A stretch of 64,000 nt of DNA from Microbulbifer litoralis. Lineage in GTDB: Bacteria > Pseudomonadota > Gammaproteobacteria > Pseudomonadales > Cellvibrionaceae. The stretch lies in contig NZ_JALKCV010000006.1 in assembly GCF_023634065.1 (NCBI RefSeq), positions 1 to 64,000 of the forward strand, written 5' to 3'. The notes below the pieces were generated by a model, which made no database searches, had not been told where the DNA came from, and worked only from the letters and a program-made list of their open reading frames with translations. The translations under genes were made by a program, and so were the position numbers. Each line of letters starts with the position of its first letter. The first letter of the stretch is position 1. This document shows, piece after piece, positions 1-64,000 of the stretch.

Positions 1-77
1 TTCAGAGGGGGGCTCCGCAAGCCTTTTTTACAAATTCGTGAAAATAAGTTTTGCGAGGTGCCAGCGCGGGCCGGAAA
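1..77. other. Left edge, no gene seen
   Basis: This short stretch lies downstream of tyrS, which is on the minus strand. I see no open frame belonging to a known family and no stem-loop followed by a T tract, so the tyrS terminator is not evident here. Confidence 0.4.
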
Positions 78-1382
78 TCAGCCCGCCAGGTCGAACAGGT
101 GGTACTTCTTCTTGCCCAGGCGCAGGATAAAGAAACGGCCGTGCAAGGCCCTGCCGGCAGCAAAAACCCCGGCCGGGTCACCGTTGCTGTCCATCCCCAC
201 GGGCTCGCCGTTGACCAGCACGGCATTGCGGCCCAGCGCGTCCTTGACCTGCTTGCCGGATTGGGCCATGCCCGCCTCCACCAGCAGGTGGATCAGGGTC
301 TGCTGGCCAAACTCGCCCGGCAGTGCAGAGCTGGGCAGGCCATCGAGGCGCAGTTGCTCCAGGTCTCCCAGCGACAACTCGGCACTGTCGCCGGAGAAGA
401 GCGCATGCGAAATGCGCTCGGCAGCCTGCAGCCCCTCCTCGCCGTGCACTTCGCGGGTCACTTCCCGCGCCAGGATGCCCTGGGCCTCGGGCCTGCCGGC
501 GCGCTCGCGGTCCGCGGCCTCGACCGCATCGATTTCGTCGACCCCCAGGAAGGTGAAGTAACGCAGGAACTTGTAGACATCCGCGTCGGCGGTGTTCAGC
601 CAGAACTGGTAGAAGGCGTAGGGTGAGGTGCGGCCGGGATCCAGCCAGATAGTGCCGCTTTCGGTCTTGCCGAACTTGGTGCCGTCGGACTTGGTCACCA
701 GCGGCAGCGTCAGGCCGAAGACCTTGCCGCGGTGCTGGCGCCGGGCCAGGTCCACACCGCCGGTGATATTGCCCCACTGGTCGGAGCCGCCGATCTGGAG
801 GGTGCAGCTGTGGCGCTGGTAGAGCTCGGAGAAGTCCATCGACTGCAACAGTATGTAGGCGAACTCGGTGAAGGAGATGCCCTCGCCTTCCCGCTGGATC
901 CGCTGCTTGACGGATTCCTTGTTGACCATATTGTTGACGGAGAAATGTTTTCCTACATCTCTGAGGAAATCGAGCACACTGAGGTCTTTGGTCCAGTCCA
1001 GGTTGTTGACGACTGCGGCACTGTTTTCACCACAGTCAAAGTCGATAAAACGGGACACCTGGGCCCGGATTTTTTCCACCCAACCGGAAACCACCTCCGG
1101 TGTATTGAGGCTCCGCTCCTGCGCCTTGAAGGAAGGGTCGCCAATCAGGCCGGTTGCGCCGCCAACGAGTGCGATCGGTTTATGTCCTGCCGCCTGAAAC
1201 CTCTTCAACGTGAGAAGTGGTACTAGACTGCCAATATGCAGGGAATCCGCGGTGGGGTCGAAACCGCAATAGAGTGTGCGACTCTCCGCCAGGTGCTGTG
1301 TCAGCTCGCCGTCGCCCGTGGCCTGATTGATCAGCCCGCGGCGGTCCAAGTCTTTAAGCAGTGTCGCATCGACCCCGGCCAT
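78..1382 (-). CDS. tyrS: Tyrosyl-tRNA synthetase
   Basis: This cytoplasmic class I aminoacyl-tRNA synthetase charges tRNA-Tyr with tyrosine using ATP. The 434-residue protein has the HIGH-type signature HIGS at residues 49-52 and the KMSKS-equivalent KFGKT at 236-240, as in E. coli TyrRS. The C-terminal 70 or so residues form an S4-type RNA-binding domain. Length matches the family (about 420-435). The ATG start is preceded on the minus strand by a GAGGGA ribosome site. It is divergent from the M23 peptidase gene, an arrangement also found in Pseudomonas. Identity is secure. Confidence 0.97.
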   Translation of the reverse strand: MAGVDATLLKDLDRRGLINQATGDGELTQHLAESRTLYCGFDPTADSLHIGSLVPLLTLKRFQAAGHKPIALVGGATGLIGDPSFKAQERSLNTPEVVSGWVEKIRAQVSRFIDFDCGENSAAVVNNLDWTKDLSVLDFLRDVGKHFSVNNMVNKESVKQRIQREGEGISFTEFAYILLQSMDFSELYQRHSCTLQIGGSDQWGNITGGVDLARRQHRGKVFGLTLPLVTKSDGTKFGKTESGTIWLDPGRTSPYAFYQFWLNTADADVYKFLRYFTFLGVDEIDAVEAADRERAGRPEAQGILAREVTREVHGEEGLQAAERISHALFSGDSAELSLGDLEQLRLDGLPSSALPGEFGQQTLIHLLVEAGMAQSGKQVKDALGRNAVLVNGEPVGMDSNGDPAGVFAAGRALHGRFFILRLGKKKYHLFDLAG

Positions 1383-1697
1383 GGTTTTCCCTCGTCTATT
1401 TCTTACTGAGAACGCCGCCTTGCGGCGGCAAAATGGGCTGCAACATTACCGAATACAGCGGTAAATACAAGATCAGCGGTCAGGTGTAAACCACTGCCAG
1501 GGAACCGGTGCAGAGGAACCGAATCATGGATAGACAGGTCAATTACTCCGTGAACAAGGGCGTGAATTTTGTTATAAAGCCGCTTTGGTGTTCGTTTTTT
1601 AGGCACGAGATCGTTCCACCAGTAGCAGTAGTACCGACAGTAGCAGTAGTACCGATAGTACCGACAACAATCACAAGCAGCGCCATCCGTTAAGACC
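1383..1697. other. Divergent tyrS / M23 intergenic region
   Basis: This 315-bp gap must hold promoters for tyrS (leftward) and the M23 peptidase (rightward). I could not pick a convincing -35/-10 pair for either. A small GCCGCC/GGCGGC hairpin lies near 1431-1444 in the tyrS leader. A short direct-repeat tract at 1621-1665 lies just upstream of the M23 gene and is listed separately. Confidence 0.5.
1621..1665. repeat. 18-bp direct repeat, 2.5 copies
   Basis: The 18-mer AGTAGCAGTAGTACCGAC occurs at 1621-1638 and again with one change at 1639-1656. Its last nine bases recur at 1657-1665. The tract itself is built from shorter AGTAGC/AGTACC units. It ends about 32 bp before the M23 peptidase start codon, so it lies in the promoter or leader of that gene. 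Confidence 0.85.
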
Positions 1698-3077
1698 ATG
1701 CACAATCAACGCAAACCGACGCCAGCGCGCCTGCTCGGCGCCCTGCGCCAGCATTTCCCGCGCACCCACGCCCTGGCGGCCGGTGCCGCCAGTTTTGCCC
1801 TGGCGCTGACCATGTTCGTCTCCACCCCGGAAGTGGAGGCGCGAAAGCATTCCCTGCCAGTGAAGTTGACGGCGATCGCCGCCGGGGAGGCACCGGCGAC
1901 GGCGGCAGAAGCACCTGCCGCCGAACCGACCGCAATCGAACCCTCCCTGAGTGAGCGCACGCTGGAGGTCGGGAATGGGGATACCCTCTCAGACCTGTTC
2001 CAGCGCGCCGGCATCAGCGCCGCAGAGATGTATGAACTGCTGTCGAGCAGCGAAGAGGCCCAGCAGTTGGCGAAGCTCAATCCCGGCGAGGAGCTGACCT
2101 TCCACATCGACAACGACGGGGCGCTGCAGAGCCTGGAAGTCCACCGCGACCGCCTCAACCTGGTGGAATTCTCCCGCGGTAACAGTGGTGTCTACCAACA
2201 CATCCTGCACCAGCGCCAGCCGGACAGCTACACCGCTTTCCGCCAGGGCGAAATCAACAGCTCCCTGTTCGTGGCCGGCAATGAAGCCGGGCTCAGCAAC
2301 AACCTGATCATGGAAATGGCCCAGGTATTCAGCTCCGATATCGATTTCGCGCTGGATATCCGCAAGGGCGACAGTTTCAACGTGATGTTCGAGGAGGAAT
2401 TCCTCGACGGCGAGAAAATCGGCAACGGCGCCATCCAGGCGGCCTCCTTCACCAATCAGGGCAAGACCTTCAGCGCCGTGCGCTACATCGACAGGAACGG
2501 CGACGCCAGCTACTACACCCCGGACGGCAAGAGCATGCGCAAGGCGTTTATCCGCACCCCGGTGGATTTCACCCGTATCAGCTCCCACTTCAACCCGCGC
2601 CGTCTGCACCCGGTATTCAAGACCCGCCGGCCGCACAACGGCACCGACTACGCGGCTCCCACCGGCACCCCGGTCTACGCCGCTGGCGACGGCCGGGTCG
2701 TCAAGGCCGGCTACAGCAAACCGAATGGCAACTATATCTTCATCCAGCACGGCCAGCGCTATATGACGCGCTACCTGCACCTGAGCAAACGCCGGGTCAA
2801 AACGGGCGATCGCGTCAAGCAGCGCCAGTTGATCGGCAATGTGGGCTCCACCGGCTACGCCACCGGCCCGCACCTGCACTACGAGTTCCTGGTCAACGGC
2901 CACCACCGCAACCCGGCCACCATCGTGCGCAAGCTGCCCAAGGCAAAATCCATCCCCGACTCGGAGATGGCCCGCTTCAGGGCGCAGACACAGCCGCTAC
3001 TGGCACAGCTGCAGAGCTACGAACAGCCCGCACTGGCGCAGCGCAGCGAAGACAACGAGAACAACAACGTCAACTAA
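1698..3077 (+). CDS. M23 family metallopeptidase (OapA/MepM type)
   Basis: This is a predicted periplasmic, membrane-anchored zinc endopeptidase that cleaves peptidoglycan cross-links. The 459-residue protein has a hydrophobic anchor near residues 25-42, a LysM-like/OapA region around 90-140 (VGNGDTLSDLF) and a C-terminal LytM/M23 domain. Zinc ligands are visible: H313 and D317 in HNGTDYAAP, and H392 and H394 in GPHLHYEF. anmK starts 14 bp downstream, so the two probably form a cell-wall turnover operon. The family resembles E. coli MepM (YebA), but orthology is not proven. The ribosome site is weak. Confidence 0.88.
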   Translation: MHNQRKPTPARLLGALRQHFPRTHALAAGAASFALALTMFVSTPEVEARKHSLPVKLTAIAAGEAPATAAEAPAAEPTAIEPSLSERTLEVGNGDTLSDLFQRAGISAAEMYELLSSSEEAQQLAKLNPGEELTFHIDNDGALQSLEVHRDRLNLVEFSRGNSGVYQHILHQRQPDSYTAFRQGEINSSLFVAGNEAGLSNNLIMEMAQVFSSDIDFALDIRKGDSFNVMFEEEFLDGEKIGNGAIQAASFTNQGKTFSAVRYIDRNGDASYYTPDGKSMRKAFIRTPVDFTRISSHFNPRRLHPVFKTRRPHNGTDYAAPTGTPVYAAGDGRVVKAGYSKPNGNYIFIQHGQRYMTRYLHLSKRRVKTGDRVKQRQLIGNVGSTGYATGPHLHYEFLVNGHHRNPATIVRKLPKAKSIPDSEMARFRAQTQPLLAQLQSYEQPALAQRSEDNENNNVN

Positions 3078-3091
3078 CGGACCCCTTCCAG

Positions 3092-4201
3092 ATGCCGGAT
3101 CTGTATATCGGCCTGATGTCCGGCACCAGCGTCGACAGTATCGACGCGGTGCTGGTCGATTTCGGCGATCGAGAAAACAGCAAACCCAAAATCCTCACCG
3201 CTATCGGTCACCCCATAACCTCATCGCTGCGCGAAGCAATACTGGCCCTCTGCGCGCCCGGGCCATCGGAACTGGACCGCGCCGGCCAACTGGACCGGCA
3301 GATAGGCCAGGTGTTCGCAGAGGCGGTGCAGACGCTGCTGGCCCGTGCCGGCGTCGACCCCGGCGATGTCTCCGCCATCGGCAGCCACGGCCAGACGGTG
3401 CGCCACCGCCCACCGGGCAGCGTGGCCTCGCCCTTCACGATACAGCTGGGCGATCCCAACACCATCGCCGCCCTCACCGGTATCACCACCGTGGCGGATT
3501 TCCGCCGCCGCGACATGGCCCTGGGCGGCCAGGGCGCGCCGCTGATGCCGGCCTTCCACCGCGCCGCGTTCGCCACCGACCGCAACCGCGCCGTGGTCAA
3601 TATCGGCGGCATGGCGAATATTACCGAGCTGGCCGCGGACGGCAGCGTCTACGGCTACGACACAGGTCCCGGCAACGCGCTGCTCGACTACTGGATCGGG
3701 CTGCACCAGGGGCATCCTTTCGATCGCGATGGCGCCTGGGCCGCCAGCGGCCGCGTCCACCCGGAGCTGCTGAACCGGCTGATGGCCGATCCCTACTTCG
3801 CCGCCGAGCCGCCGAAGAGCACCGGTCGCGAAACCTTCAACCCCAGCTGGCTGGAGCAGGCCTCCGCCGGCCTGCAGATAGCCCCGGCGGATGTACAGGC
3901 GACCCTGGCCGAAGTCACCGCGGCCAGCGTGGCCGAGGCCGTGCACCTGTTTGCCGATGGCGGTGAACTGCTGGTGTGCGGCGGCGGCGCCAGGAACAAG
4001 GACCTGCTGTCGCGCCTGCGCCGGCGGCTGCCCACCTGGTCCATCGCCTGTACTGGCAGCTACGGTATCGACGCCGACTGGCTGGAAGCGGTGGGATTTG
4101 CGTGGCTGGCCCGACAGACACTGCGGGGCCTGCCGGGCAATTGCCCCAGGGTGACCGGGGCGAAAGAGGAGACGGTGCTGGGGGGGATCTATCCGGCCTG
4201 A
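3092..4201 (+). CDS. anmK: Anhydro-N-acetylmuramic acid kinase
   Basis: This enzyme hydrolyses and phosphorylates 1,6-anhydro-MurNAc to MurNAc-6-phosphate in cytoplasmic recycling of peptidoglycan fragments. The 369-residue length is typical. The N-terminal ATP-binding loop reads GLMSGTSVDSIDAVLV, where the more common form is SGTSLDGID. DTGPGNALLDYW near 190 and VCGGGARN near 298 are further family motifs. It follows the M23 peptidase by 14 bp and converges on erpA. With amgK and murU, also in this window, the cell has both an anhydroMurNAc kinase and the alternative MurNAc-1-phosphate recycling route. Confidence 0.95.
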   Translation: MPDLYIGLMSGTSVDSIDAVLVDFGDRENSKPKILTAIGHPITSSLREAILALCAPGPSELDRAGQLDRQIGQVFAEAVQTLLARAGVDPGDVSAIGSHGQTVRHRPPGSVASPFTIQLGDPNTIAALTGITTVADFRRRDMALGGQGAPLMPAFHRAAFATDRNRAVVNIGGMANITELAADGSVYGYDTGPGNALLDYWIGLHQGHPFDRDGAWAASGRVHPELLNRLMADPYFAAEPPKSTGRETFNPSWLEQASAGLQIAPADVQATLAEVTAASVAEAVHLFADGGELLVCGGGARNKDLLSRLRRRLPTWSIACTGSYGIDADWLEAVGFAWLARQTLRGLPGNCPRVTGAKEETVLGGIYPA

Positions 4202-4258
4202 CGCCGCGGTCCATCAATGGCCGTGACGATGCCAACAGGCGGGCTCCCCGATTACAGA

Positions 4259-4612
4259 TCAGATGGAGAAAGAGGAGCCACAGCCGCAGGTAGAGGAGGC
4301 GTTGGGATTGGTGACCACAAAACGGGAACCGGACAACCCCTCCTCGTAATCGACGCTGGCACCCACCAGGTAGGGGTAGCTCATGGCGTCGACCAGCACC
4401 TCGATGCCGTCTTTCTCGACCACGGCATCATCCTCGGCCACCAGTTCGTCGAAGGTAAAGCCGTACTGGAATCCGGAGCAGCCGCCCCCGGTGACAAACA
4501 CCCGCAGCTTGAGCTCGGGGTTGCCCTCCTCTTCCAGCAGGTTCTTGACCTTGGCCACTGCCTTGTCGGTCACCATTACCGGTTCGGGTGAAAAGGATAC
4601 AGCTTCAGACAT
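4259..4612 (-). CDS. erpA: Iron-sulfur cluster insertion protein ErpA
   Basis: This is an A-type carrier that delivers Fe-S clusters to apoproteins. The 117-residue protein has the three conserved cysteines: C45 in [11 protein letters not shown] and C109 and C111 in the CGCGSSFS tail. This matches ErpA/IscA proteins; the length and the Pseudomonas-like position between anmK and argC favour ErpA. Upstream on the minus strand a TATAAT element (plus-strand 4656-4661) may be its -10 box, without an obvious -35. Confidence 0.94.
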
Positions 4613-4726
4613 AGGTCTCTCTCAGAACTTACAGGCGCTTACCGCTCGTACAGAAATTATACTGAGCCCCGCCCCAAGGCGGCCATCTTGCTAAAACCCA
4701 GAAATTCAGTCAAGTATTGGATGGCC

Positions 4727-4750
4727 GCGGACCCGGCGCGGCGGGTCCGC
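4727..4750 (-). other. GC-rich hairpin downstream of bactofilin gene
   Basis: GCGGACCC at 4727-4734 pairs perfectly with GGGTCCGC at 4743-4750 around an 8-nt loop. It lies about 30 bp after the bactofilin stop codon on the minus strand. No T tract follows, so it may protect the 3' end or weakly terminate rather than act as a classical terminator. Confidence 0.45.
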
Positions 4751-4778
4751 AAGTGCCCCGGATGGGGCCGGGAAGGGA

Positions 4779-5228
4779 TCAGTCGGCGTCGATGACCGTC
4801 TCTTCTTCGGAAGAGTACTCGATCATGCGCGGCTCGCCAGTGGTGTCCATATCCACATTCGACACCAGCGCGCCGTTGACCTGGGCGCCCTTCACCATCT
4901 CGATCAGCTTGTAGTGGACATTGCCCTCCACCATCGCCTTGGAGGACAGCTCCAGGTGGCGCGCGGCGTAGACATCGCCATTCACATTGCCGTTGATCAC
5001 CACGTGCGGTACGCGAATCTCGCCCTCCACGGTACCGCCGTCGACGATCTGCAGGCGCGCGTCGCTGTCGCTGTGCGCGCTGACATTACCCTTCACCTTA
5101 CCCTCGACCACCAGGTTGCCGCGGAAGTGCATATCGCCGGACACTTCGGTCTGGCGTGCAATCAGTGTCGTGTGGTTGCTACCGGAGCTGGCCATAGTGC
5201 TGTCAACCTTTTCTTTTTTACTAAACAT
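4779..5228 (-). CDS. Bactofilin family polymer-forming protein
   Basis: Bactofilins (DUF583) are small cytoskeletal proteins that self-assemble through a right-handed beta-helix. The protein of about 149 residues shows the typical glycine/valine-rich repeating core (VVEGKVKGNV, GGTVEGEIRVPHVVINGNVNGDVY, KAMVEGNVHYKLIEM) with flexible ends and an acidic C-terminus. A frame starting at a TTG at 5240 adds four residues. I prefer the ATG at 5228 because the TTG has almost no spacing to a ribosome site. It may form an operon with the 5263 gene and argC upstream. Its role in shape or envelope organisation is inferred from the family. Confidence 0.87.
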   Translation of the reverse strand: MFSKKEKVDSTMASSGSNHTTLIARQTEVSGDMHFRGNLVVEGKVKGNVSAHSDSDARLQIVDGGTVEGEIRVPHVVINGNVNGDVYAARHLELSSKAMVEGNVHYKLIEMVKGAQVNGALVSNVDMDTTGEPRMIEYSSEEETVIDAD

Positions 5229-5262
5229 AACTCGTGTCAAACCTCATGCATTCAACGCCGGG

Positions 5263-6006
5263 CTAGCTCTTCTGCACCAGCCAGCCGTAGCGCTGCTCGA
5301 TGTTGAAACCCTTGCGCCCGCTGGACTTGAGCGACAATTCCACCCCTTCCGGCTCAAAGCCCTGGGGCAACTGTAGCTCGCCCTCGATATTCTGGAAGTA
5401 CTTGAAGCGCAAAAGAATCTTTTCGCTGTCCACCTGCCGCGACAGAGCGCTGAGCGGATAGCGTTTTGGCTGTCCATCCTGGCTGCCCACAACGATGAAG
5501 GAAGCGTACCCCTTCACCACGTTGTGCCGCGTGGCCGACTGCTGCACCAGCAACTTGTACTGGTAGCGGCGCGCATCGGACGTCTGCGAAATACTGAAGC
5601 GGCCGATGGAAACGCCGTCGCTGCCATCGGCCGGGGCCATCAGGCCGCGGTAAAAGGAAATTTCCTGCTTGAGCTCGGCGATGCGGCTCTCTTTCTGCAC
5701 CAGCTCGGCGCGGACCTTGTCGTTGGCCTGCTCGCCGATGGTCAGGGACTGCTCCGCAGTGGCGACACGCAGGCGCAGCGTCTCATTTTCGCTCTTCAGC
5801 TTGTCGAGCTGCCCCAGGGCCGACTCGTGCGCCCGGGATTTCTTGTCGAGACTGCGGCTCAGGTGATACTGGCCGGCGTAGTAGGCCGAGGCCGAGGTCA
5901 CCAGCGCCAGCAGCGCCGCGCCGACAATGGACACGACTCCGGAAAACGGGCGATGAGGCACCACCTTCATGCGGTACTGCTTGCTGCCTTTGACTTTGCG
6001 CGCCAT
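5263..6006 (-). CDS. Membrane-anchored coiled-coil protein (DUF6776-like)
   Basis: I recognise the general type but no defined function. The 247-residue protein has a basic N-terminus (MARKVKGSKQYRMKV), one membrane segment near residues 24-46 and a coiled coil near 55-125 rich in Leu/Glu/Arg heptads. A soluble C-terminal domain of about 120 residues follows. It sits between argC and the bactofilin gene, the position of a conserved hypothetical protein in Pseudomonas. The single anchor and coiled coil would suit an envelope scaffold working with the bactofilin, but this is inference. Confidence 0.75.
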   Translation of the reverse strand: MARKVKGSKQYRMKVVPHRPFSGVVSIVGAALLALVTSASAYYAGQYHLSRSLDKKSRAHESALGQLDKLKSENETLRLRVATAEQSLTIGEQANDKVRAELVQKESRIAELKQEISFYRGLMAPADGSDGVSIGRFSISQTSDARRYQYKLLVQQSATRHNVVKGYASFIVVGSQDGQPKRYPLSALSRQVDSEKILLRFKYFQNIEGELQLPQGFEPEGVELSLKSSGRKGFNIEQRYGWLVQKS

Positions 6007-6062
6007 GGAATCCGCTGTGTTGTTCTGGTTATAGGTGATTGGTCGGGGTAAGAGTGCCGATT

Positions 6063-7109
6063 CTAAGGCAGCAGCGCCGGCCTCTCCAGTGCCAGCGTCT
6101 CATTTAACCCGAACATGATATTCATATTCTGAATCGCCTGCGCCGAGGCGCCCTTGGCCAGGTTGTCGATGACCGAAAGCACGACAACGGTATCACGCCC
6201 CTGGGGCTGCAATACCGCCAAACGGCACAGGTTGGTACCGCGCACACTGCGGGTCTGCGGGTGGCTGCCGGCGGGCAATACATCGACAAACGGCTCACCC
6301 GTATAGCGACTCTCGAACAGCTGCTGCAGTTCCTCGATACCCGTACCTTTTTGCAGGTTTGCGAACAGGGTGGCATGGATACCGCGCACCATCGGCAGCA
6401 GGTGCGGTACAAAGGTCACGCGCGCGGCGTCGCTGCCGGCCGGCTGCACCCGGTTCAGCCCCTGCTCGATCTCCGGCAGGTGGCGGTGGCCGCCGGCGGC
6501 GTAGGCGCGGAAGTTGTCGCTGTTCTCGGCGAACAGCAGCTCCGTCTTGCCCTGGCGCCCGGCGCCGGTGGCGCCGCTGGCAGCGCTGGCAACCAATTGT
6601 TTCGGGTCCACCAACCCCGTCTCCAACAGCGGAATCCAGCCCAACTGGATCGCCGTGGGGTAACAGCCCGGACAGGCCACCAACTGGGCGCCGGCAATAT
6701 CCGCGCGGTTGACCTCCGGCAGCCCGTAGACCGCCTGCGCCGCCAGCTCCGGTGCCGCGTGCGGCTGGCCGTACCACTCTTCCCAGGTGGGGATATCCAC
6801 GATGCGGAAATCCGCCGACAGATCCACCACCCGCACACCGCGGCGAATCAACTCCGGCACCTGCGCCTGGGCCACGCCGTGGGGCGTGGCGAAGAACACC
6901 AGGTCGCAGCGGCCCAACTGCTCGATATCCGGTTCGCAGAAGGCCAGGTCGCAATGGCCGCGCAGGTTCGGGAACAGTTCCGCCACCGGCGTCCCCGCCA
7001 GCGCGCGGGACGTGATCGCAGTCAGTTCCACTTGCGGATGGGCCGTCAACAGCCGCAACAATTCCACGCCCGTGTAGCCGGTCCCGCCGACTATTGCTAC
7101 CTTGATCAC
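6063..7109 (-). CDS. argC: N-acetyl-gamma-glutamyl-phosphate reductase
   Basis: This enzyme catalyses the NADPH-dependent reduction of N-acetylglutamyl phosphate in arginine biosynthesis. The 348-residue protein starts with the Rossmann motif [18 protein letters not shown]. The catalytic cysteine is C149 in ACPGCYPTA, and the conserved histidine is in [15 protein letters not shown]. Length and motifs fit the short bacterial ArgC class. It is first in a leftward run argC-5263 gene-bactofilin and divergent from the ClC transporter gene. Confidence 0.96.
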
Positions 7110-7165
7110 CTTTTACGAATCTCCTGTGCTCGCGCGCCACCGCCCTGCGCGGCGGAAGGCCCCTG

Positions 7166-7171
7166 TATAAT
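7166..7171 (+). promoter_or_regulatory. Candidate -10 box for the ClC gene
   Basis: A perfect TATAAT lies 47 bp before the GTG start codon. No good -35 hexamer lies 16-18 bp upstream, so this is only a candidate. The GTG is preceded by an AAGG ribosome site. Confidence 0.3.
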
Positions 7172-7217
7172 CAGCCCAGCACTCTACCACAAGCTCCGAC
7201 CCGAATAAGGATGTGTC

Positions 7218-9026
7218 GTGTCACAGCGCCCCGGCGACCCCGGAAAAAAAACAGCCCCCCTGTGGCCACAGCGCGAGCGCGGCCTGGAAAAACTGCGCCT
7301 GCTGCTCTCCTCCCAGGAGGCGCTGGGCCCGCTGGTGGCGATGGCCCTGATCACCGGCATCTGCGCCGGCGCGGTCACCGTGGCCTTCCGCATCGCCAGC
7401 GAATGGCCGGCCGGTTTTTTCCTGGCGATCCCCGACCGCTACGAATCCCTGCCACCCCACTGGCGTTTCGGGCTGCCGGTGATGGGGTCACTGATTCTCG
7501 GCGGCGTGTATCACCTGCTGCAGGCACGGCGCCGCCAGGTGGGCGTGGTGTATGTGCTCGACCGGCTGCACAACCACCAGGGGCAGATGCCGGTGCAGAA
7601 TGCGCTACTGCAGTTTTTCGCCGGCGCCACAGCACTGGTCAGCGGCCACTCGGTGGGCCGCGAGGGCCCCGCCGTACACCTGGGCGCCACCAGCGGCAGT
7701 TGGGTGGGCGGGCGGCTGAAGCTGCCGCACAACTCGATGCGCAGCCTGTTGGGCTGCGGCGTCGCCGCCGCCATCGCCGCCTCCTTCAACACGCCGCTGG
7801 CGGGCGTGGTATTCGCCATGGAAGTGGTGATGCTGGAGTACTCGGTGGCCGGCTTCCTGCCGGTCATGCTGGCCGCGGTGGCCGGCAGCGCCATCGCGCA
7901 ACTCGCTTTCGGCAACCAACCCGCATTCAATGTGCCCGCCATCCAGATGAACTCACTGGCCGAGCTGCCGGTACTGTTCCTGTGCGCGCTGGTGATCGGC
8001 ACCCTGTCGGCGCTGTTTATCCGCGCCCAGCGACTGCTGGTGCGGCAGCAGTACCGGCCACCGATGCTGCGCTTCCTGGTAGTGGGGCTGGTCACCGGCA
8101 CCCTCGGCATCTGGGTGCCGGAAATCCTGGGCGCCGGCTACGACACCCTGGAAATGGCCATGCTCGGCGAACTGGGCCTGACCGCACTCGCCGTCATCGT
8201 CGCCGCCAAGCTGGTGGCCACGGCGGTGGGCAGTGGCCTCGGCATTCCCGGCGGCGTCATCGGCCCGAGCCTGTTTCTCGGCGCCTGCATGGGCGGCATC
8301 GCCGGCGGCCTCACCAATTTATGGTTGGGCGAATACACCGCCAGCCCCGGCTTCTACGCCATGGTGGGCATGGCGGCGATGATGGCAGCGCTGCTGAACG
8401 CCCCCCTGGCCGCGCTGCTGGCGATACTCGAGCTGACCTACAACCCCAATGTGCTGTTTCCCGGCATGATGATGATCGTCGTCGCCTGCCTGGTCAGCCG
8501 GCACTTCTTCGGCACCGAAAGCATTTTCCAGGAGACCCTGCGCGCCCTCGACAAGAGCGGCACCCCCAGCTGGCGCCAGCAGATGCTGAGCCGCGTGGGC
8601 GTGGCCAGCGTCATGGAACGACGCTTTATCGTCTCCCCGCGCAATGTCAGCGAGGCCGAGGCCACGCGGCTGATCGGGCGGCATCCGCAGTGGATCCTGA
8701 TCGACCAGCCGGACGAACCCACCCCGCAACTGCTGCGCGCAGCGGACCTGGCGAGCTTCCTGGAACGGGTGCGCGAGGCGCGCGAGGAGGGCCGCGAGGA
8801 CAAGAAACGCGACGCCGAGGACAATATCGACCTGGTGAAACTGCCCGGCGAGCGCCTGCAACTGGCGTCACTGACCTGGCGCGCCACCCTGCTCGAGGCC
8901 CAGCAGAAACTGGACAGCAGCGGCGCCGATGCCCTCTATATCGATCGCGGTCACGGCGGCACACTGGACAAGAGCGCGGCGGGTATTATCCTGCCTGCGC
9001 ATATCGATAACTATTACCGGAAGTAA
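7218..9026 (+). CDS. ClC-family chloride channel/transporter
   Basis: This is an inner-membrane ClC protein of 602 residues with many membrane segments and a cytoplasmic C-terminal region of about 150 residues. The gating-glutamate motif GREGPAVHLGA, the FNTPLAGVVFAMEVV segment and GGVIGPSLFLGA are clear. The usual first selectivity motif GSGIPE is absent: the equivalent region reads VGVVYVLDRLHNHQGQMP, as in a divergent ClC subfamily. The C-terminus is charged (EREAREEGREDKK type) and could be a degenerate CBS region. GTG is chosen as start (AAGG upstream). Whether it is a channel or a Cl-/H+ exchanger cannot be told. Confidence 0.88.
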   Translation: MSQRPGDPGKKTAPLWPQRERGLEKLRLLLSSQEALGPLVAMALITGICAGAVTVAFRIASEWPAGFFLAIPDRYESLPPHWRFGLPVMGSLILGGVYHLLQARRRQVGVVYVLDRLHNHQGQMPVQNALLQFFAGATALVSGHSVGREGPAVHLGATSGSWVGGRLKLPHNSMRSLLGCGVAAAIAASFNTPLAGVVFAMEVVMLEYSVAGFLPVMLAAVAGSAIAQLAFGNQPAFNVPAIQMNSLAELPVLFLCALVIGTLSALFIRAQRLLVRQQYRPPMLRFLVVGLVTGTLGIWVPEILGAGYDTLEMAMLGELGLTALAVIVAAKLVATAVGSGLGIPGGVIGPSLFLGACMGGIAGGLTNLWLGEYTASPGFYAMVGMAAMMAALLNAPLAALLAILELTYNPNVLFPGMMMIVVACLVSRHFFGTESIFQETLRALDKSGTPSWRQQMLSRVGVASVMERRFIVSPRNVSEAEATRLIGRHPQWILIDQPDEPTPQLLRAADLASFLERVREAREEGREDKKRDAEDNIDLVKLPGERLQLASLTWRATLLEAQQKLDSSGADALYIDRGHGGTLDKSAAGIILPAHIDNYYRK

Positions 9027-9031
9027 TCAGC

Positions 9032-9101
9032 GGGACTCGGGACTCGGGACTCGGGACTCGGGACTCGGGACTCGGGACTCGGGACTCGGGACTCGGGACT
9101 C
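9032..9101 (+). repeat. GGGACTC heptamer array A1, 10 copies
   Basis: Ten perfect tandem copies of GGGACTC begin 5 nt after the ClC gene stop codon. The G-rich strand is the coding strand of that gene. Regular GGG runs separated by four bases fit the G3N1-7 pattern for a G-quadruplex. The unit is 7 bp, so gain or loss of a copy shifts frame. Apparent serine/proline/arginine-rich frames across it are products of the repeat, not genes. Confidence 0.97.
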
Positions 9102-9104
9102 GGC

Positions 9105-9153
9105 GTAGGGTGCGCCGTGCGCACCATCCGGTCAACGGTGCGCACCCTGCGAC
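9105..9153 (+). repeat. GTAGG-type inverted repeat module
   Basis: Directly after array A1 comes GTAGGGTGCGCCGTGCGCACC, then a short spacer, then GGTGCGCACCCTGCG, giving an imperfect inverted repeat. Related modules follow arrays A5 (40441-40466, minus strand) and A6 (45621-45664), so it is a recurring partner of the heptamer arrays. A compact hairpin of the same GGTGCGC family lies after purD. Confidence 0.75.
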
Positions 9154-9155
9154 TG

Positions 9156-9195
9156 GATAAGAATTCCGAGATCGGACGCGAAGGCCCCGATGCCG
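9156..9195 (+). repeat. GAAAAG-type linker module, diverged
   Basis: The sequence reads AAGAATTCC followed by GACGCGAAGGCCCCGATGCC. It matches the linker found in full form at 30610 and 34779-34811, where it joins the heptamer array to the palindrome. Here no palindrome follows, so it is a partial copy lying upstream of hemJ. Confidence 0.65.
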
Positions 9196-9256
9196 GCCTC
9201 TCTTACTCGTCGACCGGATGGATCGCAAACAACTTCAAATCGAGGGGGAATAATCA

Positions 9257-9679
9257 ATGCTGTGGGTCAAAGCCTTTCACCTGGTCGCCGTGGTCTGCTG
9301 GTTCGCCGCGCTCTTCTACCTGCCGCGCCTGTTCGTCTACCACGTGGATGCCACCGATGCCGTCAGCCGCGACCGCTTCTGCATCATGGAGCGCAAGCTC
9401 TACCGCGGCATTGCCATGCCGTCGATGATCGCCACCATCGCCCTGGGTATCTGGCTGCTGACATACAACTGGGGCTACTACAAGACCGCCGGCTGGCTGC
9501 ACGCCAAACTGACTTTTGTCGTGCTGCTGATCGGCTACCACCATATCTGCGGCGCCTACGTGCGCAAATTTGCCGCCGGCACGGTGACCAAGAGCGGGCG
9601 CTTCTTTCGCGTATTTAACGAACTGCCGGTCATCGTCCTGATCGCAATCGTGATCCTGGCAGTGGTGAAACCCTTCTGA
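9257..9679 (+). CDS. hemJ: HemJ-type protoporphyrinogen oxidase
   Basis: HemJ oxidises protoporphyrinogen IX to protoporphyrin IX in heme synthesis at the inner membrane. The 140-residue protein has four membrane segments and the conserved early histidine in KAFHLVAVVCWFAALFYLPRL. LYRGIAMPSMI and a second histidine in GWLHAKLTFV are also typical. It belongs to the UPF0093/HemJ family. Two further heme genes, hemL and hemB, lie within 6 kb. A GGGGGAA tract upstream can serve as ribosome site. Confidence 0.93.
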   Translation: MLWVKAFHLVAVVCWFAALFYLPRLFVYHVDATDAVSRDRFCIMERKLYRGIAMPSMIATIALGIWLLTYNWGYYKTAGWLHAKLTFVVLLIGYHHICGAYVRKFAAGTVTKSGRFFRVFNELPVIVLIAIVILAVVKPF

Positions 9680-9738
9680 CCGTGTTCAGATGGGCAGCAA
9701 ATCACTCGGGACCGGCGATATGCAGCAACTAAACTGAG

Positions 9739-10551
9739 ATGGACAGCCACCCACACAGACCGACTATGGATACGCACCAACCCGTCGTCCTGACCATCAC
9801 CCATCACGACCCGAGCGGCAGCGCCGGCATCACCGCCGACACCGAGACCGCCGTCAGCCTCGGCTGCCACTGCACGTCGGTGGTCTCCGCCATCAGCGTC
9901 GGCGACACCGGCGAACTGATCGGCGTCGCGCCGGTGGACGACACCCTGCTGGTGGAACAGACGCGCGCAGTGCTGGAGGATATGCCGGTCGCCGCCATCA
10001 AGGTGGGCTACCTGGGCTCGGTGGAAAACGTGCGCGCCCTGCACAGCGTGCTGCGGGACTATCCCAATATCCCGGTGATCATCGACCCGGACGCCACCCT
10101 CGCCGACAAGGACAGCCTGCTGGCGCCGCCACTGTGGGAGGCGATGACCTCGCTGCTGCTACCCCACGCCACCATGGCCTGCCCCAACCGCCGAGAGGCC
10201 TGCGCCATGGCCGTGGAGGCCGACGTGCTGGACGCCATGGCACAGGAGCTGCTGGAGAGCGGTTGCAACTATCTGCTGGTGACCGGCGTGCCCCGCGAAC
10301 AGCAACTGGAAAACCGCCTCTACGACGAGCGCGGCCTGATCCGCCAGTTCCACTGGGAGCGGCTGCCACCGGCCGCCTACGGTACCTGCGGCACCCTGGC
10401 CACCGCCATCGCCTGCCATATCGCCCACGGGCTCACCATCATTGAGGCGGTCACCCGCAGCCAGCAGTTCACCTGGAGCGCCATTGCCGACAGCCGCCGG
10501 CTGGGGATGGGACGGCCGATTCCGAACCGGTTTTTCTGGTCGAAAAGGTAG
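9739..10551 (+). CDS. thiD: Hydroxymethylpyrimidine (phosphate) kinase ThiD-like
   Basis: ThiD phosphorylates HMP and HMP-P for thiamine synthesis. The 270-residue protein has the family start HHDPSGSAGITADTETAVSLG and the CPNRREACAM segment. Near the C-terminus, where most ThiD proteins have GTGCTLSSAIA, this one has GTCGTLATAIA, so the Cys and Gly are swapped at the anion-hole loop. An alternative ATG at 9766 would remove nine residues; neither start has a strong ribosome site. It lies next to hemL as in Pseudomonas, but thiE, normally between them, is absent. Confidence 0.82.
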   Translation: MDSHPHRPTMDTHQPVVLTITHHDPSGSAGITADTETAVSLGCHCTSVVSAISVGDTGELIGVAPVDDTLLVEQTRAVLEDMPVAAIKVGYLGSVENVRALHSVLRDYPNIPVIIDPDATLADKDSLLAPPLWEAMTSLLLPHATMACPNRREACAMAVEADVLDAMAQELLESGCNYLLVTGVPREQQLENRLYDERGLIRQFHWERLPPAAYGTCGTLATAIACHIAHGLTIIEAVTRSQQFTWSAIADSRRLGMGRPIPNRFFWSKR

Positions 10552-10555
10552 GATC

Positions 10556-10625
10556 GGGACTCGGGACTCGGGACTCGGGACTCGGGACTCGGGACTCGGG
10601 ACTCGGGACTCGGGACTCGGGACTC
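10556..10625 (+). repeat. GGGACTC heptamer array A2, 10 copies
   Basis: Ten perfect copies of GGGACTC begin 4 nt after the thiD stop codon, in the same orientation relative to the gene as array A1 and with the same copy number. The array is a predicted G-quadruplex former. It occupies the thiD-hemL gap where Pseudomonas has thiE. Confidence 0.97.
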
Positions 10626-10647
10626 GGTCAGCAGGTTGCACTAACCC

Positions 10648-10685
10648 GAAAAAGAATACAAAGGCCTGATGTGAAGGCCCCGAGT
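10648..10685 (+). repeat. GAAAAG-type linker module, diverged
   Basis: GAAAAAGAATACAAAGG followed by GATGTGAAGGCCCCGAG matches the linker that elsewhere joins the heptamer arrays to the palindrome. It starts 22 nt after array A2. No palindrome follows before hemL. Confidence 0.65.
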
Positions 10686-10805
10686 TACCTGACAGACTCC
10701 CGCCGTCAGAGCCCGCAACTCCCCACACTGCTCCAATAGTTTGTAGGACAGCCCCGCGGCCGCGATAATAGCCCGCCAAATCCTCCGAGCAGTCTGCAGA
10801 TTCCT

Positions 10806-12089
10806 ATGAGCAAATCAGAGCAACTCTTTGCCGAAGCCCAGCGTGTGATCCCCGGGGGCGTCAATTCCCCGGTGCGCGCCTTCCGCGCCGTGGGCGGTAC
10901 GCCGCTGTTTATTGAGCGCGCCGAGGGCGCCTACCTGTACGATGTCGATGGCAAACGCTATATCGACTATGTGCAGTCCTGGGGACCGATGATCCTCGGC
11001 CACGCGCAGCCGGACGTGATCGACGCAGTGACCGAGCAGGTACAGTCCGGCCTCAGCTTCGGCGCGCCCACCGAGCTGGAGACCGAACTGGCAGAGGAAC
11101 TGTGCCGCCTGTGGCCGAACATGGACCTGGTGCGCTTCGTCAGTTCAGGCACCGAAGCCACCATGAGCGCCATCCGCCTGGCGCGCGGCTACACCGGCCG
11201 CGACAAGATCGTCAAATTCGAGGGCTGCTACCACGGCCATTCGGATTCCCTGCTGGTCAAGGCCGGCTCCGGCGCCCTGACCATGGGCGTGCCCTCCTCC
11301 CCGGGCGTACCGGCGGCGCTGGCCGACCACACCATCACGCTGAGCTACAACGACGCCGACGGCGTGCGCCGGTGCTTCGACGAGATCGGCGACCAGATAG
11401 CCTGCATCATCGTCGAACCGGTGGCCGGCAACATGAACTGCATCCCGCCGGTGCCCGGTTTCCTGGAAACCCTGCGCGAAGTCTGCGACCAGCACGGCGC
11501 CGTGCTGATCCTGGACGAAGTCATGTCCGGTTTCCGCGTTGGGCTGACCGGCGCCCAGGGCCACTACGGCATCGAGGCCGACCTCACCACCCTCGGCAAG
11601 GTCATCGGCGGCGGCATGCCGGTGGGCGCCTTCGGCGGCAAGCGCGAGGTCATGGAACAGATAGCGCCGCTCGGCCTGGTCTACCAGGCCGGCACCCTGG
11701 CCGGCAACCCGGTGGCCTCCGTGGCCGGCCTGGAAACCCTGCGCCTGGTGCAGGAACCGGGACTCTACGAACAGCTCAACGCCAGGACCGAGCGCCTGGT
11801 GGAAGGCGTGCTGGCCGCGGCCGCCGAGGCCGGTATCCCGCTGACCGCCAACCGGGCCGGCAGCATGTTCGGCTTCTTCTTTACCGGGGAACCACAGGTG
11901 ACCAACTACCAGCAGGTCATGGCCTGCGACACCGAGCGCTTCAACCGCTTCTTCCACGGCATGCTCGAACAGGGCGTCTACCTGGCGCCGGCGTCCTACG
12001 AAGCCGGCTTCATGTCCGCCGCCCACTCCGACGAGGATATCGACGCCACCATCGCCGCCGCGCGCAAGGTCTTCGCCGACCTCGCCTGA
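10806..12089 (+). CDS. hemL: Glutamate-1-semialdehyde 2,1-aminomutase
   Basis: This PLP enzyme converts glutamate-1-semialdehyde to 5-aminolevulinate in the C5 pathway of tetrapyrrole synthesis. The 427-residue protein carries the PLP lysine K265 in [33 protein letters not shown] and [13 protein letters not shown] are the expected cofactor-binding segments. Length is typical. The start ATG is clear ([22 protein letters not shown]). A strong GC hairpin follows the gene. Confidence 0.97.
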
Positions 12090-12099
12090 CGGCGGCCAC

Positions 12100-12122
12100 A
12101 GGCCCGCAGATACTGCGGGCCT
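12100..12122 (+). terminator. Hairpin after hemL
   Basis: AGGCCCGCAG pairs perfectly with CTGCGGGCCT around ATA, about 10 bp after the hemL stop. The following bases TTCCCTTCC are pyrimidine-rich but not a pure T tract, so termination is probable rather than certain. Confidence 0.65.
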
Positions 12123-12164
12123 TCCCTTCCACCAAGCTTCTCCCGCATTTCCCTACAATCTCGC

Positions 12165-12193
12165 TTGCAGATTTCTACGCTTCCCCGTAAAAA
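12165..12193 (+). promoter_or_regulatory. Candidate benE-gntR promoter
   Basis: TTGCAG at 12165-12170 and TAAAAA at 12188-12193 are separated by 17 bp. The match to sigma-70 is moderate. The -10 region overlaps the first operator palindrome, which would let a bound GntR repressor block transcription. Confidence 0.4.
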
Positions 12194-12221
12194 TGTATAC
12201 ATTTTTCAAAAGGTATACATT
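12189..12221 (+). promoter_or_regulatory. Double GTATAC operator for GntR regulator
   Basis: AAAAATGTATACATTTTT at 12189-12206 is a perfect 18-bp palindrome. A second copy of the core, AGGTATACAT at 12211-12220, lies 18 bp further on centre to centre. FCD-type GntR repressors commonly bind palindromes with a GTATAC-like core. The second site contains the AAAAGG ribosome site of the GTG start at 12222. Binding by the product of the 13395 gene is inferred. Confidence 0.7.
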
Positions 12222-13394
12222 GTGCAGCGATCCATCTGGGCGGATACCAGTCTGTCCGCCGTCAGCGCCGGCTTCGTCGCCGTACTGGTGGGCTTCGCCA
12301 GTTCCGTGGCCATCGTCTTCGAGGCGGCCCGCGCCGCCGGGGCCGGCGAGGCGGAAATGATCTCCTGGGTCGGCGCCCTGGGGCTGGGTATGGGCCTGAC
12401 CTGTATCCTGTTCTCCTGGTACTACCGGGCGCCGGTGATTACCGCCTGGTCCACTCCCGGCGCGGCGCTGCTGGCCACCGGCCTGGCCGGTGTGCCCATG
12501 AGCCAGGCCATCGGCGCCTTCCTGTTCAGCGCGCTGCTGACGCTGCTGCTGGGCCTGTCCGGCGCGTTCGAGAAGGTCATGCGGCGCATTCCCACACCCA
12601 TCGCCAGCGCCATGCTGGCCGGTATCCTGGTGCAGTTCGGACTGTCGGTGTTCACCTCGCTGCAGACCAGCCCGCAGTTGGTGGGCGCCATGCTGCTGAC
12701 CTACCTGGCCGGGCGGCGCTGGCTGCCGCGCTACGCGATCATCCTGGTGCTCTTGGTAGGGTTTGGCGCCAGCTGGCTGCTGGGGCTGCTGCAGTTCGGC
12801 GAGCTGCACTGGGCCCTGAGCAGACCCGTGTGGGTGGCGCCCGAATTCGAGCTGGCCACGCTGCTGGGCGTCGGCCTGCCGCTGTTTATCGTCACCATGA
12901 CCTCGCAGAATATTCCCGGCGTCGCCACCCTGCGCGCCAGCGGCTACGAGCGGGTGCCGGTATCGCCGGTGATCAGCGGCACCGGCCTGACGTCGCTGTT
13001 GCTGACGCCGTTCGGCGGTTACGCCTTCAACCTGGCGGCGATCACCGCCGCCATCTGCACCGGCCCCGAGGCCCACCCGGACCCGGGCAAGCGCTACACC
13101 GCCGGCATTGCCGCCGGAATTTTCTACCTGCTGTTCGGCCTGTTCGGCGCCGGCGTGGTGGCCCTGTTCGACGCCTTCCCGCGCGCACTGGTGGCCAGCC
13201 TTGCCGGACTGGCGCTGATCGGTACCATCGGAACCAGCCTGGAGGGCGCCACCCGCGATGCCGACCGCCGCGAGGCGGCGCTGATCACCTTCCTGATCAC
13301 CGCCTCCGGCGCCTCCTTCTTCGGTATCGGCGCCGCCTTCTGGGGTTTGCTGGGCGGCCTGGCCAGCGACTGGATCATGCGCAGGGGAAGTTGA
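12222..13394 (+). CDS. benE: BenE-family benzoate/H+ symporter
   Basis: This is an inner-membrane transporter of the benzoate:proton symporter family with about 10-12 membrane segments in 390 residues. Family features include WSTPGAALLATG near 70 and the segment TMTSQNIPGVATLRASGY. I choose the GTG at 12222 because it follows an AAAAGG ribosome site; the longer frame from 12165 would translate through the operator. The stop codon abuts the gntR ATG. No benzoate catabolic genes lie nearby, so the true substrate is uncertain. Confidence 0.86.
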   Translation: MQRSIWADTSLSAVSAGFVAVLVGFASSVAIVFEAARAAGAGEAEMISWVGALGLGMGLTCILFSWYYRAPVITAWSTPGAALLATGLAGVPMSQAIGAFLFSALLTLLLGLSGAFEKVMRRIPTPIASAMLAGILVQFGLSVFTSLQTSPQLVGAMLLTYLAGRRWLPRYAIILVLLVGFGASWLLGLLQFGELHWALSRPVWVAPEFELATLLGVGLPLFIVTMTSQNIPGVATLRASGYERVPVSPVISGTGLTSLLLTPFGGYAFNLAAITAAICTGPEAHPDPGKRYTAGIAAGIFYLLFGLFGAGVVALFDAFPRALVASLAGLALIGTIGTSLEGATRDADRREAALITFLITASGASFFGIGAAFWGLLGGLASDWIMRRGS

Positions 13395-14021
13395 ATGACT
13401 CTCTACGAGCAGATCAAATCGGACCTGCAGCAGGGGCGCCTGCGCCCCGGCACTGTCCTGAAGCAGACGGAACTGGCGCAGCGCTACAACGTCAGCCGCA
13501 TCCCTGTTCGGGATGCCCTGCAGCGATTGAAGAGCGAGGGCTGGCTGGCGCCGCACGGCAAGCGCGGCGTCGCCGTGCCGCAGTTCGACCCGCTGGAAGT
13601 GGAGGACCTGTACTGGATGCGCGCACAGCTGGAACCGCTGCTGTTGCGGTTCGCGGCGGACAGGCTCAGCGGCGAAACACTCGGCCGCGCGCGGGATATT
13701 CTCGACTCGATGGAGCGGCAGCCGGACCTGTCCGCGGCCGCCATCGGCGACCTGAACTGGCAGTTCCACGCCTGCCTCTACCGCGCAGCGCAGCGCTCCA
13801 CGCTGTTCGCGACGGTGGAGCAGCTGAATCGCCAGTACGAACGCTATATCGGCTACCAGTCCCGCAGTCTCGACTACCAGCGCACCAGCCAGCGGGAGCA
13901 CTACGCCATGCTGGATGCCCTGCAGAAAGGCGATGGCGAAGCCGCCGCGACGCTGCTGGAACGGCATATTGCCGCCGCCGGGCGCAAACTGCTGGCGCAC
14001 CTGCGCGACAGCAGATCCTGA
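13395..14021 (+). CDS. GntR-family regulator with FCD domain
   Basis: This 208-residue transcription factor has an N-terminal winged helix (residues about 5-65, with LAQRYNVSRIPVRDALQRLKSEGWL) and a C-terminal all-helical FCD ligand domain. Candidate metal ligands in the FCD domain are in DLNWQFHACLY, SQREHYAML and LLERHIA. The ATG follows the benE TGA directly, so the pair is translationally coupled. The duplicated GTATAC palindrome before benE makes local autoregulated repression likely. Ligand unknown. Confidence 0.9.
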   Translation: MTLYEQIKSDLQQGRLRPGTVLKQTELAQRYNVSRIPVRDALQRLKSEGWLAPHGKRGVAVPQFDPLEVEDLYWMRAQLEPLLLRFAADRLSGETLGRARDILDSMERQPDLSAAAIGDLNWQFHACLYRAAQRSTLFATVEQLNRQYERYIGYQSRSLDYQRTSQREHYAMLDALQKGDGEAAATLLERHIAAAGRKLLAHLRDSRS

Positions 14022-14022
14022 C

Positions 14023-14412
14023 TCAGGCGGCGGCCAGTGCCGCCAGTACCAGCAGCCACAGGCAGCAGGCAAAGCCCGCAAACCAGCACAGTGTGCGGGC
14101 GCTGGCCCAGTCTTTCAGGTAGCAGACACCGTACAGTACCCTCGCGGCGATAAACGCGAGCGACAGGCCGGCCAGCCAGTGGCCGCCGACACCGGCGGCA
14201 ATCGCCGCAAAGACACCGGCGAGAAACCCCGGCAGTGCCTCGAAACTGTTGCGCTGCGCCCAGTCCGCGCGGCGCGACAGGCCCGACTGTTTTTCCAGGA
14301 ATTCCCGCGGCGCCCGGTTGTTGTAGCGCTCGCTGGCGGTGGCCTTGGCAATGGCCGCAAACCCCGGCGGCATCAGCACCGCCACCAGCAGACACCAGAA
14401 TGCAACGGCCAT
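14023..14412 (-). CDS. MAPEG family membrane protein
   Basis: This is a small inner-membrane protein of 129 residues with about four membrane segments, in the MAPEG (eicosanoid/glutathione metabolism) superfamily. The segment from YNNRAPREF to AQRNSFEALPGFLAGV is typical of bacterial members. I start at MAVAFW (14412); the longer frame to 14508 would overlap the start of hemB. It converges on gntR with a 1-bp gap and is divergent from hemB. The bacterial function is not established. Confidence 0.8.
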   Translation of the reverse strand: MAVAFWCLLVAVLMPPGFAAIAKATASERYNNRAPREFLEKQSGLSRRADWAQRNSFEALPGFLAGVFAAIAAGVGGHWLAGLSLAFIAARVLYGVCYLKDWASARTLCWFAGFACCLWLLVLAALAAA

Positions 14413-14431
14413 GACAGGCTCTCCATTTTGA

Positions 14432-15520
<1,089 letters not shown>

Positions 15521-15529
15521 CCCCGACAA

Positions 15530-15555
15530 GGCGCGGTAGCCGGATCTACCGCGCC
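15530..15555 (+). terminator. Hairpin after hemB
   Basis: GGCGCGGTAG at 15530-15539 pairs perfectly with CTACCGCGCC at 15546-15555 around a 6-nt loop, 10 bp after the hemB stop. There is no T tract, so it may be a processing or stabilising hairpin or a weak terminator. Confidence 0.5.
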
Positions 15556-15752
15556 GCCACTCCCCCGCGCTATAGTGATCCGCAAAAGATCCACCGTTCT
15601 GCTGCCCCGCGTTTTCCCGAACTGCGCTCACCCGATTCCCCCGGACCCATATTGAACGCCGCCACCAAAGTGGGACGAAGCCGGCCCCCGCTTCCGACAA
15701 GATCGGCGTAGCCGGCCGCGGGTCGGGGTTTTCGATGAGGGAGAAACCGATA

Positions 15753-17483
15753 ATGAGAAAAATACTGATCGCAATACTGACCGCCCTGGGCCTCGCGTCG
15801 ACGACCGCGGCCGCCGGCGATTTCCTGCGCACCGAGGGCACACAGATTGTCGACGGCGCCGGCAAACCGGTCATCCTGCGCGGCATGGGCCTCGGCGGCT
15901 GGATGCTGCAGGAGGGCTATATGCTGCAGTTGGGGGAATTCGGCCAGCAGCATGTGATCCGCGGGAAGATCGAGGCGCTGATAGGTCCGCAAAAAACCGG
16001 GGAATTCTACCGCGCCTGGCGCGCCAACCACGTGCGCGAGGCCGATATCAAAGCCATGGCGGACTGGGGCTACAACTCGGTGCGCCTGCCGATGCACTAC
16101 AACCTGTTCACCCTGCCGGTGGAACGGGAACCGGTGCCCGGGGAACAGACCTGGCTGGAGACCGGCTTCGCGCTGACCGACCAGTTGCTGGAATGGTGCG
16201 AGAAATACGGCCTCTACCTGATCCTCGACCTGCACGCGGCGCCCGGCGGCCAGGGCAACGATTTCGCCATCTCCGATCGCGATCCGGACAGGCCCTCCCT
16301 GTGGCAGAGCGAGGCCAACCGCGAGAAGACCATCGCCCTGTGGCGCAAGCTGGCCGCGCGCTATAAAGACGAACCGAACATCGCCGCCTACGACCTGATC
16401 AACGAACCCAACTGGGGCTTTTCCGACGCCGGCGACCGCCACGGCTGCGACGAGCGATACAACTGGCCGCTGCGCCAGCTGTATCGCGATATCAGCGCGG
16501 CCATCCGCTCGGTGGACAGGAAGCACATGCTGATCATCGAGGGCAACTGCTGGGGCAACAACTACGCCAGCGTGCTGCCTCCGTGGGACGACAACCTGGT
16601 GATCAGCTTCCACAAATACTGGAACGAGAATACCCGCGACAGCATCGCCGGCGCACTGGCACTGCGCGACCGCTACGACGTGCCGCTGTGGCTGGGGGAA
16701 TCCGGTGAAAACTCCAACGCCTGGTTCGCCGACGCCATCGAGCTGGTGGAAAGTGAGGGCATCGGCTGGGCCTTCTGGCCACTGAAAAAGATCGGCTTCA
16801 ACAACCCGCTGGAGATACGCCCCAACCCCGGCTACCAGAAACTGCTCGATTACTGGAAAAACGGCGGCCCGAAACCCTCCGCGGAGGAGGCCTATACGGC
16901 GCTGATGCGGCTGGCACGCGAGGATATCCGCTTCGACAACAACCTGGTGCATCGCGATGTGGTGGACGCGATGCTGGACCAGCCCCACCGCGACGGCACC
17001 CTGCCGTTCCGCACGCACCGTATCGGCGCCGACGGCGGCCGGTTGCTGGCGGTGGACTACGACCTGGGCCGCCCCGGCAGCGCCTACGCCGACCGCGACA
17101 CGGCCAACTACCACGTCACCACCGGCGGCCCGCGCGCGCCCTGGAACCGCGGGCACATCTACCGCAACGACGGTGTGGATATCGCCGCGCCGCAGCGGGA
17201 CACACTGGTAGTGGAGATGCAAGCGGGCGAATGGCTGCAGTACACGCTGGCAGTGCGGGAAGCCGGGCGTTTCCGTGTCGAAGTCCGGCTGCCGCAACGG
17301 GATGAGGACACGGCCCTGTGGCTGCAGCTCGGCGAACGCCGCTATCCGCTGGCGCTCTCGGCGCGGGACGGCGGCGCACTGGGCATCGCGGAAGTGGAGC
17401 TGGAGGCGGGCGCGCAGGCAGTACGGCTCGGCCTCGAGCGCGGCACTGCCAGCCTGGAGCAGCTGCGCCTCGCGCCGCTCTGA
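15753..17483 (+). CDS. Secreted GH5 family glycoside hydrolase
   Basis: This is a predicted extracellular or periplasmic beta-glycanase of 576 residues. A signal peptide (MRKILIAILTALGLASTTAAA) is followed by a GH5 TIM barrel. The acid/base glutamate is in DLINEPNWGF and the nucleophile glutamate in LWLGESGEN; VRLPMHYNLF and LDLHAAPGGQ are family motifs. From about residue 420 a beta-rich domain (QAGEWLQYTLAVREAGRFRVEVRL) resembles CBM6/CBM35-type carbohydrate-binding modules. The ATG at 15753 has a GAGGGAG ribosome site. Exact substrate (cellulose, mixed-linkage or other glucan) cannot be told. Confidence 0.88.
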   Translation: MRKILIAILTALGLASTTAAAGDFLRTEGTQIVDGAGKPVILRGMGLGGWMLQEGYMLQLGEFGQQHVIRGKIEALIGPQKTGEFYRAWRANHVREADIKAMADWGYNSVRLPMHYNLFTLPVEREPVPGEQTWLETGFALTDQLLEWCEKYGLYLILDLHAAPGGQGNDFAISDRDPDRPSLWQSEANREKTIALWRKLAARYKDEPNIAAYDLINEPNWGFSDAGDRHGCDERYNWPLRQLYRDISAAIRSVDRKHMLIIEGNCWGNNYASVLPPWDDNLVISFHKYWNENTRDSIAGALALRDRYDVPLWLGESGENSNAWFADAIELVESEGIGWAFWPLKKIGFNNPLEIRPNPGYQKLLDYWKNGGPKPSAEEAYTALMRLAREDIRFDNNLVHRDVVDAMLDQPHRDGTLPFRTHRIGADGGRLLAVDYDLGRPGSAYADRDTANYHVTTGGPRAPWNRGHIYRNDGVDIAAPQRDTLVVEMQAGEWLQYTLAVREAGRFRVEVRLPQRDEDTALWLQLGERRYPLALSARDGGALGIAEVELEAGAQAVRLGLERGTASLEQLRLAPL

Positions 17484-17484
17484 A

Positions 17485-18078
17485 TCAGAGCAGGCGGGCC
17501 CAGGCCCCCGGATCGGCGACGGCGACGAACGCCAGCCCGATCACCGCGCCCCAGAAATGCGCGTCGTGGTTGATGCGCCGGCTGCGGTCGCGGCCGGCGT
17601 AGTAGCTGTAGGCCAGGTACAGCAGGCCGAAGATCCAGGCCTGGATCGGGATCGGCAGGAACAGCAGGAAGAGTTCCGCCTGCGGGTAGTAGACGATAAA
17701 CGCGAACACCACCGCGGAGATGGCGCCCGAGGCACCGACGCTGGCGTAGTCCGGATTCTGCCGCTCCTTGAACAGGGTCGGCAGGTGGCTGCCCACCAGG
17801 GCCAGGCCGTACAGCAGCGCAAAGGCAGGCGTGCCAATCTGCCGTTCCAGCGGCGGGCCGAACATCCACAGGCACCACATGTTGACCGCCAGGTGCAGCA
17901 GATTCCCGTGCACGAAGCCGCCCAGTACCAGCGAGCCCAGTTGCCGGCCGCGCCAGACGAGCCAGGGCCGGAAGGCACAGCGGGCCAGCAGCCCCGGCGC
18001 GGCGTAGAGCGCCACCAGGCTGAATGCGGTGGTCGCCACCAGCAGCACGCCGGTGGCCGAGGAGAAAAATCCGTTCAC
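17485..18078 (-). CDS. Rhomboid intramembrane serine protease
   Basis: This 197-residue polytopic membrane protease has the catalytic serine S117 in GASGAIS and the catalytic histidine H174 in HDAHFWGAVIG. The HGNLLHLAVNMW segment (H58, N66) lines the active site and oxyanion hole. It converges on the GH5 gene, the stop codons being one base apart, and lies 34 bp downstream of mrcB on the same strand. It may share the mrcB transcript. Substrate unknown. Confidence 0.9.
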   Translation of the reverse strand: MNGFFSSATGVLLVATTAFSLVALYAAPGLLARCAFRPWLVWRGRQLGSLVLGGFVHGNLLHLAVNMWCLWMFGPPLERQIGTPAFALLYGLALVGSHLPTLFKERQNPDYASVGASGAISAVVFAFIVYYPQAELFLLFLPIPIQAWIFGLLYLAYSYYAGRDRSRRINHDAHFWGAVIGLAFVAVADPGAWARLL

Positions 18079-18112
18079 TGCCGCCCCCGCTCAACGGCCC
18101 CGTGTAGCGGGA

Positions 18113-20773
18113 TCAGGGCCACTGGTCCTCTTCATCCGGCGGCCAGGGCTGGGCCTCTTCCACCGGCGCCCCTTCACCGCGGCTGCGGCGGAGCTCCTCG
18201 TTGCGACGCTGGCGTTCCTCGATGATGCGCCGCTCCTCTTCGGCCCGGCGCTCCTGCTCCAGGTAGCGCTGGTCGTCGCCCTGGGGCAGTTGCAGCGGTT
18301 CTTCCCCGGATTGCGGCGCCTGCTGCATCTCATCGTCGCGGCGCAGTTGCTCCTGCAACTGGCGTTCGCGCCGCTCCCGTTCCCGGCGTTGCTGTTCCTC
18401 TTTCGGGTCTATGCCCCAGCCGGGTGTCATCTCCTCCCGCGGCGCCGCCTCCCGCTGGTCGCGGTCATCGCCGAAGAAGTCCTTGAACCAGCGCCAGCGG
18501 TCGCGCCCGCGGCACTCGGGGGCCGGCTCCAGCTTGGTCTCGTAGGAAAAGGGCAGCTCGATACCGCCGCGACAGTACTCGGGATCCATGTACTGGCCGC
18601 GCTGGTTTACCGCCTTGAACTCGACCCCGCGCGGCGGCTGCACACGCCCGTGGCGATGCGGCAGCTGGCGCATGATCTCGGTCCAGATCTTGAGCGCGCC
18701 GGTGGCGCCGGTGAGGCTGGTGCGCTCGTTGTCGTCGCGCCCCAGCCAGACCACGGCGGTGACGCCGGGGGAGAAGCCGGCAAACCAGCTGTCGCGATAG
18801 TCGTTGGTGGTGCCGGTCTTGCCGGCGAAGGGCACACTGCCGGGCAGGCGCCGGTAGGCGCTCCTGCCGGTACCCTCGCGCATCACCTGTTCCATCGCGT
18901 AGCGCAACAGGTAGTCGGGCACGGCGTCGACGCCGCGGTTGCTGCGCGGGCGAAAAAACTGCACCTGTTCGCCCTCGGCATTGGCGACCGCCACCAGGGT
19001 GCGCAACTCCACGTTCTCGCCACCGTTGGCAATGGTCTGGAACATGCCGGACACCTCGAACGGCGTCAGCTCCACCGCACCCAACAGCATCGACGGCACC
19101 CGCGGCAGGTCCGCCTGCACACCCAGCCGACGGATGGTCTGGCGCACATTCTCCAGCCCCAGGTCCAGTCCCAGGCGCGCCGTGGCCAGGTTGTAGGATT
19201 TGACCAGGCCCATGTACAGCGGTATCTGGCCGTGGGCGCGCTTGTCGAAATTCTGCGGCATCCACACATCGCCGTTGTCACCCTCGATGCGGATGGGGGC
19301 ATCCTCGATCGGCGTGGCCAGGTTGTAGTCGAACGGCCGTTCGAGCGCGGTCAGGTAGACCGCCGGCTTGATCAGCGAGCCGATCTGGCGGCGCGCCTCC
19401 AACGCGCGGTTGAAGCCGGGGTAGTGCGGGCGCCGGTCGCCGACCATGGCCAGCACATTGCCGGTGCCGTTTTCCACCACCACGGTGGCGGCCTGCAGTG
19501 AATCCTTCTGGATTCCCCGGTCCTGTTCCAGTTCAGCCGCGCCTTCGCTGATCGCGTCCTCGGCCAGCTTCTGCACCGATGGCGCCAGCGATGTGTAGAC
19601 ACGCAGGCCGGCGGTGCGCAATTCCTCGTAGGAGTAGTAGGGCCGCAGCTCTTCCAGCAGGCGCTCGGTAAAGGCCGGATAGGGATTCTGCGCCGACTCG
19701 CCGGCAGTGGCCACCCCCAGCGGTTTGGCCTGGTAGCTGTCCAGCTCATCGGTGGCGATCAGGCCCTGCTCCGCCATCAGTTCCAGCACCGTGTTGCGCC
19801 GCTCCAGGGCGCGCTCCGGGTTGCGCCAGGGGTTGTAATAGGAGGCACCCTTGGCCAGCCCCACCAGCAGCGCTATCTCCTGCGGCTCCAGCGTGTCCAG
19901 GGGCTTCTGGAAATAGAACTCGGACGCCAGGCCGAAACCGTAGATGGCGCGACTGCCCTGCTGCCCCAGCCAGACCTCGTTGATGTACTCCTGCAGGATG
20001 TAGCCCTTGTCGTAGTGCAGCTCCATCAGGATCGCCATCAGCGCCTCGTTGAACTTGCGCCACAGGCTGGGCTCGTGGTCGAAAAAGATGTTCTTGACCA
20101 GTTGCTGGGTGATGGTGGAACCGCCCTGGACCACATGTCCGGCCTTGATGTTGGCCACCATGGCGCGGGCGATGCCGCGGGGAGAGACGCCGAAGTGGCT
20201 CAGGAAGTCCTGGTCCTCCACCGCGATCAGGGTATTGGCCAGCAGCGGCGGGATATCGTCGAAGCGCACCGGGTTGCGGTCGTCGCCGCCGCCCAGCAGG
20301 GTGCCGATATTGGCGGCGTCGAGGCGGAATTTCTCGAGCCGCTCGCCGTTTTCGCCGCGCAGGTTACTGATCTCGTCGTTGCGCAGGCGGAATGAGACCC
20401 TGGCCGCCGGCTCGCGACCGTCCGGATGCACGAAGTCGCGGCGCCAGACCTGGTAGTCCATGCCCTCGCGGGTCCACTGGCCGGGCTCGCTCAGTTCGCC
20501 GTTCTCGCGGTAGTTGAGCGCCGTGAATTCGGCCGCCAGTTCATCCGGACGCATCACCATGCCGTTGCGCAGCACCAGCGGACGCGCGAAGACCCGCGCC
20601 GGCAGCTGGTACTGGCGGCTGTCGAGGCGTTCGCGCAGCTGTACGTCCAGGTAGACCATATAGCCGGCCAGCACCACACCGCCCAGCAGTGCGAGCAGGC
20701 CGAGGCGCACCATCCAGCGGTGCAGTCTTCCGGGTCTGGACGCTTTGGCGCGCCGGCTTTTCTTCGATGCCAT
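18113..20773 (-). CDS. mrcB: Penicillin-binding protein 1B
   Basis: This bifunctional class A PBP polymerises and cross-links peptidoglycan. The 886-residue protein has an N-terminal anchor near residues 24-46 and a UB2H-like segment. The GT51 domain carries AVEDQDFLSHFGVSPRGIARAM, and the transpeptidase domain has S466 in GSLIKP and K652 in FAGKTGTT. The last 100 residues are unusually charged (Glu/Arg/Gln-rich, predicted coiled coil), ending in a proline-rich tail, longer than E. coli PBP1B. The outer-membrane activator LpoB was not seen nearby. Confidence 0.94.
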   Translation of the reverse strand: MASKKSRRAKASRPGRLHRWMVRLGLLALLGGVVLAGYMVYLDVQLRERLDSRQYQLPARVFARPLVLRNGMVMRPDELAAEFTALNYRENGELSEPGQWTREGMDYQVWRRDFVHPDGREPAARVSFRLRNDEISNLRGENGERLEKFRLDAANIGTLLGGGDDRNPVRFDDIPPLLANTLIAVEDQDFLSHFGVSPRGIARAMVANIKAGHVVQGGSTITQQLVKNIFFDHEPSLWRKFNEALMAILMELHYDKGYILQEYINEVWLGQQGSRAIYGFGLASEFYFQKPLDTLEPQEIALLVGLAKGASYYNPWRNPERALERRNTVLELMAEQGLIATDELDSYQAKPLGVATAGESAQNPYPAFTERLLEELRPYYSYEELRTAGLRVYTSLAPSVQKLAEDAISEGAAELEQDRGIQKDSLQAATVVVENGTGNVLAMVGDRRPHYPGFNRALEARRQIGSLIKPAVYLTALERPFDYNLATPIEDAPIRIEGDNGDVWMPQNFDKRAHGQIPLYMGLVKSYNLATARLGLDLGLENVRQTIRRLGVQADLPRVPSMLLGAVELTPFEVSGMFQTIANGGENVELRTLVAVANAEGEQVQFFRPRSNRGVDAVPDYLLRYAMEQVMREGTGRSAYRRLPGSVPFAGKTGTTNDYRDSWFAGFSPGVTAVVWLGRDDNERTSLTGATGALKIWTEIMRQLPHRHGRVQPPRGVEFKAVNQRGQYMDPEYCRGGIELPFSYETKLEPAPECRGRDRWRWFKDFFGDDRDQREAAPREEMTPGWGIDPKEEQQRRERERRERQLQEQLRRDDEMQQAPQSGEEPLQLPQGDDQRYLEQERRAEEERRIIEERQRRNEELRRSRGEGAPVEEAQPWPPDEEDQWP

Positions 20774-20832
20774 ATAACTGTTAAACCAGAGTTCTCATTC
20801 AACTATAGATAGGTAGGATGTCTTTGGCGCTC

Positions 20833-20846
20833 GGCGACTAGTCGCC
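20833..20846. promoter_or_regulatory. 14-bp perfect palindrome
   Basis: GGCGACTAGTCGCC is a perfect palindrome in the divergent mrcB/kinase intergenic region. It could be an operator or a hairpin. I do not recognise the protein that would bind it. Confidence 0.4.
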
Positions 20847-20904
20847 AGTGCATAGTCGGGCCTTTATAAGGTCTGATGGCTCCCACCTCAAGCCGGCGGG
20901 CGCC

Positions 20905-20932
20905 TTGCACTTGTCCGGGGGGCGGCCATAAT
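20905..20932 (+). promoter_or_regulatory. Candidate promoter for PfkB kinase gene
   Basis: TTGCAC at 20905-20910 and CATAAT at 20927-20932 are spaced by 16 bp, a fair sigma-70 match, 34 bp upstream of the ATG at 20966. The ATG follows an AAAAGGA ribosome site. Confidence 0.5.
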
Positions 20933-20965
20933 GCGCCCATTCCGGAACAACTGAAAAGGATCCCC

Positions 20966-21964
20966 ATGCACCAGTACGATCTCTACGGTATCGGCGCGGC
21001 GCTGCTCGACACCGAAATCGAAGTCAGCGACAGCGACCTGCAGCGGCTCGGCGTCGACAAGGGTGTCATGACCCTGGTGGACGATCGGCGCCAGCGGCAG
21101 TTGGTCGGCAACCTGGAGGATCACCTGGTGACCGCCAAGCGGGCCTGCGGCGGCTCCGGCGCCAACACCGTCATTGCCGCCAGCTACTTCGGCCTGCGGA
21201 CTTTCTACTCCTGCAAGGTGGCCGCGGACGAAAACGGCGACTTCTACCGCGCCGACCTGACCAGCGCCGGCGTCGACTACCCGTCCGCGCTGACACAGGC
21301 CGACGGCGGCATCACCGGCAAGTGCCTGGTGCTGGTCACGCCGGACGCCGAGCGCAGCATGAATACTTTCCTCGGCATCAGCGCGGAGCTGTCGGTGGCG
21401 GAGCTGGACCGCGAGGCGCTGGCCGCGTCCCGCTGGGCCTATATCGAGGGCTACTTGGTGTCCTCCCCCACCGGCCGCACTGCGGCCATCGCCCTGCGCG
21501 AGCAGGCCGAGGCCGCCGGCGTCAAAACCGCCCTGAGCCTATCCGACCCCGCGATGGTGCATCTGTTCCACGACGGCCTGCTGGAAATGATTGGCGACGG
21601 CGTCGACATGCTGTTCTGCAACCGCGACGAGGCGCTGCACTTTACCGATACGCAAACGATAGAAGATGCCGCCAGGGCACTGACCCGCTACTGCCGCAGC
21701 TTCGCCATCACCCTGGGCGCCGAGGGCGCACTGGTGTGGGATGGCGAGCAGCAGCACCGTGTGAGCGGCACCAAGGTGCACGCGATCGACACCAATGGCG
21801 CCGGCGATATGTTTGCGGGCGCTTTCCTGTACGGCATCAACCGGGAGCTGCCCTTTCCCGAGGCCGGCGAGCTGGCCTGTCGCGCTGCCGGCCAGGTGGT
21901 AAGCCAGTACGGGCCGCGGCTGCGGGCGGAACAGTACGAGGAACTGCTGGCACCGGTGGTGTAG
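20966..21964 (+). CDS. PfkB-family carbohydrate/adenosine kinase
   Basis: This 332-residue ribokinase-superfamily kinase has an N-terminal substrate-binding region (YGIGAALLDTEIEV, GGSGANTVIAASYFG) and the PfkB signature DTNGAGDMFAGAFLYGI with the catalytic aspartate. Adenosine kinase-like annotations are common for this subgroup, but the nucleoside or sugar substrate cannot be decided from sequence alone. The start at 20966 is supported by AAAAGGA upstream; the longer frame from 20876 would include the promoter. It stands alone, followed by repeat DNA. Confidence 0.85.
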   Translation: MHQYDLYGIGAALLDTEIEVSDSDLQRLGVDKGVMTLVDDRRQRQLVGNLEDHLVTAKRACGGSGANTVIAASYFGLRTFYSCKVAADENGDFYRADLTSAGVDYPSALTQADGGITGKCLVLVTPDAERSMNTFLGISAELSVAELDREALAASRWAYIEGYLVSSPTGRTAAIALREQAEAAGVKTALSLSDPAMVHLFHDGLLEMIGDGVDMLFCNRDEALHFTDTQTIEDAARALTRYCRSFAITLGAEGALVWDGEQQHRVSGTKVHAIDTNGAGDMFAGAFLYGINRELPFPEAGELACRAAGQVVSQYGPRLRAEQYEELLAPVV

Positions 21965-22040
21965 GGGGGCCTGATATTCACCCATTCTGGCTCGGGGGCA
22001 CCTGAAGCTCAATTTCGTTAGCAGGCTTGGTGCAGGAGCC

Positions 22041-22260
22041 GAAAAGAACTATGAAGCCGATGCGAAGGAGCTGATACCGATGGCTGTTTGCCAGACCTTA
22101 TGAGACATGGATGTCGATTAGAGCGTACAGGGATGTATTCACCGGGGGCGCCCAGCCCGTGTCTGGCAAACAGCCATCGGTAGCAGCGCCGCCACCTCGC
22201 TGGCTAACGGGAAACCAATGGCGGGCTTAGCAAGCAGGGCGAACACAAGATTCGCCCCTA
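22041..22260. repeat. Palindromic repeat element P1 with linker and tail
   Basis: This is a three-part element filling the kinase/GGDEF-EAL gap. A linker (GAAAAGAACTATGAAGCCG, GATGCGAAGG) runs from 22041. A palindrome has arms 22070-22096 and 22161-22187 that match at 26 of 27 positions (core CCGATGGCTGTTTGCCAGAC). A tail hairpin at 22237-22257 pairs GGGCGAA with TTCGCCC. The non-palindromic centre (CTTATGAGACATGGATGTCG, ATTAGAGCGTACAGGGATG) is shared with P2 and, reversed, with P3. No heptamer array adjoins this copy. Both flanking genes converge on it, so it may also end transcripts. Confidence 0.88.
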
Positions 22261-24030
22261 CGACCGGGCCTCGGGATGGCGCGGATCGCTGATCTCGGGC
22301 AGGCAGGCCGCTGCCGCAATCCCGAAGCCCTGGGCATAGTCCACCCCCATCCGCCGCAGCTTCTCGATCAGCTCCGGCGTCTCGACAAACTCGGCGATGG
22401 TGCTGATGCCCATCTGTTTGGCCAGGTGGTCGACGGTGCTGACCATGGCACTGTCGATTTCGTCCTCGAGCATATTGCGCACGAAGCTGCCGTCGATCTT
22501 CAGGTAGTCCACCGGCAGCTGGCGCAGGTAGGCCAGCGATGAGACGCCGCGGCCGAAGTCGTCCAGCGCGAAGCTGCAGCCGGCGGCGCGCAGTTTGTGG
22601 ATAAAGATCAACGCCCGCTCCAGGTTGTCGATGGCGCTGGTCTCGGTGATCTCGAACTGCACTCGCGACGGCGCCACCCCGGCCTCGGTCAGTTCGCGCA
22701 ACACGAAATCGGCAAACTGGTCGTCGCCGAGGCTGATGCCGGAGATATTGATCGCGTAGCTGAAGCCGGTCACACCCTCACGCTGCTCCAGCGCCATATA
22801 GGCCAGGATCCTCCGGATCACCCAGCGATCCACCTCCTCGATCAGGCCATAGCGCTCCGCCGCCGGCAGGAACAAGCCGGGCGAGATCACGCCGCCATCG
22901 CGACCGCGCATACGCACCAACACCTCGTAGTGGTGTACCCGCAAACCGTCCTGCAGGGCCACCACCGGCTGGCGGTACAGCAGGAACCGGTCCTCGCGCA
23001 GCGCCGCGTGTATCTCTGCCACCCAGGTAGTCTCGCGGCGCTTCTCCAGCACCTTGCGCGAATCGCTGAACAGCTTTACCCGGTTGCGCCCCTGGTCCCG
23101 TGCCGCGCAGCAGGCATCGTTGGCGGAAGCCAGCAACTGGCCCGCGGGTGGCGAGTGGCAATCGACGGTCACCGCACCGATGGAGACGGCCACGCGATTC
23201 TCGTTTTCCTCCCACAGGAAGGAAAAGCCTTTCACGGCCTCCCGCAGGCGCGTCACCACGCGTCGCGCCTCCTCCACCGTGCAGTTGCGCAGCAGCATCG
23301 CGAACTCGTCGCTGCCCACGCGCGCAAACAGGTCCGCGGTCGAGAGACAGCGCTGCAGCAACTGCACCAGCTGTACCAGCAGCTGGTCGCCGGCGGCGTA
23401 GCCGAGCGTGTCGTTGACCACCTTGAACTGGTAGACGTCCAGGTACAGCAGCACATGGTGGTGGCGCCGGTCGACGCAGGCCGACAGGGTGTTCTGCAAT
23501 TCGTTCTCGAAATACTGGCGGTTGGGCAGGCGCGTGAGGCTGTCGTGGCTGGTCTGCCAACTGAGGCGGGAGGAGATCCGGCGGGCGGCGGAAGTGTCCC
23601 GCAGCACCAGCACGAAGTTCGTCAGCGTCGCGCCGTCGCGCACTGCGATGACCTGCGCAGTGATATCGACCGACCGCTCGCCATCCCGGCGGATACAGGC
23701 ACTGAATTCCCGCATAGCGGGCAACTCTGCCATTTGCTCGCCAGTCGGCAACAGGGGCTCGAGGGGCTGGCCGTCGCGGTCGAGGAGCTGCAGGTTGTCG
23801 TTGAGGGATTGCCCCGGCAACAGGCCCACCAGGTCTCCGGTAAGCTCGCTTACCAGCGGATTGCTGTAGGTGACCCGGCCGCGGGCATCGGTGACGATGA
23901 CGCCGTCGGCCACTTCGCCCAGGGCGACCTCGGCGGCCCGCAGACTGAGTTCCGCAGCGGGCATCAGCCCGTCCTCGACCTGTGCCAGCAGGCCGAGATA
24001 CTCGACGGATTTCGGATCGTACTCAGTCAA
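22258..24030 (-). CDS. PAS-GGDEF-EAL cyclic-di-GMP protein
   Basis: This 590-residue signalling protein has a PAS sensor near residues 30-145, a GGDEF domain near 165-325 and an EAL domain near 340-585. The diguanylate cyclase motif is GSDEF (ARVGSDEFAML) rather than GGDEF. The EAL motif is EVL (YEVLVRMRG), but the glutamates of FEITET, the DD of LDDFGRGVSSL, the lysine of YLKIDGSFV and the glutamine of YAQGFGIA are present. It is therefore more likely a c-di-GMP phosphodiesterase than a cyclase. No membrane segment or signal peptide is seen. Confidence 0.9.
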   Translation of the reverse strand: MTEYDPKSVEYLGLLAQVEDGLMPAAELSLRAAEVALGEVADGVIVTDARGRVTYSNPLVSELTGDLVGLLPGQSLNDNLQLLDRDGQPLEPLLPTGEQMAELPAMREFSACIRRDGERSVDITAQVIAVRDGATLTNFVLVLRDTSAARRISSRLSWQTSHDSLTRLPNRQYFENELQNTLSACVDRRHHHVLLYLDVYQFKVVNDTLGYAAGDQLLVQLVQLLQRCLSTADLFARVGSDEFAMLLRNCTVEEARRVVTRLREAVKGFSFLWEENENRVAVSIGAVTVDCHSPPAGQLLASANDACCAARDQGRNRVKLFSDSRKVLEKRRETTWVAEIHAALREDRFLLYRQPVVALQDGLRVHHYEVLVRMRGRDGGVISPGLFLPAAERYGLIEEVDRWVIRRILAYMALEQREGVTGFSYAINISGISLGDDQFADFVLRELTEAGVAPSRVQFEITETSAIDNLERALIFIHKLRAAGCSFALDDFGRGVSSLAYLRQLPVDYLKIDGSFVRNMLEDEIDSAMVSTVDHLAKQMGISTIAEFVETPELIEKLRRMGVDYAQGFGIAAAACLPEISDPRHPEARS

Positions 24031-24211
24031 AGCTGCAAGCTCGCGTCTTATCTGGTTTTGCGCGTCGTTTGCAGGGGACTATAGGCGCTCGCGCCACACC
24101 CCGCCGACAGCACTGCGAATTCGCCAACTCCATCACACAAACCCGCCTGTTCACATCCAGTGAGCGCTCCCTGCCCGCCCTGCCTGCCAAATCAGGTACA
24201 AAGTTGCCTAT

Positions 24212-24781
24212 TCAGCGGTTGGCGCGCAAGAAGTTTTTCAGCTTCTCGTCCTCGAAGGCGCGTTGCAGTGTTGCGCTGAGCAGACCGTTGATACGCGTCT
24301 CCACCTCCGCGCGGTCGGGTTTGATCAGGCTGCGGTCCTTGCCGCTGGAGCGGTAGTTGCCGTAGTAGGTGGCGCCGCCGATCCTGACCTCCAGCTGCAC
24401 CTCGGCCTCGGTGTCAACCTTGGTGGTGTAGATCTTGTCCGGACTGTCGTAGCGCAGGCCGGTCAGGTTGGCGACCACCTGGACGTCCGCGGAACTGCCG
24501 GCGGGGCGGAAGTTCCAGCTGGCAAAACCGTCGCCCAGCGTCTGTGCGATGGCATTCTCCACATTGTTCCCCAGTTGCACCTGGTCGTCGCTGGCGTAGA
24601 CACCGCCGAGGGAACCCAGGCCGCCGCCGGGCAATTTGTTGACCCCGCGCACATTGATCGTGCGGCCGGCGCCGATATCCGCCGGCGCCACCTCCACCTG
24701 CGGGCGCACCTGGATCTGGATCGGGCTGTGGGCGCAGGCCGCCAGGGTACAGGCGCCCAGGAATAACAGCAGTTTTTTCAT
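24212..24781 (-). CDS. YajG-family lipoprotein
   Basis: This is a predicted outer- or inner-membrane lipoprotein of 189 residues with signal MKKLLLFLGACTLAAC, the lipobox cysteine being in LAAC. The body resembles the YajG family (uncharacterised periplasmic lipoprotein) with a beta-rich domain and a C-terminal helix (LLSATLQRAFEDEKLKNFL). ATG 24781 has GGGGAGA upstream on the minus strand; the longer frame to 24877 would add a non-signal extension. Function unknown. Confidence 0.82.
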   Translation of the reverse strand: MKKLLLFLGACTLAACAHSPIQIQVRPQVEVAPADIGAGRTINVRGVNKLPGGGLGSLGGVYASDDQVQLGNNVENAIAQTLGDGFASWNFRPAGSSADVQVVANLTGLRYDSPDKIYTTKVDTEAEVQLEVRIGGATYYGNYRSSGKDRSLIKPDRAEVETRINGLLSATLQRAFEDEKLKNFLRANR

Positions 24782-24891
24782 CGAATTCTCCCCCTGATCG
24801 ATTGGGCAGTTGTAATACAAGGTTTTGTTCTCGAGACACGCGGCTCGGGGAATGGTCCCCAGGCCCTTCGTTGCCAACCGGCATCGAAAGT

Positions 24892-25347
24892 TCAGCCGTG
24901 GTGGTGCGCGCCCCCCGGCGCTGCCCGCAGGCTGCGCACCGGCACCCGGATATCGATGGCGTCGCCACTGGCAAAATGCAGGCGCAGCGGCAGGCTGTCG
25001 CCGGCGCGCAGCTCCACGCCGCGCAGCATCAGGTGCACGCCGCCCGGCGCCATCTGCACCTCGCCGCCGGCGGGCACCGACAGCATGTCCAGCGGGCGCA
25101 TGCGGCTGACACCGTCGCGCTCTTCGGTGGTGTGCAGGTCCGCGGAGGCACCCGACCGCCCCGGCAGTTCCACCCGCACCAACTGGCGCCTCTCCTGCGC
25201 GCCGTTTTGCAGCGTCAGGTAGGCCGCGCTCATGGCGGCGCCGGGCAGGGTTTCCCGCGCATAGCCGTCGATTTGCAGCGTCGCCTCCGACGCGGCGGCG
25301 GATACGCTCAGCAACAAAGCCGACAACAGGCCACAGAGTCGTTTCAC
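24892..25347 (-). CDS. Periplasmic copper chaperone PCu(A)C
   Basis: This 151-residue protein has a signal peptide (MKRLCGLLSALLLSVSAAAS) and a PCu(A)C domain, which binds Cu(I) and donates it to the CuA site of cytochrome oxidase. The metal motif is visible: H in DLHTTEE, then M in RMRPLDM, then a distal HLM in GGVHLML. The C-terminus GGAHHHG may add copper ligands. It sits 16 bp after the 25364 lipoprotein gene on the same strand. No cox or sco genes are next to it. Confidence 0.88.
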   Translation of the reverse strand: MKRLCGLLSALLLSVSAAASEATLQIDGYARETLPGAAMSAAYLTLQNGAQERRQLVRVELPGRSGASADLHTTEERDGVSRMRPLDMLSVPAGGEVQMAPGGVHLMLRGVELRAGDSLPLRLHFASGDAIDIRVPVRSLRAAPGGAHHHG

Positions 25348-25363
25348 GCGCTATCTCCCGTGT

Positions 25364-26089
25364 TTATTGTTGTGTCTGAAGGATCAGCTGCGGCGGGCCG
25401 CCGACGCGAATATTGGCGCGTACCCGGTAGTCGCTCACCGCCTCCCTGAGCTGCTGGTAGATCCAGCGTCCCTCGGCGTCACTGCGGGCGATGATCACCA
25501 CCCGCAGATCTTCCCGCTGGATGCGCCGTGCCGTCCGCTGCAGCAACTGGATCGCCGGCTCGGATTTCGCCGACAGGGCGCCGGCGGGCAGCGTGATCGT
25601 ATCGCCCTGCGGCAGCCGGACCGAGGCGCGGCTGCGCTCGCGCACCAGTTGCGCGCGCACTTCCTCCACCAGCGCGTTGCCCGGTGCGAGTTGCTCGGCG
25701 CGGTTCAGGAAACTGTTTACCTGGCCGAAGGAGCGGCGGCGCAGCGCGTCCCGGGCGCGCCCCACAAGGTCGATGACGATGGTCTGGATACCGGCGGCGG
25801 CGCGGCTGTTGCCCGGGTCCAGCTGCCGGACCCGCAGGTAGTAGTCGTAGGCGCTGGCACCGGCGGGCTGGGTCAGGTAGCCCCGCGCCTGGGCCGCTTC
25901 CGCCCGCTGCAGGAAAAACTCGACGTTGCGCCGGCGGATCTCCTCCGGCGAGGGCCCGGCGGGCTTCTCGGGTTCCGGCAGCGGCACCGCCCGCGGCGGC
26001 GGTACCGGCGGCGTGGTGACACAGCCGCCCAGCCACAGGGCGGTGAACAAACAGATCCAACGGCTGCAGGAAGCGCCTATCGAGGACAA
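25364..26089 (-). CDS. Lipoprotein of unknown function
   Basis: I do not recognise a named family. Starting at TTG 26089, after a GGGAG ribosome site, the product is 241 residues with a lipoprotein signal (CLFTALWLGGC) and a proline-rich linker (TTPPVPPPRAVPLPEPEKP). A helical TPR-like region (residues about 60-150) follows, then a C-terminal domain (EDLRVVIIARSDAEGRWIYQQLR) that resembles an OmpA-like or BON-like fold only weakly. The longer frame to 26254 overlaps dsbD on the other strand and is unlikely. It may be cotranscribed with the copper chaperone. Confidence 0.62.
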   Translation of the reverse strand: MSSIGASCSRWICLFTALWLGGCVTTPPVPPPRAVPLPEPEKPAGPSPEEIRRRNVEFFLQRAEAAQARGYLTQPAGASAYDYYLRVRQLDPGNSRAAAGIQTIVIDLVGRARDALRRRSFGQVNSFLNRAEQLAPGNALVEEVRAQLVRERSRASVRLPQGDTITLPAGALSAKSEPAIQLLQRTARRIQREDLRVVIIARSDAEGRWIYQQLREAVSDYRVRANIRVGGPPQLILQTQQ

Positions 26090-26213
26090 GACCCATCTCC
26101 CACTGTTGTTTTTTTGCACCGCGCGCCCGGCTATACTGCCGACGCAGCGGTCGTCGCTGAACCGCTGCAGACTGCAACAGTCAGACAACTGACTATAAAG
26201 AATTTTTACTCCC

Positions 26214-28019
26214 ATGGCTGTGATGACCGACATTTTCCGCAAAAATTTCCTCACACTGCTGGCGATACTGTTGCTGCCGGTCTCGCAGATGCTGTCGATG
26301 CCGGCCGGCGCCCAGAGCAGCTTCGGCAGTGAGTCCCCCGTCGCGGTGCAGGACGAGTTCCTGCCCGTGGACCGGGCCTACCAACAGGATTTCCTGTTCG
26401 ATGGCGACGGCATCTCCGCCATTTTCCAGATAGCGCCGGAGTACTACCTCTATCGCGACAAGCTGGCCCTCTACCGCATTGATGGGACTGAAAAGACCGA
26501 ACTGCCACTGACCCTGCCCGAGGGCGAGGTCATCTGGGACGACTACTTCGAGAAGGAGACCGAGGTCTACCGGCTGCAACTGGAAATCCCCGTCGCCGTG
26601 CAAGCGGACGGGCCGCTGCAGCTGGAAATGCACTACCAGGGCTGCGCCGATGCCGGTCTCTGCTACCCTCCGCAGGTGCGCCAGTTCCGGCTGGATCCGA
26701 CCCGCGGCAGCGTCGCGCCAATGGAGGCTTCGACGCCGGCCGCCCCCCTCCCGGGTTCCGGCGGCAGCACCGCCAACGGCACCGATATGGCCCTGCCTCT
26801 CGCCCTGCTGCTGGCCTTTGCCGGCGGCCTGCTGCTGAACCTGATGCCCTGCGTGTTCCCGGTGCTGTCGATCAAGGTGCTGGCCATCAGCCAGGGGGCG
26901 CAAAGCCCGCACCGGCGCCACGCCCACGGCTGGGTCTACGGCGCCGGCGTGGTGTCGAGCTTCGTACTCATCGCGGCGCTGATGCTGGCGCTGCGGGCGG
27001 GTGGCGAGGCCGTCGGCTGGGGTTTCCAGCTGCAGTCGCCGATACTGGTCGCGTCGCTGGCCTACCTGTTCTTCGCCATGGGCCTGAGCCTGTCCGGCGT
27101 CACCGAGTTCGGCGGCAGCCTGATGGGCGTTGGCGGCGGGCTGGGTGCGCAACACGGCCTGCGCGGTTCCTTTGCCACCGGCGTGCTGGCGACGGTGGTG
27201 GCCAGCCCCTGCACGGCCCCGCTGATGGGCTCGGCACTCGGCTTTGCGGTAACGCAACCCGCCGCCGTTGCCCTGTCCGTGTTCGCGGCACTGGGCGCCG
27301 GCATGGCCGCCCCCTTCCTGCTGCTGACCTACATTCCGGCACTGGCCGAGCGACTGCCGCGGCCGGGCCCCTGGATGGACCGGCTGAAGCAACTGCTGGC
27401 CTTCCCCATGTACCTGACCGCGGTGTGGCTGCTGTGGGTACTGGGCCGGCAGACCGGCAGCGACGGCGTGGCACTGGTGCTGGCCGGCGCCGTCGCCATC
27501 GCCTTCGCGCTGTGGCTGTGGCCCCGACCCGACTGGCGCTGGGGCAAGGGCGGCGCAGCACTGGCGGCGCTGCTGCTGGCGGCACTGCTGTTGCCGCGGC
27601 TGGCACCGCTGCAGCAGTCCGCCGGCATCGGCAGCGGTTACTGGCAACCCTACTCGCCGGAGCTGCTGGACAGCGGCCGCAGCGAGGGGCGCCCGATACT
27701 GGTCAATATGACCGCCGCCTGGTGCATCACCTGCCTGGCCAACGAAAAAGCGGTCCTGTCGAGCGACGAGATTGCCGACGCCGTCGAGCAGCTGGATGTG
27801 ATCGCGCTGAAGGGCGACTGGACCAACCAGGACCCGCAGATCAGCGAGCTGCTGGCCCGTTACGGCCGCACCAGCGTGCCGCTCTACCTGCTCTACCCCG
27901 CCGGCGGCGGCGACGCGCAGATACTGCCCCAGGTGCTGACCCGGGACGGCCTGCTGGCGGCGCTGCGGGCCGCCGCCGGAAACGGGGCCATCACTGCGAC
28001 GGGCGATGCCGGCCCCTGA
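26214..28019 (+). CDS. dsbD: Thiol:disulfide interchange protein DsbD
   Basis: DsbD carries electrons from cytoplasmic thioredoxin to periplasmic oxidoreductases. The 601-residue protein has a signal peptide and an N-terminal beta domain with the CADAGLC cysteine pair. Eight membrane segments follow with LMPCVFPVLSIK and VVASPCTAPLMG, then a C-terminal thioredoxin domain with W-C504-I-T-C507. All three redox pairs are intact. It is divergent from the 25364 lipoprotein gene and followed by aroQ, as in Pseudomonas. Confidence 0.95.
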   Translation: MAVMTDIFRKNFLTLLAILLLPVSQMLSMPAGAQSSFGSESPVAVQDEFLPVDRAYQQDFLFDGDGISAIFQIAPEYYLYRDKLALYRIDGTEKTELPLTLPEGEVIWDDYFEKETEVYRLQLEIPVAVQADGPLQLEMHYQGCADAGLCYPPQVRQFRLDPTRGSVAPMEASTPAAPLPGSGGSTANGTDMALPLALLLAFAGGLLLNLMPCVFPVLSIKVLAISQGAQSPHRRHAHGWVYGAGVVSSFVLIAALMLALRAGGEAVGWGFQLQSPILVASLAYLFFAMGLSLSGVTEFGGSLMGVGGGLGAQHGLRGSFATGVLATVVASPCTAPLMGSALGFAVTQPAAVALSVFAALGAGMAAPFLLLTYIPALAERLPRPGPWMDRLKQLLAFPMYLTAVWLLWVLGRQTGSDGVALVLAGAVAIAFALWLWPRPDWRWGKGGAALAALLLAALLLPRLAPLQQSAGIGSGYWQPYSPELLDSGRSEGRPILVNMTAAWCITCLANEKAVLSSDEIADAVEQLDVIALKGDWTNQDPQISELLARYGRTSVPLYLLYPAGGGDAQILPQVLTRDGLLAALRAAAGNGAITATGDAGP

Positions 28020-28270
28020 CGGCCTTTATAGCCAGATTGGCCGGCAAACAGGCCACCCTCTTCAGCCATCTTGCGCCAAAGATCGCGGAAAACACCCTGA
28101 AGTTCCGCTAACGTCAAGAAACCTGGAATCCAGCATGGACAAGGGGTCACTTTTGCGGCACACTCGCTGAAAATTCGGCCAGAAGGCCGTAAAACTGGCG
28201 GAAGCCTGCAAGTTAGCCGACTTTCGTCAGGTTTTTGTGACCGTTTCGCGCTTTTTCTTCAGGGCAAGCT
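28020..28270 (+). other. dsbD-aroQ intergenic region
   Basis: This 251-bp gap presumably carries the promoter of the aroQ-accB-accC operon. A short GGCC-paired hairpin lies near 28038-28060 and may end dsbD transcription. I could not choose one convincing promoter or any known leader RNA. Confidence 0.4.
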
Positions 28271-28726
28271 ATGGCGAACATTCTTCTGCTGCACGGGCCC
28301 AATCTCAACCTGCTCGGCAGCCGCGAGCCTGAAATCTATGGCGCCACCACCCTGGCGCAGATCGACGACGCCGCGCGCAGCCAGTGCGAGGCCGCCGGCC
28401 ATCGACTGCAGACACTGCAGAGCAACAGCGAGGCCACACTGATCGACCGCATCCAGGCGGCGCCCGGCGAGGGCATCAATTTTATCGTCATCAACCCCGC
28501 CGCCTTTACCCACACCAGTGTGGCCCTGCGCGACGCCCTGGCGGCGGTCGCCATCCCCTTTATCGAGTTGCACCTGTCCAACCCCCACGCGCGGGAGGAA
28601 TTCAGGCGCCACTCCTATTTTTCCGACCTGGCCCGGGGGGTCGTGTGCGGCTTCGGCGCACACAGCTACACCCTGGCCATCGAGGCCGCCATGCAGCAGT
28701 TGAGCCTGGCGCCATCCCCCCATTGA
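28271..28726 (+). CDS. aroQ: Type II 3-dehydroquinate dehydratase
   Basis: This enzyme dehydrates 3-dehydroquinate to 3-dehydroshikimate in the shikimate pathway as a dodecamer. The 151-residue protein has the start [21 protein letters not shown] (active-site tyrosine at its end), the [16 protein letters not shown] segment, [16 protein letters not shown] with the catalytic histidine region, and [13 protein letters not shown]. Length is typical. It is followed after 27 bp by accB, a conserved gammaproteobacterial arrangement. Confidence 0.96.
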
Positions 28727-28753
28727 ACGACCAGACACAGAGAGCGAAGTACT

Positions 28754-29230
28754 ATGGATATCCGCAAGATAAAGAAACTGATTGAACTGCTCGAAGAATC
28801 GGATATCGGCGAGCTGGAGATCAAGGAAGGCGAGGAATCGGTACGCATCAGCCGCGGCACCAGCGGCGCGGCCCAGCACGCGGCGCCGGTCATGGCCGCA
28901 CCGATGCAGGCGCCGGCCCCCGCCCCGGCCCCGGCGCCAGCTGCACCGGCCCCCGCCGCCGAGCCCGCCGAATCCGAATCGGTGCCGGCGCTGACCGGCC
29001 ACCCGATCAAGTCGCCGATGGTGGGCACTTTCTACGCCGCCTCCAGCCCCGGCGCCGACCCCTTCGTAAAAGTGGGCCAGCAGGTCAAGGCCGGCGACGT
29101 GGTCTGCATCGTCGAGGCGATGAAGATGATGAACCAGATCGAGGCCGACAAGGCCGGCACCATCGACCAGATCCTGGTGGAAGACGGCCAGCCGGTGGAG
29201 TTCGACCAGCCGCTCGTGACCATCGTCTGA
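28754..29230 (+). CDS. accB: Biotin carboxyl carrier protein of acetyl-CoA carboxylase
   Basis: BCCP carries biotin between the carboxylase and transferase parts of acetyl-CoA carboxylase. The 158-residue protein has an N-terminal helical region, an Ala/Pro linker (residues about 52-75) and a biotinyl domain with K124 in [13 protein letters not shown]. It is followed 13 bp later by accC. The domain order and length are standard. Confidence 0.97.
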
Positions 29231-29243
29231 GCGGGGGTGACTT

Positions 29244-30584
29244 ATGTTTGACAAGATACTGATCGCCAACCGCGGCGAAATCGCCCTGCGCGTGCTGCGC
29301 GCCTGCAAGGAGATGGGCATCGCCACCGTCGCCGTGCACTCGCAGGTGGACCGCGACCTGAAACACGTGCGCCTGGCGGACGAGGCCGTCTGCATCGGCC
29401 CCAACCCGTCGCCGCAGAGCTACCTGAATATCCCCGCGATCGTCTCCGCGATGGAGATCACCGATTCGGTGGCGGTGCACCCCGGCTACGGCTTCCTGTC
29501 CGAGAACGCCAATTTCGCCGAGCAGGTGCAGAAGAGCGGCTTCACCTTTATCGGCCCGGACGCCGACACCATCCGCCTGATGGGCGACAAGGTGTCTGCA
29601 ATCAGGGCGATGAAGAAGGCCGGCGTGCCCACGGTACCGGGCTCCAACGGCCCGTTGCCGGAGAATGGCGAACGCTGCCTGGAGATCGCCCGCGAAATCG
29701 GCTTCCCGGTGATCATCAAGGCCGCCTCCGGCGGCGGCGGGCGCGGCATGCGCGTGGTGCACACCGAAGCGGCCCTGCTGAACGCCATCTCGGTGACCAG
29801 GTCCGAGGCCGGCGCGGCCTTCGGCGACAGCACCGTGTACATGGAAAAATTCCTGCAGAACCCCCGCCACGTGGAGGTGCAGGTAATGTCCGACGGCCAG
29901 GGCAACGCCATCCACCTGGGCGACCGCGACTGCTCCCTGCAGCGCCGCCACCAGAAGGTACTCGAGGAAGCGCCCGCGCCGGGTATTCCCGACGATGTGC
30001 GCCGCGGTGTGCAGGAGTCCTGTGTACAGGCCTGTATCGAAATCGGTTACCGCGGCGCCGGGACCTTCGAGTTCCTGTACGAAGACGAGCGCTTCTACTT
30101 TATTGAGATGAATACCCGCATCCAGGTGGAACACCCGGTCACCGAGATGGTCACCGGTGTCGACCTGATCAAGGAGCAGATCCGCGTCTGCTCCGGCGAG
30201 AAGCTGTCGCTGAAGCAGGAAGATATCGTGATCCGCGGCCACGCCTTCGAGTGCCGCATCAACGCCGAGGACCCGAAGACCTTTTTCCCCTCCCCGGGTA
30301 AGGTCAACAATTTCCACACCCCCGGCGGCCTGGGCGTGCGCGTGGACTCGCACCTCTATTCCGGCTACACGGTACCGCCCAACTACGACTCGATGATCGC
30401 CAAGGTGATCACCCACGCCGAGGACCGCAAGGCCGCCCTGGCGCGCATGCGGGTAGCGCTGTCGGAACTGATCGTCGACGGCATCAAGACCAATATCCCG
30501 CTGCAGGAACAACTGGTGCGGGACGAGGCCTTTGCCGAGGGCGGGGTGAATATTCACTATCTTGAGAAGAAGCTGGGGCTGTAA
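29244..30584 (+). CDS. accC: Biotin carboxylase
   Basis: AccC carboxylates biotin on BCCP with ATP and bicarbonate. The 446-residue protein has [19 protein letters not shown] at the N-terminus, the ATP-grasp glycine loop [12 protein letters not shown] near 160 and the catalytic region [18 protein letters not shown] near 290. It ends the aroQ-accB-accC run. The heptamer array A3 begins 4 nt after its stop codon. Confidence 0.98.
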
Positions 30585-30588
30585 GGTC

Positions 30589-30609
30589 GGGACTCGGGAC
30601 TCGGGACTC
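30589..30609 (+). repeat. GGGACTC heptamer array A3, 3 copies
   Basis: Three perfect copies start 4 nt after the accC stop codon on the coding strand and run straight into the GAAAAG linker of palindrome P2. This is one of the two complete composite elements in the window. Three G runs are one short of a canonical intramolecular quadruplex. Confidence 0.95.
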
Positions 30610-30745
30610 GAAAAGAATACCGAATTCCGATGCGTGGGCCCTGATGCCGCAAGCTGTTTGCGGCACCTTATGAGACAGGGATGTCGATTAGAGCGTTCAG
30701 GGATGGATTCACAGCGTGTCCCGCAAACAGCTTGCGGCAGCAGGG
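30610..30745 (+). repeat. Linker plus palindromic repeat P2
   Basis: The linker (GAAAAGAATACCGAATTCCG, GATGCGTGGGCC) joins array A3 to a palindrome with arms about 30639-30665 and 30716-30745 (core CCGCAAGCTGTTTGCGG). The centre, CTTATGAGACAGGGATGTCG then ATTAGAGCGTTCAGGGATG, matches P1 in the same orientation. Read on the plus strand it stays open through the element in one frame, but I regard that as chance. It lies upstream of prmA. Confidence 0.88.
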
Positions 30746-30806
30746 CCGACCCCGAATCTTCTTACATCTGCCCTCCCGGGAAACCCGCTGCCCCCATCGC
30801 GGCCAT

Positions 30807-30864
30807 GGGCCGCTCCCGGTCGGGCCGCTCCCGGCCGGACCGCTCCCGGCCGGACCGCTCCTAC
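30807..30864 (+). repeat. 15-bp tandem repeat, about 3.9 copies
   Basis: The unit GGGCCGCTCCCGGCC, with single changes between copies, repeats at 30807, 30822, 30837 and 30852. It ends about 30 bp before the prmA start codon. Because 15 is a multiple of three it leaves a frame open upstream of prmA, which makes an over-long prmA call possible; the family length argues against it. Confidence 0.9.
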
Positions 30865-30893
30865 ACACAGACCAACAACCACCGACCACCCCT

Positions 30894-31775
30894 ATGCCCT
30901 GGCTCCAACTCCGAGTAGACACCAACCGCGAGCACGCGGACAAAATCGAGGATGCGCTGCTGTTCGCCGGCGCCGTGTCCGTGACCATGCAGGACAACGC
31001 CGACCAGCCGATCCTGGAACCCGGCCTGGGCGAGACGCCGCTCTGGGACCAGACCCGCGTCACCGGCCTGTTCGACGCCGAGGTCGATACCGCCGTGACC
31101 GAGGCCAAGGCCGCCTCCTTCCTGTGCGAGCTGCTGCCCAATACCCGCTGGGAACAGCTGGAAGACAAGGACTGGGAGCGCGAGTGGATGAGCCACTACA
31201 AGCCCATCCAGTGCGCAGACAACCTGTGGATCTGCCCCAGCTGGTGCGAACCGCCGGACCCTCAGGCGGTCAACCTGCTGCTGGATCCGGGCCTGGCCTT
31301 CGGCACCGGCACCCACCCCACCACCTTCCTGTGCCTGCAGTGGCTCGCGGGCGAGGACCTGGCCGGCAAGAGCGCGATCGATTTTGGCTGCGGCTCCGGC
31401 ATCCTCGGCATCGGCGCCCTGCTGCTCGGCGCCGGGCGCGCCCTGGGTACCGATATCGATCCCCAGGCACTGATCGCCAGCCGCGACAACGCCGCCCGCA
31501 ACGGCCTGGAGCCGGAGCGCTTCCCGGTCTACCTGCCGGAAAAACTGCCGCGGGAACCCGCGGACGTGATGCTGGCCAACATCCTCGCCGGCCCGCTGGT
31601 GGAACTGGCTCCGCAGCTGACCGGGCTGACCAGGCTCGGCGGCCGTATCTGCCTGTCCGGCATCCTCGCCTCCCAGGCGGACACCGTGAAAGCCGCCTAC
31701 AGGGAGTGGATCGATTTCGATGAGGACGGCCGGCGCGAGGAGTGGGTGCGCCTGAGTGGCACCCGTGTACGCTAG
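30894..31775 (+). CDS. prmA: Ribosomal protein L11 methyltransferase
   Basis: PrmA trimethylates ribosomal protein L11 using S-adenosylmethionine. Starting at ATG 30894 the product is 293 residues, the usual length, and begins MPWLQLRVDTNREHADKIED. The SAM-binding motif is AIDFGCGSGILGIGALLLGA and the catalytic-region motif is MLANILAGPLVELAP. A longer in-frame reading upstream crosses repeats and is rejected. The TAG stop lies inside a hairpin repeat. Confidence 0.95.
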   Translation: MPWLQLRVDTNREHADKIEDALLFAGAVSVTMQDNADQPILEPGLGETPLWDQTRVTGLFDAEVDTAVTEAKAASFLCELLPNTRWEQLEDKDWEREWMSHYKPIQCADNLWICPSWCEPPDPQAVNLLLDPGLAFGTGTHPTTFLCLQWLAGEDLAGKSAIDFGCGSGILGIGALLLGAGRALGTDIDPQALIASRDNAARNGLEPERFPVYLPEKLPREPADVMLANILAGPLVELAPQLTGLTRLGGRICLSGILASQADTVKAAYREWIDFDEDGRREEWVRLSGTRVR

Positions 31776-31860
31776 GGGCAAATCTTGAATTCGCCCCTAG
31801 GGCCACCTCGTTAGACGGTTCCGTGGCGGTGCTGCTCCCGGCAGCAGGGCCGCCCCTAAG
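31772..31860 (+). repeat. Hairpin repeat overlapping the prmA stop
   Basis: CTAGGGGC at 31772-31779 pairs perfectly with GCCCCTAG at 31793-31800. The TAG stop codon of prmA is within the left arm. The loop and right arm resemble the tail hairpin of P1 (reverse complement of CAAGATTCGCCCCTA). The following GGCCACCTCGTTAG also resembles the P1 tail. This looks like a detached tail module of the same repeat family. Confidence 0.7.
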
Positions 31861-31945
31861 CTAACTTACTGGCACTCTCCTGAAAGGTTCGCCCCCACCC
31901 GGCCTGCTGATACACTTGGCGCCCCGATAAAAATTACGCAATCCG

Positions 31946-33085
31946 ATGTCGCAACTGGTTACCCGCTGCCCCCACTGCAGCACCTCTTTCCATGTCAACG
32001 AGCAGCAGCTGCGCGCGGCCCGCGGCGCCGTGCGCTGTGGCTCCTGCCTGCAGGTATTCCGCGCCGACGAGAATATCGTCTTTACCGAGAGCGACCCCAA
32101 GGCCGGCCGGGATCTCGAGGCCCTGCTGGAAGACGATGATTTCCTGATCCACGACGATATCGACCTGGACGGCGACGGCAGCGCACCGGCGCCGCCCACC
32201 ATGCCCGTTGAAGACGCAAGCGATGCCGCCCAGAAGAGTGAAATACAGCGAGACGAACCGCTGATCGGCGAGGCTTTCGGCGACCAGCAGTGGCGCGAGA
32301 TCAGCACCGGGACACCGGCAGACGGAGAACCGGACGACGATATCGATGCGCTGCTACCGGACCCGGACGAAGATCCCTGGGCCAACGAATCACCGGATCC
32401 GCCGCCCCGGCGCGAACCCGCCCCCTCGACACCGTGGGACGACGAACCGCCCCGGGACGAGATGTCCGAGCGGCTGCAGCAGATTGAAACCCGCGCCGCT
32501 GCCGCACGCGACGACGGTGGAGAGATTTCGCCACAACGCGAGCGCGATCACCTGATCAGCGCCATTGAGCCGGCGCCGGTGGAAATGTCCTGGCAGCCAA
32601 AGGTGGACCGGCGCATCCCCGGCTGGCTGTGGACACTGCTGGCCCTGGTGCTGCTGGCGGGCCTGGCGGCGCAGGTGGCCTACTACCGTTTCGACAGCCT
32701 GGGCAAGCAGCAACCCTGGCGCCAGCTCTACGCTGTGGCCTGCCCGGCCCTTGGTTGCGAGCTGCCGCCGCTGGTGGACCTGCAGGCGATCCGCGCATCC
32801 AACCTGGTGGTGCGCAGCCATCCGGAACTGGCCGGCGCGCTGGTGGTGGACGCGGTACTGCTGAATACCGCCCCCTTCCCCCAGTCTTTCCCCAGCCTGC
32901 AGCTCAGCTTCACCGACCTGAAGAACCGGCCGGTCGCCAGCCGCCGATTCGCCCCGCGGGACTATCTGCGGGGCGAGCTGGCCGGCAGCCGGCAGATGCC
33001 CAGCGGCAGCCCGGTGCATATCGCCATCGAGATTGTCGACCCGGGCAGCGAGGCGGTGAACTACGAACTGCACATAGTGAATTAG
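31946..33085 (+). CDS. Zinc-ribbon and DUF3426 membrane protein
   Basis: This 379-residue protein has an N-terminal MJ0042-type zinc ribbon (C8, C11, C31, C34 in CPHC...CGSC). A long acidic, disordered linker (about 50-220) and a single membrane segment near 227-247 (LWTLLALVLLAGLAAQVAYY) follow. The periplasmic C-terminal DUF3426 domain has YRFDSLGKQQPWRQLYAVAC and SFTDLKNRPVASRRFAPRDYL. The same protein lies between prmA and dusB in Pseudomonas. Its function is not established. Confidence 0.87.
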   Translation: MSQLVTRCPHCSTSFHVNEQQLRAARGAVRCGSCLQVFRADENIVFTESDPKAGRDLEALLEDDDFLIHDDIDLDGDGSAPAPPTMPVEDASDAAQKSEIQRDEPLIGEAFGDQQWREISTGTPADGEPDDDIDALLPDPDEDPWANESPDPPPRREPAPSTPWDDEPPRDEMSERLQQIETRAAAARDDGGEISPQRERDHLISAIEPAPVEMSWQPKVDRRIPGWLWTLLALVLLAGLAAQVAYYRFDSLGKQQPWRQLYAVACPALGCELPPLVDLQAIRASNLVVRSHPELAGALVVDAVLLNTAPFPQSFPSLQLSFTDLKNRPVASRRFAPRDYLRGELAGSRQMPSGSPVHIAIEIVDPGSEAVNYELHIVN

Positions 33086-33285
33086 CGCTCACATACTCAA
33101 CGGCAAGAGGCGCCGTAAGGCGTTTAAATCCGCAAAAACTGCGCAATCGGCACACTAAACGCGCACTCGACAACCAATTTGCGCGCTTTTTCGCTTTTCC
33201 AACGCCGGGGCAACCGCTATCATAGGCGGCTCTTTTTACGGAGCAGGAGCGCCGCGGCGCCCGCCGACAACCCACCGGAGTGACT
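33086..33285 (+). other. Leader/promoter region of dusB-fis
   Basis: A TATCAT at about 33217-33222 could be a -10 box for the dusB-fis operon, but no clear -35 accompanies it. A small GGCGCC/GGCG hairpin near 33108 follows the DUF3426 gene. In enterics this region is growth-rate regulated; nothing in this sequence by itself proves that here. Confidence 0.3.
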
Positions 33286-34278
33286 GTGTCCATTGCCATT
33301 GGCCCCTACATTATCGGCACCCCGGTAATTCTGGCGCCGATGGCCGGTGTGACCGACCGCCCCTTCCGCCAATTGTGCCGGCGCCAGGGCGCGGGCCTGG
33401 TAGTGTCGGAGATGGTGACTTCGGACACGCGCCTGTGGAACAGCCGCAAGTCGCGGCTGCGCCTCGACCACGGCGGCGAGGCGGAACCCATCTCCGTGCA
33501 GATCGCCGGCGGCGACCCCGCAATGATGGCGGAGGCCGCGCGCGAGAATGAGCGTCGTGGCGCGCAGATCATTGATATCAATATGGGCTGCCCGGCGAAG
33601 AAGGTCTGCAGGAAAGCGGCGGGGTCGGCCCTGTTGCGGGACGAGAAACTGGTCGCGGAGATTCTGGAAGCCGTGGTCCGGTCCGTCTCAGTTCCCGTGA
33701 CCCTGAAAATCCGCACTGGCTGGTGCACGGATTCTCGCAACGGGGTCACGGTGGCCAAAATGGCTCAAGACATCGGCATTTCAGCCCTGGCCGTACACGG
33801 GCGCACCCGCGCCTGCGGGTATCGCGGTCAGGCCGAATTCGATACCATTGCCGATATTGCATCCAGGGTGAAAATTCCGGTTTTCGCCAATGGTGACATC
33901 GCCAGTGCACAGCGGGCCCGGGAGGTGCTCGACTACACAGGCGCCGCTGCAGTGATGATTGGCCGTGCAGCACAGGGACGGCCATGGATATTTCGGGAGA
34001 TTGGGCACTTCCTCGCCACGGGGGAGATGCTTCCGGAACCCGCACTGGAAGAAGTCAGGGATATTTTGCTCGCCCACCTGGGCGAATTGCACCGTTTCTA
34101 CGGTGAATTGATGGGGGTCCGTATCGCCCGCAAGCATGTGGGCTGGTACCTGAAGACACTCGCGGGGAGCGAGTCCTTTCGCAAGACCTTTTTCCAATTA
34201 GAAAGCGCAGAAGCACAACATGCCAGCGTTCACGAGTGGTTTGAACGCCGAATAACGAGAGGGGCACAAGCGGCATGA
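33286..34278 (+). CDS. dusB: tRNA-dihydrouridine synthase B
   Basis: DusB reduces uridine to dihydrouridine in tRNA with FMN and NADPH. The product of about 330 residues has the N-terminal [20 protein letters not shown] motif, the catalytic cysteine in [14 protein letters not shown] and the FMN-binding [12 protein letters not shown] and [13 protein letters not shown] segments. I prefer the GTG at 33286 because GGAG at 33277-33280 overlaps the alternative GTG at 33280. It overlaps fis by 4 bp (ATGA), the classic dusB-fis operon. Confidence 0.95.
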
Positions 34279-34583
34279 ATAATGAAGCACTGATTCCGGA
34301 TGCCGGCAACGAAGAGGTATCCACAGGGGGGCAGACGCAACTGGCGCAGCCGCAGCAGCAGTCACTGCGCGATGCGGTCGAGCAGGCGATGGAGAATTAC
34401 TTCCGTCACCTGGATGGCCAGATGGTTACCGACGTCTACGACATGGTGCTGTCCGAGATCGAGGCGCCGATGTTGGAAGTGGTCATGAAGTACACCCGCC
34501 ACAACCAGACCCGCGCCGCACAGCTGCTGGGCCTGAACCGCGGCACCCTGCGCAAGAAGCTGAAGCGTTACGGGTTGCTGTAA
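34275..34583 (+). CDS. fis: DNA-binding protein Fis
   Basis: Fis is a nucleoid protein that bends DNA and regulates rRNA and recombination loci. The 102-residue protein has the C-terminal helix-turn-helix [30 protein letters not shown] region and the preceding helix MLEVVMK. Its ATG overlaps the dusB stop, indicating coupled translation. A strong intrinsic terminator follows about 31 bp later. Confidence 0.97.
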
Positions 34584-34614
34584 GCACTCGGGACCAATAC
34601 ATAGAGAGATACCA

Positions 34615-34642
34615 AGCCGCGCATCGCGCGGCTTTTGTGTTT
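34615..34642 (+). terminator. Intrinsic terminator after fis
   Basis: AGCCGCGC pairs with GCGCGGCT around ATC (34615-34633), followed by TTTTGTGTTT. This is a standard Rho-independent terminator for dusB-fis. Confidence 0.9.
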
Positions 34643-34672
34643 CGGGTCAGATGCCTTAAGTGGGTCCGGGGC

Positions 34673-34784
34673 GGCCCTGCTACCGGGAGCTGTTTGCGGG
34701 ACACGCCGTGAATACGTCCCTGTAGGCTTGTCGGCGAGGTCCCTCTCGCCAACAGTCCCGCAAACAGCTCCCGGTAGCAGGGCC
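34673..34784 (-). repeat. Palindromic repeat P4 with perfect 30-bp arms
   Basis: Arms 34673-34702 and 34755-34784 are perfect inverted repeats over 30 bp (core CTACCGGGAGCTGTTTGCGG). The centre begins ACGCCGTGAATACGTCCCTG, like the reverse of P1-P3, then diverges into a sequence with its own TCGGCGAG/CTCGCC pairing. Perfect arms suggest recent movement or active gene conversion. Together with 34779-34867 it forms a complete composite element upstream of purH. Confidence 0.92.
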
Positions 34785-34811
34785 TTTGCATCGAATTTCG
34801 ATATTCTTTTC
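34779..34811 (-). repeat. GAAAAG-type linker module
   Basis: On the minus strand this reads GAAAAGAATATCGAAATTCG then ATGCAAAGGCCCTGC, joining heptamer array A4 directly to palindrome P4. It is nearly the same as the linker at 30610, in the same order relative to array and palindrome. Confidence 0.85.
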
Positions 34812-34867
34812 GAGTCCCGAGTCCCGAGTCCCGAGTCCCGAGTCCCGAGTCCCGAGTCCCGAGTCCC
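34812..34867 (-). repeat. GGGACTC heptamer array A4, 8 copies
   Basis: Eight perfect copies, G-rich on the minus strand, lie 62 bp upstream of the purH start codon. This array does not follow a stop codon but has the same linker and palindrome 3' of its G-rich strand as A3. It could affect purH expression if the purH promoter lies in or near it. Confidence 0.96.
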
Positions 34868-34929
34868 GAACACAAGATTACCCAACCAACACTAAACTCC
34901 AACCTACCTAAAACTGGAACGGACCCCCA

Positions 34930-36504
34930 ATGACCGACCAAACTCCCATCCGCCGCGCGCTGATCAGCGTTTCGGACAAAAGCGGCATTGTCGATTTTGC
35001 CCGCGCCCTCTCCGAACTGGGCGTAGAAATCCTGTCCACCGGCGGCACTCACCGCCAGATCAAAGAGGCCGGCATCCCGGTGGTGGAAGTCTCCGACTAC
35101 ACCGGTTTCCCGGAGATGATGGATGGGCGCGTAAAGACCCTGCACCCGAAAGTCCACGGCGGAATCCTCGGCCGTCGCGGTACCGACGACAGCGTCATGT
35201 CGGAGCACGGCATCACGCCGATCGATATGGTGGTGGTCAACCTCTATCCCTTTGCCCAGACCGTCGCCAGGCCCGACTGCACACTGGAAGAGGCGATCGA
35301 GAATATTGATATCGGCGGCCCGACCATGGTCCGGGCCGCGGCCAAGAACCATAAGGATGTAGCCATCGTCGTCAACGCCGGCGACTATGACGGCATCGTC
35401 GAAGAGATGAAGGCCAATAACGGCGCCCTGAGTCACGACAGCCGCTTCGACCTCGCAGTGAAAGCATTCGAGCATACCGCCGGCTACGACGGTGCTATCG
35501 CCAATTACCTGGGCTCCATCTCCGCAGACGGCGAAAAGCAGGCTTTCCCGCGCACTTTCAACTCTCAGTTCGAGAAGAAGCTGGACCTGCGCTACGGCGA
35601 GAATCCGCATCAGAAAAGTGCCTTCTACGTCGAGCCGAATGCGGCCGAAGCCAGCATCGCCACCGCCGAGCAGTTCCAGGGCAAAGCGCTTTCCTACAAC
35701 AATATCGCCGACACCGACGCGGCACTGGAATGCGTAAAGAGCTTCGACGAGCCCGCCTGTGTGATCGTCAAGCACGCCAATCCCTGTGGTGTGGGTATCG
35801 CTGCGGATATCCACCGGGCCTACGACCTGGCCTTCGAGACCGACAGCGAGTCCGCCTTCGGCGGCATCATCGCCTTCAACCGCGAGCTGGACGGCGAAAC
35901 CGCAAAAGCCATCGTCGCGCGCCAGTTTGTCGAGGTGATCATCGCGCCGTCCGTGTCCGAGGAAGCAAAAGCGGCCGTGGCCGAGAAGAAGAACGTACGC
36001 CTGCTGGCCTGCGGCCACTGGGGCGCGCAGCGCATTCCGGGGCTGGACTACAAGCGCGTCAACGGCGGCCTGCTGGTGCAGGATCGCGATGACGGTCTCA
36101 TCACCGAGGGCGACCTGAAAGTGGTGACCAAGCGCCAGCCCTCTGAAGAGGAAATCCGCGACCTGCTGTTCACCTGGAAGGTGGCGAAATTCGTCAAGTC
36201 CAACGCCATCGTCTATGGCAAGGACGGCCGCACCGTCGGTGTCGGCGCCGGCCAGATGAGCCGCGTCAATTCCGCCCGTATCGCCGCCATCAAGGCAGAG
36301 CATGCGGGTCTGGAGGTGAAGGGCTCGGTCATGGCGTCCGACGCCTTCTTCCCCTTCCGCGACGGTATCGACAACGCCGCCAGGGTGGGCGTGCGCGCGG
36401 TAATCCAGCCGGGCGGCTCCATGCGCGACGAGGAAACCATCGCCGCCGCGGACGAGCACGATATGGCCATGGTCTTCACCGGCATGCGCCATTTCCGCCA
36501 CTAA
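34930..36504 (+). CDS. purH: Bifunctional AICAR transformylase/IMP cyclohydrolase
   Basis: PurH catalyses the last two steps of IMP synthesis. The 524-residue protein has the cyclohydrolase domain (MGS-like, [35 protein letters not shown]) and the transformylase domain with [15 protein letters not shown] and [12 protein letters not shown]. The N-terminus and length are standard. An intrinsic terminator follows, and purD begins 133 bp downstream. Confidence 0.97.
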
Positions 36505-36532
36505 CGGGCATCATTGATCATAAACTGGTCAC

Positions 36533-36563
36533 AAAAGCCGGCGCACAATGGGCCGGCTTTTTT
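36533..36563 (+). terminator. Intrinsic terminator after purH
   Basis: AAAAGCCGGC at 36533-36542 pairs with GCCGGCTTTT at 36552-36561, ending in six T residues. purD therefore probably has its own promoter downstream or depends on read-through. Confidence 0.92.
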
Positions 36564-36637
36564 CTTGTCCGGTGGGCAATCGGGCTAGAATAGGCCTCCA
36601 ACAGGAAACCACCGGCCGACTCAGGGGGATTTAGAGA

Positions 36638-37933
36638 ATGAATGTATTGGTAATCGGCGCAGGCGGCCGCGAGCACGCCCTGGCCTGGAAAGCGGCCCAG
36701 AACCCCGCCGTCGACACCGTGTTCGTGGCGCCGGGCAATGCCGGCACCGCGCGCGAACCCAAACTGAAAAATGTCGCCATCGGCGTCGACAACTTCTCCG
36801 CGCTGACGGATTTCGCCGAGGAGAACGGCGTCGAACTGACCATTGTCGGTCCCGAGGCGCCGCTGGTGGACGGCATCGTCGATTTCTTCAACAGCCGCGG
36901 CCTGGCCATTTTCGGCCCCAGCAAGGCGGCGGCCCAGCTCGAGGGCTCCAAGGCCTTCACCAAGGACTTCCTCGAGCGCCACCGGATCCCCACGGCCGAC
37001 TACCGCAATTTCACCGAGGTGGAGCCGGCGCTGGCATATATCCGCGAGAAGGGCGCGCCCATCGTGGTCAAGGCCGACGGCCTGGCTGCCGGCAAGGGTG
37101 TGATCGTGGCCGAAACCGAACAGCAGGCGGAACTGGCGGTGCGCGATATGCTGTCCGGCAACGCCTTCGGCGACGCCGGCTGCCGCGTGGTGATCGAGGA
37201 GTTCCTGACCGGCGAGGAAGCCAGCTTTATCGTTATGGTGGACGGTGAGCATATCCTGCCGATGGCCACCAGCCAGGACCACAAGCGCGTCGGCGACGGC
37301 GACACCGGCCCGAATACCGGCGGCATGGGTGCCTATTCACCGGCACCGGTGGTTACCGACGACGTCTACCAGCGCATCATGGCCGAGGTGATCGAGCCCA
37401 CGGTGAAGGGCCTGGCCTCCGAGGGCATGCCCTACACCGGCTTTCTCTACGCCGGTCTGATGATCAATGCCGACGGCGCCCCCAAGGTGATCGAGTACAA
37501 CTGCCGCTTCGGCGATCCGGAGACCCAGCCGATCCTGATGCGCCTCAAGTCCGACCTGGTGGAACTGTGCCAGGCCGCGGTGGAGAAGCGCCTGGACGAG
37601 ACGAGTGTCGAGTGGGATTCGCGCCCGGCGCTGGGCGTGGTGCTGGCCTCCAATGGCTACCCCGGCAGTTATCGCAAGGGCGACGCCATTTCCGGGCTGG
37701 ACAGTGCCGACAGCGACAATGCCAAGGTCTTCCACGCCGGCACCGCCCTGGACGGCGAGCGGGTGGTGACCAGCGGCGGGCGCGTGCTCTGCGCCACTGC
37801 ACTGGGCGACACCGTGGCCGAGGCCCAGGCCAATGCCTATCGGGCCGCCAAGGGCATCTACTGGGACGGCGTCTTCTTCCGCAAGGACATCGGCTACCGC
37901 GCCATCGAGCGCGAGGAAGCGGCCACCAGCTGA
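36638..37933 (+). CDS. purD: Phosphoribosylamine-glycine ligase
   Basis: PurD (GAR synthetase) ligates glycine to phosphoribosylamine in purine synthesis. The 431-residue ATP-grasp protein has MNVLVIGAGGREHALAWK at the N-terminus, IVVKADGLAAGKGV near 140, the QDHKRVGDGDTGPNTGGMG motif and YNCRFGDPETQ. Length is typical. A GGGGG ribosome region precedes the ATG. A perfect hairpin repeat follows 6 bp after the stop. Confidence 0.97.
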   Translation: MNVLVIGAGGREHALAWKAAQNPAVDTVFVAPGNAGTAREPKLKNVAIGVDNFSALTDFAEENGVELTIVGPEAPLVDGIVDFFNSRGLAIFGPSKAAAQLEGSKAFTKDFLERHRIPTADYRNFTEVEPALAYIREKGAPIVVKADGLAAGKGVIVAETEQQAELAVRDMLSGNAFGDAGCRVVIEEFLTGEEASFIVMVDGEHILPMATSQDHKRVGDGDTGPNTGGMGAYSPAPVVTDDVYQRIMAEVIEPTVKGLASEGMPYTGFLYAGLMINADGAPKVIEYNCRFGDPETQPILMRLKSDLVELCQAAVEKRLDETSVEWDSRPALGVVLASNGYPGSYRKGDAISGLDSADSDNAKVFHAGTALDGERVVTSGGRVLCATALGDTVAEAQANAYRAAKGIYWDGVFFRKDIGYRAIEREEAATS

Positions 37934-37939
37934 ATCGGC

Positions 37940-37964
37940 GCAGGGTGCGCTGTGCGCACCCTGC
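37940..37964 (+). repeat. Perfect 11-bp-stem hairpin after purD
   Basis: GCAGGGTGCGC at 37940-37950 pairs with GCGCACCCTGC at 37954-37964 around TGT. The GGTGCGC/GCGCACC core matches the module following heptamer arrays A1 and A6. It lacks a T tract but could slow or end transcription between purD and coq7. Confidence 0.75.
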
Positions 37965-38006
37965 ATCGGAATATCTTCAGGTCTCAAGCGGTGAAAGGAA
38001 CAACTT

Positions 38007-38651
38007 GTGAGTGAACGCAAACTGACCGGTATCGATCGCCTGCTGCTGCAGGCGGACCGCGCCCTGCGCACACTGAGCCCCGGAACACCCTGCCACGGGC
38101 GCCAGTCACCAGCCGGTGCCGAGCCGGAGGCCGAGCTGAGCGATGCGGAGCGACGCCACGCGGCGGGACTGATGCGCGTGAATCACAGTGGCGAGGTGTG
38201 CGCCCAGGCCCTCTACCAGGGCCAGGCGCTGACCGCCAGGTTGCCGGAGGTGCGCGGCGAGATGGAAAAAGCCGCGGACGAGGAGATCGATCACCTGGCC
38301 TGGTGCGAACAGCGGCTGGCGGAACTGGACAGCCGCCCCAGTCTGCTCAACCCGCTCTGGTACGGCCTGTCCTTTGGCCTCGGCGCCGCCGCCGGCAAGG
38401 TTGGCGACCGCGTCAGCCTGGGCTTTGTCGCCGCTACCGAGGAGCAGGTGTGCAAACACCTGGAGAGCCACCTGCAGCAACTGCCGGCACAGGACCGCAG
38501 GAGCCGCGCGGTGGTGGAGCAGATGCGGATCGATGAGGAGGAGCACGGCCACGCGGCGCTGGAAGCCGGCGGCGCGCGCTTCCCGGCCCCGGTCAAGGGC
38601 CTGATGACGCTGGTGTCCAGGGCGATGACGGCGGCCAGCTATAAAGTCTGA
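38007..38651 (+). CDS. coq7: Ubiquinone biosynthesis hydroxylase Coq7
   Basis: Coq7 is a di-iron monooxygenase that hydroxylates the demethoxyubiquinone intermediate. The 214-residue protein carries the two iron-binding repeats: [14 protein letters not shown] with [13 protein letters not shown], and [14 protein letters not shown] with [15 protein letters not shown]. The GTG start follows an AAAGGA site 6 nt upstream. It converges on the osmC-like gene with no gap; speD, which lies here in Pseudomonas, is absent. Confidence 0.94.
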
Positions 38652-39059
38652 TCACACTTCCTCGATGCGGTAGCTGTGCGCTATCTCCACGCCGGCGTTC
38701 TTCAGCATGATGGACGCCGAGCAGTACTTGTCCGCCGACAACTCCACCGCCCGCTTCACCTGGCTCTCCTTGATATTGCGGCCGCGCACGACAAACGCCA
38801 TCTCGATACGGGTAAAAGGCGCCGGGGTAGCATCCGGGCGCTCGCCGTTCAGTTCGCAGTGACAGGAGAGGACGTCCTGGCGCGCCTTCTGCAGGATGCT
38901 GACCACGTCGTAGGAAGCGCAGCCGCCCACTCCCAGCAGGATCATCTCCATCGGGCGGATGCCGTTGTTCTTGCGCCCACCTTCCATTACCACCGAATTA
39001 CCGCTGCCGGCCTCGCCGACAAACGTCAGCTCGTCTACCCAGGTCACTTTGCCCTGCAT
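38652..39059 (-). CDS. OsmC-family protein
   Basis: This 135-residue OsmC/Ohr superfamily protein has the conserved cysteine in MILLGVGGCASYDVV and a second in LSCHCELNGE, the pair expected for thiol-dependent peroxidase activity. The subgroup resembles E. coli YhfA, which also sits beside crp. It is divergent from vfr. Role in oxidative stress is inferred from the family. Confidence 0.88.
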   Translation of the reverse strand: MQGKVTWVDELTFVGEAGSGNSVVMEGGRKNNGIRPMEMILLGVGGCASYDVVSILQKARQDVLSCHCELNGERPDATPAPFTRIEMAFVVRGRNIKESQVKRAVELSADKYCSASIMLKNAGVEIAHSYRIEEV

Positions 39060-39456
39060 GATCCAACTCCTTCAGAATACGAGGGCGCGAAGCTTACCAC
39101 ATCCACCGGCGCCGCCCGCTTCGCCGGCTTTTCCGGTATAGTGGTTCCGGCCCTGTCACAAAAAGACAACACTTCGATCACAGAATCGGGGGCGGTTGCC
39201 ACTGAACCCCGCAGCCGCTATAAGGTCTCACTGTGCTGCTGTAAGCTGGGTGGCTATCCGGGGCTCACGCCGGGCGCCAATGCGCGCGAAACAGCAGACT
39301 CTGGCAGGGCAATAGTGTTCCAGGTCACACTGCGAGCGTTTCCCGGGCCCGACCACTGTTGGGGACAGGCTTTTAGCGCCATAATTCAGCTGTTGTGCTG
39401 TGGCGCCTTCCGGTCGGGATCAGGCACACAAGTCAAAAATTATAAGGAGTAGGTCC
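39060..39456. other. osmC-vfr divergent intergenic region
   Basis: This 397-bp region holds a good vfr promoter at 39196-39224 and leaves a leader of about 225 nt. TCACA half-sites occur near 39176 and 39330. They could reflect CRP-type autoregulation, but no full TGTGA-N6-TCACA site was found. No small gene is supported. Confidence 0.5.
39196..39224 (+). promoter_or_regulatory. Candidate vfr promoter
   Basis: TTGCCA at 39196-39201 and TATAAG at 39219-39224 are separated by exactly 17 bp, a strong sigma-70 match. A long leader of about 225 nt would follow before the GTG start at 39457. Confidence 0.6.
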
Positions 39457-40092
39457 GTGACGGTTGCTACCGAAGAACCCATGTCTATCGGCAATATCGA
39501 AGATTTTCTCGCTCACTGCCACCGGCGTCGCTACCCGGCCAAGAGCACCATCATCTACGCGGGCGACCGCTGCGAGTCACTCTACTTCATCATGCGGGGC
39601 TCGGTGACCGTGCTGATCGAGGACGACGAGGGCCGCGAAATGATCGTCGCCTACCTGAACGACGGTGATTTCTTCGGTGAAATGGGTCTGTTCGACCAGG
39701 ACACCCGCAGCGCCTGGGTGCGCACCAAGACCGAGTGCGAGGTCGCGGAGATCTCCTACAGCAAGTTCCAGGAGCTGACCCGGCAACACCCGGAATTCCT
39801 GTTCGCCCTGGCCACACAGATGGCCGGCCGCCTGCGTAACACCACCCGCAAGGTGGGCGACCTGGCCTTCCTCGACGTCACCGGCCGCGTGGCCCGCACC
39901 CTGCTGGACCTGTGCAACGAACCGGACGCGATGACCCACCCGGAAGGGATGCAGATCAAGATCACCCGCCAGGAAATCGGCCGCATCGTCGGCTGCTCGC
40001 GGGAGATGGTCGGCCGGGTACTGAAGACCCTCGAGGAGCAGGGGCTGGTATCGGTGAAGGGCAAGACGATGGTGGTTTACGGCACGCGCTGA
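39457..40092 (+). CDS. vfr: cAMP receptor protein Vfr/CRP
   Basis: This 211-residue global regulator has the cyclic-nucleotide-binding beta barrel with FFGEMGLF and [11 protein letters not shown] (the arginine and serine that hold cAMP) and a C-terminal helix-turn-helix [21 protein letters not shown]. Starting at GTG 39457, AAGGAG lies 7 nt upstream. Its place next to osmC and trpC is the Pseudomonas vfr arrangement. An intrinsic terminator follows. Confidence 0.94.
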
Positions 40093-40120
40093 TTGAACGG
40101 TCAGAGGCCTGTAACCAGTG

Positions 40121-40147
40121 AAGGGCGAACGTTAGTTCGCCCTTTTT
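40121..40147 (+). terminator. Intrinsic terminator after vfr
   Basis: AAGGGCGAAC pairs with GTTCGCCCTT around GTTA, followed by TTTTT. It lies 29 bp after the vfr stop codon. Confidence 0.93.
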
Positions 40148-40194
40148 GATTGGGGCTCCTTCAGCTGGTGTTGTTAGTTGCGGCGGTGGCGGCA

Positions 40195-40298
40195 CTGCTA
40201 CCGATAGCTGTTTGCCAGACACGCTGTAAATACATCCATGTACGCTCTAATCGGCATCCATGCCTCATAAGGTCTGGCAAACAGCTATCGGTATCAGC
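40195..40298 (-). repeat. Palindromic repeat P3
   Basis: Arms 40195-40220 and 40272-40298 pair nearly perfectly (core CCGATAGCTGTTTGCCAGAC). The centre is the reverse complement of that in P1 and P2 (on the minus strand CTTATGAGGCATGGATGCCG then ATTAGAGCGTACATGGATG). It sits in the 400-bp gap between the convergent vfr and trpC genes. Confidence 0.9.
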
Positions 40299-40375
40299 GC
40301 CTTCGCATCGACATTCGAATTCTATTTGGATAGTTGGAAAAGAACACCTAATTTGCTGCGAAGGCCCTGCTGCCA
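40297..40375. repeat. Two opposed GAAAAG-type linker modules
   Basis: Immediately beside P3 one linker reads on the minus strand (AGAATTCGAATGTCGATGCG, GAAGGCGCTG). A second reads on the plus strand from 40337 (GAAAAGAACACC, GCTGCGAAGGCCCTGCTGCC). The second is followed by unrelated sequence rather than a palindrome. This suggests nested or rearranged copies. Confidence 0.7.
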
Positions 40376-40440
40376 CCCATTTGCTTAATGGCACCAGCCT
40401 GAAGTGCACAAAAACAAGGGCGAACACAGAGATGACACTG

Positions 40441-40466
40441 GGCGGTGCACACGGCGCGCCTTACCC
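40441..40466 (-). repeat. GTAGG-type module after array A5
   Basis: On the minus strand, following array A5, the sequence reads GTAAGGCGCGCCGTGTGCACC. This closely matches the module after array A1 (GTAGGGTGCGCCGTGCGCACC). Confidence 0.7.
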
Positions 40467-40487
40467 GAGTCCCGAGTCCCGAGTCCC
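40467..40487 (-). repeat. GGGACTC heptamer array A5, 3 copies
   Basis: Three perfect copies, G-rich on the minus strand, start 5 nt after the trpC stop codon. Position and orientation relative to the gene match A1, A2 and A3. Confidence 0.94.
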
Positions 40488-40492
40488 GAGAA

Positions 40493-41287
40493 TCAGTTAA
40501 ACATCTCCATCAACTTGCGCCCCGGCTCCGGCTCGCGCATAAACGCCTCCCCTACCAGGAAACTGTTGACGTTGTGACCGCGCATGGCTGCGACGTCGTC
40601 GGTGGTGTGGATGCCGCTCTCGGTCACCACGATGCGGTCGTCCGGTACCAGGTCCAGCAGCCTGAAGGTGGTTTCCAGCTGTACTTCGAACGTATGCAGG
40701 TTGCGGTTGTTGATACCGATCAGGCGGTTGGGCAGTTTCAGGGCACGTTCCAGCTCCTCGCGGTCGTGCACTTCGACCAGTACATCCAACCCAAGCTCCT
40801 GCGCCAGGCCGTTCAGGTCCTGCATCTGTGCGTCCTCCAGGCAGGCGGCGATCAGCAGGATACAGTCGGCGCCGATGGCCCGCGCCTCGCACACCTGGTA
40901 CGGATCCACAGTGAAATCCTTGCGCAGCACTGGCAGGCGCACGGCATTGCGGGCCTGCTGCAGGTAGGCATCGCTGCCCTGGAAGAAATCCACATCGGTC
41001 AATACCGACAGGCAGGCGGCGCCGCCCTTTTCATAGCTGGTGGCGATCTCCGCCGGAATAAAGTCCGGGCGGATAACGCCCTTGCTCGGCGAGGCTTTCT
41101 TGATCTCCGCGATTACCGCCGCCTCACCGGCCTGCAATCTGGTCTCGAGTGCCGATACAAATCCGCGCGCCGGCGGCTGGTCCACCGCCCTGGCCCGAAG
41201 CTCTGCCATCGGGCACTGCCGCTGGCGCTCGGCCACCTCTTGCCACTTGCGCTCGACAATGGTCTTCAGGATCGTCGGGGTGCTCAT
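40493..41287 (-). CDS. trpC: Indole-3-glycerol phosphate synthase
   Basis: TrpC closes the indole ring in tryptophan synthesis. The 264-residue TIM barrel has [48 protein letters not shown] and [11 protein letters not shown] motifs with the catalytic lysines and glutamates. It overlaps trpD by 4 bp and is the last gene of the leftward trp run. It is monofunctional (no TrpF fusion). Confidence 0.97.
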
Positions 41288-42342
41288 GAGCGCTTCTCCT
41301 CGATGGGTTCCGGCCGGAAGGCGCTGGTGAAGGCCGCCAGGTCCTTGATCCTCTCCCCGGCGATGCCGCTGGCAATGGCGTCCTGGGCCATGGCCACGCC
41401 CTGCTCGGCGCTGTCCGCCACGCCGCTGACATAGATCGCCAATCCCGCGTTCATCGCGATCACATCGGCGGCCTTGCGGGCCGCCTCGCTGTCGTCGCCG
41501 GCCAGCGCCGCGCGGATCAGGGCCAGGGATTCCTCGGCACCGGACACCGTCAGGCCGGAGAGATCGCGGCGCTCGATGCCAAAGTCCTCGGGGCGGATGC
41601 TGAATTCCCGCAGTTCGCCGCCTTTCAGCTCCACCGCGTGGGTATCCGCCGCCAGGCTCACCTCATCCAGGCCGTCTTCGCTGTGAACCACCAGTACATG
41701 TTCGGAACCGAGACTCTGCAAAACCTCGGCGAGAATGCGGCAGTAGCTGCGGTCATAGACACCGATCACCTGGCGCGTCACGCCGGCCGGATTGGTCATC
41801 GGGCCCAGCAGGTTGAAAATGGTGCGCAGCCCCAGCGCCCGACGCGCGCCCACCGCGTGGCGCATGGCGCTGTGGTAGGTGGGTGCGAACATAAAACCGA
41901 CGCCGACAGTATCGACGCAGCGCGCCACCTGCCCGGCGTTCAGCTCCAGATAGATACCGGCCCGGTCCAGCAGGTCCGCCGCGCCGCTGCTGGAGGAGAC
42001 CGAACGGTTGCCGTGCTTGGCCACCCGCGCCCCCGCCGCCGCGGCGACAAAGCTGGCGGCACTGGAGACGTTGAACAGGTTGGCGCCGTCACCGCCGGTG
42101 CCGACGATATCCACCGCATGGGTCAGGTCCAGTTGCACCGGTGTTGCCAGTTCGCGCATCACTTCCACCGCGCCGGCGATTTCCTCCACTGTCTCACCGC
42201 GCAGCCGCAGCGCCACCAGCAGGCCACCGATCTGCGCCTCCTCGGCCTCGCCGCGCATGATCTGGCCCATGGTGTCGCGCATCTCGGCGCGCGTGAGGTG
42301 ATCGCCTTCCACCAGCTTGGCGATGGCCTGTTGGATATTCAT
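41284..42342 (-). CDS. trpD: Anthranilate phosphoribosyltransferase
   Basis: TrpD adds phosphoribose to anthranilate. The 352-residue protein has the PRPP loop [37 protein letters not shown] and the [12 protein letters not shown] motif. Length is typical. It overlaps trpC by 4 bp and lies 54 bp downstream of trpG. Confidence 0.97.
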
Positions 42343-42396
42343 TTTTTCTCCCCTGATCCCTGTGATATATGCGGCCCGGCTGCCGCTCTTGTCGAT

Positions 42397-42975
42397 TCAA
42401 GCCTCGAGAAAGTTTCTCAGCATATCGTGGCCGTGTTGCGTAAGGATGGACTCGGGGTGGAACTGCACCCCCTCCACCGGCAGTTCGCGATGACGGAAGC
42501 CCATGATCTCGTCGATCTCACCGCTCCCGGTCTCGGTCCAGGCGGTGACTTCCAGGCACGCCGGCAAACTGCCCTTCTCCACCACCAACGAGTGGTAACG
42601 GGTGGCCTCGAACGGATTGGACAGGCCGTGGAACACCCCCAGGTTGTTGTGCACTATCTGCGATGTCTTGCCGTGCATTACCTGGCCGGCGCGCACCACG
42701 CGGCCGCCGAACACCTGGCCGATGCTCTGGTGGCCGAGGCAGATGCCCAGGATCGGGATCTGCCCGGCGAAGCGGCGGATGGTATCCATGGAGATTCCCG
42801 CTTCGTTGGGCGTGCAGGGTCCCGGCGAAATCACGATTTTCTCCGGCGCCAGCGCGTCGATATCGTCGACGGCGATCTCATCGTTGCGCACGACTTTTAC
42901 ATCCGCGCCCAGCTCGGCCAGGTACTGCACCACATTCCAGGTAAAGGAGTCGTAGTTATCGATCATCAGAATCAT
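42397..42975 (-). CDS. trpG: Anthranilate synthase component II
   Basis: TrpG is the glutaminase subunit that supplies ammonia to TrpE. The 192-residue class I amidotransferase has the nucleophile cysteine in [17 protein letters not shown] and the catalytic HPE in [13 protein letters not shown]. In many bacteria it is shared with PabA function. Its start overlaps the stop of the ion channel gene by 4 bp. Confidence 0.97.
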
Positions 42976-43844
42976 TGTGCGGCTCCTCTATCCATTGCTT
43001 TCTCCAACTCTTGCATTTCGGGCTCCATGCGCTTCTGCAGTCGTGCCAGGGCATGCTGTGTGGCGCGCAGCTCGCGCAGGATTTCCGTCTGGCTGGGCGG
43101 CAGCTGCAGCTCGTCCAGGCGGCGCAGCTTGGCCTCTTCCAGGTTGTTCAGCACCACGCCGATAAACAGGTTGATCATCACGAAGGCGCCCATCACCACA
43201 AAGCTGATGAAGTAGACCCAGGCCCAGGGCATGGAATCCATGGCGGTGTACATGATATCGGTCCAGTCCTCGAAGGTGACGATCCGGAACAGGCTCAGCA
43301 GCGCGATCGGCAGGCTGCGCCAGTGGGTCGGGTCGATCTCGTGGAACAGGAAATAACCGGCCACCCCGTAGATATAGAAGATGATGCTCATCAGCAGCGC
43401 AATATGGAACATGCTGGGCAGGCTCCTGAGCAGTGTATCCACCAGCAGGCGCAGCTCCGGGAAGGCCGACACCAGGCGCAGTACCCGCAGCACCCGCACC
43501 AGGCGCGCGAGCGTGGCCAGCGGCCCGGCCGCCGGGATCAGGCTCAGGGCGATGATACTGAAATCAAAGCAGTTCCAGCCGCTGGCAAAGTAGCGCCAGG
43601 GGCGGCTCCCGTGCGCCGCCATCTTGATCGCCGCCTCGACGATGAAGGACACCAGGATCAGTTGGTTGACGCCGTGCAGCAGGTCGCCGAAGCGGCCCAC
43701 AAACCACTGCGAAGTCTCCAGCCCTACGGCCACACCGTTGAGCAGGATCAGGCCGATAATTGCCTGGTTGAACAGCGGCGCCTCGACAAGACGCCGGCAG
43801 AGCCCGGCCAGGGACGGGCTGCTGGGAATACTAACTTCGTTCAT
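42972..43844 (-). CDS. Voltage-gated-type ion channel subunit
   Basis: This 290-residue six-transmembrane ion transport protein has a voltage-sensor S4 with arginines at every third position (R114, R117, R120, R123 in [14 protein letters not shown]) and a pore loop with TFEDWTD (190-196). The loop aligns with the TLESW filter of NaChBac-type sodium channels. A C-terminal helix ([21 protein letters not shown]) looks like a tetramer coiled coil. I start at ATG 43844. It overlaps trpE by 14 bp and trpG by 4 bp, so it is translated as part of the trp operon. Ion selectivity and any link to tryptophan are unknown. Confidence 0.88.
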
Positions 43845-45357
43845 CACTGGTGACTTTCGCTGTGCTGTTGCTCTCACCGCCGTCACCGACCGACAGCGCC
43901 ATGGCCGCGGCGCGGAACAGCGCACGGGCCTTGTTCATGGTTTCGTCCCACTCGGATTGCGGGTCCGAGTCGGCCACCAGGCCGGCGCCGGCCTGGATAT
44001 ACAGTTGACCGTCCTTGATCACCGCCGTGCGGATGGCGATGGCGGTGTCCATATTGCCGTTCCAGGCCAGGTAGCCGACCGCGCCGCCGTAGATGCCGCG
44101 CTTCTCCGGCTCCAGCTCGTCGATGATCTCCATGGCGCGGATCTTGGGCGCGCCGGATAGAGTGCCCGCCGGCAGCGCCGCGCGCAGCGCGTCGATACCG
44201 GTGAGGCCGGACTTCAACCGGCCGGCGACATTGGAGGTGATGTGCATCACGTGAGAGTAGCGCTCCACCACCATCTGTTCGGTCACCTTGACGCTGCCGG
44301 TCTCGGCCACGCGGCCGACGTCGTTGCGGCCCAGGTCGATCAGCATCAGGTGTTCGGCGACCTCCTTCGGGTCCGCGAGCAGCTCGCGCTCCAGCGCCGC
44401 GTCCTCCTCCTCGCTGGCACCGCGGCGGCGGGTGCCGGCCAGCGGGCGCACGGTCATTTCGCCGTCCTCCAGGTGCACCAGGATCTCCGGGCTGGAGCCC
44501 ACCACCTGGTGGTCGCCCAGATCGAGAAAGTACATATAGGGCGACGGGTTCAGGCTGCGCAGCGCGCGGTAGAGATTCAGCGGCGGCGCGCTGAACGGCG
44601 CCGACAGGCGCTGGGATGGCACCACCTGCATCACGTCGCCGGCCAGCACATACTCTTTCACGCGGCCGACCGCCCGCTTGAATGCCTCCTCGCCGAAGTG
44701 GGAGTGAAAGGCGGACTCGTCGATACCGTTGCCATCCAGGTCCAGAGGCACCGTTTCCGGCAGCGGCTGTGCCAGCTTGTCGACCAGTTGATCCAGGCGC
44801 TCGCCGGCGCGCTCGAAATCCCCGTCCAGCGCCGGATCGGCGTGGACGATAAGGATCACCGCCCCGGCCAGGTTGTCGAACACCACCAGCTCGTCACTGA
44901 CCATCAGCAGGATATCCGGGTTGTCGAGAATATCCGGCGGCGCGCTGTCGGCCAGGCGCGGCTCGATATAGCGCACGCAGTCGTAGCCGAAATACCCCAC
45001 CAGGCCACCGTTGAAGCGCGGCAGGCCCGGCAGTTCCGGCACCTTGTAGCGCTGCTGGAATTCCTCCACGAATGCCAGTGGATCCTCCGCCTGGTGCCGC
45101 TCAATCACCTCGCCGCCGCGCTCGACGGTGACGGTGTGATCGCGAACCCGCAGCAGAGTGCGCGCCGGCAGGCCGATGAACGAGTAGCGGCCCCACTTCT
45201 CACCCCCCTGCACCGATTCCAACAGATAGCTATAGCGACCCGCGGCCAGTTTCAGGTAGGTGGACAGCGGTGTCTCGATATCCGCCAGCACGCGGCGCAC
45301 CAGCGGTATGCGGTTGTAACCCGCGGACGCAAGTTGGGCGTATTCACTTGGGGTCAT
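43831..45357 (-). CDS. trpE: Anthranilate synthase component I
   Basis: TrpE converts chorismate to anthranilate with ammonia from TrpG. The 508-residue protein has the feedback-inhibition region [19 protein letters not shown], and the chorismate-binding C-terminal half has [21 protein letters not shown] and [15 protein letters not shown]. It heads the leftward operon trpE-channel-trpG-trpD-trpC. No leader peptide with tandem tryptophan codons was found upstream, so classical attenuation is not supported. Confidence 0.97.
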
Positions 45358-45541
45358 GGCGACTCCAGTCAGTTTGCAAAGATTCGATTGGCGGGCGGGT
45401 GGATACAGCGGGCGCCCACGGGATAGGCGGCCAGGCGGCGTCGATGCCGGTTGTTGGCCTCAGCGGACTAGCGGCGCCATCGCCAGCTGTTGATGTGGGG
45501 GGCAGTGTGGTTCACGGATGTTCCCTCAATTTGGGCGCATA

Positions 45542-45570
45542 AGTGTACAAATCCATTGTGGGGGCGGCAA
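45542..45570 (-). promoter_or_regulatory. Candidate trpE promoter
   Basis: On the minus strand TTGCCG (45570-45565) and TACACT (45547-45542) are spaced by 17 bp, each matching 4 of 6 consensus bases. The G-rich heptamer array A6 ends 7 bp upstream of the -35 box. Confidence 0.45.
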
Positions 45571-45577
45571 GGGGTTC

Positions 45578-45619
45578 GGGACTCGGGACTCGGGACTCGG
45601 GACTCGGGACTCGGGACTC
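45578..45619 (+). repeat. GGGACTC heptamer array A6, 6 copies
   Basis: Six perfect copies, G-rich on the plus strand, lie immediately upstream of the predicted trpE promoter. They are followed on the plus strand by a GTAGG module. No plus-strand gene ends before this array. Confidence 0.96.
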
Positions 45620-45620
45620 A

Positions 45621-45664
45621 AGTAGGATGCGCCATGCACACCGGCCGGCCAACGGTACGCACCG
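45621..45664 (+). repeat. GTAGG-type module after array A6
   Basis: GTAGGATGCGCCATGCACACC, a short spacer and CAACGGTACGCACC align with the module after array A1 (GTAGGGTGCGCCGTGCGCACC ... CAACGGTGCGCACC), with a few changes that weaken the hairpin. Confidence 0.72.
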
Positions 45665-45799
45665 ACAGAAAAGCGCTCCTGCATTTTCTGCACTTCCGCC
45701 ATCCATGGCACTCACCCTTCGGGCGCCCTCGGCGTCCAAACTTGTTCCCGACAAATTTGTCCCGGAGGGAGAGAGTAGCTACATAGTGAATCTCGGGGG

Positions 45800-46465
45800 T
45801 TACTTGGCCAGTTGCCGCCGCAGGGCGCCGATGGTCTCGGCGTAGTTGTCGGCGCTGAAGATGGCTGAGCCGGCGACGAAGGTATCGGCGCCGGCGGCGG
45901 CGATCTCGGCGATATTGTCCTGTTTGACGCCGCCGTCGATCTCCAGGCGGATATCCAGCCCGGAGTCGTCGATCAGCCGGCGCGCCTCGCGCAGCTTGTC
46001 GAGGGTCGCGGGGATAAACTTCTGGCCGCCAAAGCCCGGATTGACGGACATCAAAAGCAGCATATCCAGCCGGTCCATCACGTACCGGGCCGCATCCAGG
46101 CCGGTGGCCGGATTGAAGACCAGGCCCGCCCTGCAACCCAGGCCCTGGATCAGCTGCAGCGAGCGGTCCACATGGCGCGAGGCCTCCGGGTGGAAAGTGA
46201 TGGAGGTGGCGCCGGCGTCGGCGAACATGCGGATCATATCGTCCACCGGCTCCACCATCAGGTGTACATCGATGGGCGCCTCCACGCCGTGTTTGCGCAG
46301 CGCCTGGCAGACCATCGGGCCGATGGTCAGGTTGGGCACATAGTGATTGTCCATCACATCGAAATGCACCCAGTCGGCACCGGCGGCCAGTACCGCGTCC
46401 ACTTCCTCGCCCAGGCGGGCGAAATCGGCAGAGAGGATGGAGGGGGCGATCTTGTAATCCGGCAT
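45800..46465 (-). CDS. rpe: Ribulose-phosphate 3-epimerase
   Basis: Rpe interconverts ribulose-5-phosphate and xylulose-5-phosphate in the pentose phosphate pathway. The 221-residue TIM barrel has [36 protein letters not shown] with metal-binding His/Asp, [13 protein letters not shown] and [11 protein letters not shown]. It is on the same strand as murU upstream (24-bp gap), so the two may be cotranscribed. Confidence 0.97.
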
Positions 46466-46489
46466 TGCGGTTCCCTGTGGTTCAGAAAT

Positions 46490-47203
46490 TCATCGGCTCA
46501 GGCGCTGCTCGAGTCGCTGCAGGCGCTCGGGTGTACCCACATCGCACCAGTCGCCCTCATAGAGTTCCGCCTGCATCCTGTCCTCGTTGTGAGTAAACAC
46601 CTCGCCGAGACCGAAGCAGGCGCGGGCGCGAGGGTACTCACTCAACGCTTTCGGATCCAGCCAGCTGATCCCCGAGAAGGTATAGCGGGGCTTGGCAGTG
46701 CCGGACAGGAGCCCATTCTCGATGCCGAAATCCCCCTCCGGGTTGTGCGGCGGGTTGGGCACCATCAGCAGGCGGCCGGGGCAGCGCTCGGGCAGCGGGC
46801 GCCGCAGCCACTGGCCCAGGTCGAAGTCGCACCACACATCGCCGTTGACCACCCAGAAGGGGCGGTCGCCGAGCAGCGGCAGCGCGCGCAGGATACCGCC
46901 GGCGGTTTCCAGCGGCTCCTCCTCGACGGAGTAGCGGATCTCCAGCCCCCAGCGCGAGCCGTCGCCCAGGTGCTCGCGAATCCTGTGGCCCAGGTGGCCG
47001 AGGTTGATCACGGCGCGGCGCACACCGACTTTCGCCAGCCGCTCGATGGCATACTCGATCAGCGGTCTGCCGGCCACCGGCAGCAGGGGTTTGGGGGTCG
47101 TATCGGTCAGCGGGCGCATGCGCCTGCCAAAGCCGGCGGCCAGCACCATGGCTGCGGGGGCGTCGGATGACGCCGGTGTCTGCTCTCTGTCCATCTCGCT
47201 CAT
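46490..47203 (-). CDS. murU: N-acetylmuramate-1-phosphate uridylyltransferase
   Basis: MurU makes UDP-MurNAc from MurNAc-1-phosphate in a cell-wall recycling route that bypasses de novo UDP-MurNAc synthesis. The 237-residue nucleotidyltransferase has AMVLAAGFGRRMRPLTDTTPKPL near residue 18, LETAGGILRALPLL and VNGDVWCDFDLGQWL. It overlaps amgK by 4 bp, the partner kinase. Such proteins are often labelled mannose-1-phosphate guanylyltransferase; the amgK neighbour favours MurU. Confidence 0.9.
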   Translation of the reverse strand: MSEMDREQTPASSDAPAAMVLAAGFGRRMRPLTDTTPKPLLPVAGRPLIEYAIERLAKVGVRRAVINLGHLGHRIREHLGDGSRWGLEIRYSVEEEPLETAGGILRALPLLGDRPFWVVNGDVWCDFDLGQWLRRPLPERCPGRLLMVPNPPHNPEGDFGIENGLLSGTAKPRYTFSGISWLDPKALSEYPRARACFGLGEVFTHNEDRMQAELYEGDWCDVGTPERLQRLEQRLSR

Positions 47204-48279
47204 CGGGACTGCTTATTCAATGGTGTTCTGTGGTCGCCGGCGCTGCGGTAGTCGCGATACCAGTCCTGTTGCTCGGCCAGGGGCAGCAGCGTGGCGCGGA
47301 ACCAGTCTGCAAAGGGTTCCATCTGTGGATAGCGGCCAGCCACTTCCAGGGTGTAGCGGATCACCAGCGGCAGATCCGGCAGGTAGCCCCGCTTGCCATC
47401 GCGCAAGTAGAGGCGCGGGAACAGCCCCAGCACCTTGATATGGCGCTGCAGCCCCATCCAGTCGAACCAGCGCAGGAAAGTTTCCGGCGCCACGCCCTCC
47501 AGTATCCCCACGGATTCCGCCATGGCGGCATAGGATAGCGCCCAGCGCTCCACACTTTCCCGCGGCCAGCGCACATAGCAATCGCGCAGCAGCGAGACCA
47601 GGTCGTAGGTCACCGGCCCCCAGACCGCGTCCTGGAAATCCACCACACCCGGCCGCTCGCCGTCGCGCAATAACAGGTTGCGGCTGTGGTAATCGCGGTG
47701 CACCAGCACCCGGGGCTGCTCCGCGGCGCTGTCCAGCAGCAGGGAGAAAGTCTTCTCCAGCAGTTGCCGGTCCGCATCGGTGAGGGTATGGCCGAGCAGC
47801 TTCTCCGCCAGCCACTCCGGCAGGATACGCATCTCGGTCAGCAACAGTTCGCGGCTGTAGGGCGGGAACAGATCTCCCACCGGCGGTATCTGCTGCAGGC
47901 ACAGCAGTTCGCTCAGCATCTCGGCGTAGAGGCCCTCGACACTGTCTTCATCGAGCTGTTCATACAACAGCTGGTCGCCGAGATCCTCGAGCAGCATGAA
48001 GCCGTGCTCGACATCGGCGGCGAGCACCAGCGGTGTATGAATCCCGTAGCGGCGCAGGTGGTCGGCCACGGCCACAAAACGCGCCGGGTTGGTGCGCTCG
48101 GGCGGCGAGTCCACCGCGATCAGCGGCGGCGTCGTCCCGGTGCGGAAATAGCGGCGGAAACCCGCATCCCCGGCCAGGGTCCGCAGGTCCACGGGAGCGG
48201 CGCGATCGAGCGCGCGGCCGGACCACTGGCCCAGGGCCTGCCGCCGCCGATCTGTCACGTCTGTCAAAGGCTCATTCAT
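47200..48279 (-). CDS. amgK: N-acetylmuramate/N-acetylglucosamine kinase AmgK
   Basis: AmgK phosphorylates the anomeric position of MurNAc and GlcNAc. The 359-residue aminoglycoside-phosphotransferase-fold kinase has the catalytic loop VHRDYHSRNLLL near residue 193 and the metal aspartate in GVVDFQDAVWGP. It is divergent from lptD and overlaps murU, matching the recycling pair described in Pseudomonas. Confidence 0.92.
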   Translation of the reverse strand: MNEPLTDVTDRRRQALGQWSGRALDRAAPVDLRTLAGDAGFRRYFRTGTTPPLIAVDSPPERTNPARFVAVADHLRRYGIHTPLVLAADVEHGFMLLEDLGDQLLYEQLDEDSVEGLYAEMLSELLCLQQIPPVGDLFPPYSRELLLTEMRILPEWLAEKLLGHTLTDADRQLLEKTFSLLLDSAAEQPRVLVHRDYHSRNLLLRDGERPGVVDFQDAVWGPVTYDLVSLLRDCYVRWPRESVERWALSYAAMAESVGILEGVAPETFLRWFDWMGLQRHIKVLGLFPRLYLRDGKRGYLPDLPLVIRYTLEVAGRYPQMEPFADWFRATLLPLAEQQDWYRDYRSAGDHRTPLNKQSR

Positions 48280-48548
48280 GCGCCGCTACTACTCCACCAT
48301 AGGCCGCAGGGCCCACCTGCGGGCCCCGCATTGTAACCGTGCCGCCAACGCCGTCCAGCGAGGCGACTATATTTGCCCCAATCTGCCGACCACCGCGGAA
48401 AGAGAGTCCGCGGCGGCCCGGGTCAGTGTTATCGGGCTCTACATTCAAGTAGAATCGTCCGCTGATTTTTGCGGGTTCCGCCCGCGGGGCCCGCCGAGCG
48501 CTCCTCTCTACGGAAGAAACTCTAAAGATAGCCGGAACTATTCACCTG
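48280..48548. other. amgK-lptD divergent promoter region
   Basis: This 269-bp gap must carry promoters for both directions. TAGAAT at 48450-48455 is a possible lptD -10 box with a weak -35. A GGGCCCACCTGCGGGCCC inverted repeat near 48308-48325 lies in the amgK leader. Confidence 0.35.
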
Positions 48549-51149
48549 ATGCTGCATGCTTCCCGGTGGCGCCGCCTGGCGCTGGCCATTGGACAAATCT
48601 CGCGCCCGCGCTCCGTTGCCACAGGCCTGGCCATCGGCCTGGCCGCCGCACAGCCGCTGTGGGCCCGCGCCGCGGACGATGGCGCCGCCACCGGCCCCGA
48701 GTACAACCCCTACCTCTACCTGGACTGGCTGCCCCGCTCCCGGTTGAGCCCGCAGCAGCGCGCCACCCTGCCGGCCGCCTGCACCGGTGCCTTCGTGGCG
48801 CCGCCGCGCAACTATGCCGACGCCGACCTGCTGCCGGACGAGGCGCCGCTGCGGGCCACCGCCGACCAGTCCGAGTGGCTGGACGACGGCACCGCGCAGC
48901 TGCGCGGCAACGTGCACGTCACCCAGGGCTACCGCCAGCTGTTCGCCGATCAGGTGGACGTCAACCGCACCGATAACACCGCCTACCTTCGCGGCGCCAT
49001 CGAGATACGCGAACCGGGTATGTTAGTGCGCGGCAAGGCGGCGGAAGTTCACACCGACAGCCAGGCGGCCGCGATCGAGGATGCCACCTACGTCCTGCAC
49101 GACGACTTTATCCACGGCAGCGCCCGCTATGCGGCGCGCGAGGCCAGCGGCGAACTGACCCTGACCGAGGGCAACTACACCCGCTGCGAACCCGGCGACG
49201 AGATCTGGCGCATGACCGGCGGCCAGATCAGTATCGACAATGTCGAACGCCAGGGCGTGGCGCGCAATGTGCGCCTGGAGATCGCCGATGTGCCGGTTTT
49301 CTATTTCCCCTACCTGCGCTTCCCGGTGGGCGATGCGCGCCTGTCCGGACTGCTGTTCCCCAGTATCAGTCACAGCGACGAAAACGGCTGGGATCTTGCC
49401 GTCCCCTACTACTGGAATATCGCGCCACAAATGGATGCCACCATCGTGCCGCGCTATATCCAGCACCGCGGCAGCGGCGCCGAGGTCGAGGTGCGCCACC
49501 TGAGCACCTGGTTCAATACCGAGGTGCGCGCCGCCGGCCTGCCCGACGACAAGGGCGGCGACGACGAGGACGCGCGCGAACTGATCCAGCAGGGTTTTCC
49601 GGAAGACCTGGTACTGCCGGCCAAGGGCGAGGACCGCTGGCTGATCAACCTGGAGCAGCAGGGCGGCAACGACAGCTTCTGGCGCACCGATATCGACTAC
49701 ACCAAAGTCAGCGACCCGGATTACTTCCGCGACCTGGACACGGCCAACCTGGCCGTGTCCGCGGAGCGCAAGGTCAACCAGACAGTGCAGGGCCGCCTGT
49801 CGCTGGGTGAAAACTGGCAGGCCAGCCTGCGCTCCCAGGAATACCAGCTGCTGGAAAAAGACACTTTCGACACCTTCAGCCAGCTGCCGCGCATGGATAT
49901 CGACGGCGCCTACCGCTGGGGCAACTGGGCGCTGTCGATGGATCACCAGCTCACCCGCTTCGACCACGAAAGCACACAGACAATCCGCTATATCGCAGAT
50001 GTCGACGACCCCGACAGTGTGACCACGCGCACGCGCAACTTCATCAACGCCGACCGCCTGCGGCTCGACTATGAACTGGACTGGGACAAGCAGTGGTTGT
50101 GGGGCTATTTCACCCCGGGCGTGGCACTGCGCTATCTCGGCTACGAACTGGACGACCAGTTCCTGGCGCCGGACGTCTCCGATTCGCCGGAGGCCTCCGC
50201 CGCGCAGTTCACACTCAACACCGGGCTGTATTTCGAGCGGGACGGCAACGCCTTCGGTCGCCGCTATATACAGACGCTGGAGCCGCGGCTGTTTGCACTG
50301 GCCAGCTCCGACGCGAACCAGGAGGACTTCCTCGACCTGGGCAACAGCGCCATCGGCAATATCGATCCCAAGAGCAGCAACCTGCTGTACGACACATCGC
50401 TGTTCACCCCGAGTTTCTACCAGCTGTTCCGCGACAGCCGCTTCAACGGCAACGACCGTATCGATGACGCCGACCGGGTGGCCCTGGGCCTGACGACCCG
50501 CCTCATTGATCCCCCCAGCGGGCGCGCGCTGCTGTCCGCCAGCGCGGGGCAGATCTTCTACTCCGACGACACCCGCATCGAACTGGACGAGACCATCGTG
50601 GACTCGCCGCGCTCGGAGTTCGCGGTGGGTATCGAGAGCCGCCCGTTACAGTCACTGCGCGCGAGCAGCACGCTGATCTACGACGAAGAGGAGCACGAGC
50701 TCAACCGCGGCAGCTTCACCGTCCGCTACCTGGACGAGGATTTCCGCCTGTTCAACTTCGGCTATCGCTACCTGCGCCGCGATGAGCGCTTCGAAAACGG
50801 TAACCTGATCAGCGGCCCGGTCGAACAGCTGGACACCTCCGCGGTGGTGCCCATCAGCGCCAGCACCTCGATCCTGGCGCGGGCCAACTACGATATAACC
50901 TTTGACCGGGAACTGGAGTACATGGCCGGCGTCGAATATGACAGCTGCTGTTACCGGGCGCGCCTGGTGTGGCGCCGCTCGCTGGACAACGATCTGGCCG
51001 ACGTGGTAACTCCCGAGGAGCTGGAGTTCGACGAGGGTGTCTACCTGGAGATCCAGCTCAAAGGCCTGGCAGGCCTGGGCACTACGGTCACCCGTATGCT
51101 CAGCCAGGGCATCGCCAACTTTGATCAGAGAGAAGTACTGAAACAGTGA
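48549..51149 (+). CDS. lptD: LPS-assembly protein LptD
   Basis: LptD is the outer-membrane beta-barrel that inserts LPS at the cell surface together with LptE. The 866-residue protein has an N-terminal signal-like region, an OstA/LptA-like domain (DDGTAQLRGNVHVTQGYRQLF) and a C-terminal barrel. Cysteines near residues 78 and 217 and the pair C800-C801 (DSCCYRARL) match the four-cysteine pattern used for its disulfides. It begins the operon lptD-surA-pdxA-ksgA-apaH, overlapping surA by 4 bp. Confidence 0.95.
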   Translation: MLHASRWRRLALAIGQISRPRSVATGLAIGLAAAQPLWARAADDGAATGPEYNPYLYLDWLPRSRLSPQQRATLPAACTGAFVAPPRNYADADLLPDEAPLRATADQSEWLDDGTAQLRGNVHVTQGYRQLFADQVDVNRTDNTAYLRGAIEIREPGMLVRGKAAEVHTDSQAAAIEDATYVLHDDFIHGSARYAAREASGELTLTEGNYTRCEPGDEIWRMTGGQISIDNVERQGVARNVRLEIADVPVFYFPYLRFPVGDARLSGLLFPSISHSDENGWDLAVPYYWNIAPQMDATIVPRYIQHRGSGAEVEVRHLSTWFNTEVRAAGLPDDKGGDDEDARELIQQGFPEDLVLPAKGEDRWLINLEQQGGNDSFWRTDIDYTKVSDPDYFRDLDTANLAVSAERKVNQTVQGRLSLGENWQASLRSQEYQLLEKDTFDTFSQLPRMDIDGAYRWGNWALSMDHQLTRFDHESTQTIRYIADVDDPDSVTTRTRNFINADRLRLDYELDWDKQWLWGYFTPGVALRYLGYELDDQFLAPDVSDSPEASAAQFTLNTGLYFERDGNAFGRRYIQTLEPRLFALASSDANQEDFLDLGNSAIGNIDPKSSNLLYDTSLFTPSFYQLFRDSRFNGNDRIDDADRVALGLTTRLIDPPSGRALLSASAGQIFYSDDTRIELDETIVDSPRSEFAVGIESRPLQSLRASSTLIYDEEEHELNRGSFTVRYLDEDFRLFNFGYRYLRRDERFENGNLISGPVEQLDTSAVVPISASTSILARANYDITFDRELEYMAGVEYDSCCYRARLVWRRSLDNDLADVVTPEELEFDEGVYLEIQLKGLAGLGTTVTRMLSQGIANFDQREVLKQ

Positions 51150-52504
51150 AGAGAATAATGACTAAGTCCGCTTGCACACAGGGTCTAATGGCACGACTGG
51201 CGCTCTGCGCACTGACCGCTCTTTTGGCCCTGAACACCCACGCGCAGGTACAGACGCTGGACCGGGTGGTCGCGGTCGTCGACGACGACGTGGTCATGGC
51301 CAGCGAACTGCAGCAGCGGCTGGACACCATCGTGGCCCAGATCCAGTCGCAGAATGTACAGGCGCCGCCGATGGACGTGCTGCGCCGCCAGGTGCTGGAA
51401 CAGCTGATCATCGAGCGGCTGCAGCTGCAGATGGCCCAGCGCGCCGGCGTCACCGTCTCCGACGCCGAGCTCGACCAGGCCATCGCGCGCGTGCAGCAGA
51501 ACGCCGGCGCCAGCCCCGAGCAGTTCCGCCAGCGCCTCGCCGCCGACGGCATCTCCATGGACGCCTTCCGCCAGCAGATCCGCCAGGAACTGCTGATCCG
51601 CCGCGTCGAACAGGGCAGCGTCAACCGCCGCATCCAGATCACCGACCAGGATATCGACAACTTCCTGCGCTCCAAGGAGGGCGAATTCTGGAAATCGCCC
51701 CAGTACGAGCTGGGCCATATCCTGATCCCGGTCAACTCCAGCGCCCCCAGTGACGAGGTGAGCGAGGCGCGCAACAAGGCCGAACAGCTGGTCGAGCAGA
51801 TCCGCGGCGGCGCCGACTTCCGCCGCCTGGCGATCGCCAACTCCGCCGGCCAGAACGCCCTGCAGGGCGGTGACCTGGGCTGGCGCAAGACCGTGGAACT
51901 GCCAACCCTGTTTGCGGATGCACTCGAGGGCCACAAGGTCGGCGATGTGACCGATCCTTTCCGCAGCGACGCCGGTTTCCACATGCTCAAGATCCACGCC
52001 GAGCGCGGTTCCAACGAGCAGCTGGTGGAACAGACCAAGGTGCGCCATATCCTGGTCAAGACCTCCGCCATCCGCGATGACGACGCCGCCTACAACCTGC
52101 TGCTCGACCTGCGCCAGCAGGTACTCGACGGCGCCGACTTCGGCGAACTGGCCCGCGAACACTCCGAGGATATCGGCACCATGCTTAATGGCGGCGACCT
52201 GGGCTGGTCGAACCCCGGCCAGTTCGTGCCCGAGTTCACCCAGGCGATGGAAAACACCCCGGTGGGCGAAATCAGCATGCCGTTCCGCAGCCAGTTCGGC
52301 TGGCATATCCTGCGCGTCGACGGCCGCCGCCAGCAGGACATGACCGACCAGTACATCCGCAACCAGGCCGCCAACCTGCTGCGCAACCGCCGCTACGAGG
52401 AAGAGCTGCAGAACTGGCGCCGCGAGATTCGCGACGAGGCCTATGTGGAAATCAAGCTGCCGGAGCTGAAGGAAGACGAAGGCGAACAAAGCGATGCGCA
52501 ATGA
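51146..52504 (+). CDS. surA: Periplasmic chaperone SurA
   Basis: SurA is a periplasmic chaperone and peptidyl-prolyl isomerase that helps outer-membrane proteins, including LptD, fold. The 452-residue protein has a signal peptide ending LALNTHA, an N-terminal SurA domain ([17 protein letters not shown]) and two parvulin domains (near 175-275 and 285-385). GTG 51146 overlaps the lptD stop; ATG 51158 is an alternative start. It overlaps pdxA by 4 bp. Confidence 0.96.
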
Positions 52505-53487
52505 TCCCCAGGATTGCCCTCACTCCCGGTGAACCCGCCGGCATCGGCCCGGAGCTGGCGGTCAGGCTGGCCGCCACCGGACATCGGGCGCAGATCGTGG
52601 CGGTCGCCGATCCGCAACTGCTCGAGGACACCGCGGCGCGGCTGCGCCAGCCCCTCGAACTGATCCCCTTCGATCCCGCGGCAGCCGCCGCGGCAACGGC
52701 CCCCGGCAGCCTGTACCTGCAGCCGCTGGCGATGGCCGGCGCCGCGTCGCCGGGCCACCTGGACAGCGCCAACGGCCCCTACGTACTCGAGACACTGCGG
52801 CGCGCCGCCGCGGGCTGCCTGTCGCGGGAATTCGATGCACTGGTGACCGGACCGGTACACAAGGGGGTGATCAACGACGCCGGGATCGCCTTCAGCGGCC
52901 ATACGGAATTCTTTGCCGACCTCGCCGGTGTCGAGCGCGTCGTGATGATGCTGGCGGCGGAGGAACTGCGTGTGGCCCTGGTCACCACCCACCTGCCGCT
53001 GAAGGATGTCAGCGCCGCGATCACCGCCGAACGGCTGGAACAGGTCGCCACCATCCTGCACCGCAGCCTGCGCAACCAGTTCCGGATCGAAAACCCGCGT
53101 ATCGGCGTCTGCGGCCTCAACCCCCACGCCGGTGAGGGCGGCCACCTGGGGCGCGAGGAAATCGACATCATCGAACCCTCACTGAACAAGCTGCGCGCCC
53201 TGGGCCTGGAACTGATCGGCCCGCTGCCGGCGGACACCCTGTTTACCCCGCCACAGCTGGCCCGCTGCGACGCGGTGCTGGCCATGTACCACGACCAGGG
53301 GCTGCCGGTGTTAAAATTCAAGGGATTCGGCCACGCGGTGAATATCACCCTCGGGCTGCCGTTTATCCGCACCTCGGTGGATCACGGTACCGCCCTCGAT
53401 ATCGCCGGCCAGGGCCTGGCCGATGGCGGCAGCCTGCAGGCGGCCCTGTCCCAGGCAATCGAGTTAGCGCGGCTGCGCCACCTGTAG
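52501..53487 (+). CDS. pdxA: 4-hydroxythreonine-4-phosphate dehydrogenase
   Basis: PdxA oxidises 4-phosphohydroxythreonine in pyridoxal phosphate synthesis. The 328-residue protein has [19 protein letters not shown] at the start, [25 protein letters not shown] and [13 protein letters not shown] with metal-binding histidines, and [12 protein letters not shown]. Its stop codon TAG is part of the left arm of a 76-bp inverted repeat that separates it from ksgA. Confidence 0.97.
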
Positions 53488-53559
53488 GATGGGCAAAGGA
53501 GTGCAGCGACGTGCCCATCACTGGCCTCCGATGGGCACGCTGCGCTTTGCCCATCCTAC
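53484..53559. repeat. 76-bp GTAGGATGGGC inverted repeat
   Basis: GTAGGATGGGCAAAG...CGTGCCCATC pairs with GATGGGCACGCTGCG...TTTGCCCATCCTAC. Repeats of this general type (GTAGGATGGGCAAAGCGCAG) are widespread small mobile elements in proteobacteria. The first TAG is the pdxA stop codon. It lies inside an operon and 24 bp before ksgA, so it may alter ksgA translation or expression. Confidence 0.88.
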
Positions 53560-53583
53560 GAAAACCAAGCGAATAATTTTTTG

Positions 53584-54384
53584 ATGGACAACTTTTTCGA
53601 ACACAGGGCGCGCAAGCGCTTCGGCCAGAATTTTCTGGTGGATGAAAATATCATCGAAAAGATCGTGCGCGCGATCGCCCCCAAAGAGAGCGACCACCTG
53701 GTGGAAATCGGCCCCGGCCAGGGCGCCATTACCCGACTGCTGCTGCAGCGCTGCCCGTCGCTGACCGCAGTGGAGCTGGACCGGGACCTGATCCCGCTGC
53801 TGCAGTTCAAGTTTCGCGACTACCCGGCATTCAGCATCATCGAGCGCGATGCGCTCAAATTCGACTTCGGCGAACTGGCCGGAGAGCGGCCGCTGCGTAT
53901 CGTCGGCAACCTGCCCTACAACATCTCCACGCCGCTGCTCTTCCACCTGCTCGGCTTCCGCGGCAAGGTGCAGGATATGCACTTCATGCTGCAGAAGGAG
54001 GTGGTCGATCGGCTCAGCGCCGCACCGGGCAACAAGTCCTACGGCCGCCTGAGCGTCATGGTGCAGTATCACTGCCGCGTACAGGGTTTGTTCCCGGTGC
54101 CGCCGCAGTCCTTTCGCCCGGCGCCCAAAGTCGAATCCGCCATCGTGCGGCTGGTCCCCCACGCGCAGCCGCCCCACCCGGCCAAAGACGAGCCGCTGCT
54201 CGAACGCATCGTCAACGTGGCCTTCCAGCAGCGTCGCAAGACATTGCGCAACGCACTGAAACCGCTGTTCCCCGAGCTCGACGCCGACAGCCTGCCGGTG
54301 GATGCCGGCCGCCGACCGGAGACCCTGAGCGTGCAGGAATTTGTGGAACTGGCAAACTACTGCGCAGATCTCGAAGAGCAATAA
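53584..54384 (+). CDS. ksgA: 16S rRNA dimethyladenosine transferase
   Basis: KsgA (RsmA) dimethylates two adjacent adenosines near the 3' end of 16S rRNA. The 266-residue protein has RKRFGQNFLVDENIIEKIV, the SAM motif LVEIGPGQGAITRLLLQ, and the catalytic NLPYN of VGNLPYNISTPLLFHLL. The ATG at 53584 has no clear Shine-Dalgarno, possibly because the upstream inverted repeat replaced it. It is followed after 19 bp by apaH; apaG, usual here, is missing. Confidence 0.96.
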   Translation: MDNFFEHRARKRFGQNFLVDENIIEKIVRAIAPKESDHLVEIGPGQGAITRLLLQRCPSLTAVELDRDLIPLLQFKFRDYPAFSIIERDALKFDFGELAGERPLRIVGNLPYNISTPLLFHLLGFRGKVQDMHFMLQKEVVDRLSAAPGNKSYGRLSVMVQYHCRVQGLFPVPPQSFRPAPKVESAIVRLVPHAQPPHPAKDEPLLERIVNVAFQQRRKTLRNALKPLFPELDADSLPVDAGRRPETLSVQEFVELANYCADLEEQ

Positions 54385-54403
54385 AAGATTCCGGGGGAGT
54401 GTT

Positions 54404-55216
54404 TTGGCCACCTATGCCATCGGCGATATCCAGGGTTGTTTCGAACCGCTGCAACGGCTGCTGAAGAAAATCCACTTTCGCCCGGAGCGCGACAAACTCT
54501 GGCTCGCGGGCGACATGGTCCACCGCGGCCACGACAGCCTCGGCACCCTGCGTTTCCTGTACGAACACCGCCACCAGGTCACCGCCGTACTCGGCAACCA
54601 CGACCTGCACCTGTTGGCCCTGGCCCACGGCGCCAAGCGGCTGACGGACAGGGAGCACGACCTGGCCAAAATCCTGCGCGCCAGGGACGCCGACCGGTTG
54701 CTGACCTGGCTGCAGGAACTGCCGCTGGTGGTACACAAAAAAGGCTTCACCATGGTACACGCCGGCATCCCGCCGATCTGGAGTGTCACCAAGGCGCTGG
54801 AGCTGTCCCGGGAAGTGCACAAAGCACTGTCTGACGACGCCCTGGCCAAGGCCTTTTTCTACGGCATGTACGGCAACGAACCCCACTGCTGGAGCGATCA
54901 CCTGCTGGGTATCGAACGGCTGCGTTCCATTACCAACTATTTCACCCGCATGCGCTTCTGCCGGGCCGACGGCACCCTGGACCTGGTCACCAAGCGCGGC
55001 CCGCAGGCGGAACACGGCGACTACAAACCCTGGTTCAGCTTTCCCGCCAGGAAAACCAGGAACGACAAAATCATTTTCGGCCACTGGGCCGCGCTGGAAG
55101 GCCGCGCGGACACGAAGAATGTCTACGCACTGGATACCGGCTGTGTCTGGGGCGGATACCTGACGGCAATGCGGCTTTCCGATGAAACGTTTTTCTGTGC
55201 GGATTGCAGCCTCTGA
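54404..55216 (+). CDS. apaH: Diadenosine tetraphosphatase ApaH
   Basis: ApaH hydrolyses Ap4A to two ADP and also removes Np4 caps from RNA. I choose a TTG start at 54404 (protein begins MATYAIGDIQGCFEPL, 270 residues) with GGGGGAG just upstream; upstream in-frame codons would overlap ksgA. Metal-binding phosphoesterase motifs GDIQGC, GDMVHRGHDS and GNHDLHLL are present, as is HAGIPPIWS. Length is near the family norm. Confidence 0.92.
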   Translation: MATYAIGDIQGCFEPLQRLLKKIHFRPERDKLWLAGDMVHRGHDSLGTLRFLYEHRHQVTAVLGNHDLHLLALAHGAKRLTDREHDLAKILRARDADRLLTWLQELPLVVHKKGFTMVHAGIPPIWSVTKALELSREVHKALSDDALAKAFFYGMYGNEPHCWSDHLLGIERLRSITNYFTRMRFCRADGTLDLVTKRGPQAEHGDYKPWFSFPARKTRNDKIIFGHWAALEGRADTKNVYALDTGCVWGGYLTAMRLSDETFFCADCSL

Positions 55217-55332
55217 CGCCCTGTGCCCTGTTTTTCAATCGGCGCTTTAGTACTCAGTACGGTGGACAGCGAATTTTTCCTGCCGGACAACGGCGATATC
55301 CGGGCGAAGTATGATTCCCCGTTGCGCCGACG

Positions 55333-56070
55333 CTACATGGTGCTGACACCCGCCGGTACCGGATCCTCCGTTACCGGCTTCTGTTCCCTCAACAACGGCG
55401 ATTCCACGCCCTGCGAAATATTCCGGGTCCCCGACAGTTGCCGGCGCAGTAATACGGCCGTGGCGAGCATCTCCGCGCTGGCCAGGTTTCCGCCCAGCGC
55501 GAAGTGGCGCCCGTTGTCGACCCACTCCACCAGAGCCACCTCGCCCTGCGGCAGTGCACCCGGGCCAAAACTGTCCATGGGTACACTGTAGAGCGCCAGG
55601 GTAGTACCGTCGGCCGCGGTGAAATGGAATTCCGCCACATCCGCGACCGCGAGGGCTTTATCCACCTCCGCCGGCGACTCCAGGCTCGCGAAAGTGGGCG
55701 CCGTATCGGCCGCTACTTCAACCCCGACCTGAGAAGTTTCTGGCGGATAGAGCGCCAGCCCCTGATCCCTGTTCCAGAGCCAGGGGAGAACCATTGCACA
55801 GGCCAGTATTGCCGCGGCAATGCCCGCATAAAAAGCCCCTCCCCGCTGGGGGGGCGGTGGAGGAGCAGAAACCCCGGCGGCGGAAGCGCCTCCCAGCGCC
55901 TCCAGCAGGTCCGCCTCGTGTCTCCAGTATGAAAATACGCGCTCGGCGGCCGCGGGATCGGCACGCAGATGGGCCGCCACCCGGGCGCTGCGTGCGGGTG
56001 GCAAGCGGCCATCGGCGAACGCGCTCAGATCTTCGTCGGTGACGACCTCTGTGAAATCTCGACCCATCAT
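55333..56070 (-). CDS. Predicted membrane anti-sigma factor
   Basis: This 245-residue protein starts at ATG 56070, which shares its A with the sigma gene's TAA. Residues 1-60 form a helical cytoplasmic domain (VTDEDLSAFADGRLPPARSARVAAHL) of the anti-sigma type but without the HxxxCxxC zinc motif. One membrane segment near 86-105 (YAGIAAAILACAMVLPWLW) precedes a periplasmic C-terminal domain of about 140 residues. Coupled translation with the ECF gene supports the assignment. Confidence 0.78.
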   Translation of the reverse strand: MMGRDFTEVVTDEDLSAFADGRLPPARSARVAAHLRADPAAAERVFSYWRHEADLLEALGGASAAGVSAPPPPPQRGGAFYAGIAAAILACAMVLPWLWNRDQGLALYPPETSQVGVEVAADTAPTFASLESPAEVDKALAVADVAEFHFTAADGTTLALYSVPMDSFGPGALPQGEVALVEWVDNGRHFALGGNLASAEMLATAVLLRRQLSGTRNISQGVESPLLREQKPVTEDPVPAGVSTM

Positions 56071-56591
56071 TATTTCACTCTCCTGAGAAGCGGCCCGGGG
56101 GCGGGCTCCGCCTCCACGTCGCTCTCGCATTGGCGGCGCACGGCCTCCCTTGCCCGGGACAGGCGCGACCGCAAAGTACCGACATTGATACCCAGTATTT
56201 TCGCCGCCTCCTGGTAACTGGGCGCCTCCAGCACCATCAACATCAACGCCGCGCGCTGGTCCGGCGGCAATCCCTGCACCGCCTGTACTGCGTCGCGACA
56301 TTCCAGCTGCGATTCCTGCGCGGCATCCACCTTCAACTCCCATCCGGCATCCGCCGCGGTGGACTCCCGCCGCACCCGGGCCGAGGAGAGATGGTTCAGG
56401 AACAGGTTGTACAGCAGGCGGAACAGCCAGGGCCGGATACCCCCGCGGGTTCGCCACAGATGTCTCTTGCGCAGCGCCCGCTCCAGGCAGTCCTGCACCA
56501 GATCTTCCGCCTCGATCTCGTTACCACACAGGCTGCGCGCATAGCGCCTCAGGCTGGGTATCTGCTCACAGACTTTTTCTTCAAAATTCAT
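56070..56591 (-). CDS. ECF-type RNA polymerase sigma factor
   Basis: This 173-residue sigma-70 family factor has region 2 (SLRRYARSLCGNEIEAEDLVQDCLERAL and IRPWLFRLLYNLFLNHL) and region 4 (LPPDQRAALMLMVLEAPSYQEAAKILGINVGTLRSRLSRARE) with no region 1.1 or 3. I start at MNFEEKV (56591); the longer frame runs into repeat DNA. It is followed, overlapping by 1 bp, by its likely anti-sigma gene. Target genes unknown; the adjacent DUF4168 gene is a candidate. Confidence 0.88.
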   Translation of the reverse strand: MNFEEKVCEQIPSLRRYARSLCGNEIEAEDLVQDCLERALRKRHLWRTRGGIRPWLFRLLYNLFLNHLSSARVRRESTAADAGWELKVDAAQESQLECRDAVQAVQGLPPDQRAALMLMVLEAPSYQEAAKILGINVGTLRSRLSRAREAVRRQCESDVEAEPAPGPLLRRVK

Positions 56592-57052
56592 GCTGACCCG
56601 GTTTGTTATTCGCTGCCCTGCCCCCGAAAAGGCCCGACAGACTCTCCCTGGGAGGACCACTAGTGGGCCGCTTGTAAAGTTCGGTAACAAAGGAGCACAG
56701 CCAAATCGTTCAGGTCAAGGCGAGAAAGCGCTGGAATAGCAGCGTTATTTCAAGCTTTCTCAACGCAGAGCTGGGCGATTTGGCGAAGCGAACTGTTACC
56801 TAACTTTGCGAGCGGCCCACTAGGCAGTGGTCCGACTCGGACCGCCGGGATACCGAAAGCAGTTCTCGTCTTTCCAGCGGCTCCTGCATGCAATAACAAC
56901 AGTCGCACCGGGTTAGTTCCGCAACTGTTCATTTATTAAGCAATCAAAAAATTGGCAGAAATTCTGGAACCGATCGATGGTGCCCGCTGTTGGTAGGATC
57001 GAAGGTGCCGGAATTTTTGGCACCCCGACGTCAACAACCGGGAGTTAAATCG
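56592..57052. other. ECF-DUF4168 divergent region with MITE
   Basis: This 461-bp gap contains the 164-bp MITE-like hairpin at 56660-56823 and the leader of the DUF4168 gene. GGAACC at 56966-56971 is a weak ECF-type -35 match with no convincing -10. No protein gene is supported. Confidence 0.5.
56660..56823. mobile_element. MITE-like 164-bp hairpin element
   Basis: The two halves form an imperfect inverted repeat over about 78 bp each: left CTAGTGGGCCGCTTGTAAAG..., right CTTTGCGAGCGGCCCACTAG. Both ends read TA-GTGGGCCGC, compatible with the TA target duplication of IS630/Tc1-type transposases. There is no coding capacity. A lone end copy lies at 57498. It is a likely non-autonomous element, and its transposase source is not in this window. 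Confidence 0.82.
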
Positions 57053-57439
57053 ATGATCAAATGGACCAATGCGCTCACCGCACTGCTGCTTGCCCTGACC
57101 GTATCCGCCGGCGCCAGCGCCCAGGGAGCGGCCACCGACAGCGGTACCGACCAGGCCTACAACCCCGGCGGCACAGCCGCTGCAGCCAACTTCAGTGATT
57201 CAGAACTGGAAATGTTTGCCGAAGCCCAGGACAAAGTCGACAAGATGCGCACCTCCCTGCAGAGCACACTGAGCAGCACCCAGGATCCGCAGGAGGCGCA
57301 GAAAGCACGGCAGAAAGCGAACAGCGAAATGCTCACCGTCGTGCAGGCAAGCGGGTTGACAACGGAACGCTACAACGAGATCGCGCGCGCTGCCCTGAGC
57401 GACCCGGCGCTGGCCAAAAAAATCGAGCAGATGGAATAA
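57053..57439 (+). CDS. DUF4168 secreted protein
   Basis: This 128-residue protein has a signal peptide (MIKWTNALTALLLALTVSAGASAQG) followed by a small helical DUF4168 domain (DSELEMFAEAQDKVDKMR, SGLTTERYNEIARAALSDPALAKKIEQ). The ATG at 57053 has a GGGAG ribosome site. It is bracketed by perfect 19-bp inverted repeats (56804-56822 and 57498-57516). Function unknown; it might be controlled by the neighbouring ECF sigma factor. Confidence 0.8.
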   Translation: MIKWTNALTALLLALTVSAGASAQGAATDSGTDQAYNPGGTAAAANFSDSELEMFAEAQDKVDKMRTSLQSTLSSTQDPQEAQKARQKANSEMLTVVQASGLTTERYNEIARAALSDPALAKKIEQME

Positions 57440-57497
57440 ATCCCCGTTACATCCGGCGGCCCAAGCGGCCGCCGGACCGGATCGACATGGGCCGTGT

Positions 57498-57516
57498 TAG
57501 TGGGCCGCTCGCAAAG
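57498..57516 (+). repeat. Lone MITE end
   Basis: TAGTGGGCCGCTCGCAAAG is the exact reverse complement of the right end of the 56660-56823 element. No matching second half follows; the sequence continues into the end of the CPBP gene, whose stop codon is 2 bp further on. It may be a remnant of a second insertion. Confidence 0.85.
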
Positions 57517-57517
57517 A

Positions 57518-58318
57518 TCAGAAGACACCTCGGCAAAGCACGAAAATCACCACCAACAGGTTGCCGAGCGCGTGCAGGAAAACCGGCAGCAGTACCGAAC
57601 CACTTCTCTCCCTCGCCAGCCCCATCATCACGGAAAAGACGAAAAGAAACCCCAATTGCTCCGTACCGTACTGGCCCCAGTGTGCCAATGCGAACAGTGC
57701 CGACGTCAACAGCAGTGTGCCGCTGAGCCCAAGCGCCGAGCGCCGCCAGGCCCGGAACAGGTAGCCCCGAAAGATCAGCTCCTCGAGCAACGGTGCCACC
57801 AGAACCACTGTCAGCACCATGGGAATATGGCGACTACCGGCAATCGCCTGAGTGAAATCCCCCTGCCCGGCCGCCAGGAATTCCACTGCCAGTATCTCCG
57901 CCGCCAGCAAGGTGGCCAGCGCCAGCAACCACCGCCACAAATGCCGCAGTGCAAATCCGCGCACAGCCAGTGTCTGCGTCCACGACTGCCCCCTGAAACT
58001 CGACGCCAGCAACAGCGCCGGCAGGACCAGCAGCCAGCCGGCAAAAGACATTGCCACCAGCGACGCCGGCGCCTCCAGCTGCCGCCGGATCTCCGCCGGT
58101 TCAATGACTGCTCCCCGGGCGTCCAGAAAAACGCCAAAACCGACGATATAGAGAAGCATTCCCAGAAAATGCAGGATGGAAAATATCACCAGCCAGTTGA
58201 TGGCAAACCAGGGATCAGGCCGGGAGGCAGGCTTGCATGTTTTCCCGACACCCAATGGATGTTTCTTTCCGGCTATCGAGCCCATGGTTTCTGCCCCGAG
58301 AGAACAGCGCCAAAACAC
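57518..58318 (-). CDS. CPBP-family intramembrane metalloprotease
   Basis: This 266-residue polytopic membrane protein of the CAAX protease/bacteriocin-processing family has the EExxxR motif E179, E180, R184 in PLLEELIFRGYLFRAW, FALAHWGQYG and the final HALGN. An internal ATG at 58285 could be the true start. Substrates are unknown. The 3' end abuts a MITE end remnant. Confidence 0.85.
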   Translation of the reverse strand: MFWRCSLGAETMGSIAGKKHPLGVGKTCKPASRPDPWFAINWLVIFSILHFLGMLLYIVGFGVFLDARGAVIEPAEIRRQLEAPASLVAMSFAGWLLVLPALLLASSFRGQSWTQTLAVRGFALRHLWRWLLALATLLAAEILAVEFLAAGQGDFTQAIAGSRHIPMVLTVVLVAPLLEELIFRGYLFRAWRRSALGLSGTLLLTSALFALAHWGQYGTEQLGFLFVFSVMMGLARERSGSVLLPVFLHALGNLLVVIFVLCRGVF

Positions 58319-58548
58319 AGCAAAGCAGGCGATACCCCCTGAGTATGGCGACCTGCTACCTAAGAGCTATTTTCGTACACAGCGACGGAATTGCCACCCA
58401 ACTGAAGGGGCGGGGACGGGTGTATCGGGATCGGGAAACAACGGGATCTGCGGAAGGATCTGACACGGGCGGCTGTGAGGCGACAAAGGCCCCAGGTTAC
58501 AGCCGTCCGCAGAAGTTCGCTGCAGGCTCTGCAGACGGATGCCGGAAG

Positions 58549-59577
58549 TTAACCGGCCGCGTATCCCTCCGGATTCTGCGACTGCCAGCGCCAGGTATCC
58601 TCGACCATCCGCTCCAGGCCGAATTCCGCCCGCCAGCCCAGTTCCCGCTCGGCCAGCGCCGGGTCGGCATAGCATTCGGCGATATCCCCGGGGCGGCGCG
58701 GGGCAATTTTGTAGGGGATTTCGCGGCCGCTGGCCCGCTCAAAGGCGCGCACTATTTCCAGTACCGAACTGCCGCGACCGGTGCCCAGGTTGTAGGTGTA
58801 ACAGCCGGCCTCCGTGTCCTGCCGGCACAGCTTTTCCAGCGCCGCCAGGTGGCCGCGGGCCAGGTCCACCACGTGGATATAGTCGCGCACGCCCGTGCCA
58901 TCCGGCGTGTCGTAATCGTCGCCGAATACCTGCAGTTGCGGCAGGCGTCCCACCGCCACCTGGGCCACGTAGGGCAGCAGGTTGTTGGGGATGCCGCGCG
59001 GATCCTCGCCGATGGTGCCACTCTCGTGGGCGCCGATGGGGTTGAAGTAGCGCAGCAGGCTGACCGTCCAGCCACTGTCCGGCGCGGCACAGAGATCGCG
59101 GAGGATATCCTCCACCATCAGCTTGCTGGCGCCGTAGGGATTGGTGGCGCCAGTGGGGAAGTCCTCGCGGATCGGCACGCTGGCCGGGTCGCCGTAGACG
59201 GTGGCCGACGAGCTGAAAATCAGTTGGCGGACACCGGCCTCCTCCATCACCTGGCACAGGTTGATGGTGCCGGCGACATTGTTCTCGTAATAGCGGAGGG
59301 GCTGGGCAACGGATTCGCCGACGGCCTTCAGGCCGGCGAAATGGATCACCGCGTCTATGTCGTAGCGGGAAAAAATGTCCCGCAGCGCGTCGGCGTCGCG
59401 GAGATCGGCCCGGTGCAGGGGCAGGCGGCGCCCGGCAATGACCTCCACACGCTGCAGGGCCTCTTCACTGCTGTTGCTTAAATTGTCCACCACTACCGGC
59501 TCCAGGCCGGCGGCGAGTAATTCGACGCAGGTGTGACTGCCGATATAACCGGCGCCGCCGGTGACCAGAACTGCCAT
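58549..59577 (-). CDS. galE: UDP-glucose 4-epimerase
   Basis: GalE interconverts UDP-glucose and UDP-galactose. The 342-residue protein starts [19 protein letters not shown] (NAD-binding) and has [11 protein letters not shown] with the catalytic serine and [14 protein letters not shown] with the catalytic tyrosine and lysine. No gal operon surrounds it, so it more likely serves surface polysaccharide synthesis than galactose use; that is inference. Confidence 0.96.
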
Positions 59578-59944
59578 TGAATCCCCCGGGATATTTTCGG
59601 TCGCGCAAAAGCGCCCTAGTAGAGCGCAGAAATGCCATCGAATTCAACCGCTATATTGTCGCTTTATCCAACGCTATAGCCAGTGGGAAAGCTATGCTGG
59701 AAGTGCGGGAGCGGAATTCGCCCCCCGCTCACGCACGGCGAAAGGCGGTTTTCGCCACGGCAATAAAGATAGTGTTTTCGCGTGCAAGCGCATTCCAGCA
59801 TAAGCGCAGTCCGGCGGCCGGATTGCGTCCAGGTCGCCAGCCCGACGGCAGAGCAGTACAGATTGGCGCAGGCCTCTGCGGCCCCCGGCCAGGCCCTGGC
59901 CGGACACCGAATGCTGTACGACACGCTACAGGGAGCTGTACATC
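59578..59944. other. galE-prkA divergent intergenic region
   Basis: This 367-bp region should hold the prkA operon promoter. Two CGCTATA-like motifs lie at about 59649 and 59671, and a GGCGAAAGGCGGTTTTCGCC hairpin near 59738-59757. A TTGGCGC...TGC sequence near 59862 resembles a sigma-54 site but has wrong spacing. No gene is supported. Confidence 0.4.
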
Positions 59945-61867
59945 ATGACGATATTCAACCATTACCTGGAAAGGTACGAATCCATCCAGGACGAAGAGCT
60001 CAGCATCCAGGAGTACCTGGAGCTTTGCAGGAAAGACCGCAGTGTCTACGCCTCCCCGGCCGAGCGCATGCTGATGGCCATCGGTGACGCGGAGCTGATC
60101 GACACCTCCCTGGATCCGCGCCTGTCGCGCGTCTTTTCCAACAAGGTCATCAAGCGCTACGAGGCTTTCAACGAATTCTACGGCATGGAGGAGGCCATCG
60201 AGCAGATCGTCTCCTTCTTCCGCCACGCGGCGCAGGGGCTGGAAGAGAAGAAACAGATTCTCTACCTGCTGGGTCCGGTCGGCGGCGGCAAGTCATCCCT
60301 GGCGGAGAAGCTCAAGTCCCTGATGGAGAAGATCCCGATCTATGCCATCAAGGGCTCGCCGGTATTCGAGTCACCGCTCAGCCTGTTCGATCCGGATGAG
60401 GACGGGCAGATCCTGGAAGAGGACTACGGCATTCCGCGCCGTTACGTGAATACCATCATGTCCCCCTGGGCCATGAAGCGCCTGCACGAATTCAAGGGCG
60501 ACCTCAGCAAGTTCAAGGTGGTGAAAATCCGCCCGTCGATCCTGGACCAGGTGGCCATCGCCAAGACCGAACCCGGCGACGAGAACAACCAGGATATTTC
60601 CTCGCTGGTAGGCAAGATCGATATCCGCAAACTGGAGGACTTCCCCCAGAACGATCCCGATGCCTACAGCTTCTCCGGCAGCCTGTGTCGCGCCAACCAG
60701 GGGCTGATGGAGTTCGTGGAAATGTTCAAGGCACCGATCAAGGTGCTGCACCCACTGCTGACCGCTACCCAGGAGGGCAACTACAACAGCACCGAGGGGC
60801 TGGGCTCGATCCCCTTCAACGGCACCATCCTGGCGCACTCCAACGAATCCGAGTGGCAGTCGTTCCGCAACAACCGCAACAATGAAGCCTTCCTCGATCG
60901 CATCTATATCGTCAAGGTGCCCTACTGCCTGCGGGTACAGGAAGAGATCAGTATCTACCGCAAGCTGCTGGAAAACAGTTCCCTGTCGAAGGCGCCCTGT
61001 GCACCGGATACCCTGCGGATGCTGGCGCAGTTCTCGATCCTCTCGCGCGTCAAACTGCCGGAAAATTCCAGTATCTTCTCCAAGATGCGCATCTACGACG
61101 GCGAGAACCTCAAGGATACGGACCCGAAAGCCAAAACCATCCAGGAATACCGCGACAACGCCGGTGTCGATGAGGGGATGACCGGGCTCTCCACCCGCTT
61201 TGCCTTCAAGATTCTGTCCAAGGTCTTCAACTTCGACGCCACCGAAGTGGCGGCCAACCCGGTGCATCTGCTCTATGTACTGGAACAGCAGATTGAGCAG
61301 GAACAGTTCCCACCCGAAATCCAGGAGAACTACCTCGGCTTTATCAAGGAGTACCTGGCACCGCGCTATGTCGAATTCATCGGCAAGGAAATCCAGACCG
61401 CCTACCTGGAATCCTACGCGGAATACGGCCAGAACCTGTTCGATCGCTATGTGACCTACGCCGACTTCTGGATCCAGGACCAGGAATACCGCGATCCGGA
61501 AACCGGCGAGATCCTCGACCGCGGCGCCCTGAACGAGGAGCTGGAGAAAACCGAGAAACCGGCCGGCATCTCCAACCCGAAAGACTTCCGCAACGAGATC
61601 GTCAATTTCGTATTGCGCGCCCGCGCCAACAACCAGGGCAAAAACCCCGACTGGCGCTCCTATGAAAAGCTGCGCGCAGTGATCGAGAAGAAGATGTTTT
61701 CCAACACCGAGGATCTGCTGCCGGTCATTTCCTTCAACACCAAGGCCTCGGCAGACGACAAAAAGAAACACGCGGACTTTGTCGATCGCATGGTGGAACG
61801 GGGCTATACCGAGAAGCAGGTGCGGCTGCTTTCCGAGTGGTATCTGCGGGTACGCAAGTCGCAGTAG
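59945..61867 (+). CDS. prkA: PrkA serine protein kinase (YeaG type)
   Basis: This 640-residue protein combines a AAA-like ATP-binding domain (P-loop G110-S118 in [16 protein letters not shown]) with a PrkA kinase-like C-terminal domain. In E. coli the homologue YeaG works with YeaH in stationary-phase and nitrogen stress. A GGGAGC site precedes the ATG. It leads the prkA-yeaH-spoVR operon, which continues beyond the window. Confidence 0.95.
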
Positions 61868-61946
61868 TAAACCCGGCACCCGGGCGGGCCCGCCCCGCCC
61901 GGCAATATCGGGACGGGCCGCAGCGAATCCGACGAAAGGCAGTAAT

Positions 61947-63227
61947 ATGAGCTACATCATCGACCGCCGACTCAACGGCAAGAAAAAGAGCACGGTAAAC
62001 CGCCAGCGGTTTCTCAGGCGCTACAAAGCCCATATCAAGAAGGCCGTCGGCGAGGCCATGAACAGCCGCTCCATCACCGATATGGACAAGGGTGAGCAAA
62101 TCAGTATTCCCACCCGCGATATCAACGAACCGATATTCTCCCACGGCGCCGGTGGTCATGTGGAACGGGTGCTTCCCGGCAACAAGGAATTCATCACCGG
62201 CGATCGTATCCCGCGCCAGGGCCAGCAGGGCGGTTCCGGTGGCGGCGGAGGCGGCGCCAGCGACAGCGGCGAGGGTGTCGACGACTTTGTCTTCCAGATC
62301 TCGCAGGAAGAATTCCTCGACTTCATGTTCGAGGGCCTGCAGCTGCCCAATATGATCAAGCGCCGACTGGCCGGCAACGAGTCCTTCCAGGTGGTGCGCG
62401 CCGGCATCAGCAACGAGGGCACCCCGGGGCGAATCAATGTGGTGCGCTCCATGCGCGCAGCCAACGCGCGCCGCATCGCCCTGACCAGCGGCAAGCGGCG
62501 CAATATCCGCGAACTGGAAATGGAACTGGATGTCGAGGAAGGCAAGGATCCGGCGCTGCGCGACATGCGCAGGATCGAGCAGTTGCGCGGCCGCATTGCA
62601 GAGATTCGCAGCCGAATACAGCGGGTACCGTTCCTCGACGACTTCGACCTGAAGTACAACCTGCTGGTGCGCCAGCCGCGACCGCGCTCCAAGGCGGTGA
62701 TGTTCTGCCTGATGGACGTTTCCGGCTCCATGAACCAGGCTACCAAGGATATGGCCAAGCGCTTCTTCCTGCTGCTGTACCTTTTCCTGCAACGCAGCTA
62801 CGAATACACGGAGGTGGTCTTTATCCGCCACCATACCAGCGCCAAGGAGGTGGACGAGGAGGAGTTTTTCTACTCGCGCGAGACCGGTGGCACCATTGTC
62901 TCCAGCGCCCTGAAACTGATGCGCCGCATCATGCTCGAGCGCTACCCCGCCAGCGAATGGAACATCTACGGCGCCCAGGCATCCGATGGCGACAACTGGA
63001 ACGACGACTCCAGCACCTGCCACAAGATCCTGATCAACGACATCATGCCGGAAGTCCAGTACTACTCGTATGTGGAAATCACACCGCGCGACCACCAGGC
63101 GCTGTGGGAGGAGTACGAAAGTGTGCGCGCGCTGTTCCCCGAGCATTTCACGATGGAACAGATCGTCGACGTGCAGGACATCTACCCGGTATTTCGCCAA
63201 CTGTTCAGCCATAAGGTGGCCGCCTGA
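61947..63227 (+). CDS. yeaH: YeaH/YhbH family protein (DUF444)
   Basis: This 426-residue protein has an N-terminal basic region ([20 protein letters not shown]), a glycine-rich linker near 90-110 and a C-terminal von Willebrand A-like domain with the MIDAS motif D257-x-S259-x-S261 in LMDVSGSM. It follows prkA by 79 bp and overlaps spoVR by 1 bp (TGATG). It is the conserved partner of PrkA; the molecular role is not defined. Confidence 0.93.
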
Positions 63228-64000
63228 TGCTCGATACCTACCCGACAGGAACCACGCCGCCCGATGCCAAATCCAGCGGCCCCATTTCCACCAGCTCGGA
63301 GTGGACTTTCGAACTGGTCCAGGACTACGACGCCGCCATCGGCGAGCTGGCGGACGAATTCGGCCTGGACACCTACCCGAACCAGATCGAGATCATCAGT
63401 TCGGAACAGATGATGGATGCCTATTCCTCCGTGGGTATGCCGGTGGGTTACAACCACTGGTCCTTCGGCAAACAGTTCATCAGCGTCGAAAACAATTACC
63501 AGCGCGGCCTGATGGGGCTCGCCTATGAAATCGTCATCAATTCCAACCCCTGCATCGCCTACCTGATGGAAGAGAACACCATGACGATGCAGGCACTGGT
63601 CATTGCCCATGCCAGTTACGGCCACAACTCCTTCTTCAAGGGCAACTACCTGTTCCGCAGCTGGACCGATGCCGGCAGTATCATCGACTACCTGATCTTC
63701 GCCAAAAACTATATCTCCCGCTGTGAAGAGCGCTACGGGCTGGACGAGGTCGAGGCCGTACTGGATTCCTGCCACGCACTGATGAATTACGGCGTGGACC
63801 GCTACAAGCGTCCCTACCCCATCTCCGCCGTGGAGGAGGAGCGGCGACAGAAGGAACGGGAGGAATATCGCCAGCGGCAACTGAACGACCTGTGGCGCAC
63901 CATTCCGAAAATGGGTGAGGGCGAAGAGGAGAAATCGGAGCACCGCTTTCCGGAAGAGCCGCAGGAAAACCTGCTCTACTTCATCGAGAAGCATGCACCG
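63227..64000 (+). CDS. SpoVR family protein, truncated by window end
   Basis: A frame opens at ATG 63227, overlapping the yeaH stop, and runs to the window edge without a stop (258 codons visible of a family length near 500). Segments such as SSEWTFELVQDYDAAI, YNHWSFGKQFI, AHASYGHNSFF and YLIFAKNYISRCEERYG are typical of SpoVR/YcgB proteins. It completes the prkA-yeaH-spoVR trio known from Pseudomonas. The C-terminal part lies outside the window. Confidence 0.93.
   Translation, partial: MLDTYPTGTTPPDAKSSGPISTSSEWTFELVQDYDAAIGELADEFGLDTYPNQIEIISSEQMMDAYSSVGMPVGYNHWSFGKQFISVENNYQRGLMGLAYEIVINSNPCIAYLMEENTMTMQALVIAHASYGHNSFFKGNYLFRSWTDAGSIIDYLIFAKNYISRCEERYGLDEVEAVLDSCHALMNYGVDRYKRPYPISAVEEERRQKEREEYRQRQLNDLWRTIPKMGEGEEEKSEHRFPEEPQENLLYFIEKHAP

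Follow-up and report, generated by a model that had tools for sequence, protein, structure and literature searches.

A predicted voltage-gated cation channel gene lies between trpE and trpG in the tryptophan operon of Microbulbifer

A gene for a predicted voltage-gated cation channel lies between trpE and trpG in Microbulbifer litoralis, overlapping both, and the same order recurs across the genus. We lean toward the reading that the product is a working channel whose gene rides as an accessory cistron in a tryptophan-attenuated operon, the gain from this position being control of expression. The features concerned, all within the window (the whole stretch of 64,000 nucleotides that was analyzed), are collected in Table 1.

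Table 1. Features of the tryptophan operon in the window, in the order of reading
Feature	Position	Strand	Basis
Candidate Trp leader peptide, GTG..TAG, MNHTAPHINSWRWRR	45468..45515	-	Genus comparison
trpE, anthranilate synthase component I	43831..45357	-	Pfam Chorismate_bind and Anth_synt_I_N
Voltage-gated cation channel gene (predicted), 290 aa from ATG	42972..43844	-	ORF, Pfam Ion_trans, predicted structure
Codons of the S4 arginine ladder, R114-R123	43476..43505	-	Translation; relatives compared
Selectivity filter TFEDWTD, residues 190-196	43257..43277	-	
trpG, glutamine amidotransferase	42397..42975	-	Pfam GATase
trpD (presumed)	41284..42342	-	ORF; adjoins trpG in relatives
trpC (presumed)	40493..41287	-	ORF; 4-bp overlap with trpD

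The channel gene overlaps trpE by 14 bp (43831-43844) and trpG by 4 bp (42972-42975, ATGA), exactly as the preliminary description had it. Both overlaps had been called tight, and conservation separates them: 27 of the 31 distinct sequences from the genus have the 4-bp overlap with trpG (of the others, three stand at -1 and one at +12), whereas the 14-bp overlap with trpE varies, the channel starting anywhere between -14 and about +81, counted from the trpE stop, across the genus. The two ORFs behind trpG we take to be trpD and trpC, names given from the look of the sequence. No sigma-70-like promoter was found in positions 39000 to 47500, a weak test, and Rfam gave no match at the gathering score in the same interval. 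A tandem 7-base repeat (GTCCCGA units) lies in intergenic DNA upstream of trpE, at about 45570-45620, and a repeat-like stretch, judged from the ORF letters, lies downstream of trpC at about 40445-40500; the two flank the operon.

The channel ORF matched the Pfam family Ion_trans at 1e-50. Its S4 segment has an arginine at every third residue (R114, R117, R120, and R123), and the filter occupies residues 190 to 196, which confirms the six-helix channel with an intact S4 ladder and a TFEDWTD motif that had first been recognized by eye. An AlphaFold model (11-row alignment) had a mean pLDDT of 84; its top Foldseek matches in the PDB were NavAb, CavAb, and NavMs (E of about 1e-11, 30 to 36% identity), and its match to NaChBac had 40% identity. 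The predicted six-helix fold of voltage sensor and pore, together with the S4 arginine spacing, would place the protein in the BacNav superfamily. A canonical BacNav, of the Bacillus or NavAb-like group, was ruled out by the filter, TFEDWTD not being of the TLESW kind. The filter is TLESW-like with more acidic residues, as in the ancestor-like BacNavs (AnclNavs), and in filter and predicted fold the channel resembles these. The single row of canonical type in our trees is L073 (TLESWSQ). A K+ channel was rejected for this gene. The genome has one further Ion_trans match, a K+ channel elsewhere, on contig C4, whose DNA reads TTVGYGD. NCBIfam returned no match for the five channels queried.

The channel was found in 44 of 48 Microbulbifer genomes, at 81 to 100% identity, and the trpE-channel-trpG order was present in 44 of 44 channel-bearing genomes (24, 4, and 16 from three samples). 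A strain-specific oddity, which the preliminary description had considered, is thus rejected: every carrier in the genus keeps the order, and other families have linked channels too. The channel is under purifying selection, with a median omega of 0.107, compared with 0.093 for trpE and 0.055 for trpG (187 pairs among 28 genus sequences, dS of <1.5). A pseudogene was likewise rejected, as the 44 genus matches are free of internal stops and omega is about 0.1.

Upstream of trpE, 27 of 28 genus sequences carry a leader with two close Trp residues that ends in SWRWR[RH] or a similar string, against an expectation of 0.33 from shuffles (the rule was fixed after the leader had been seen); the 28th reads GRWRR. 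By the same rule, such a leader occurs at 7 of the 20 linked loci beyond Microbulbifer, in 6 of 16 relatives that lack the channel, and in none of five sequences of another genus, g66 (0.20, 0.35, and 0.03 expected by shuffling, respectively). Judged by eye, all five g66 regions carry a conserved leader that has one Trp and ends in KRWL-stop, and in g66 a GC-rich stretch followed by a T-rich one was likewise noticed by eye. Because a Trp-codon leader stands before trpE in nearly all of the Microbulbifer sequences (27 of 28), the channel is probably subject to tryptophan attenuation. No conserved T-run terminator was found behind the Microbulbifer leader, and a conserved attenuator fold was not borne out there, the consensus fold having almost no covariation. 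Since the leader also occurs in channel-less relatives, it belongs to trpE, the channel having come to lie behind it.

The slot lacks a channel in 4 of the 48 genus genomes (G007, G812, G814, and G820). G007, which is 80% complete, has an 18-base gap before trpG and carries elsewhere a channel of the more distant type described below as a shelf. In G812, a 36-codon ORF remains whose first residues are like a channel start and whose last 19 are those of the channel at L015; in G820, a 33-codon ORF has ends resembling those of the L017 channel and an unrecognizable middle; in G814, trpE itself runs into trpG. The last stop in each of these three still overlaps the trpG start as ATGA, supplied by the relic ORF in two and by trpE in one. 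The short ORFs, at the trpE-trpG junctions L275 and L277, appear to be relics of deleted channels, with the ATGA kept. trpE of G812 (L273/L274) matched as two pieces in different frames, possibly through a frameshift, and that operon may be broken or misread. trpE and trpG are open in G814 and G820, and the claim of channel loss rests more on these two because trpE of G812 reads in two frames. From the 44 carriers and the relics, we infer that the three channel-less slots are losses. An ATGA kept without the channel implies that the overlap serves trpG and that the channel can be lost, and it suggests that coupling into trpG is retained when the intervening gene is deleted.

Because the ATGA persists in these three genomes, a tight overlap is not evidence of a functional tie. 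The preliminary description had held that tight coupling ties channel synthesis to anthranilate synthase expression. What stands of this is the embedding and a probable coexpression, consistent with the order kept in the genus and in other families, the promoter not found in the interval searched, and the Trp leader; a functional tie does not follow from the overlap.

Conservation of the order had been proposed as a check on the arrangement, and beyond the genus trpE linkage was found in part of the carriers. Among the matches listed for 390 genomes of the order, identities were bimodal, with 21 genomes at ≥49% and a shelf at 34 to 44%; trpE lies directly upstream in 18 of those 21 (10 of the genus and 8 others). 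G402, G281, and G354 are carriers in the order without trpE linkage. In the class (369 genomes), there were 18 further carriers at E values up to 1e-60, 4 of them trpE linked and one (L170) cut too near the channel to be judged. A scan of genome contigs, limited to the best 80 of 550 relatives, gave trpE-channel-trpG at 9 of 9 Microbulbifer loci and trpE directly upstream at 13 of 71 others, 5 of the 71 having <1 kb upstream and so not being judgeable. The taxa of the 13 are Gammaproteobacteria, Pseudomonadales, Halothiobacillaceae, and Candidatus Azophilus (Azotimanducaceae, Pseudomonadota). Within the same best 80, none of the Nitrospirota, Acidobacteriota, Chloroflexota, and Mariprofundaceae loci with enough upstream DNA was trpE linked. 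Some genomes of the contig scan also stand in the other samples, and most carriers outside the order are unlinked.

At the linked loci read, the channel is codirectional with trpE and starts at most about 130 bases from its stop, mostly far less. At L060, L064, and L065, it follows trpE although trpG is not adjacent. None of the conserved neighbors of unlinked channels was recognized as tryptophan related, and the rpe-trpE-trpGDC block is often syntenic itself. At L171, a relative of the channel stands divergently beside trpG-trpD, not behind trpE. In two genomes of one family, the gene after trpE-channel encodes 1,139 aa (L060, 8621-12040) or 1,075 aa (L188, 6002-9229), with propeller-like and amidohydrolase-like stretches recognized by eye.

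A second type of channel occupies the same slot. Genome G098 has, between trpE and trpG, a channel with 37% identity to that of the window and the same TFEDWTD filter, and a gene of this type is present in 39 of 44 genomes of its family. In genus g66, all seven loci read (from 7 of the genus's 9 genomes) have trpE directly upstream and trpG directly downstream of the G098-type channel, with starts within about 3 bases. The other genera of the g66 family have no trpE or trpG within 1.5 kb on either side of the channel (23 loci read). In a 36-row tree, a 100/100 branch separates the two channel types. A single origin of every trpE-linked channel, with the 16 linked rows held in one clade, was rejected on this tree (AU p of 4e-53), and so was a common clade for the 12 linked rows that belong to the channel type of the window (p of 2e-71); both groups had been defined after an earlier tree, and such a test disfavors groups chosen post hoc. 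On a 100-row quick tree, trpE linkage needs 10 changes, gains and losses counted alike, 3 of them forced by starred branches; the shuffled mean is 27. A second channel in the slot by chance is unlikely, about 1 in 100 by a rough, post hoc reckoning. One channel without trpE linkage, that of L030 (genome G030, of another family), branches within the trp-linked group of g66, which suggests that it was transferred or relocated.

On the reading toward which we lean, the protein would be a working homotetrameric, depolarization-activated cation channel of the AnclNav type, probably Na+ conducting and Ca2+ modulated, encoded in an operon of the order leader peptide, trpE, channel, trpG, trpD, trpC. 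It would be produced on read-through of the operon, when charged tRNA-Trp is low and the cell's own tryptophan synthesis is on, and ribosomes finishing the channel would restart on trpG. The benefit would lie in dosage, a membrane leak that is harmful in excess being supplied at a low level, in step with growth and through translational coupling; in our view, the channel would take no part in tryptophan chemistry. Several findings count against an accessory cistron of this kind. The channel is Trp rich (7 of 290 residues, compared with 3 of 508 for trpE, 2 of 192 for trpG, and 0 of 352 for trpD), which one would not expect of a gene induced when Trp is short. It is absent from 4 of 48 genus genomes, the leader occurs in 6 of 16 channel-less relatives, and most outside carriers are unlinked. 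Likewise, no T-run terminator was found, F stands at filter position 2, and two AnclNavs with NavPp-like filters gave no current (PMC7041947).

The channel may alternatively be a tolerated hitchhiker that landed at an easy insertion site and stays by descent, used by the cell at an address without meaning, an account that we consider rather unlikely. A search of 145 genomes of the order found trpE and trpG together on a single contig in 101, with a gap of <300 bp in 77 and a larger one in 24 (junction loci L172-L188). Among the 21 large gaps read, 6 hold channels (G000, G006, G167, G130, G128, and G098) and 2 no clear gene; the remainder hold photolyase-like, methyltransferase-like, ppk/ppx-like, phage-tail-like, and other genes, named by eye. 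Because this cargo is varied, the junction seems to accept insertions generally, and the long gaps with mostly nonchannel cargo (24 of 101 genomes) are what hitchhiking would predict; the frequent synteny of the block and the loss of the channel from G814 and G820, with trpE and trpG open, also fit it. It fits poorly with two distant channel clades in one slot (AU p of 4e-53, for post hoc groups), with a channel that follows trpE even where trpG is elsewhere, and with channels that, at the linked loci read, are codirectional with trpE and start within about 130 bases of its stop.

A direct physiological link, in which Trp limitation raises the channel and the entry of Na+ or Ca2+ alters membrane potential, transport, or signaling, appears to us distinctly unlikely. 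The Trp-codon leader of Microbulbifer and the single-Trp leader of g66 (5 of 5, by eye) would be expected from such a link, as would two recruitments and purifying selection. Yet the leader belongs to trpE, as its presence in 6 of 16 channel-less relatives indicates, and g66 scores 0 of 5 by the two-Trp rule; the channel is Trp rich for its operon, missing from its slot in four of the 48 Microbulbifer genomes, and unlinked in most other lineages. We are similarly doubtful that a physiological coupling of Trp status and membrane excitability was the cause of at least two recruitments into one slot of a Trp-attenuated operon; if it was, Trp limitation would make the cell electrically more responsive. 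No literature joining such a channel with trp was found among open-license PMC texts.

The tie to tryptophan is most likely one of expression, as in the accessory-cistron reading; a direct physiological tie is a serious, if less probable, alternative. The regulation of a channel can here be guessed from the genome, by its Trp leader and operon, and the natural losses and the second recruitment are ready comparisons for function. The arrangement raises the question of why membrane electricity should be wired to the supply of tryptophan. What bacterial voltage-gated channels do in nature is, to our knowledge, mostly open. In alkaliphilic Bacillus, such channels are a route of Na+ reentry for pH homeostasis, according to PMC4225499.

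Among known systems, the trp leader of the E. coli type works by ribosome-mediated attenuation. Microbulbifer shares with it a short peptide, encoded ahead of trpE, whose Trp codons lie close together, and differs in having no identified T-run terminator and in an operon that includes a membrane channel. In Pseudomonas, the trpE-trpG junction is a tailocin insertion site; the junction is the same, whereas the Microbulbifer insert is a single codirectional, overlapping cistron. In one study, trpE and trpG serve as markers of tailocin insertion sites, and no isolate of that study carried a tailocin at this junction (PMC8319346). Among the AnclNavs, NavPp of Plesiocystis pacifica (filter TLEDWTD) carries Na+ and is subject to Ca2+ block (PCa/PNa of 0.308), CavMr of Meiothermus ruber (TLEGWVD) prefers Ca2+, and those of Halomonas elongata and Teredinibacter turnerae, with filters similar to that of NavPp, yielded no current, all according to PMC7041947. 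As far as these published filters go, NavPp and CavMr share with our channel a single-domain six-helix plan and extra acids in the filter; TFEDWTD is one residue from the NavPp filter (F at position 2), which is itself the filter of most loci of the window's channel type outside Microbulbifer. Because NavPp, as described there, is Na+ permeable and Ca2+ blocked, we guess that the channel conducts Na+ inward with Ca2+ block, and a native Ca2+ channel, argued from three filter acids alone, was not adopted. NaChBac, NavAb, and NavMs share the predicted fold and 30 to 40% identity over the aligned part, and they differ in having a filter of the TLESW kind where Microbulbifer has EDWTD; what sets the Microbulbifer channel apart from NavPp and CavMr is its position in the trp operon.
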